The notes under the pieces are model-generated. The model worked only from the letters and a program-made list of their open reading frames with translations. It made no database searches and was not told the DNA's origin. From a virus, in the IMG/VR virus record IMGVR_UViG_3300031841_003053, positions 1 to 28,375 of that record: a stretch of 28,375 nt of DNA; one strand, 5' to 3'. Below, in pieces: positions 1-28,375 of the stretch (positions are counted from its first letter, which is position 1; each line of letters starts with the position of its first letter). Made by a program: the position numbers and the translations under genes.

Positions 1-453
1 ATAGTCATGACCTACTGATGGATCAAAGGTAACGGATAGAGCATCTTGTAAAAGTGTAGGCAAAGCATTCTTGGTAAGTGATTTATGTTTGCCATCAATA
101 ATACTTATACTTTCCATGATAGCATTGTGTATGGCTCTATCCTGACACCACTTCTCTGTAGTATCATATAACCAATCCCCATTAACCTCTTCAACATGAA
201 ATATGTTGGGCAGTATTTCAATTGCATGTCTATACTGCTCATCACTAAACTTATCTGATTGATTTATTTCAATCTGAAAGGATTCTAATGATGGAAGTTT
301 ATTATATTTGGCTACATACTTAGCCACTTGATTAAATAATTGTTTATAGACTCCTTCAAAATATTCAACCTTTATAAAAGGCAAAACCTTACGCATGTAA
401 GGTTCATTAGTAAGTATATTTCGCAATACTGTTTGTTCGATGTTATGATTCAC
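1..453 (-). CDS. 41: gp41 replicative DNA helicase, N-terminal part (cut by window edge)
   Basis: The first 151 codons of the hexameric DnaB-type helicase that unwinds the lagging-strand template and recruits primase at the phage fork. Translating the minus strand gives a protein similar to the N-terminal domain of T4 gp41: an opening with KVLPFIKVEYFEG, then LPSLESF, and at the window edge LSVTFDPSVGHDY, which corresponds to SISFDSYVGHDW in T4. The Walker A/ATPase domain lies outside the window. No suitably placed ATG exists near the N-terminus. I chose the GTG at 453, inside the last codons of the 91-aa gene upstream, an 11-base overlap that suggests translational coupling. The next in-frame ATG would remove about 19 conserved residues. 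The start codon is the main uncertainty; the identity is not. Confidence 0.88.
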   Translation of the reverse strand, partial: MNHNIEQTVLRNILTNEPYMRKVLPFIKVEYFEGVYKQLFNQVAKYVAKYNKLPSLESFQIEINQSDKFSDEQYRHAIEILPNIFHVEEVNGDWLYDTTEKWCQDRAIHNAIMESISIIDGKHKSLTKNALPTLLQDALSVTFDPSVGHDY

Positions 454-718
454 CAGTCTTTGCCTCTTGTTCAATCATTTGATCTATTATACTAAGTAAA
501 ATGTTTCCTGTCAACTGGTGCCATTCTAAATTATTATCATAATCTTCTTCTACGGGACTATAAATTATTTCAGTTGAATAATTAAGGCTCTCACCATTTT
601 CTGCCACTTTGATAGCACCAAAATTAAAAATGGTTTCTGTAAAGTCACCCTGCATTACTCTGATATCCCAACCGTCATTATCATTTGGGATTAATTCATA
701 ATGTTCGTTTTCTTTCAT
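443..718 (-). CDS. Conserved hypothetical protein between uvsX and gene 41 (91 aa)
   Basis: A small acidic protein of 91 residues that I cannot assign to a family. It has no Cys pair, signal peptide or membrane segment. Residues 1-45 look like beta strands (alternating hydrophobics in YELIPNDNDGWDIRVM), and the C-terminal third, ending in ILLSIIDQMIEQEAK, looks helical. It starts at an ATG that overlaps the end of uvsX by four bases (ATGA junction), and its own end overlaps the start of gp41. It is therefore translated with the recombinase and helicase and probably belongs to the replication operon. A helper role for UvsX or gp41 is only a guess from position. Confidence 0.75.
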   Translation of the reverse strand: MKENEHYELIPNDNDGWDIRVMQGDFTETIFNFGAIKVAENGESLNYSTEIIYSPVEEDYDNNLEWHQLTGNILLSIIDQMIEQEAKTGES

Positions 719-1761
719 GCTTCTACTACAATTTCATCCATATCAACCAAAGACTGATGACCAATAGAATACTGCTTTTTAATAAAATCTTTAAAGTCTG
801 TATTGCTAAAGATCGGATCCCAGAATTCTTTCTCTAGAGTTTGATCATACCTAACCTTGCCACCGATCTCACCAGTCTCCATATCGACCGTTGCATACCA
901 GCCATTGGAAGGTTTAACAACGTACCCACCAGCAAGAGCCACGTCAAGCAGGCCAGAATAACTGCGAACACCACCGTCCCAGGAAACAGTAATAGGAATC
1001 TTAGACTTCTCTTTAACATATCTGCTCTTCTCAACATTAATAACAAAGTGATAACCCTGAACCTCCGTGCCTTTCTTATCTTGTTGTCTACCTAAGATCC
1101 AAATGTTATCTGCGGAATAATAAATGCCTGTACCGCCTGATACAACAGCCTTAGGAAATAATCCAATCTCTTGATAAGTATGATTAACCGCAAGCATTGG
1201 AATATTCTTCATAGTAAGATATGGTGTACACATGCGGAATAAACCCTTAAGAGCTTTAGCACGAGACATGTCTGCCACTGACTTTTCATTGATAGCATCT
1301 TCTAATTCTTTTTTAGATGCTAGGTTACCAATAGAGTCAATAACGACAATTACATCATCCTTACGATCAATTTCTTCTAATTGATTAATAAGATCAAATT
1401 TTAATTCTTCTACGTTGGCTACAGGTGTATGTAATACCCTAGCAGGATCAATACCAAATTGTTGAAAGTATGATTGTGGCGAACCAAACTCAGAATCATA
1501 AAATAAAATAATAGCATCTTTCTTTGCATTGAGATATGCAGAGGCCATAAGTAAAGCAAAGGATGTCTTAAAGTGTTTAGAAGGTCCTGCCAATACCGTA
1601 AGACCAGGTGATACTCCACCATCAACAGATCCTGATAATGCTACGTTGACCATTGGTACATCTGTAGCCACCATATCTTTTTCATTAAAAAATTTAGAAT
1701 CAGCTAAAACCTCAGTTGTCTTGATCTTGCTGTTCTTCTTCAGTTTGTCCATAATTGACAT
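715..1761 (-). CDS. uvsX: UvsX RecA-like recombinase
   Basis: The strand-exchange ATPase that coats ssDNA and drives recombination-dependent replication and repair. The protein (348 aa) follows T4 UvsX along its length: SKFFNEKDMVATDVPMVNVALSG near the N-terminus, Walker A GPSKHFKTS at residues 59-67, Walker B in VIVVIDSIGNLASKKE, the NHTYQE segment, and GYHFVINVEKSRYVKEKSK. The acidic C-terminal tail of T4 UvsX (391 aa) is largely missing. I take the ATG at 1761 (MSIMDKL) because AGAGAGA sits nine bases upstream. A TTG at 1770 would put that Shine-Dalgarno directly against the start codon. The first 50 bases overlap the end of the sugar-nucleotide dehydrogenase gene. The mediator UvsY is encoded at 20968-21408. 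Confidence 0.96.
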   Translation of the reverse strand: MSIMDKLKKNSKIKTTEVLADSKFFNEKDMVATDVPMVNVALSGSVDGGVSPGLTVLAGPSKHFKTSFALLMASAYLNAKKDAIILFYDSEFGSPQSYFQQFGIDPARVLHTPVANVEELKFDLINQLEEIDRKDDVIVVIDSIGNLASKKELEDAINEKSVADMSRAKALKGLFRMCTPYLTMKNIPMLAVNHTYQEIGLFPKAVVSGGTGIYYSADNIWILGRQQDKKGTEVQGYHFVINVEKSRYVKEKSKIPITVSWDGGVRSYSGLLDVALAGGYVVKPSNGWYATVDMETGEIGGKVRYDQTLEKEFWDPIFSNTDFKDFIKKQYSIGHQSLVDMDEIVVEA

Positions 1762-2629
1762 GTTGTTCAATCTCTCTTGTATCTAGTTCGTAATTGCTTC
1801 TATACTCATTATTAATTTTAATAACTTTTTCCAGTAATGTCAACTGATTACTGAATTTTGTAAGTGCTGAAGTGTCTTTAGGAAAACATGCACCTCCAAA
1901 CCCTTGCTTACCATCAAACCCTGGTACTTTTGTATGTGATGTGCCGATACGTTCATCCAGGCCAATACCTCTCATTATATTAGACCAATTTACTTTGGTA
2001 CTGCCATATTCTTTAATCATATCATAAAATTGATTAAAGAATGTAACCTTTGTTGCAAGGAATGTATTAATACCATATTTAATAAAAGAGGCTTCTTCAG
2101 CAGAACATGATATTGTATTACAAGGTTCGCAAATGGAAAAATTATTATAAATCTGAGAAGCTATATTAACATAAGTTGGATGTCCTCCAAATATCATCAT
2201 TTGAGGATTTACAAATTGTTCGTTAGCATTTTTTTCTGTAAGGAATTCGGGATTATATACTACATTTTCATACTGACCAAATCCAAATTCCTTTACAACG
2301 TCTGGTGGGGCGGTTGATTTAACTATAACAAGGGTACCTAAGGTCTGGTGCTTTTCCATTTTTTGATTAATTTTTTTTATAGTTTGAGTTAATAATGAAC
2401 TATCTACATACCCGTCAGGGCCCATTGGGGTGGGAACACAAACAAAGTATGCTAAAATACTAGGATCCTCGTGTAACCTAAAAGGTTCAAGTCTATCGTA
2501 TTGATAAGGAGGTTTAAAATCATATTTTGGATCAACAATAATTTTTTCAATATTAGGATGGGTAAATCCATAATCAACAGCCTTACCAACAAAGCCATGA
2601 CCAATAATTACAATTTTCTTTTTATTCAT
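1712..2629 (-). CDS. UDP-glucose/GDP-mannose dehydrogenase family protein, lacking the C-terminal domain
   Basis: An NAD-dependent sugar-nucleotide 6-dehydrogenase homologue of 305 aa. The Rossmann motif is GHGFVG at residues 10-15. Later motifs are CVPTPMG (64-70), VKSTAPP (103-109), NPEFLTEKNA (126-135), the central helix with K184 and N188, and the active-site motif GFGGACFPKD (243-252), with C248 as the presumed thioester cysteine. Known family members of about 390-450 aa continue into a third domain that completes the sugar-nucleotide site. Here the chain stops soon after the central domain and ends in an acidic Gln/Glu/Asp-rich tail that overlaps the uvsX start. Activity as a classical UDP-glucose dehydrogenase is therefore uncertain. 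It follows the nucleotidyltransferase gene with a four-base ATGA overlap, so the two are probably co-translated. Confidence 0.9.
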   Translation of the reverse strand: MNKKKIVIIGHGFVGKAVDYGFTHPNIEKIIVDPKYDFKPPYQYDRLEPFRLHEDPSILAYFVCVPTPMGPDGYVDSSLLTQTIKKINQKMEKHQTLGTLVIVKSTAPPDVVKEFGFGQYENVVYNPEFLTEKNANEQFVNPQMMIFGGHPTYVNIASQIYNNFSICEPCNTISCSAEEASFIKYGINTFLATKVTFFNQFYDMIKEYGSTKVNWSNIMRGIGLDERIGTSHTKVPGFDGKQGFGGACFPKDTSALTKFSNQLTLLEKVIKINNEYRSNYELDTREIEQHVNYGQTEEEQQDQDN

Positions 2630-3075
2630 TCTAGGCCTCCGATATCCTTCATTAATTCTATACCATGTACACGTTCACGTAAGTCACTTGTAGAGAATCT
2701 ATGATCTCTTTTATTATAGTATATTTCTATACCTCTAGCAGAACAAATGGCTCTGCCCGTAAATTTACCATGTTTGTATTCTTCACCAATAATTCTAACA
2801 TTAATATTAAATAATTGCAAGATGTCTTCTACATCTTTTTCATTTTGGTATGGTATGATTTCATCAACGTATTTGACGCCCTGTAGTTGTGTCCAACGTT
2901 CTACTAATGTTTGTACAGGTTTATTCTTTTCAGGTCTATCAATTGATGGGTCAACCTGAATACAACAGATTAGATGATCACATACTGTTTTGGCTTCTCT
3001 AAGCATTGATACATGACCTGCATGTAGTAAATCAAAGGTGCTAAATGTTATTCCAACGATCTTAGAAGTTTCCAT
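2626..3075 (-). CDS. TagD-like cytidylyltransferase-fold nucleotidyltransferase
   Basis: A 149-aa nucleotidyltransferase of the HxGH superfamily. The family joins NTP to a phosphorylated alcohol or sugar (for example CDP-glycerol by TagD). The protein has FSTFDLLHAGH at residues 11-21 with the HAGH signature, a central R/E-rich helix region, and FSTSDLRERV near the C-terminus, equivalent to the ISTT motif that binds the nucleotide phosphates. The length fits a one-domain enzyme. The substrate cannot be read from sequence. Sugar-phosphate activation fits its neighbours (phosphomannomutase upstream, sugar-nucleotide dehydrogenase downstream). An FMN adenylyltransferase role like archaeal RibL is a remote alternative given the flavoprotein in the same block. 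I prefer the ATG at 3075; a TTG lies at 3087. The gene overlaps its upstream neighbour by 28 bases. Confidence 0.88.
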   Translation of the reverse strand: METSKIVGITFSTFDLLHAGHVSMLREAKTVCDHLICCIQVDPSIDRPEKNKPVQTLVERWTQLQGVKYVDEIIPYQNEKDVEDILQLFNINVRIIGEEYKHGKFTGRAICSARGIEIYYNKRDHRFSTSDLRERVHGIELMKDIGGLE

Positions 3076-3758
3076 GTATGTCGCCAATCACTCACTGTAA
3101 ATGTTTTATTCTTTCCCAAACGATCACTGACAGCTAATGCAATCTCATGATCATTACCACCTAATAATGTTTTATCACCAAAGAAATATATAGTATCTGT
3201 ATCCTCAAAATCTTTTAGGATCATAGACTTATTATTACCTTTATATGATATATCAATTCCGGTCTCACCTGCAACCTTAAATTCATATTCGGGATGTTTT
3301 TCCGTAAGTCTTTTGGCTATATCATAACGCTCATTCTTATGTTCGTCCCATTGTCGATACATAGATCTAAGCTCTAGGTTTATGCCCCTACCAGGAATAC
3401 TAAAGTTGGCCAGGCCATCTCGTTCTTCTATATGATTTCCGTTCTTTTGATAAAATCTACTATTAGATACTTCTTCATTTAGATCTTTATAAAGTTGTTG
3501 TGTTAATTTAAATTCAGTAGAACTAATATGTTTATCTTGTTCCCATACATCATTACCAGAACATTGATATGCTCGCTTACATTTATTATAAATGTCAGGT
3601 GTTAATTGTTCTATGGTTTTTTCTCTATCCGAACCAGTAACAACATAAACATCGTTATATTGACAAAACGTTTTAAACCAATACCTAAATTCAGCGTCTA
3701 TACGTTGACGGGATGGAGTAAGTGTACCATCAACATCAAAAATATAATGTATCAACAT
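3048..3758 (-). CDS. Eukaryote-type (HAD-fold) phosphomannomutase homologue
   Basis: A 236-aa HAD-superfamily protein that resembles eukaryotic PMM1/PMM2, which interconvert mannose-6-phosphate and mannose-1-phosphate, rather than bacterial ManB/AlgC. The N-terminus has IFDVDGTLTPSRQRID with nucleophile D8 and acid/base D10. Next come VTGSDREKTIEQL, the cap-entry segment HIEERDGLANFSIPGRG, GETGIDISYKGNNKS, and near the C-terminus TIYFFGDKTLLGGNDHEI, nearly identical to the signature loop I recall from human PMM2. Length matches the family (about 245 aa). The catalytic residues appear intact, so activity is plausible. Its start overlaps the end of the halogenase-like gene by seven bases. Trehalose- or sucrose-phosphatase-type HADs share the fold but lack the GGNDHEI loop. 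Confidence 0.9.
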   Translation of the reverse strand: MLIHYIFDVDGTLTPSRQRIDAEFRYWFKTFCQYNDVYVVTGSDREKTIEQLTPDIYNKCKRAYQCSGNDVWEQDKHISSTEFKLTQQLYKDLNEEVSNSRFYQKNGNHIEERDGLANFSIPGRGINLELRSMYRQWDEHKNERYDIAKRLTEKHPEYEFKVAGETGIDISYKGNNKSMILKDFEDTDTIYFFGDKTLLGGNDHEIALAVSDRLGKNKTFTVSDWRHTWKLLRSLE

Positions 3759-5014
3759 TTATCCCATAATGCTCCCAGGCCAAGTCCATTAATATTCTGA
3801 AACATATTATATTCCGTCCATGAGTTTGTGGTCTTAACTCCCCAACGTAAATTAGGTAATGTACTAGGTTTGCTTTTTCTAACTGCCTTCGCCCATGGAT
3901 GAATATTCTTTGTAGCACCGTTTGATAAACATGATATACCTCTATCAACGGCAAATTCCCAAAAAGGTGTTTTATATTTTGTACCTGCGGCGTAATGCAT
4001 ACAAATAATAAGCTCAGTTGTTTTAAACCAATTAGTCATAGTCTGATTGCCAATATCATCAGGCATTTGCTCATATAGCTTTCGTTGGCAACCGTCCATA
4101 ACCATAAGTACAGTATCCAGCCCAGCTCCTGTTTCCAGAGGGTCAACTGAAAAGGCTTTAGAACCATTATATATTACTCTGCCATCAAATATTTTTGAAC
4201 GATAATAATTTTTAATTTTAAATACTTCTGGATCATGTTCTCTTGTTAAATTATATTCTTTTAGTACAGCATCAACACCATCTTGTAAATCATCTTGTGT
4301 GTTTAAATCACTATTATAAACATAAGTAACATTGCATCTATTAAGTAAGGGTGTCATTAAAACATATCCGTATGGCATCGCAATAGATTTTGTGTAATTA
4401 AATCTAGGGTAATCCCATTTACAATGTAATGTTAGGGCAGCATTTACAGGTATATAGTTAAACTCTTCATAATTTTTACTATCAGCTCCCAGGTCAGAAC
4501 AGTCTATAATATAATCTGCGTCTATTTGAGAATAAACTGCAGGTCTGTTTGAAAACCGCACCTGTTTATGATTTCCCCATTGTTCTCTAATATGATCTTT
4601 TATTTTATTAGTATTGATGTGTAATCCATATGTTGATGGATGCCAATCATGTCTATAATCTTGACTTGGGCCCCACCCAATATATTCCATACCAGATCTA
4701 TACGATGCATCAAAGAGTTCATAGTCACGTTGTGAAAATCCCAGTTTATCATGAAAATATGTTGTAAATAAAGGTGTAGTATCTTCACCCACACTTAGTA
4801 CATCTTCAGTATTATTAATGTACCAATCAATATCAAAATCTAATTCAGGTAATTTTTTTTCATTTTGGTTAAATAGACCAGGTACATAATTATTAAACTC
4901 ACCTGTTGTATCAGGAGCTACAAGTGTAGGAATACTAACACAAGCGGATAAGCTGTCCCCTATCACGGCGATTTTTTTTCTTCTATAAGGATTATTAATG
5001 TCTTTATATGGCAT
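3752..5014 (-). CDS. Tryptophan-halogenase-family flavoprotein with degenerate motifs
   Basis: A 420-aa protein related to FADH2-dependent halogenases (PrnA/RebH family; cyanophages carry homologues such as VirX1). Family marks are a beta-alpha-beta start KKIAVIGDSLSACVS (14-27), VGEDTTPLFTTYF (75-87) for the family's GESTVP stretch, ADYIIDCSDLGA (166-177), LLNRCNVTYVYNSD (223-236) for LQxRxGNGYVYSS, and VDPLETGAGL (290-299) for DPLESTGI. Key positions differ: the dinucleotide-binding GxGxxG reads GDSLSA, the GWxWxIP motif reads GYVLMTP (216-222), and by eye R106 sits where the catalytic lysine (K79 of PrnA) is expected. It may halogenate, catalyse another flavin reaction, or be a binding protein. 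It starts at ATG 5014 behind TAGGAAA and leads the four-gene block. Confidence 0.85.
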   Translation of the reverse strand: MPYKDINNPYRRKKIAVIGDSLSACVSIPTLVAPDTTGEFNNYVPGLFNQNEKKLPELDFDIDWYINNTEDVLSVGEDTTPLFTTYFHDKLGFSQRDYELFDASYRSGMEYIGWGPSQDYRHDWHPSTYGLHINTNKIKDHIREQWGNHKQVRFSNRPAVYSQIDADYIIDCSDLGADSKNYEEFNYIPVNAALTLHCKWDYPRFNYTKSIAMPYGYVLMTPLLNRCNVTYVYNSDLNTQDDLQDGVDAVLKEYNLTREHDPEVFKIKNYYRSKIFDGRVIYNGSKAFSVDPLETGAGLDTVLMVMDGCQRKLYEQMPDDIGNQTMTNWFKTTELIICMHYAAGTKYKTPFWEFAVDRGISCLSNGATKNIHPWAKAVRKSKPSTLPNLRWGVKTTNSWTEYNMFQNINGLGLGALWDKC

Positions 5015-5017
5015 ATA

Positions 5018-5107
5018 TTATTTCCTAGTATTTTCAGTCCATGCAATGATAGCAAAGCCACCAATAATCAATACTAATATAGCTATTGCTGTTAATAATT
5101 CACCCAT
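5018..5107 (-). CDS. Tiny single-pass membrane protein (29 aa)
   Basis: A very short gene with MGELLTAIAILVLIIGGFAI at its start and IAWTENTRK at its end. Residues 4-23 are almost entirely hydrophobic, followed by a short charged tail, so it should be a single transmembrane helix. The start codon shares one base with the stop codon of the upstream 51-aa gene (TAATG), a GGAGAG sequence lies 11 bases upstream, and the halogenase-like gene begins three bases after its stop. The placement and spacing support a real gene even though it is too short for most gene finders. Function is unknown; it is too short to be a typical holin. Confidence 0.6.
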   Translation of the reverse strand: MGELLTAIAILVLIIGGFAIIAWTENTRK

Positions 5108-5262
5108 TATAACTTGCTCTCCGTTAATTGTCTAATGCGTACATGAGCATTATTTAACTGTTCTTGTAACTCTTTTATATTATGCTTAAGAATCTCAATT
5201 GTCTCAGCTTGTGATACAATGATTTTACGATTCTTTTCGGCTTCCATCTCATCTGGTAACAT
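5107..5262 (-). CDS. Small predicted coiled-coil protein (51 aa)
   Basis: A 51-residue, charged protein beginning MLPDEMEAEKNRK and continuing with a heptad-like run of Ile, Leu and Val (TIEILKHNIKELQEQL) that predicts one amphipathic, probably coiled-coil helix over nearly its whole length. The ATG overlaps the stop of the upstream primase-like gene (TTAATG), and its own TAA overlaps the start of the next small membrane protein. This unbroken start-stop coupling is the main evidence that it is translated. It may be a small accessory subunit of the replication proteins beside it or a partner of the membrane peptide that follows; neither is shown by sequence. Confidence 0.65.
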   Translation of the reverse strand: MLPDEMEAEKNRKIIVSQAETIEILKHNIKELQEQLNNAHVRIRQLTESKL

Positions 5263-6227
5263 TAACCTATTACTCCGTTCTTATAGGCATATTCTAATGC
5301 ATTGTTGGCTTCTAGGTCCATTGGTCTATTCTCATACCAATTACCTGTCTCTCTATCAAACTCCCTACACAACTCTACTATCTGCGTAGCATTAATGGGA
5401 TAACCCTTCTCTACTGCCTTACCAGCAACCGCAATCATTATCTTATACATCTGACGATACCAACCTGTAGATGATATAGTAAGATATTCTGTCGCCAATG
5501 ATTTGGGCCAGAACGGACAATCTCTATATCCGGTCCAAGTAAAGTCTGTATTATCCAACTTACCTTTTCTATACTCAACGATTTGTTCTCGCCAAGCGGG
5601 AGGTAGTCTATCCATAAAGTCTTTAGCATCTCTCTTATCATCATACGGCCATCGTGCTAGTATGTAATCGATGTCCATAGGCTCAGCGCGGTTAACGAAG
5701 AAAAAATTATAAGCATCAGCATAGCTTGCAGGAATATAGTACATCCGAGCAAGATCCTTAGTCTGTTTGTCTCCGATGTCCTCAAGCTCGGTGTTAAGGG
5801 CATACCAGAAGTGTTTGATGCGATCTTGCGCAACCTGACCACTAAGTTGGAAAACCAAACGAAACTTAGGATGAGCAGAGGTAGAGCTAGCAGTAGAGTA
5901 ACAAATATAGGTCCAATGACCAAAACGGTTACGAAGCTCATTTTCTATGTCTCCAGTAATTTCAATGTCATCAACATCAACAGCAGCCCAACCAGCCCAA
6001 GCAATGACATTGTCGTTCTTTCTAGTAGAATCAGGTTTAAATATAGCTGGCGAAATAAGTGCAGCATCTTGTTTATCATTTAGTGGCCTCTTACTAAGTT
6101 TATGGAAAAAGTTTTGTAACTTATCCCAAGAGTCAAAGTTCAGACGACGATGCGTCTTGTTATCATATACAAAGCGTTGTTGCTTCTCCCACCACCTAGG
6201 TGATTCAAATATAGTCAAAGAATACAT
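5262..6227 (-). CDS. Putative archaeo-eukaryotic primase (AEP/PrimPol-like) protein
   Basis: A 321-aa protein directly after the polymerase gene. It is not the DnaG-type gp61 primase of T4. Features match the AEP superfamily: a strand with two spaced acids, WAAVDVDDIEI (D84, D86, D87; motif I); YSTASSTSAHPKFRLVFQL (110-128) with S-A-H at 117-119 (motif II); and TKDLARMYYIPASY (157-170), like the region around motif III in phage and plasmid PrimPols. Residues about 240-321 form a separate helical region (TGWYRQMYKIMIAVAGKAVEKGYP) resembling a PriCT C-terminal domain. It probably makes primers for the gp41/gp43 replisome. It overlaps the end of gene 43 by one base. Motif matching is by eye, so the family call is moderate. 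Confidence 0.68.
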   Translation of the reverse strand: MYSLTIFESPRWWEKQQRFVYDNKTHRRLNFDSWDKLQNFFHKLSKRPLNDKQDAALISPAIFKPDSTRKNDNVIAWAGWAAVDVDDIEITGDIENELRNRFGHWTYICYSTASSTSAHPKFRLVFQLSGQVAQDRIKHFWYALNTELEDIGDKQTKDLARMYYIPASYADAYNFFFVNRAEPMDIDYILARWPYDDKRDAKDFMDRLPPAWREQIVEYRKGKLDNTDFTWTGYRDCPFWPKSLATEYLTISSTGWYRQMYKIMIAVAGKAVEKGYPINATQIVELCREFDRETGNWYENRPMDLEANNALEYAYKNGVIG

Positions 6228-8878
6228 TATCCAAAAAAGTCCTCTAGCGTTGCTCTAGGTTCAACATCCCAACCGACAGCGTCAAGTAAGTGTTGGATAG
6301 GATCAACAAAAGATTTATCATACATCTTATTATAATCTACAAATCGATGTACGTCAAGCTCTTTTGGTAAAACCGCGGGAAATGCAATAACATTTTCTTT
6401 AATAGTGTTTGGCATCTTTAGATAACAGAACTTAATCTTCTCACCATTATTAATCATCTCATACTTCTGCTCTAGGCCCATACGTTTTATATGATGATTA
6501 TAGAGAAGAGATCCTCGCACGTGTATAGGACATGCTTTTAAATATATATCGCGATTGTCTGACCATTTGTCTAGACCCTTACAACCTCGAGGAAAGGATA
6601 TCTCTTCGGGTCTCAGAGCCTTGAACTCTTTTCGGAATTCCGCAATAAAGTTTTGTGTAGCTTGTTCACCTTCTTCCAGAATAATCTTAAAGATCTTTTT
6701 AAACTTATCCCGACACACCTGAGGTGTAGAAGATCGTACAGCATCAACTCCCATCATCTTAATCTTAGGTTCTTTATAGCGAACCCCTTCATTATCCCAA
6801 ACATTAAGGATGTATCTCTTTTTTGCAATCCACACACCACGTTCGGCTATAACCTCACGAGACATCTCCATACGATTCTCTTTAGAGTTTAAAACCTTAA
6901 ATAGACTATTATATGCATTCTCCAAGATAGGTTCTATCTTCTCTTGTGCTATAATGTTTAAAAAATCTATTGGCTTTTTGGGATTAAACTTTTCTACTAA
7001 TGAACTCATATTAACATAAAGAGAATCAGTATCAATAGCTATTACATAATCTTTGCCCAAAGTGTCTAATGTAGTATTGAGGTATTCATTAATAGACTTT
7101 TCGGCCCAACGAATAGCCAGCTGGCCAGTCAATGTAATTGATTCGGCAATACGGTGGTCAAAGTATCTAAAATAGTTATTGGCATAGGCACCATATAAAG
7201 AGTTCATAAGAATCTTAATGGCCATCTGCTGGTTTGTCAAATCAGCAATCTGTGCTTTGATGGCTCCAATTTGACTATTCCAAGATTCACGAGTGCCATA
7301 TAATTTTAACTGATCTAATACAAATTCAGATGCTTTTGTTGCATCACCTACTACTCCACCACTGTCTTTAGACAATCTAACCTGATGTTCTCTTAGAGCA
7401 ATCGCAGAATCATAATCACCCATATACTCTAAATCTTGGGATACACGTAACATTTTATTTTTAATAACACGGCGTTCATCATAATATTGTTTAATAACAC
7501 TTGGGATGATACCATCAACGTCTTTTCTAAATCTCATGCCAGTAGCAGAGATAGCAACGTCTTCTTTGGGATCGGGTATATGACCGTTAAGAACATTATC
7601 AACTGACATACCAAACTCAATACCTGGTATAATTGTTTCAGGTGACATATTATTCTGGACAATAATATTTGGATATAGAGAGTTAAGGTCAAAGGATACA
7701 ACCCAATCATGCATACCCTTTTGAGGTTCTTTTACATAAGCACCTTCATATTCTCTTTTAGTTTGAGGTCTCTTAGGTGGTATTGCTATCTGCTGCACCA
7801 ATAGAATGCGATAAATGATAGCATCCCAAATCTGCACGGTACCAAAGGTCTCTGCATAATTAACACCACCCCTATAGGCCATGGTCATGGCTAGATTAAT
7901 AAGGTTTAATCTTTTGTCTAGCTTCTCAATCAGTTGAACATCTTTTAGGTTATAGTCAACATACTTCTGGTAATCATACTTGTAGAGACTATTAAGGTTA
8001 CCATACTCTTCATAATCTAATTTACGTTCATCCAATACAACATGTGCGATATGATCTAACTTGTATGACTCTTGGGCACCATACTGAAATCCAAACTTGC
8101 GAAATAATTCTAGATAGTCTAATTGTTGGATACCGGCTAAGTCATAGAAGAGATGTGGTCGCCCAGCAATGTTTATTGTTCGGTCTTCGACCAATCCCCA
8201 CGGAGAAAGCTTTCTGTAGACATCTCCTCCGATGACGTTCCGTATACGATTAACCAGATAAGGAAGATCAAAGCCCCGAGTATTCCAGCCGGTGACAATG
8301 TCCGGAGACCACCTAGGATCCGACCAATAAGATAGCCAATCCAATAGCAGTTCAACTTCATCCTTACATTTTTTATAATGGATGTGCTCAATACCTTCAA
8401 CCTCACATTTGTCTTCATCGTAGTCATATAGCCCCCACACCCAATAGGTATCTGATTGATTATTCTTCATTGATATAGTAGTTACTGGATGTGCAGCTGA
8501 TTCTGGAAATGGAAAGCCCTCATCAGAAGCAACTTCGATATCAATATATGTTATATTTACCTTCTTCTGATCAAACTTTATTTCTTTGTCGGGTCTAAAT
8601 TTATCTGCAATAAATTGTGTGATGTAATTAGTTGTACCATAGATAGTCATACCATCTACTTCACCATATGTTTTCATATAGTTTGTAGCATCACGCATTG
8701 AGTCAAAACTTTTGGGGAGAACAGGATCGCCCTGTAGGTTATACCAACCAGTCTCGTGTGTAGAGTTTACATATAGTGTTGGCATATAGGGAATCTTCTT
8801 AGCAACTTTTTGGCCGTCCTCGATTCCACGATATAGTATGTTATTTCCATAACGATTTACGCTAGTGTAAAAGTTCAT
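6227..8878 (-). CDS. 43: gp43 family B DNA polymerase with 3'-5' exonuclease
   Basis: The replicative polymerase, 883 aa (T4: 898). Exonuclease motifs are [11 protein letters not shown] with D113 and E115 (Exo I), [13 protein letters not shown] (Exo II) and [12 protein letters not shown] (Exo III). Polymerase motifs are [19 protein letters not shown] (motif A), [20 protein letters not shown] (motif B) and [10 protein letters not shown] (motif C with the two catalytic Asp). The C-terminus TLEDFFG resembles the clamp-binding peptide of T4 gp43 that docks on gp45 (here at 13476-14150). Translation starts at ATG 8878 behind a strong GGAGGT. A terminator and candidate promoter lie immediately upstream, so gene 43 probably heads a transcript that continues through the primase-like gene and the sugar block. 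Confidence 0.98.
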
Positions 8879-8906
8879 AATACCTCCGAACTTACATTAA
8901 GCTTTT

Positions 8907-8935
8907 ATTATATTATAAAATAAAAAAAGGGGCAA
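8907..8935 (-). promoter_or_regulatory. Candidate sigma70 promoter for gene 43
   Basis: Two overlapping TATAAT hexamers read on the minus strand (8917-8912 and 8912-8907), about 30 bases before the gp43 start. For the second, a weak -35 TTGCCC lies 17 bases away and falls inside the preceding terminator hairpin. The -10 is perfect but the -35 matches only three of six positions, so this is tentative. Confidence 0.4.
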
Positions 8936-8946
8936 CGCCCCTTTTT
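8922..8946 (-). terminator. Rho-independent terminator before gene 43
   Basis: A GGGGC stem (8929-8933), AAC loop and GCCCC stem (8937-8941), flanked by seven A on one side and five T on the other. In minus-strand RNA the hairpin is followed by a run of seven U. It starts at the stop codon of the 97-aa gene and separates that transcript from gene 43. Because both flanks are A/T runs it could work in both directions. Confidence 0.85.
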
Positions 8947-9238
8947 AAATAATTATTTTTTGAGATGCATCTGGTGGAGTCATTAACTTACCAAATGCTC
9001 TTTCATATTCATTTTTAATTTGTTGTGATGGCTTTATTTCTGCAGACACAGCCCGCTTAAAAATCTTTATGGGTTCACTTGGCTCAGAGAACATACTCCA
9101 AGGAGCTACACCTAATTCATTTTGGCTAACAAGACGAAAATTACCTACATCTTTACAAATATAATATTCATCTGTTTCCTCAACAACTTGCAGAATAAGT
9201 TCTATACCTTCCATCAATTTAAAAATGGTAACTTGCAT
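8945..9238 (-). CDS. Small LSm/SH3-like beta-barrel protein (97 aa), function unknown
   Basis: A 97-aa protein of unknown function. Its opening VTIFKLMEGIELILQVVEET, then a hairpin-like DEYYICKDVGNFRLV, then GVAPWSMFSE and a helical C-terminal part with PSQQIKNEYERAF, follow the same pattern as the 147-aa protein at 18378-18821 (KQFKLSNGEEVICEVVEW, FKPWMML, NPTAKVIANYMEAV). The hydrophobic spacing suggests a small beta-barrel like an Sm-like fold, which would fit RNA or protein binding. This is structural inference by eye. The gene is the last before a strong terminator and follows the 77-aa gene after one base, so the two form a short operon. Confidence 0.8.
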   Translation of the reverse strand: MQVTIFKLMEGIELILQVVEETDEYYICKDVGNFRLVSQNELGVAPWSMFSEPSEPIKIFKRAVSAEIKPSQQIKNEYERAFGKLMTPPDASQKIII

Positions 9239-9239
9239 G

Positions 9240-9473
9240 TTATTCCTTCTTATCTGTCACAAATTCATAAAGCTTGTCAGCCTGAGCTTTAATCTCATCT
9301 GGAGTAACTGCTTTAGGAATATATTTCTTATATGCTTCTAATGCTTCTTCAGCATTATCTTTAAACATTTCCATGGCTTTATAGGCAACTTCCATTTGCA
9401 TGTCATATTGCTTGTCAAGCATGTCTTTTGCCATGTTTAGAACATCATAGCGGATTTGATATGGGTTTGACAT
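9240..9473 (-). CDS. Conserved small helical phage protein (77 aa)
   Basis: A highly charged, predicted all-helical protein starting MSNPYQIRYDVLNMAKDMLD and ending with a TPDEIKAQADKLYEFV motif. From memory, close relatives are common as unannotated small genes in T4-like cyanophages and pelagiphages; the function is unknown. I chose the ATG at 9473, preceded by AAGGAG with good spacing. The longer reading from 9512 would begin inside the hairpin at 9504-9522 and adds a non-conserved basic stretch. No Cys, signal or membrane segment is present. It is followed after one base by the LSm-like gene. Confidence 0.82.
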   Translation of the reverse strand: MSNPYQIRYDVLNMAKDMLDKQYDMQMEVAYKAMEMFKDNAEEALEAYKKYIPKAVTPDEIKAQADKLYEFVTDKKE

Positions 9474-9503
9474 TTTATGTCTCCTTAATGTGTGTGTGAT
9501 CAA

Positions 9504-9522
9504 AGGGGCCATTACAGCCCCT
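9504..9522 (-). terminator. Hairpin closing the hsp20/DUF1127 cassette
   Basis: An AGGGGC (9504-9509) and GCCCCT (9517-9522) stem with a seven-base loop, 17 bases past the stop of the 60-aa gene. In minus-strand RNA it is followed by UUUGAUC, a short U run, so termination may be partial. No gene occupies this stretch. Confidence 0.5.
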
Positions 9523-9539
9523 CAGCTAAGACTCTTCTA

Positions 9540-9722
9540 TTAGCGTTTCAGTTTTGCAACTTGCATCATGCAATTCTTAGCTAGGTCGTGTTGACCTTGA
9601 CTTGCAAAATGAGCAGCTGCTCTACTATATCCAACTACTTCGCACCAGTTCATAAAACCAGCCCAAAGTTTTTGGAATCTTGAACGATGATCGATTGTGA
9701 CTGTATCTACTAAAAAAGCCAT
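9540..9722 (-). CDS. Small protein paired with DUF1127 protein (60 aa)
   Basis: A 60-residue protein I cannot name. Residues 13-60 form two likely helices: SRFQKLWAGFMNWCEVVGYS and RAAAHFASQGQHDLAKNCMM, with a basic C-terminus KLKR. The helix-turn-helix-like layout and basic charge are similar in style to small DUF1127-type proteins of Alphaproteobacteria, but the defining DUF1127 segment is absent. Its ATG overlaps the TAA of the DUF1127 gene (TAATG), so both should be translated together. It is the last gene of the Hsp20 cassette and is followed by a hairpin. A host-derived stress or RNA-binding role is a guess from context. Confidence 0.72.
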   Translation of the reverse strand: MAFLVDTVTIDHRSRFQKLWAGFMNWCEVVGYSRAAAHFASQGQHDLAKNCMMQVAKLKR

Positions 9723-9946
9723 TAGACAAATCCTTTTAGGTTAGGATTAAAAGGAGCGATAAGATGTGATTGTTTCATATCTGTATCTTGTCTGGCAATA
9801 GAATAGATATCGCCTCTTGCAATACCAATATCGTTCAATTCTGCATCAGTTAGCCTACGCAATTCGTTTTCAGTTTGACGAACGGCTTTGGCCATCTGAT
9901 AGTCGTTAATCAGCTTCTTGAAGAAGCTCTTTAGTGTCTGTGTCAT
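9722..9946 (-). CDS. DUF1127 (YjiS-like) small protein (74 aa)
   Basis: A 74-aa protein with a clear DUF1127 segment: ELRRLTDAELNDIGIARGDI at about residues 28-47, preceded by a basic helix (TLKSFFKKLINDYQMAKAVR). DUF1127 proteins are small and often arginine-rich, abundant in Alphaproteobacteria and present in gammaproteobacteria; some bind RNA and act in stress or phosphate responses. They are not part of the usual T4-like gene set. The ATG at 9946 lies 41 bases inside the end of hsp20 and has GAGGA upstream, so it is translated from the hsp20 message. Its presence points to a host, probably alphaproteobacterial, as the source. The exact role in infection is unknown. Confidence 0.85.
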   Translation of the reverse strand: MTQTLKSFFKKLINDYQMAKAVRQTENELRRLTDAELNDIGIARGDIYSIARQDTDMKQSHLIAPFNPNLKGFV

Positions 9947-10370
9947 TTGTTAATTCCTCGTAATGACCGATTTCGATTTTACGAGGACGCAGTTCTTCTG
10001 GGACTTCATATTTCAGCTCTACTGACAATACTCCGTCTACTAAGTCTGCTCCGTTTACTTTTACGTGTTCGGACAGCCTAAAGGTGCGTTTGAACTTCTT
10101 GGTGGAAATACCACGGTGAATGTATTCGCGACCCTTACTTACATGTTCACCTCTAACAGTAAGTGTACGATCCTTAACTTCAATGTTAAGTTCGTCCTTA
10201 CTAAATCCAGCCACGGCTAATTCAATTAGGTAATCGTGATCACCCGTTCTCAGAATATTATGTGGGGGATAGTTATCTGATGAATGTTTAGCTACATAAT
10301 CCAGTTCACTAAGTAGATGATCAAATCCAACAAAAGATGAACGTGGGAATAGTGATTGTACGCCTGTCAT
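9906..10370 (-). CDS. hsp20: Hsp20 / IbpA-type small heat-shock protein
   Basis: A 154-aa alpha-crystallin-domain chaperone that binds unfolding proteins without ATP. The domain is recognisable from DHDYLIELAVAGFSKDELNIE through the RTFRLSEHVKV segment to VDGVLSVELKYEVPEE, and the C-terminal anchor is PRKIEIG (the I-x-I motif used for oligomer assembly). Length is normal for bacterial IbpA. Small Hsp20 genes are common in T4-like cyanophages and pelagiphages. The start ATG 10370 has an AGGAG sequence seven bases upstream, which can pair with a CUUGCU element in the leader (see 10377-10394). A T4-type late promoter and a sigma70-like promoter lie upstream. Confidence 0.96.
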   Translation of the reverse strand: MTGVQSLFPRSSFVGFDHLLSELDYVAKHSSDNYPPHNILRTGDHDYLIELAVAGFSKDELNIEVKDRTLTVRGEHVSKGREYIHRGISTKKFKRTFRLSEHVKVNGADLVDGVLSVELKYEVPEELRPRKIEIGHYEELTNDTDTKELLQEAD

Positions 10371-10376
10371 GTTTAT

Positions 10377-10424
10377 CTCCTTTATACAAGCAAGAAAGTT
10401 ATGCGACCGGTCTTCCGCATCGCA
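10377..10424 (-). promoter_or_regulatory. Candidate ROSE-like RNA thermometer in the hsp20 leader
   Basis: Read on the minus strand, the leader can form two hairpins. The first has TGCGA (10424-10420) pairing with TCGCA (10406-10402) plus an inner CGG/CCG around an AAGA loop. The second pairs CTTGCT (10394-10389) with the Shine-Dalgarno AGGAG (10381-10377) across a seven-base loop, leaving one unpaired G. A U-U-G-C-U element opposite AGGA with one extra G is the core of ROSE thermometers that control hsp20 genes in Alphaproteobacteria. Short for a ROSE element and untested. Confidence 0.42.
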
Positions 10425-10428
10425 ACAT

Positions 10429-10470
10429 TATTTATATTTAAATTATAATAGGATCTGGGCCATTAGTCAC
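10429..10470 (-). promoter_or_regulatory. Promoters for hsp20: T4-type late box plus sigma70-like site
   Basis: On the minus strand, TATAAATA (10436-10429) is an exact match to the T4 late promoter read by gp55, placed 58 bases before the hsp20 ATG. Slightly upstream, TATAAT (10447-10442) with GTGACT 17 bases further (10470-10465; four of six matches to TTGACA) forms a possible host-type promoter. The cassette may be expressed both early and late. Confidence 0.6.
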
Positions 10471-10495
10471 GATTTTTTTGAACTCCAGATATTCA

Positions 10496-11221
10496 TTAAT
10501 CGATTAAATTATTTTTTATGGCTTTAAGAATTCTTTTACTTCTGTTACGGGATTCAAATAACTCATATAAACCTTTTAATTGACTTATACCCGAAACAGC
10601 GTGTTGATGAAAAGTACATGCAGCCTTTAAATTATCTAATTCATTAGTCATTTTAAATTCATGAAATTTTATTTTTTCCTTTGTATTAAATCTAATATAT
10701 GAAGTAATATCACCATGTCTGATACTAACATTACCTTCTTCATGTTTTTTTATTGCTGCTGTTACTATTGGTCTAAACCATCTACCAATGTCAAATTCTG
10801 CTGATATGGTATTAAAATGTTTTGTATAATCATTTGAGTGTAGATATGGATGTAATGTTGTTACTGTGAGGGGCTTATCCGCAAAAAATATTTTTGTATT
10901 ATGAAATTGAAATAAACCCAATTCACTTTCTCTCATATCAACGGATTGTGATGTATAATCCATAATTCTTTCATCGTTTGAATAAAAACCTCCGCTATAA
11001 TATCCAAAATCAATATCATAATTAAATTTCATAACATAACATTGTTTTAAAACATCAGTTGACGCTGGGCACCTCCGGAGCATAGATTGCTTATACCAAT
11101 CAGGAAGGTTTTTATTAAGTGATTCAATTTTAGTAAGTAAAAGATCAACAGAAAACTCTAAACCTGTTAGGTTATGTGATACTAAATTATGATACGATGC
11201 ATAATATACATTTATAGTCAT
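10496..11221 (-). CDS. Conserved hypothetical protein downstream of regA (241 aa)
   Basis: A 241-aa protein I cannot assign to a named family. It begins MTINVYYASYHNLVSHN and contains a CPASTDVLKQCYVMKFNYDI segment, an aromatic-rich middle (LGLFQFHNTKIFF), FDIGRWFRPIVTAAI, and a basic helical C-terminus ending SKRILKAIKNNLID. No membrane segment or signal peptide is seen. Proteins with a similar CPA...FDY layout occur, to my recollection, as unannotated genes in marine T4-like phages. Its ATG overlaps the regA stop by four bases (ATGA), so it closes the gp55-to-regA operon. About 125 bases of promoter and leader sequence for hsp20 follow it. Confidence 0.82.
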   Translation of the reverse strand: MTINVYYASYHNLVSHNLTGLEFSVDLLLTKIESLNKNLPDWYKQSMLRRCPASTDVLKQCYVMKFNYDIDFGYYSGGFYSNDERIMDYTSQSVDMRESELGLFQFHNTKIFFADKPLTVTTLHPYLHSNDYTKHFNTISAEFDIGRWFRPIVTAAIKKHEEGNVSIRHGDITSYIRFNTKEKIKFHEFKMTNELDNLKAACTFHQHAVSGISQLKGLYELFESRNRSKRILKAIKNNLID

Positions 11222-11589
11222 TTGTTTCCAATATTATATTTGGGACACAACTCCCACTCATCCTTTTCTTTAAACGGTAATATTTTAATAAGTCTTAAAG
11301 GAGCGCAGTCTGCTGCTTTGGATGTGTCCTGTATTTCGACTAACCCCCAATCACTCATTAGTGTAGCAATTGTGTTACGTCTTTGAATATCTGATTCTTC
11401 TAGATTAGCTTTTTTACCATCCAACATAAACAACTCTTTGAAGTGGACAATAAAGTAACGTCCTTGTTTATGTAAGATATGACATGATTGAAATAGTTTT
11501 TTATCTTTACGAGATGCTACACCAATACGTGTTAGTGTCTCTCTTACCTTTAAAAAATCTTCTGGATCATTTAAAGTCACTTCCAACAT
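11218..11589 (-). CDS. regA: RegA translational repressor
   Basis: The RNA-binding repressor of early phage mRNAs. The protein follows T4 RegA closely: MLEVTLNDPEDFLKVRETLTRIG, SCHILHKQGRYFIVHFKELF, RRNTIATLMSDWGLVEI, and near the end LPFKEKDEWELCPKYNIGN (T4: FKQKHEWKLVPKYTIGN). I chose ATG 11589, giving 123 aa, because T4 RegA (122 aa) begins at the same motif. A GTG at 11628 would add 13 unconserved residues and overlap the end of gene 62, with AAAGG pressed against the start codon. The Shine-Dalgarno for the ATG is weak, so the start is uncertain. Its place after gene 62 matches the T4 order 45-44-62-regA, where RegA represses these clamp and loader genes and itself. Confidence 0.96.
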   Translation of the reverse strand: MLEVTLNDPEDFLKVRETLTRIGVASRKDKKLFQSCHILHKQGRYFIVHFKELFMLDGKKANLEESDIQRRNTIATLMSDWGLVEIQDTSKAADCAPLRLIKILPFKEKDEWELCPKYNIGNK

Positions 11590-11614
11590 CTCTGTTGGGT
11601 TCCATTGAATTAAG

Positions 11615-11992
11615 TTAGCCTCTTCCACCTTTATTCACCTTCTGTTTTATTATAGTTATTTGTTCAGGTGATAGGAGATGAAGTATTTGTTTGGCTTTCT
11701 CATTATTATAGCCATAGTATTGTTTAATCACCTCAATATCACTCTCAGTTTCTGGTTTCATCCATTTCGAAAATCGTTTACGTTTTCTGATGGTATTTAT
11801 CAAAAAATGATATTGAAGCTTATTATCACAATGGTGGTATTGATTCATGACATTGGCCAAGACCGCCGTGTCATTAAAGTAGCTTAATGACCTATTGACC
11901 ATAAAACTATTATATGACTTCTCAGCCATATCATCAATCATAATATCTTTTTTAGTATCATTGATACTAGTAACATAATTAAAAGGGTTCAT
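11615..11992 (-). CDS. 62: gp62 clamp loader small subunit
   Basis: The small, non-ATPase subunit of the clamp loader that, with four gp44 subunits, opens the gp45 ring. At 125 aa it is shorter than T4 gp62 (187 aa), which matches the short form of marine T4-like phages. Recognisable stretches are DMAEKSYNSFMVNRSLSYF and LQYHFLINTIRKRKRFSKWM (T4: FNYLMAAVPRGKRYGKWAK), followed by a helical tail. The ATG overlaps the glutaredoxin stop (TAATG). Gene order gp44, glutaredoxin, gp62, RegA preserves the T4 order with glutaredoxin inserted between the two loader genes, which supports the call where similarity is modest. Confidence 0.9.
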   Translation of the reverse strand: MNPFNYVTSINDTKKDIMIDDMAEKSYNSFMVNRSLSYFNDTAVLANVMNQYHHCDNKLQYHFLINTIRKRKRFSKWMKPETESDIEVIKQYYGYNNEKAKQILHLLSPEQITIIKQKVNKGGRG

Positions 11993-12282
11993 TAAATACC
12001 TTGCTCAACTCCACTATCCTGCCAAGCCCATCTATCAAGGCTCTCGGATATCAATTTATATAATTCTTCTGAGGTATAGTCTTGTGTATTCTTTTTATTA
12101 ATATGATTATCATTAACATATAATTGAGGTACGGTTCTATGGCCCTGAGCTTTCATAAAAGCCAAAGCTTTAGGATCTTCTTGTATATTAATAACATAAT
12201 ACACATATCCTGTTTTGTCAAGCTTTGATTTCATTATTTCACAATACGTACAATGTGTTTGTGTATAAAGTGTTATGGCCAT
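11992..12282 (-). CDS. grx: Glutaredoxin
   Basis: A 96-aa thioredoxin-fold oxidoreductase. The active-site motif is C11-T-Y-C14 after the first strand (ITLYTQTHCTYC), and the cis-proline loop is TVPQLYV with the expected DY pair near the end of the fold (NTQDYTSEEL), as in dithiol glutaredoxins. The likely job is to reduce ribonucleotide reductase or other phage and host disulfides to support dNTP supply. In T4 the equivalent gene (nrdC) sits elsewhere. Here it lies between the two clamp-loader genes, with a one-base overlap to gene 62 and eight bases after gene 44, so it is expressed with the replisome. Confidence 0.95.
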   Translation of the reverse strand: MAITLYTQTHCTYCEIMKSKLDKTGYVYYVINIQEDPKALAFMKAQGHRTVPQLYVNDNHINKKNTQDYTSEELYKLISESLDRWAWQDSGVEQGI

Positions 12283-12290
12283 AGTACCTC

Positions 12291-13229
12291 CTATTTAAAT
12301 TGAATGTCTCGCATAACTTCAGTAAGACAGGCAACCATATTAAGTTCATGATCAGCAACAAAGGCATCTTTATATTGATAATCAGCCAACAACAAAACCA
12401 ATTGAGGTATACTATGTGAATCTACATATGTATACATGGAATCATATAGTCCACGGAATATAGCTGTAGTGTCCATATCCATATTATCAACGACCCAACG
12501 TCTCATGGCCTTAAAGTTTTTATCTTTAAGTGTTTTAGTCAGATCTCCAAAGTTGCCAGAATTATTATTTGAATTAGGAATACTAAGGTAAGAATTGGTA
12601 TTAGAATATCGCTGTGCTTCATTTAAAACCCGTCTCCAGTCTGGAGCGTGTTTCATAATCAGATCAGCAGCCTCTTTCTGATCATATGATATACTCTCCT
12701 GTTCTAGTATATATACGAATCGTTTAAAGAACTGGCCAGCAAGTTCAGCCATTTCCTTTTTAGAGGTATTGAATTCATATACACCACAACGAGAATGTAA
12801 TGGTTCAATGATTCTATTTTTAAAATTACATGTAAGAATAAATCGACAGTTATTACTAAACTCTTCGATAAATCCCCGCAAGGCAGGTTGTGTAGACTGG
12901 GGGTTTAGATAATCAGCCTCATCGAGAATGACAACCTTGTAACCTCCTTGCAGGGATACAGAAGAGGCAAATTGTTTAATCTTCCCACGAAGAGTATCAA
13001 TATTACCTTCTTCTGATCCATTAATAAGAATATAATCAAGGTCAAGCTCATTACATAGAGCTTTGGCCACTGTTGTTTTACCTAAGCCAGCAGTGCCGGT
13101 GAAAAGCATATTCTGCAATTCACCGGTTGCCACCATATCCTGAAACGTATTTTTAAGAGAAGGAGGAAGGATCGTTTCGGATATATTCTTAGGACGATAT
13201 TTTTCAACCCAAAGAAAATCTTTGCTCAT
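12291..13229 (-). CDS. 44: gp44 clamp loader large subunit (AAA+ ATPase)
   Basis: The ATPase subunit of the clamp loader, 312 aa (T4: 319). Opening motif is WVEKYRPKNISETILP. Walker A is GTAGLGKTT (45-53), Walker B is VVILDEADYL with D103 and E104, sensor I is ILTCNFKNR, and the arginine-finger motif is SRC at 146-148. The C-terminal third (from about 220) is the helical collar. It works with gp62 to load gp45 at primer ends. The gene lies in the conserved order 45-(small ORF)-44 and ends eight bases before the glutaredoxin start. Confidence 0.97.
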   Translation of the reverse strand: MSKDFLWVEKYRPKNISETILPPSLKNTFQDMVATGELQNMLFTGTAGLGKTTVAKALCNELDLDYILINGSEEGNIDTLRGKIKQFASSVSLQGGYKVVILDEADYLNPQSTQPALRGFIEEFSNNCRFILTCNFKNRIIEPLHSRCGVYEFNTSKKEMAELAGQFFKRFVYILEQESISYDQKEAADLIMKHAPDWRRVLNEAQRYSNTNSYLSIPNSNNNSGNFGDLTKTLKDKNFKAMRRWVVDNMDMDTTAIFRGLYDSMYTYVDSHSIPQLVLLLADYQYKDAFVADHELNMVACLTEVMRDIQFK

Positions 13230-13246
13230 AATATAAAAAGGTATCC

Positions 13247-13474
13247 TTATTCAGCTTCAGCAGCTTGATCTTGTTGGTATGTTTCGGACATCTGAATTAG
13301 TTGTACGGCTTGATCACGCAAGGTGCCAAGTGTAGATAGTTCTTCACCCTTAACAGCACCACGCTGTACCATAGTATCAATAACCGCAATTGATGAACGG
13401 CAAACTCGATTGGCAAGATCATATACTGGTGCATGTGATTCGTGTGCCATTTTTACTTCGTCTTCTTTAGACAT
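13247..13474 (-). CDS. Small conserved helical protein between clamp and clamp loader (75 aa)
   Basis: A 75-aa protein, apparently all helical, starting MSKEDEVKMAHESHAPVYDL and ending in an Ala/Glu/Gln-rich tail. I recognise no domain. Marine T4-like phages often carry a small gene of this type between genes 45 and 44, but none is characterised to my knowledge. I chose the ATG at 13474 because a GGAG lies six bases upstream, inside the codons of the alternative start at 13486. The start overlaps the gp45 stop region. A role with the sliding clamp or its loader is suggested only by position. Confidence 0.78.
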   Translation of the reverse strand: MSKEDEVKMAHESHAPVYDLANRVCRSSIAVIDTMVQRGAVKGEELSTLGTLRDQAVQLIQMSETYQQDQAAEAE

Positions 13475-13475
13475 A

Positions 13476-14150
13476 TTAGTCTCCATATGTTGAATTTTTC
13501 TCTAGAGCAACCCAGTAGTTGAGCTTCTCGTCTGAACTTGTAAATTGTGAAATTAATTTTTTAGATATCTTAACATCATAGCTATCAGATATCATCTTTA
13601 GGTTAGAGATGTTAATAATAAATTTGAATGAGTCTTCGTTGTATCCTCCGTCTACTGAAATAGAATATGAATTAGATGTTGTGTTCTCTGTATCTACTAC
13701 TGTTAATAGTATAACACCATCATCTGGTTCAATCAACATCTGAGAATGTCCTAATGACATCGCAGCACGTTTAATATTAGTAAGTGTATCCTGATCCAAA
13801 GTAAACCAAACATCAGGATCAGGCATGATAATGGGTTTCTGCGGACTTGTCAAGATATCAGTATCAGAGTAATAATACTTAACGGATGCTCGACCTGCGT
13901 TACCGCCGATCTGCATTGATTGTTCACCAAACCGAACAGAAGGATTATCCACTAGACTCAATACATTTAGAAATTCATTGAGATCATAGATACCTAATGT
14001 TTGATCGAATGTTTCGTCAACAATTGCTTCTGCCAACACATTCTTAGCCTCAGCAATAGTCATAAGTTTGTTACCAGGGTTGATAACAATATTACTATTG
14101 ATTGTACCAAAGTTCTTTAGAACGTTTACCGTATTAGAACTGATTTCCAT
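13476..14150 (-). CDS. 45: gp45 sliding clamp
   Basis: The trimeric processivity clamp that tethers gp43 and, in T4, also activates late transcription together with gp55 and gp33. The 224-aa sequence (T4: 228) matches at the N-terminus (VNVLKNFGTINSNIVINPG; T4: ALLKNFATINSGIMLKSG), at IYDLNEFLNVLSLVDNP, at FKFIINISNLKMISDSYDV, and at the C-terminus LNYWVALEKNSTYGD. It begins two bases after the gp46 stop. It links the replication and late-transcription systems, and the late sigma factor gp55 is encoded in the same operon. Confidence 0.96.
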   Translation of the reverse strand: MEISSNTVNVLKNFGTINSNIVINPGNKLMTIAEAKNVLAEAIVDETFDQTLGIYDLNEFLNVLSLVDNPSVRFGEQSMQIGGNAGRASVKYYYSDTDILTSPQKPIIMPDPDVWFTLDQDTLTNIKRAAMSLGHSQMLIEPDDGVILLTVVDTENTTSNSYSISVDGGYNEDSFKFIINISNLKMISDSYDVKISKKLISQFTSSDEKLNYWVALEKNSTYGD

Positions 14151-14152
14151 AA

Positions 14153-15871
14153 TTAATTACCTTTTATCTTACTAAAGTTTTTATCTTTCACTATTTCAAG
14201 CTTACGGTCGAATCTACCTTCTAACATCTCGCCCTTATGAGATATAACAAATACATTCGTACTTTCTCCTAAAGTATAAATGATTTTCATGAGATTGTCA
14301 ATACCGTCATGATCTAAAGATGAATCAAATGTTTCGTCTAATATAAGAAGATTAGTCGCAACACTATTTTTCATCTTAGCGATCTGTCTCCAAGTAAACA
14401 ACAGAGCAAGGTCAATACGTTGCTTCTCACCTTCAGAGAATGAATCATAGGAGAAGTTATCTCTAAAGCGTGATCTAATTGTTTCTTGGAAAGCTTCGTC
14501 CAAATCAAAAGACACAAAGAAGTCTAATATCTGGAGATATTGATTACATAGTTTATTTATCACAGGAAGATACTGTTTTACAATTTTTGTTTTGATACCA
14601 GTATCTTTTAACATTGTAGACATAATAATATTATAGTTGAGTTGTTCACTCAAGACTAATTTATTTTCTACTAGCTCATTACCATTATCTTCTAATTGAT
14701 CAAGATCAGATACAGCAGCATCAAGATCTACACTACTATCTATTTTTTCAATCTCTGCTTGTGTTCGATTAATAGCTGATTGAAATTGAGATATAGATTG
14801 ATTATTGGCATGTATGTGTGCCTGCCATTCCCTACAATCATCTAATATCAAATCGAGGCTCTTAATACATTCTACATGCTTGGTAATAGAAGTTGAAGCT
14901 GTCTCAAGTGCTTCCTGTAATTGCTTTGCCTTTTCTTTTCCTTCCAGGATATGCTCTTGTTTGGTTTCCTCTGTGATGGGCTGGGAACAACTGGGACAAA
15001 TATCGTTCGACTCAAAAAACTTAACATCTTTGACGAGTTTTCTGATGTCGTTTTGAAATTTAGTCTCGTAGGCCTGGAGCTCTTTAACTTTAGCTTCCTT
15101 GCGGATCTTAGAATCTGTTGTCGGAGATAGTTTATCTTCCACGTTGGAGGATAGCTCTGTGTTCGCTGCATTGAGAGTCTCGATCTCATCTCGATGCTCC
15201 TCAATGAGTTTGAGCTTCTCTTCTTTGGCTTCCTTGTTAATCGCTTTAACGTCGCGTATATATTTCTTTTGGGCCTCGACTTTGGTTTTGTTGACTTCAA
15301 TCTGGTGTGATACATCTTTTATATTATCCTTTAGCAGAGATGTCTTTTCTTTTAGAATACTATTCATTTTAGAAAATACATTAATGTCCAGAAGATCCTC
15401 GATGACTTCTCTGCGATTCTGTGCTGAGAGCTGCATGAAAGGAATGAAGGAGGACGATCCCAACACAACAATCTGATGAAAGCTTTTATGTGTAAGCTTG
15501 AGAATGTTCTGCTCGAGGATCTTCTGGTACTCTTTAGCGTGACTAGATTGATTCATCATAGTCTCGCCTTTCCAAATCTCAAATACATTTGGTTTAATGC
15601 CTCGGACGACCTTAAAGTCCGATCCTAATACATTAAATGTAACCTCTACTAAACAACCTTTATTATTAATAGAATTAACTAATTGGGGTTTAGATATATT
15701 ACGATGCGCCTTTCCGAATAGAGCAAAGGACAAGGCGTCCAACATAGTAGACTTACCAGCACCATTCTGGCCCACTACTAATGTTGTTTTGTCTTTTGTA
15801 AAGTCTACTTCAGAAAAGTTATTACCTGTAGATAGAAAATTCTTCCATCTAAGTGTTTTAAATATAATCAT
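14153..15871 (-). CDS. 46: gp46 Rad50/SbcC-like recombination nuclease subunit
   Basis: The ATPase half of the Mre11/Rad50-type complex that processes DNA ends for recombination-dependent replication and helps degrade host DNA. The 572-aa protein has Walker A GQNGAGKST (34-42), two long charged coiled-coil arms (about 170-290 and 300-420), a zinc hook C292-P-S-C295 at their tip, the ABC signature FSEGEKQRIDLAL (478-490) and Walker B LLILDETFDSSLD (508-520). Length fits T4 gp46 (560). Its ATG overlaps the gp47 stop by four bases, as expected for partner subunits. The coiled-coil segment around 14870-15320 creates a long out-of-frame reading frame that is not a gene. Confidence 0.97.
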   Translation of the reverse strand: MIIFKTLRWKNFLSTGNNFSEVDFTKDKTTLVVGQNGAGKSTMLDALSFALFGKAHRNISKPQLVNSINNKGCLVEVTFNVLGSDFKVVRGIKPNVFEIWKGETMMNQSSHAKEYQKILEQNILKLTHKSFHQIVVLGSSSFIPFMQLSAQNRREVIEDLLDINVFSKMNSILKEKTSLLKDNIKDVSHQIEVNKTKVEAQKKYIRDVKAINKEAKEEKLKLIEEHRDEIETLNAANTELSSNVEDKLSPTTDSKIRKEAKVKELQAYETKFQNDIRKLVKDVKFFESNDICPSCSQPITEETKQEHILEGKEKAKQLQEALETASTSITKHVECIKSLDLILDDCREWQAHIHANNQSISQFQSAINRTQAEIEKIDSSVDLDAAVSDLDQLEDNGNELVENKLVLSEQLNYNIIMSTMLKDTGIKTKIVKQYLPVINKLCNQYLQILDFFVSFDLDEAFQETIRSRFRDNFSYDSFSEGEKQRIDLALLFTWRQIAKMKNSVATNLLILDETFDSSLDHDGIDNLMKIIYTLGESTNVFVISHKGEMLEGRFDRKLEIVKDKNFSKIKGN

Positions 15872-16929
15872 ACTACTTCTAGGGTTTGGGCTTCTACCAT
15901 CAATTCAGACATTTGATGTTTGATCTTATCTTTATCAAGATCTGTATCAACTGCGTCTATATAAGTATAGAGCAATGTAGAGGTATCTTCAACCGATATT
16001 TCTTGATCTTCTACATTTTCTCCGAGAAATTCGTTAAAGTTTTCCGCAATCTTTAGTTCATGGATGTTTCTATTATTGATACGATCTATAAACCTATCAA
16101 ACATAAATGTATCTGATTTATTGATTACAACAATCTTGACAAACTTATTTTCAACTTGATCTAGATCATAGCTAGTGTAGTCGTTACAAGTATCATCATA
16201 CCGAATACGATGGAAGATAGTATGAGGGTTGCGCACAGGAGTAAGAACCCGTAGATCCGTATCCAAGACATGAAAGTATTTATTATCGTGTGCATCATTC
16301 CAAAAGAACTCCATTTGCGATCCAAGATATTCAATATTATCTTGAGATGATTTATGATGAAAATGACCTGAGATGACTTTCTCAAATCGTTTAAATATAG
16401 ATCGATCCAATCCATGAGGAGATGGCTGACCTGCAAACATTTCATATCCGGTGATTTCAAAATGACCACCTACCCAATCAGCTTTACAATTATTAATAAA
16501 GTCTAGAGATTCTTTTTCATTCTCTGGGCATATCCATGGAACCATAGCCATCTGCATACCATCATAATCCATTACGGTTGGAGATTGAATAATATTAATC
16601 TCATTCATATAATGGCCAAGTAATTCTTTTAGGCTGTTTAGTTCATTTGTATTCTTATAGTACGTGTCATGGTTACCATAAATGATATCCATGGTGATGC
16701 CTAGCTCTCGGAGCGGTTTAAGGAAATGATTACGGTTACGGTGAAGAGCGCGGAAGTTAATAAATTTCCGGTTATCATAGTAATCACCAAGGTGAATGAT
16801 ATGGCGAATATTATGTTCCACCAAATAAGGAAAAAATACATCGCTATAAAATTTCTCTGCGTTATCGAGAAATATGTCAGAACTATTGCGGATACCACAA
16901 TGGGTGTCATTGAGAATTGCCAATTTCAT
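15868..16929 (-). CDS. 47: gp47 Mre11/SbcD-like nuclease subunit
   Basis: The metal-dependent nuclease half of the gp46/gp47 complex, 353 aa (T4: 339). Calcineurin-type phosphoesterase motifs are in order: LNDTHCGI (D8, H10), HLGDYYDNR (D49), YGNHDTYY (N86, H87), GGHFEITGYEMF and SGHFHHKS. These bind the two metal ions of the active site. The C-terminal part, from about residue 240, is the capping and Rad50-binding region. The start overlaps the end of the epimerase gene by 23 bases, and the end overlaps gene 46. Shadow frames within it were ignored. Confidence 0.97.
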   Translation of the reverse strand: MKLAILNDTHCGIRNSSDIFLDNAEKFYSDVFFPYLVEHNIRHIIHLGDYYDNRKFINFRALHRNRNHFLKPLRELGITMDIIYGNHDTYYKNTNELNSLKELLGHYMNEINIIQSPTVMDYDGMQMAMVPWICPENEKESLDFINNCKADWVGGHFEITGYEMFAGQPSPHGLDRSIFKRFEKVISGHFHHKSSQDNIEYLGSQMEFFWNDAHDNKYFHVLDTDLRVLTPVRNPHTIFHRIRYDDTCNDYTSYDLDQVENKFVKIVVINKSDTFMFDRFIDRINNRNIHELKIAENFNEFLGENVEDQEISVEDTSTLLYTYIDAVDTDLDKDKIKHQMSELMVEAQTLEVV

Positions 16930-17653
16930 TAAATATATCTTTCTCTGGTTTCCATCCTAAATCATATAAGTATTGAACATCAGCTTGTGTCTTTACTCTT
17001 TCACCGGTAGGATTCTCATGACGAATCTCACCTTTCCAACCAAATACTTCTTCGGCCATCTCTAATACATTAAAAGTTGAACCGGTACCAATATCTAATA
17101 CTTTCTTATCTATTTTATCCCAGTTATTTAAAATAGTCAAGATGGCATTACAAAGATCATCTACATGAATCCAATCCCTATAATGATTAGCATTGATATA
17201 TTCTACTTCATTTCTCATTAACTTTTTATAGAGCATATCATCACGTCCAGGCCATACAGTATGGAATCTCATACCCTTAGCATTATAATGTTCTTCACCC
17301 ATTACTTCACACATCTTCTTAGTAGCTGCATATGGATTACCATACCATTCATAAGCATTAGAGGAAGAAGCATATAAATGTTTAATACAAACAGTTGATG
17401 CAAAGTTTAAAGCATTACGGGTGCCGTTTACATTATGATCATAATATTCTTCTGGAATATCAAACGATCTACGAACTCCTGGTATAGCAGCTAGATGAAT
17501 TAAAGCATCCCAAAACGTATCGGTATAATAAGCCCATCGATCCCATTCACGAATGTCTCCCTGAAAATGTTGAACATCGTGGCCTTCCATCCTTAAGTAA
17601 AGAGAAAGAGATGATCCGACACATCCCTCCCATCCTGTCAATAATATTTTCAT
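16907..17653 (-). CDS. NAD-dependent sugar-nucleotide epimerase/dehydratase (GalE-like SDR)
   Basis: An extended-SDR enzyme of 248 aa, shorter than GalE (about 330). The Rossmann motif is TGWEGCVG at residues 6-13, D33 follows the second strand, HLAAIPGVRRS is the typical cofactor-binding loop, ASSSNAYEWYG holds the catalytic serine region and Y108-AAT-K112 is the YxxxK pair. RDWIHVDDLCNAI and LDIGTGSTFNVLEMAE are standard epimerase/dehydratase segments. It should act on a nucleotide-linked sugar; which one cannot be told. It lies between gp55 and gp47 with overlaps at both ends (four bases with gene 55, 23 with gene 47), so it is expressed with replication genes. It may work with the sugar enzymes at 1712-3758. 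Confidence 0.9.
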   Translation of the reverse strand: MKILLTGWEGCVGSSLSLYLRMEGHDVQHFQGDIREWDRWAYYTDTFWDALIHLAAIPGVRRSFDIPEEYYDHNVNGTRNALNFASTVCIKHLYASSSNAYEWYGNPYAATKKMCEVMGEEHYNAKGMRFHTVWPGRDDMLYKKLMRNEVEYINANHYRDWIHVDDLCNAILTILNNWDKIDKKVLDIGTGSTFNVLEMAEEVFGWKGEIRHENPTGERVKTQADVQYLYDLGWKPEKDIFNEIGNSQ

Positions 17654-18240
17654 AAAAAGTCTCTTAAATCAGAATCAACAATTTTAGTTCTTGTAAGTTT
17701 CTTCTGTTGCTTTTCTTTCTCAGCAAACACTTTAAACTCATCATCTTTTTCTTTTACTTTATCAATACGATCTTTTAGAGTATCAACAAAGGCCTGAACT
17801 ACAGCATTGGATTGTAAATCGCCATTAGAAATAATATACTCCTCAATACCTGAAGAAGACATATATTTCAATTTAATGTCTTGTTGTTTCTTTTCTTTTG
17901 CAATACGACGAAGAAATGCATACCATGAGATTTGTGTAAAGTATGCAAATGCATTTGGATTGCCGGTTCTTGTGGCAGCCTCAACATTATAGTTTTCAAT
18001 GGCCTTGAGACAATTCTCTACAGCATCCATTACCATCTCTTCACGATATGTATATCTAATGAAGTTAGATTTATGTGACAGACCTTCTGCAATCTTCAGA
18101 AAGCACGAAGCAATGTAATCAGGAACAATTGGTAATGGTTCTTCTTTTTGTTTAGCTTCCGCCAAATCACCACAATAGTCGACTACGGCTTGAGAGAATT
18201 CTTTATTGTTAACGTAATGTATATTTTTTCTTTTACTCAT
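17650..18240 (-). CDS. 55: gp55 sigma factor for late transcription
   Basis: The minimal sigma factor that directs host RNA polymerase to TATAAATA late promoters. The 196-aa protein has the region-2-like helix set typical of the family: FIRYTYREEMVMDAVENCLKAIENYN, then NPNAFAYFTQISWYAFLRRIAKEKKQ, matching gp55 of T4 and cyanophages. A Lys/Glu-rich C-terminal part ends in DSDLRDFL, which resembles the tail that binds the gp45 clamp. I chose ATG 18240, with AAGGAT nine bases upstream; a GTG at 18255 would place that sequence inside the gene. Late boxes recognised in this window at 10429, 22005 and 26366 are its expected targets. A dedicated sigma70 promoter sits just upstream. Confidence 0.94.
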   Translation of the reverse strand: MSKRKNIHYVNNKEFSQAVVDYCGDLAEAKQKEEPLPIVPDYIASCFLKIAEGLSHKSNFIRYTYREEMVMDAVENCLKAIENYNVEAATRTGNPNAFAYFTQISWYAFLRRIAKEKKQQDIKLKYMSSSGIEEYIISNGDLQSNAVVQAFVDTLKDRIDKVKEKDDEFKVFAEKEKQQKKLTRTKIVDSDLRDFL

Positions 18241-18264
18241 AATATGATCCTTCACATTACTATT

Positions 18265-18293
18265 AATATAGTATAAATTTTATATAAATTCAA
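18265..18293 (-). promoter_or_regulatory. Sigma70-type promoter for the gene 55 operon
   Basis: On the minus strand, TTGAAT (18293-18288), a 17-base AT-rich spacer and TATATT (18270-18265) stand about 25 bases before the gp55 start. Spacing is ideal and both boxes match well. It would drive gp55 and the genes down to 10496 early in infection using host sigma factor. Confidence 0.65.
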
Positions 18294-18318
18294 CGGCGAA
18301 TTTATTTTATTTAGGGGG

Positions 18319-18347
18319 TTGATAGATCCTGCAAACCGGGTTATAAT
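18319..18347 (+). promoter_or_regulatory. Plus-strand sigma70-type promoter facing against all genes
   Basis: TTGATA (18319-18324), exactly 17 bases, then TATAAT (18342-18347) on the plus strand. This is a near-consensus promoter, yet no plus-strand gene follows. The predicted transcript starts near 18354 in a tract with no C on this strand (18338-18377) and runs antisense into the LSm-like and uvsW genes. Possible roles are an antisense RNA or priming of a replication origin. Confidence 0.6.
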
Positions 18348-18377
18348 TAATAGAGGGTTTTGAGGAGGGGGGATATA

Positions 18378-18821
18378 CTAGTGTAATTTCTTGGGGTCGC
18401 TATGTGGAAACATCAAGATATTAGCATAATCTGAATCCTCGTGCGCATATGAAATTTCGTCTACTTGAGCTCTCATTTTAGCTATATGCTCTTCTATCTT
18501 CGCAGCAATTTCTTCTTCTGTTAAGTTTGCATTCTTTACAGCTTCCATATAATTAGCAATTACTTTAGCCGTAGGATTTGCTTCGGATATAATATGATTA
18601 ATATTAAGGGTCATAAACATTTCATCACCCTCTTGCAACATCATCCAAGGTTTAAAATGATAATACCTTACACCCTTAGTATCATCATCATATACATTTA
18701 ATTTAAGAGCTCTTCTAATGACTAGATCAGAGTGCTCTTCATCAGACCATTCAACCACCTCACAAATGACTTCTTCGCCATTGCTTAATTTAAATTGTTT
18801 TATGTTTGTGAGTTCAGTCAT
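18378..18821 (-). CDS. LSm/SH3-like beta-barrel protein with helical tail (147 aa)
   Basis: A 147-aa protein whose first 75 residues look like a small Sm-like beta-barrel: KQFKLSNGEEVICEVVEW, then DLVIRRALKLNVYD, then YYHFKPWMMLQ, and MTLNINHIISEANPT. The rest is a helix (EEIAAKIEEHIAKMRAQV) and an acidic-to-basic tail. A protein of the same layout but shorter is encoded at 8945-9238. Small proteins of this type are widespread and uncharacterised in marine T4-like phages. The start overlaps the uvsW end by eight bases. It is the last gene before the non-coding region with divergent promoters, and a plus-strand transcript from 18354 would be antisense to it. Confidence 0.82.
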   Translation of the reverse strand: MTELTNIKQFKLSNGEEVICEVVEWSDEEHSDLVIRRALKLNVYDDDTKGVRYYHFKPWMMLQEGDEMFMTLNINHIISEANPTAKVIANYMEAVKNANLTEEEIAAKIEEHIAKMRAQVDEISYAHEDSDYANILMFPHSDPKKLH

Positions 18822-20304
18822 TAATATCTACCTTAACAATTTTATATTTGAATTGCTCTTTTTCATAAATCTTAACCCTTAAAGCACCATGAACCAAAGT
18901 ATAATTTTTTCTGGACTTCCAATGCAGGTCATCAGTTAGATCGTAGAGCGTTGTGATTCTTCCGTCATCGGATTGGCGTAACCCTCTTCCGATACTCTGT
19001 AGGACCTTAATTTGAGACTTTGATGGGCTAGCGAATATGATATTGTGCAGATTCCGAATATTAATACCAGTACTAAAGGTACCAAGACTTGCAACAATAA
19101 TAGCATTTTTTTGTTTCTCCACGATTCTTCTAATAGCTTCTCTATCAGATGTTGCTACTTCACCGCTAACGAAAAATACCTTTCGATCCTTCTCTACCTT
19201 ATTATTTATCAAATCATAGAGAGGTTTTCCATGAGCGTCCACACGATTAAATAAGACGAGAGTATTTCCCTTAGCATCCAAAGCGAGATTGCGAATGAGC
19301 CTATTACGAGTATCATTTCCAATAATGAAGTCAATCTCTTCCTGGTATGTCTTCTTTCCAAAATCTTTCCTCGTTTGTTCTGAGTAGTTCAATAAAAGAA
19401 CATTAATGTCTAGTGGTGCTAGAGTTCCATCATCCTGAAGATCTTTTGTTTTGGTAACATGATATACTGGACCAAATAAACCTTCTAACATTAATCTGTG
19501 TGTTAGGGTACCGTCTAGTGTACCTGTGAATCCATATCTATATTTAGCCTCGGTTGCTTTGTTCATAATTGACGATAGAGACTTGGACTTAAAACCATGA
19601 CACTCATCTCCAAGTATCATACCAAATTGTTCAAACCATTTTCTTGGAAGTTTGTAGATAGATTGCCATGTACTAATAATAATAGATTTATTTGTTACTT
19701 TATCCTTACCCGAATATATTCTATGAATACCTTCTGGGTCTTGACCATAGTCAATAAAGTCTTGATACATTTGTTCTACTAATGAAGTAGTAGGTACAAT
19801 AACTAGTACTCTACTTGCTTTTGGACCATCTGCAATATGCTGAAGCCAATATTTCATCATAAGATAAATAATAAATGACTTCCCAGAACCAGTAGGAGAT
19901 AATAGAATTGCTCGACTTCTTGTTAGGGCTGTTTCAAACGCATCGTATTGATATTCTCGAGGCTGAAATGGAAGCTTTGCGTCAGCTAGTAAATCAGACA
20001 CATATTGAAGAGGCTCTCGAGGAGGAATCGGAAATCCATATTGATCCGACTCTTCAGTGTCAACAGAATACCCTCGCTCAGCTGCAAACTTTAACAAATA
20101 CGTATATAGCCCAGCAGAGAGCTCTCCATTCATGCGATTGAATAATCGTATCTTACCATCCCACACTTTGTTCTTATAGGCTGGCATAAATTTATAACCA
20201 GGTACATAAAAAGAAAAGTAGTCGGATAGTTCAGCACCAATCCCGGCTTCACAATCTACTAACAACATACTATAATCTTTTAATGTACAAACAATATCAG
20301 GCAT
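18814..20304 (-). CDS. uvsW: UvsW DNA/RNA helicase
   Basis: A superfamily 2 helicase, 496 aa (T4: 503), that unwinds R-loops and branched DNA and so shuts off origin-dependent replication late in T4 infection. An N-terminal substrate-binding domain (1-100) is followed by the Q-like motif QPREYQYDAF, Walker A SPTGSGKS (136-143), PTTSLVEQM (Ia), the DECH box (233-236), GFTGTLDG (III), and C-terminal motifs VASLGTFSTGINIRNL and QSIGRGLRQSDDG (VI). It overlaps the PD-(D/E)XK nuclease gene by eight bases. The antisense promoter at 18319-18347 points into it. Confidence 0.96.
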   Translation of the reverse strand: MPDIVCTLKDYSMLLVDCEAGIGAELSDYFSFYVPGYKFMPAYKNKVWDGKIRLFNRMNGELSAGLYTYLLKFAAERGYSVDTEESDQYGFPIPPREPLQYVSDLLADAKLPFQPREYQYDAFETALTRSRAILLSPTGSGKSFIIYLMMKYWLQHIADGPKASRVLVIVPTTSLVEQMYQDFIDYGQDPEGIHRIYSGKDKVTNKSIIISTWQSIYKLPRKWFEQFGMILGDECHGFKSKSLSSIMNKATEAKYRYGFTGTLDGTLTHRLMLEGLFGPVYHVTKTKDLQDDGTLAPLDINVLLLNYSEQTRKDFGKKTYQEEIDFIIGNDTRNRLIRNLALDAKGNTLVLFNRVDAHGKPLYDLINNKVEKDRKVFFVSGEVATSDREAIRRIVEKQKNAIIVASLGTFSTGINIRNLHNIIFASPSKSQIKVLQSIGRGLRQSDDGRITTLYDLTDDLHWKSRKNYTLVHGALRVKIYEKEQFKYKIVKVDIND

Positions 20305-20965
20305 TCTTTAAATTCTTATATTTCTTTCTCACGTCAATAAAATGTGGTAGGTAATCAAAAGTATTTACCTTAAATATTTGGGGCTCAGAATGATCAACAG
20401 TAATAAGTATGACACCTTGTTTAATGGGTATACCTGTTCTTTCATAAAAGGCTGCGGCATAGAATGAAGCCTGTATAAAGTAATTCGTAATCCATTCTAC
20501 TTTCTTTGGTTTGCGTGATGTCTTAAAATCAATAATAGATAATTGACCATCAAACTCTGCAATACAATCCACTTGCCCTGCACATTCTAATTTATCACTA
20601 TAGAGATACTCTTCTTGAAACCATACATTATTGATACGTTCATCAATAATTGATTTTAGATGACTAAAAGAAAAAAGATTGTTTGGCATAACATCTTTAT
20701 CCCAATCAGGTTCATTGTTGAGATAATCTTCTGCCAGCTTATGTACTGCTGTACCTCTAGTAGATGCCTGAAGAGAAATTTTATTGGCTTCTTCTTCACC
20801 TACTCTTTTACGCCATTTGATAATACTATCCTTACTAAGAATACTACAAACCGTTGTAATTGATGGATAGGCCTTTCCACTTGGAGTGAAATACTTCCTA
20901 CCCTTCTTTGTAGTCTTCCTTGTTATCTTAGGAAGAGTAATACCATGATCTACATGATTAAACAT
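20297..20965 (-). CDS. PD-(D/E)XK family exonuclease (RecB/Cas4-like)
   Basis: A 222-aa nuclease of the PD-(D/E)XK superfamily. The helix motif STRGTAVHKLAEDYL has the family histidine (H75). The metal site is GQVDCIAEF (D133) and LSIIDFKTSRKPKK (D146-x-K148), and a conserved glutamine follows in YFIQASFYAAAF (Q165). This order (H, D, DxK, Q) is typical of RecB-like exonucleases. It lies between uvsY and uvsW, so a role in end processing or recombination-dependent replication is likely. ATG 20965 is preferred over the TTG at 20971, which would overlap the uvsY stop; AGGTGG lies upstream. No zinc or Fe-S cysteine cluster as in Cas4 is seen. Confidence 0.86.
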   Translation of the reverse strand: MFNHVDHGITLPKITRKTTKKGRKYFTPSGKAYPSITTVCSILSKDSIIKWRKRVGEEEANKISLQASTRGTAVHKLAEDYLNNEPDWDKDVMPNNLFSFSHLKSIIDERINNVWFQEEYLYSDKLECAGQVDCIAEFDGQLSIIDFKTSRKPKKVEWITNYFIQASFYAAAFYERTGIPIKQGVILITVDHSEPQIFKVNTFDYLPHFIDVRKKYKNLKNA

Positions 20966-20967
20966 AA

Positions 20968-21408
20968 TCAACCACCTGCTTCAAATGTCTTCCATCTAAT
21001 TATATTACTGATAGTCTGGTGTCGCCAATTAAGGTTATTGACTATCTCAGTTAATGTTTCTACAATGGTTTTCCAATACTCAATCTTTTCTACAGACTGT
21101 TGTATTTCAATATCACTATCGTAGTAATAATCCATTTCACCTTTCATAATTTTGAGTCCATCAAGTGGATCAAAATCCCATCCCAACTCTTTCATTCTTT
21201 CTTCTGACATCTTACCATTATACCAAAGCCATTTGTCTTTGAGTAATAACTTCTGTTGGATCTCAGCTCTTTTCTTGGCCAACTTGGCTTCTGATAACCA
21301 TTGAAGGTATTTGGCATGCAGGGTAGGTGTGGCTCGTGATGTTTCGTCCAGTGCCGAACCAATAACACTATCTTTTTTCCATTCGTCAAGAATAGTTTTT
21401 AAGTCCAT
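20968..21408 (-). CDS. uvsY: UvsY recombination mediator
   Basis: The mediator that loads UvsX onto gp32-covered ssDNA. The 146-aa protein (T4: 137) is helical, with AKYLQWLSEAKLAKKRAEIQ, a KDKWLWYNGKMS segment (T4: ALKARLDYYSGR), and the family C-terminus ISNIIRWKTFEAGG (T4: IQDMRAFEAGK). A clear GAGGATATATT ribosome-binding region precedes ATG 21408. The exonuclease gene begins next to its stop codon. Its partner recombinase is encoded at 715-1761, almost 20 kb away, so expression is probably coordinated by promoter class rather than by a shared operon. Confidence 0.93.
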   Translation of the reverse strand: MDLKTILDEWKKDSVIGSALDETSRATPTLHAKYLQWLSEAKLAKKRAEIQQKLLLKDKWLWYNGKMSEERMKELGWDFDPLDGLKIMKGEMDYYYDSDIEIQQSVEKIEYWKTIVETLTEIVNNLNWRHQTISNIIRWKTFEAGG

Positions 21409-21434
21409 AATATATCCTCATAATATAAAATTAT

Positions 21435-21977
21435 TTAGCGTAGTTCAAAATGTGAGAATCTAAAGCTGCAGGGAAATACAATGTATTGTACATCTCCACT
21501 AGTAGATTCTAAAGCCATGTCCCCCACTGATGTTGGAATACAGTCAATATATTTAATTGTTCTGGATGTGTTGTTGTGGCTACTTAATATCAATAATGTG
21601 ATATCACAATAAGTAGGTATCTTTGAAGATCTTCTGTCTGTAGCAGAGATTTCATTCTCTTCTACTAATCTATTGGCCCAATTATACATTTCTGTATATG
21701 AGTTAAGATCTTCGTCTACAATTACCATTGTAGTAAGTTCACCATATGTAAGTTTATCTGCAGCGAAAGGTACACCAGATACTCTCTTGTATGGTACCTC
21801 TACGGGATTAACTGATACACTGGGATGCAATACGGATTGAGCAAAAAATTCTAAGTTGGGATAGTTCTTGCGATCCACCACTAACTTAAAAGCAGAAGGC
21901 TGCAAAAGATTAAGGTTGCTTAGACCTGAACCTTGTGTATCCATTTCTACTGATATTGAAGGATTTAATGTAGGCAT
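21435..21977 (-). CDS. Tail-tube-like virion protein (gp19 fold, paralogue)
   Basis: A 180-aa protein that resembles phage tail-tube proteins: QPSAFKLVVDRKNYPNLEFFAQSVLHP, then a DKLTYGELTTMVIVDEDLNSYTEMYNWANRL core, and a C-terminal strand pair YIDCIPTSVGDMALEST and VFPCSFRFSHFELR. This layout is shared with T4 gp19 and related tube-initiator proteins; the bona fide gp19 gene seems to end at 28342. It is found among recombination genes but has an exact late-promoter box (TATAAATA, 22012-22005) 27 bases before its start, which fits a virion component made late. It might form a baseplate-proximal or terminal tube ring. Confidence 0.72.
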   Translation of the reverse strand: MPTLNPSISVEMDTQGSGLSNLNLLQPSAFKLVVDRKNYPNLEFFAQSVLHPSVSVNPVEVPYKRVSGVPFAADKLTYGELTTMVIVDEDLNSYTEMYNWANRLVEENEISATDRRSSKIPTYCDITLLILSSHNNTSRTIKYIDCIPTSVGDMALESTSGDVQYIVFPCSFRFSHFELR

Positions 21978-22004
21978 ATTACTTTCCGGTAATTATTATA
22001 CCTA

Positions 22005-22012
22005 TATTTATA
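22005..22012 (-). promoter_or_regulatory. T4-type late promoter for the tail-tube-like gene
   Basis: An exact TATAAATA on the minus strand, 27 bases upstream of the ATG at 21977, in the 40-base gap behind the HAD-family gene. It is the expected target of gp55-directed RNA polymerase. Confidence 0.7.
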
Positions 22013-22017
22013 TCCTT

Positions 22018-22515
22018 TTAACTAAAAGCAAATCGTAGATCTTTAATTAATTCATCTACGTCTGATTCATTTGCTTGATATAGTAAACCAATTCCACCAG
22101 CAGCAATCCATTCTTTTATGTTGCTGGGTTTATCATCGACTAAGATGTTTGGTTCTCCAGTGAACATCTCATTTGCAAACTTATGCTTCTCACGAGTAAA
22201 TATAAGATTAGGTACCTCTGGCATAAAGCCATGACGTTCTAACCATACACGTTTCCAATAAGATGAATTATGGTCATCTCCTGAAATAGGAGAAGAGCAG
22301 ATACCATAATCTCGTCCAGCTATCTTACGACAGGCCTCTACTAACTTAGCTGAAGTATCAAATGGTTCAAGTGTATTAAACCAATTTGTATTCTTTAGAC
22401 TTTCAACATTAGACTGGGGATCCTCAAGATCTTTCCAATGACTAACATTAAATTTCTTTTCAAAACCACCAAAGAAGTCAGCAATGACTCCATCCATATC
22501 CAAAAATAATTTCAT
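22018..22515 (-). CDS. HAD-superfamily 5'(3')-nucleotidase-like phosphatase
   Basis: A 165-aa HAD phosphatase with FLDMDGVIADFFGGF at the N-terminus (nucleophile D6, acid/base D8), motif II in GICSSPI, a basic residue region in HNSSYWKRVWLERHG, and motif III NILVDDKPSNIKEWIAAGG with the two Asp. The length and the DMDGVIADF opening match the deoxyribonucleotidase (NT5C) group, which dephosphorylates dNMPs. A nucleotide-pool role is reasonable but not proven. Phage HAD proteins with RNA-end or sugar-phosphate specificity exist. The start has AGGAGG eight bases upstream, within the end of the 46-aa gene. Confidence 0.85.
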   Translation of the reverse strand: MKLFLDMDGVIADFFGGFEKKFNVSHWKDLEDPQSNVESLKNTNWFNTLEPFDTSAKLVEACRKIAGRDYGICSSPISGDDHNSSYWKRVWLERHGFMPEVPNLIFTREKHKFANEMFTGEPNILVDDKPSNIKEWIAAGGIGLLYQANESDVDELIKDLRFAFS

Positions 22516-22523
22516 TTAACCTC

Positions 22524-22664
22524 CTATGCTACTTTTTCACGAAAGATTTTATTAAGAAGCCTCAACTGAGCTTCTTCTGTAGAACCATAAAACAACCAAT
22601 TAAGGTCTAGGTGTACACCGTTATCTTCTAACAATTGAATCATATCTTTTACTTTATCAGTCAT
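22524..22664 (-). CDS. Small hypothetical protein (46 aa)
   Basis: A short gene starting MTDKVKDMIQLLEDNGVHLD and ending LRLLNKIFREKVA. It starts at ATG 22664 with AAGGAG seven bases upstream, begins ten bases after the preceding gene's stop, and its end carries the Shine-Dalgarno (AGGAGG) of the HAD gene. Coding context and ribosome site both support it. It is charged, probably helical, with no known domain, and is carried early by the strong promoter at 22920-22948. Small early T4-like genes often encode proteins that inhibit or redirect host factors; nothing here identifies a target. Confidence 0.68.
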   Translation of the reverse strand: MTDKVKDMIQLLEDNGVHLDLNWLFYGSTEEAQLRLLNKIFREKVA

Positions 22665-22674
22665 TATATACTCC

Positions 22675-22893
22675 TTACGAAAAATATTCATCTACAAGAA
22701 CTTCGAAACACTCATAGAGATAATCCATTGAATAGAAATCTCCAAGATCTAAACAAAGATCTGCATCAACAAAATTCCAATTAAGACCGCCCGAAGAATT
22801 AATATTTTCAGAATTACTAACTGCTTTATCAAAAGCTTCGATAACGTCTGCTTTAATTGCTGATCCATTTTCTAAGTGTACGATTCTTGACAT
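22675..22893 (-). CDS. Small hypothetical early protein (72 aa)
   Basis: A 72-aa acidic protein beginning MSRIVHLENGSAIKADVIEA. Its second half, GGLNWNFVDADLCLDLGDFY and then YLYECFEVLVDEYFS, is rich in aromatics and acids. No family is recognised, although I recall similar small proteins in other marine phages. The ATG at 22893 has AAGGAAA eight bases upstream. The longer reading from 22908 would start inside that sequence. As the first gene after the strongest sigma70-type promoter in the window, it is likely made immediately after infection. A DNA-mimic or host-takeover role would suit its acidic nature but is conjecture. Confidence 0.75.
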   Translation of the reverse strand: MSRIVHLENGSAIKADVIEAFDKAVSNSENINSSGGLNWNFVDADLCLDLGDFYSMDYLYECFEVLVDEYFS

Positions 22894-22919
22894 TTTGTTT
22901 CCTTTCATCTTATATTAAT

Positions 22920-22948
22920 AATATAGGGCATATTGAATCAAATGTCAA
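22920..22948 (-). promoter_or_regulatory. Strong sigma70-type early promoter
   Basis: On the minus strand, consensus TTGACA (22948-22943), exactly 17 bases and TATATT (22925-22920). Upstream A-runs resemble an UP element. It should drive the early genes 22893 to 18378 with unmodified host RNA polymerase. Confidence 0.88.
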
Positions 22949-23001
22949 CGGTTTTTTTCATTTTAAATGCATTTTTGTTTTGTTAGAAATCAATAGGTTA
23001 T

Positions 23002-23025
23002 AAAAAAAGGGCGCCGAAGCGCCCT
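23002..23025 (-). terminator. Strong terminator after gene 23
   Basis: In minus-strand RNA, AGGGCGC, a UUCG tetraloop, then GCGCCCU followed by six further U. The stem is seven pairs and the tetraloop is the most stable known. A second small hairpin (AGTTTT/AAAACT around four bases, 23029-23044) lies between it and the gp23 stop. It closes the head operon and insulates the early promoter that follows. Confidence 0.93.
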
Positions 23026-23050
23026 AAAGTTTTTCCGAAAACTCTTGATT

Positions 23051-24394
23051 CTATGTCAAGATGTTGTCAACACGGAAGATTCTGTAGTACTGGTTGGTTT
23101 TTGCTGTTGCAAGACCATCTGCAGGTGCTGAACCTACGAATGGGTTTGACGCCATGCCATAACGAGTTTTGAACCCGATACGTGGCTGGAAGTCATTCTC
23201 ACCAACTGCACGTACCATTGTTAGTGGTACGTATGGGCAGTAGAATACACCGGCGTCATATGGGTTAGTACCCTTATAACCAACGTTGATGTAATCACCA
23301 GTTGCATATGGATCGATGTATACACGAATACGACCGTTCATAACACCTGCAAATGTGTTGCCTGTGTCGTCTACGTTTAGGTTTGTATTCATCGCTGGAG
23401 AATAATCCAACATGCCTGAAGCTGCTAGAGCACTTGCAACATCTGATGAACAGATGATGAAGTTACCTTTACCACGGCGTGTTTCTTTTGCGATTGTGTT
23501 AGCTTCACGATCTAGCTGTACACCAAGACCTTTGAATTTCTCTGCTGACCAACGACCATCTGCGTCTGATGATAGGTCAAAGATACCTTTGACTGTTACG
23601 TTAGCTTGCTGAGCACCAGTTTTTGCTTGGCCGTTGATTGTACGAATTACTTCGCGGTTGATCTCTGCCAAGATCTCTGTTGACAAGATGTTTGCCAACT
23701 CTGTCTCCGCATCAAGACCATGAATTGCTTTCAAGTCTTGTGCTAGTTCTAGTGTGTACTCTGCTTTCAACGCACGTGACTTCGCTGTAACAGTTGCTTT
23801 TTCAATGGTGAAACCCATTTCTGCAAATGCTTCACCTGTGCTACCAAGTGCTTCAGCTTCAGCTGTTTCGTATGCGTCACCTGCATAAGGTGCTGCACGA
23901 TCAGAGTCAATTGTGTTTGGATCATTAGCATTTGCTAGACCGGATAGACCTGATGGGCCATTTGCACCGTTACCAGTTGTTGCTGAGTCACCTGAATAGC
24001 CAACTGCTGCTTCGTTGAATAGTGCTTCATCACCATTCGCAACACCAGCTTTAGATGTTTTGTAGCGTGACTTCATTGCGAAGATCAAGCCTGTTGGACC
24101 TGTCATTGGCTGAACACCACATACGTCATATGCCATCATGTTTGGCATTGCGCGGCGAACCAATGAGATAAGGATTGGGTTCCAGTTAGCACCAGTTACA
24201 CCTTGTGATGCACCAGTTACTCCAGCATTAGAGTTAGCTGCTGTTTCTAGCAAGCCTTGCTCTTGCAATGCTTTTTCTGTGTTCTCCAGAACGACTGCAG
24301 TTACGGCACGCTTGTGTGCGTCTTTAACCAAACCTGCAGTTTCTTCGTTCAATACCGGAGACCATTTCTCTACGAGACGATCATAAGTTTCCAT
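23051..24394 (-). CDS. 23: gp23 major capsid protein
   Basis: The main head protein, 447 aa (T4 precursor: 521), shorter as in cyanophages and pelagiphages. It matches the family in WNPILISLVRRAMPNMMAYD, VQPMTGPTGLIFAMKSRYK, MGFTIEKATVTAKSRALKAEYT, AETELANILSTEILAEINRE, and the C-terminal VGYKGTNPYDAGVFYCPYVP. Residues before about 65 should be the delta peptide removed by gp21 in the prohead. The codons look more constrained and GC-richer than the neighbouring early genes, consistent with very high expression. The gene is preceded by AGGAGATCC and followed by the strongest terminator here. Confidence 0.98.
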   Translation of the reverse strand: METYDRLVEKWSPVLNEETAGLVKDAHKRAVTAVVLENTEKALQEQGLLETAANSNAGVTGASQGVTGANWNPILISLVRRAMPNMMAYDVCGVQPMTGPTGLIFAMKSRYKTSKAGVANGDEALFNEAAVGYSGDSATTGNGANGPSGLSGLANANDPNTIDSDRAAPYAGDAYETAEAEALGSTGEAFAEMGFTIEKATVTAKSRALKAEYTLELAQDLKAIHGLDAETELANILSTEILAEINREVIRTINGQAKTGAQQANVTVKGIFDLSSDADGRWSAEKFKGLGVQLDREANTIAKETRRGKGNFIICSSDVASALAASGMLDYSPAMNTNLNVDDTGNTFAGVMNGRIRVYIDPYATGDYINVGYKGTNPYDAGVFYCPYVPLTMVRAVGENDFQPRIGFKTRYGMASNPFVGSAPADGLATAKTNQYYRIFRVDNILT

Positions 24395-24409
24395 TATAGG
24401 ATCTCCTAC

Positions 24410-25462
24410 TTACTTGTTTGTTTTTCTTAGGGCGTTTACGTAAGCCGCCATTGAATCTGATACTTCTGTTGTATCACCTTCATCTTCTTCCTCGGGATCA
24501 CCAAGGTCGATAGCAGCAGTTGTTTTCTTAGCAAAGTATGATTCTTTGATTGTAGCTACTTTCTTTGCGAAAGTTTCTTCATCTTCGAAATCTACCTTTT
24601 CAACCAAATCAGCAAGCTTTTCAACTTGAGTTTCTGCTAGGTCTTTTGAAGCTTCACGAATGATAGCTGCACGCTTTAGAGTTTCAAGCTCTTCCGCAAG
24701 ATCTAGAGATTTTTTCATTGCTGTGTTGAACTGCTCTTCTAGTTCTTCATTGGCTGTTGCTAGTTCGTCAACTAGGTCAACTTTGGATTCTGGGACTTCA
24801 ATGTAGGACTCAGTGAATAGATCTTTCATCTTATTCATAAAGCCTTCTGCAATCTCGGTACGTAGACCAGTTTGGATTGCCACTTTGTTGTCTTCCATCC
24901 ATTGCTCAACCACATAGTTGAGGTAGCTGTCAACTTTCTCAACAAGATCTTCTTTAGTTGCTTTAATTTCAGAATCTAGTTCTTCTTTATAAGCTTCTTC
25001 CAAACGATCGATTTCTTCAGAAAGTTTTGATTTCAGAGCCGCTTCAAAAATAACAGCTGTTTTAGCTTTAAAGTCTTCTGACAATGTTGCTTCAGATTCA
25101 ACCAACGCGTCTAGTTCACCATTGTAGTCATATGATACTTCAGGTGACTCTGCAATCACTTCGTCGTCAAGATCAGATAGATCGACGTCTTCTCCCATTA
25201 ATTTGGACAATGCAACACGAAGATCTTCTTTCTTCATGCGTGACATTTTGTCGTATGCAGCGTTGATCATTCCAGCTTTAGTTTTGATCTTTTGCATAGG
25301 TTCAGAGTTTTTCTTATCTCCCTTACGTGCCTTTGCACGAGGGCCTTTGTCTTCTGCTGAATCCACAGAGGCAATAGATTGCGCTTCTGCATTTTTTGGA
25401 TCATGAGCCTCTTCGATTTCCTCTTCGAGCTCAACATCCTGTTCTTGGATTTGATCAGTCAT
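24410..25462 (-). CDS. 22: gp22 prohead scaffolding core protein
   Basis: The major scaffold, 350 aa, which fills the prohead and is cut to peptides by gp21. It is highly charged and almost all helical, with many Glu, Lys and Leu repeats forming long coiled coils (about 120-310), and an acidic N-terminus (QEQDVELEEEIEEAHDPKN). Conserved short motifs such as IREASKDLAETQVEKLADL and FAKKVATIKESYF are typical of the family in marine phages. Size is larger than T4 gp22 (269). Placed between the protease gp21 and the capsid gp23 as in T4. The next gene starts 16 bases after its stop. Confidence 0.92.
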   Translation of the reverse strand: MTDQIQEQDVELEEEIEEAHDPKNAEAQSIASVDSAEDKGPRAKARKGDKKNSEPMQKIKTKAGMINAAYDKMSRMKKEDLRVALSKLMGEDVDLSDLDDEVIAESPEVSYDYNGELDALVESEATLSEDFKAKTAVIFEAALKSKLSEEIDRLEEAYKEELDSEIKATKEDLVEKVDSYLNYVVEQWMEDNKVAIQTGLRTEIAEGFMNKMKDLFTESYIEVPESKVDLVDELATANEELEEQFNTAMKKSLDLAEELETLKRAAIIREASKDLAETQVEKLADLVEKVDFEDEETFAKKVATIKESYFAKKTTAAIDLGDPEEEDEGDTTEVSDSMAAYVNALRKTNK

Positions 25463-25477
25463 GTTTGACTCCCATCT

Positions 25478-26134
25478 TTAGTTGGATTTCAATTTTGAGA
25501 GGAAATTCTTATACTCACGAACTTGCGTTTCATAAAGATCCGCACGTGGAGCACGTTTAATTTCAGTCTCTATTTTTTCAATTTCTTGAGCAGTAATAAC
25601 TCCATTGTTCCAGATCCATTCTACACCTTCCATAACACCATTTACAAAAGCTTCCGGTGCAGATGGGTCTTGTACGATATCAACCGTATTAAGAACAAAG
25701 TCATCTTTTACATACATGGTTCCACCACGACGCTCAAGGCTACCCATACCACGAGTTGAGACACCTAATTGAACACCACCCTCAAGCAAACCTTTTACAA
25801 TGTTGCCCATTGGAGTATCCAAAATTCGTGCCTTTCCCATAACATTATTACCTTCCATTTTTAGATCGGTAATCTTATGAGAAACTTTATCTAAGTTAAC
25901 AGTTGGTCCATCAGGGTGGTTTAATTCCCCTACCGCTCTGTCCTTAGAAACCTGTTCATTGACGTATTTACTTACAGCACCTTCTAAGATGCCTTTAGGA
26001 TAGATACGTCCATTTCGGTTCTTAGATTCGGCCATTGCAAATACACCTTCGATGACGTGATTCTTAGATCCGTCCTCTTTCTTTTCGACGATGCACTGAA
26101 CATCAGTTTCAGTATATTCGGTAATTAGCTTCAT
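25478..26134 (-). CDS. 21: gp21 prohead maturation protease
   Basis: A serine protease of the herpesvirus/T4 prohead type, 218 aa (T4: 212). The chain follows T4 gp21 in GVFAMAESKNRNGRIYPKGIL, GELNHPDGP with the catalytic histidine, GNNVMGKARILDTPMG, and VSTRGMGSLERR with the catalytic serine. It cleaves gp22, gp67, gp68 and gp23 after head assembly and ends as fragments itself. Start ATG 26134 directly follows the stop of the upstream 71-aa gene (TAGATG), so it is coupled to the prohead core protein. Confidence 0.96.
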   Translation of the reverse strand: MKLITEYTETDVQCIVEKKEDGSKNHVIEGVFAMAESKNRNGRIYPKGILEGAVSKYVNEQVSKDRAVGELNHPDGPTVNLDKVSHKITDLKMEGNNVMGKARILDTPMGNIVKGLLEGGVQLGVSTRGMGSLERRGGTMYVKDDFVLNTVDIVQDPSAPEAFVNGVMEGVEWIWNNGVITAQEIEKIETEIKRAPRADLYETQVREYKNFLSKLKSN

Positions 26135-26350
26135 CTATCTTCCTAACTGTTTTATAAATTCATTACCCATTTTCTCTGCTTCTCGCTGAGAACGATAAGT
26201 TTCAAGTTTGTCACCATCAATATAAACATCAAATTTCCCTTGATGCTTGTGAATCATCATTTTATATTTGCCAACCTTTTTATCAAGAACATGTTCACCA
26301 GGTGGCATTTTCTTAACGCGTTCTCTAATGGATTTAAAACTTAAATTCAT
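26135..26350 (-). CDS. 68: Putative prohead core protein (gp68-like)
   Basis: A basic 71-aa protein with VKKMPPGEHVLDKKVGKYKM, a predicted beta hairpin FDVYIDGDKLETYRS, and a C-terminal helix REAEKMGNEFIKQL. It occupies the position of T4 gene 68 between genes 67 and 21. Direct similarity to T4 gp68 (141 aa) is not clear to me, so the call depends on synteny with marine T4-like phages. A TATAAATA late promoter ends 15 bases before its ATG, which suggests that genes 68 to 23 can be transcribed separately from 20 and 67. Confidence 0.62.
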   Translation of the reverse strand: MNLSFKSIRERVKKMPPGEHVLDKKVGKYKMMIHKHQGKFDVYIDGDKLETYRSQREAEKMGNEFIKQLGR

Positions 26351-26365
26351 ATTAACACTTTTCTT

Positions 26366-26373
26366 TATTTATA
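26366..26373 (-). promoter_or_regulatory. T4-type late promoter before gene 68
   Basis: An exact TATAAATA on the minus strand in the short gap between genes 67 and 68, 15 bases before ATG 26350. It would give a very short leader and drive genes 68, 21, 22 and 23, whose products are needed in large amounts. Confidence 0.75.
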
Positions 26374-26395
26374 CATTTAAACATTTTGGGTAATA

Positions 26396-26713
26396 TTATG
26401 ATTCTTCATTATCAAATTCGTACTCAGTATACTCATCATCTAATTCATCAATAGCAGCTTCGATCTCTTCGTCAGTAACGTCATCAACTTCATCATCACT
26501 CATTTCAAGATCTTGTTCTGCTTCTGTATCGTCTGTAGCTGGTTCTTCAATTTCTACTGCATTTCCGTCATTATAAATTTCTGCCGCTACATTAATTTTT
26601 TCTTGTTCCAAAGCATCATTCATTTTGCTTTGAATAATATCAGTAAACATAGGCCCAGCTTTGCTGAAGTCTTGGTCAACTACATTATTAATTAGGTCTT
26701 CTATTGCGCTCAT
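26396..26713 (-). CDS. 67: gp67-like prohead core protein
   Basis: A 105-aa, extremely acidic protein. The N-terminal half (IEDLINNVVDQDFSKAGPMF and DALEQEKINVAAEIYND) matches T4 gp67, where the sequence KEEKIAIA occurs at the same place. The second half is mostly Glu and Asp. In T4, gp67 is a core component cleaved to internal peptides. Its start overlaps the end of gene 20 by 26 bases, with GGAG upstream of ATG 26713. The larger acidic tail compared with T4 (80 aa) is typical of the marine forms I recall. Confidence 0.82.
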   Translation of the reverse strand: MSAIEDLINNVVDQDFSKAGPMFTDIIQSKMNDALEQEKINVAAEIYNDGNAVEIEEPATDDTEAEQDLEMSDDEVDDVTDEEIEAAIDELDDEYTEYEFDNEES

Positions 26714-28286
26714 AATCTGCTAAAGCTCCATCTTGCTGTGGTTGTTCATCTGGAATCGTTTCTGATTCCTGATCCTGTTCAGGTTCTTCATCTGTTGGAA
26801 TTTCACCTGATTGTTGTTCTTGCGCTATCTGATCTTTCATTTGTTTTAAATCATCATCATCTAGCTGCAAGATATTTTTCATTACCCATTCTTTAGAGAA
26901 GAACTCTCCAACATACTGTTGTACATTATCAAGAGTCTGTAATCTATTTTGTAATATCTCTGCATCTTTTAATTCAGTAAAGTGATTATCTCTTACATAA
27001 TCAACTACAATATCATTTTTCCACTTTTCCCAATCCTCTTCTACAATGATGCCTTTCATAAGCAATTGTTTTTTGAGAATTTCAGTAAATAACATTGAGA
27101 AACGATTTCTTAATCTATCAATAAACTTCTGAAACTTTACTTCATCTCTAGTAATCTCTGTAGATCTACCTAAACTAAACTGAGCTTCCTGTTCCAATCT
27201 ATTAATAGGCACATTAAGACTTTTATATAGCTTCTTTTGAAAATATAGGATATCATCAATTTGGCCAAGGTTTTCACCTCCAGGTAAGGTGGAGATCTCT
27301 GTACCTCTCCCACCCTCTCTACGAGGAAGCCAAAAGTCTTCCAGCATAGACATATGTTTACGATCGTCTCTTACCTTACCGGTGTCAGCATCATACACTA
27401 GTTTATTACGGTAACGAGCCATAATATCTTTCATATATGTTTCTGCTTTACCACGAGGAAGGTTACCAACATCAATATAGAAGATACGTCTTTCAGGTGC
27501 TCTAGCTAGTCTATAAATGACTAACGAGTCTTCCATCATACGTAATTGGTTTACTGGTTTTAATGCTTTATGTAGAAATGAAATTACTTTCTTTCTATCA
27601 ACATCTAATAGACCCGATGTTACATATGATACCGAGTCATTTGATAATTTAACTCCACCTGACATACCACCAGGCTTTTCCTGATAAATGTAAAATTCAT
27701 TTACATTCTCAACGAGGTTTGCCCCAGTCACTGGATCTTTCTTTTTCTTTATCTCTTTCACTTTACGAATCTTAGAAGCATCAATTGGTCTGATTTCTTG
27801 AATACCAGCTTTTAAATTGTTTTCATCAACAACAAGATGATGATATATTCTACCATCAATATACCAACGTCTAAAGATATCATGTCCAAGATCTTTAAAG
27901 TTTAACATTGATACTATATTATTAAACTCATCATTAATTTGTTTTTTAACAGAATCGCTTATTTCATCTACATGATCTAATGTAAGTGAAATAGGAGATT
28001 CTCCTGCCTGAGAGGTAATTGATTCATTTACAATATCCTCAATAGCTGCATCTACCTCTGGGTGTATTGATGTAGCTCTATATTGTCTAATATTTTGATG
28101 GTTATCCTTGGCATGATCACCCTCGCCAAGATTAACATAAGTGCCGTAATGAGTTCCAGCAGCCGTAACATAGCCTGCTCCATCCTGATCAACAGGTGGT
28201 ACAACGGATTGCATTTTCTCCGCTTGCTTATTGCGAGCACGTTTTATTTCAAATCCAAATAATTTAAGTCCTTCAGTCTCAGCCAT
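26688..28286 (-). CDS. 20: gp20 portal vertex protein
   Basis: The dodecameric portal through which DNA is packaged and to which the tail attaches, 532 aa (T4: 524). Family blocks include RQYRATSIHPEVDAAIEDIV, RRWYIDGRIYHHLVVDE, IRPIDASKIRKVKEI, RRIFYIDVGNLPRGKAETYM, and LPGGENLGQIDDILYFQKKL followed by KSLNVPINRLEQEAQFSLGR. The Gln/Glu/Pro-rich C-terminus after about 490 is not conserved in T4. ATG 28286 (MAETEGLKLFGFEIKR) is the family start; reading from 28331 would translate the hairpin before the gene. Gp19 ends just upstream, as in T4. Confidence 0.97.
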   Translation of the reverse strand: MAETEGLKLFGFEIKRARNKQAEKMQSVVPPVDQDGAGYVTAAGTHYGTYVNLGEGDHAKDNHQNIRQYRATSIHPEVDAAIEDIVNESITSQAGESPISLTLDHVDEISDSVKKQINDEFNNIVSMLNFKDLGHDIFRRWYIDGRIYHHLVVDENNLKAGIQEIRPIDASKIRKVKEIKKKKDPVTGANLVENVNEFYIYQEKPGGMSGGVKLSNDSVSYVTSGLLDVDRKKVISFLHKALKPVNQLRMMEDSLVIYRLARAPERRIFYIDVGNLPRGKAETYMKDIMARYRNKLVYDADTGKVRDDRKHMSMLEDFWLPRREGGRGTEISTLPGGENLGQIDDILYFQKKLYKSLNVPINRLEQEAQFSLGRSTEITRDEVKFQKFIDRLRNRFSMLFTEILKKQLLMKGIIVEEDWEKWKNDIVVDYVRDNHFTELKDAEILQNRLQTLDNVQQYVGEFFSKEWVMKNILQLDDDDLKQMKDQIAQEQQSGEIPTDEEPEQDQESETIPDEQPQQDGALADYERNRRPN

Positions 28287-28309
28287 ACTAGTTCTCGTAA
28301 TTAAGTTAA

Positions 28310-28342
28310 GGAGAGCCCATAGGCTCTCCAATTATATTTATT
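28310..28342 (-). promoter_or_regulatory. Late-promoter-like box and hairpin between genes 19 and 20
   Basis: On the minus strand, AATAAATA (28342-28335) differs from the T4 late box in the first base only. Six bases later comes a perfect eight-pair hairpin, GGAGAGCC with loop TATG and GGCTCTCC (28329-28310), without a good U run. It could be a partial terminator for gene 19 or a 5'-end hairpin of a gene 20 transcript. Confidence 0.5.
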
Positions 28343-28375
28343 TAGGTAGTTGTACCTGATTCCCAGTATTGTACT
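28342..28375 (-). CDS. 19: gp19 tail tube protein, last ten codons (cut by window edge)
   Basis: Only the end is present: VQYWESGTTT followed by TAA on the minus strand. T4 gp19 ends in LDYWE, and gene 19 precedes gene 20 in T4 and its marine relatives, so this is probably the tail tube C-terminus. The fragment alone is too short to prove it. Confidence 0.62.
   Translation of the reverse strand, partial: VQYWESGTTT

Follow-up and report, generated by a model that had tools for sequence, protein, structure and literature searches.

The described system closest to the leader analyzed here is the ROSE element of Pseudomonas ibpA, a two-hairpin structure for which the melting of hairpin II has been measured along with its consequence for ribosome binding (PMC3669281). 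The ROSE elements of Rhizobium, Bradyrhizobium and Caulobacter hsp genes share the core motif and the small heat shock target with the phage leader, and are built from three to four hairpins; the role of the 5' hairpins in ROSE is not fully understood (PMC3669281). In phages, known RNA thermometers include those of lambda cIII, of SPbeta blyA (a fourU element) and of a gut-phage sigma70 gene (PMC11182007). They are phage-borne like the present leader, but they are not ROSE elements, govern other genes and are devoid of the U(U/C)GCU core, with the cIII thermosensor working by alternative structures (PMC11182007). Small heat shock proteins have also been described in cyanophages (PMC3827213, PMC5028025), i.e., the same class of phage gene, and we find that the cyanophage copies carry UCGCU leaders; the cyanophage phylogeny of these proteins makes no mention of thermometers or untranslated regions (PMC3827213). 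An earlier note on the present DNA had proposed a ROSE-like thermometer before a phage hsp20 gene and knew of no such element in a phage. Regarding ROSE, we likewise found no report in the open-licence literature, where absence is not proof, whereas thermometers of other kinds are established in phages (PMC11182007).

The hsp20 locus and the fold of its leader

The window, i.e., the whole 28,375-base virus record, derives from an aquatic T4-like phage, its genes including a family-B DNA polymerase, a regA-type repressor and other T4-type genes. The hsp20 gene, whose identity is given by its Pfam HSP20 domain, is followed by an overlapping DUF1127 gene which likely belongs to the same operon, and the gene neighborhood is thus the one originally described. 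In most loci of group A, which comprises 80 loci fetched by the Hsp20 protein alone (79 with an intact leader), DUF1127 adjoins hsp20 as judged by tblastn. The features discussed below are the following.

9722..9946, minus strand: DUF1127 gene, overlapping the 3' end of hsp20
9906..10370, minus strand: hsp20, small heat shock protein of 154 aa (Pfam PF00011, E 5.6e-18; phrog_432)
10362..10367, minus strand: codons 2-3 of hsp20, ACAGGC, alternative partner of GCUUGU (10386-10391)
10370-10368, minus strand: AUG start codon of hsp20
10426-10371, minus strand: hsp20 leader of 56 nt, GUUGCGAUGCGGAAGACCGGUCGCAUAACUUUCUUGCUUGUAUAAAGGAGAUAAAC, directly before the AUG
10377..10381, minus strand: Shine-Dalgarno (SD) sequence AGGAG
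10376..10395, minus strand: hairpin II, ROSE-type SD lock UCUU[G]CUU-GUAUA-AAGGAGA, found by ROSE_3 alignment, RNAalifold and the leader minimum free energy (MFE) fold
10388..10395, minus strand: anti-SD strand UCUUGCUU with the ROSE core UUGCU and bulged G 10391
10402..10424, minus strand: hairpin I, UGCGAU[G]CGG-AAGA-CCGGUCGCA, with bulged G 10418 directly 5' of a C-G pair
10429..10436, minus strand: TATAAATA, a late-promoter-like box by its likeness to T4 late promoters

At 37 C, the MFE fold of the 56-nt leader consists of two hairpins (-13.5 kcal/mol, with a z-score of only -1.88). The pairing of CUUGCU with AGGAG across a seven-base loop, with a single unpaired G (10391), belongs to this fold just as the earlier note had drawn it, and U-A pairs on both sides, also present in the MFE fold, lengthen the helix to 7 bp and reduce the loop to 5 nt. 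The AGGAG is hence closed inside hairpin II in the predicted leader fold. The further upstream hairpin that had been announced is present as hairpin I, and the span first assigned to the element, 10377-10424, covers it; with the late-promoter-like box, the region extends over 10371-10436. As in ROSE elements, a U(U/C)GCU motif is imperfectly paired with the SD in the 3'-proximal hairpin, leaving one unpaired G, in 52/52 distinct group-A leaders, at least one additional hairpin (hairpin I) stands upstream in the 5'UTR, and the gene that follows is a small heat shock gene. The four consecutive U opposite the AGGA of the SD which mark fourU elements are absent, the anti-SD strand being UCUUGCUU. 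Both hairpins have a local motif in common, the bulged-G arrangement of hairpin I being the one also seen in the ROSE core of hairpin II.

Conservation and distribution of the element

At the gathering threshold, an Rfam scan returned no match in the leader. Under permissive settings, ROSE_3 (RF02523) was by far the best match, its alignment spanning the entire model at 36.5 bits (E 2.3e-6); as this lies below the ROSE_3 gathering score of 43 bits, we class the leader as ROSE-type and not as ROSE_3. With this best match, below the gathering score as it is, and with a motif common to alphaproteobacterial hsp20 genes, the ROSE-type identity put forward earlier largely holds. The same permissive scan missed the cyanophage, pelagiphage and dnaK leaders presented below. 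Compared to the Pseudomonas ibpA ROSE_3 element (PMC3669281), the phage leader is alike in having two hairpins, about 60 nt, U(U/C)GCU opposite the SD, a bulged G, an unpaired AUG and a small heat shock gene downstream, and hairpin I of the Pseudomonas consensus contains a UGC/GG bulged-G motif as does the phage hairpin I. It differs by preceding a phage gene, by a late-type promoter instead of a sigma32 one, by its A/U-richness and by its score and, in group A, by an anti-SD strand which can also pair with codons 2-3.

All 79 intact group-A leaders contain CTTGCTTG followed by AGGAG. When 52 distinct group-A leaders were submitted to RNAalifold with no structure supplied, both hairpins and both bulged Gs were recovered, together with six pairs showing compensatory changes, five in hairpin I and one, the outermost pair, in hairpin II. 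Standard pairs filled 97.1% of the cells in these 52 leaders (shuffles, 87.5%; slid controls, 45-63%). Cells with double changes numbered 85, whereas shuffles gave 30.5, with 0/500 reaching the observed value, and slid controls no more than 13. Across group A, the SD/anti-SD core shows no variation, so that no covariation is possible there within this group; the covariation proposed as a check in the earlier note is therefore found in hairpin I and at the foot of hairpin II but not in the core. An all-clade alignment built with the group-A model was gappy and was left out of the covariation analysis.

Among loci which were not fetched by the motif (loci retrieved by DNA pattern, being motif-selected, were left out), 139/145 hsp20 starts have U[UC]GCU no more than 20 nt upstream of the SD, versus 3/322 other SD-bearing starts, and two of the three non-hsp20 genes concerned sit upstream of an hsp20 which itself has no motif. 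Unbiased searches, one with a cyanophage and one with a pelagiphage Hsp20, returned leaders nearly all with UCGCU or UUGCU before the SD. The motif is found in unrelated phage families and, among named phages, in C48C1, Melnitz-3, Sinorhizobium phage Phosso, Pelagibacter phage HTVC115P and S-SSM5, and 204/213 distinct phage leaders have an upstream hairpin of type I, with its bulged G immediately before a C-G pair, as opposed to about 4% of dinucleotide shuffles. S-B68 and the type represented by L338, L342, L345 and L367 are without U[UC]GCU; by eye, the SD of the S-B68 and L338 types still seems to be covered by a bulged-G hairpin whose flanks have changed in a compensated manner, UUUUAC[G]CU-UUCG-AGGUAAAA and AUAAC[G]CU-UAACGG-AGGUUAU, respectively. 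As far as sequence can tell, a ROSE-type element is near-universal before phage hsp20 and is not peculiar to this phage. Pseudomonas phage Y7 (OQ572409, an unverified record) reaches 69 bits with ROSE_3 but was excluded from the phage cases, its leader resembling that of host ibpA. In one other hsp20 leader (L167:3482-3578, minus strand), hairpin I and the ROSE hairpin appear to be separated by an additional hairpin.

Matches to the group-A model also precede dnaK in three contigs, L456, L539 and L452 (E 6e-11 to 2e-9); these contigs were fetched by the hairpin II pattern, and only hairpin I is independent evidence there. The ROSE-like two-hairpin leaders on these phage-type contigs are located as follows.

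L452:711-777 and L452:2682-2748: leaders before dnaK and hsp20
L539:10557-10621 and L539:8590-8651, minus strand: leaders before dnaK and hsp20
L456:1143-1215, minus strand: leader before dnaK

In L452 and L539, the gene order is dnaK, hsp20, clpS among phage-type genes, with a second ROSE-like leader before hsp20, a predicted phage chaperone operon under thermometer-like leaders. ROSE-like leaders were also seen before small phasin-like genes (L341:1192-1250; L350 near 1238; L446:2801-2869, minus strand; L583; L652:966-1027, minus strand), which in L341 and L350 are just upstream of hsp20; the element may thus move to the first gene of an operon. In L570, a contig classed as viral, such a leader precedes a peroxiredoxin-like gene near 2472-2535 (minus strand) with a weak model score (E 0.1).

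Putative late promoter and probable host origin

The TATAAATA box ends 55-62 nt before the ATG in 37/53 distinct group-A leaders. Three such boxes are present in the window, a count not above chance, and the promoter claim hence rests on position. The two others (22005-22012 and 26366-26373, minus strand) lie just upstream of the minus-strand gene starts at 21977 and 26350, as late promoters would. It appears from this positioning that a T4-type late promoter drives hsp20 and, if the box acts like a T4 late promoter, the hsp20 RNA would begin at the foot of hairpin I.

Most of the closest cellular Hsp20s are alphaproteobacterial. Since the same motif is present in 62/67 of the leaders of these nearest cellular relatives, the ROSE module is probably host-derived. 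The best cellular match, with 73% identity, belongs to a Rhodobacteraceae bin (L370) and has a phage-type leader; this sequence may be a phage contig. The simplest reading of these comparisons is that phages acquired hsp20 together with its ROSE leader and then swapped the promoter. Moreover, the presence of the element before nearly every phage hsp20 examined suggests that phages have adopted a host temperature switch.

Proposed mode of action and competing readings

We consider it probable that this short leader with its two hairpins acts as a ROSE-type RNA thermometer, which came with hsp20 from a proteobacterial host, probably an alphaproteobacterial one, and has been maintained by selection. 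The comparisons above speak for the position of the promoter, for hairpins I and II and for the pairing between SD and anti-SD, while repression, melting and heat induction of the phage leader are inferred by analogy. In the proposed mechanism, the late promoter would start the mRNA just before hairpin I. At low temperature, UCUUGCUU, around its bulged G, pairs with the SD in hairpin II and would keep translation low, and hairpin I, a stable and covarying 5' cap with the same bulged-G motif, would probably guide folding or protect the mRNA. Upon warming, hairpin II would melt and free the ribosome site, and Hsp20 and the DUF1127 protein, encoded in one operon, would be made when infection meets heat stress. 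Aquatic phages seldom meet the 42 C of laboratory tests, and this test temperature is therefore no guide to the working range of the leader.

One reading that competes with simple melting concerns group A, in which GCUUGU could pair either with the SD or with ACAGGC, so that the balance between both states would set translation; the pairing with codons 2-3 would enclose the SD and the AUG in a loop, to be compared with the alternative structures of lambda cIII. The earlier note had counted a more stable fold leaving the AGGAG open as evidence against a thermometer. According to the nearest-neighbour model, in which the noncanonical ROSE pairs are not represented, the isolated leader is closed, with a group-A median probability of an open SD of 0.000 at 25 C and 0.004 at 37 C, versus 0.020 and 0.057 for other genes; with the first 20 nt of the coding sequence, the median at 25 C rises to 0.160, versus 0.015 for other genes, and the model prefers the pairing of the anti-SD strand with codons 2-3, so that a fold of the kind named in the earlier note is in part what this model predicts. 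The alternative helix is predicted to be 2.6-3.2 kcal/mol more stable than the ROSE hairpin (at 25 C, -7.3 versus -4.4 kcal/mol), and its pairing outperforms controls with synonymous codons in 26/27. GGC occupies codon 3 in 55/55 distinct group-A sequences, as compared to a share of 16% among the Gly codons of the window, a conservation for which shared descent may account in part. Consistent with such a switch, ACAGGC occurs in another frame in L135 and is ACAAGC in L190, and in Melnitz and L340/L361, GCUUA pairs with UAAGU/UAAGC. However, UCGCU phages have no alternative helix and, in a predictive test on phages with CTTGCTTA, a strong one was found in only 24/104 (7% in shuffles). The pairing was therefore dropped as a general trait of phage ROSE and regarded as a group-A feature, and we deem it unlikely that a two-state switch is what sets translation.

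The leader could also mainly bind the small heat shock protein, which would repress its own synthesis until titrated by aggregates, thereby sensing aggregation instead of temperature. There is a precedent for this in E. coli, where IbpA binds its own 5'UTR and represses translation, an activity which requires Arg93 and is abolished by the R93K substitution (PMC10474464). The Arg aligned to IbpA R93 is kept in the Hsp20s of cyanophages, pelagiphages, Melnitz and Phosso as well as in the cellular relatives, and host IbpA could still act on the phage leader. In group A, however, 52/52 distinct Hsp20s have Lys at this position, i.e., the very change that kills repression in E. coli (PMC10474464), which makes self-repression unlikely there; in the Arg-bearing phage groups (cyanophages, pelagiphages), self-repression may operate. 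Altogether, we hold aggregation sensing to be quite unlikely as the main function of the leader. A phage translational repressor such as RegA has been considered as well, with regA (phrog_242) lying at 11218-11628, two genes upstream of hsp20. RegA acts at the ribosome sites of T4 early mRNAs, whereas the hsp20 promoter is late-type, and RegA sites are not known to us to require such a two-hairpin structure, whose conserved form is also found in bacteria and in pelagiphage HTVC115P; a leader serving as target of RegA or another repressor and not as a thermometer is thus very improbable. As for an ordinary weak structure or a chance complementarity to the SD with no regulatory role, many phage leaders do fold somewhat and the SD/anti-SD pairs are short. 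Nevertheless, this explanation is contradicted by the sequence comparisons, namely the specificity for hsp20, the covariation, the ROSE_3 E-value and the occurrence in unrelated phage families, and is hardly credible.

The ROSE-type thermometer thus being the preferred reading, phage hsp20 would be a place for which we found no earlier report, in the open-licence literature, of this otherwise well-known bacterial element, with a possible new variant in group A. A broader picture, in which phages at large carry host-derived ROSE elements on chaperone genes (hsp20 and some dnaK), with late promoters, a two-state switch and an Hsp20 without the IbpA-type Arg in group A, is tentative and, taken as a whole, held with less than even confidence. 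The hundreds of natural ROSE variants, with their wide covariation in hairpin I, lend themselves to the study of thermometer tuning and of the role of hairpin I. If the thermometer reading is true, viruses of abundant aquatic bacteria would own temperature-controlled translation switches, copied from the heat-shock genes of their hosts and placed under viral timing, and the leader would connect warming with the replication of marine phages in a testable way.
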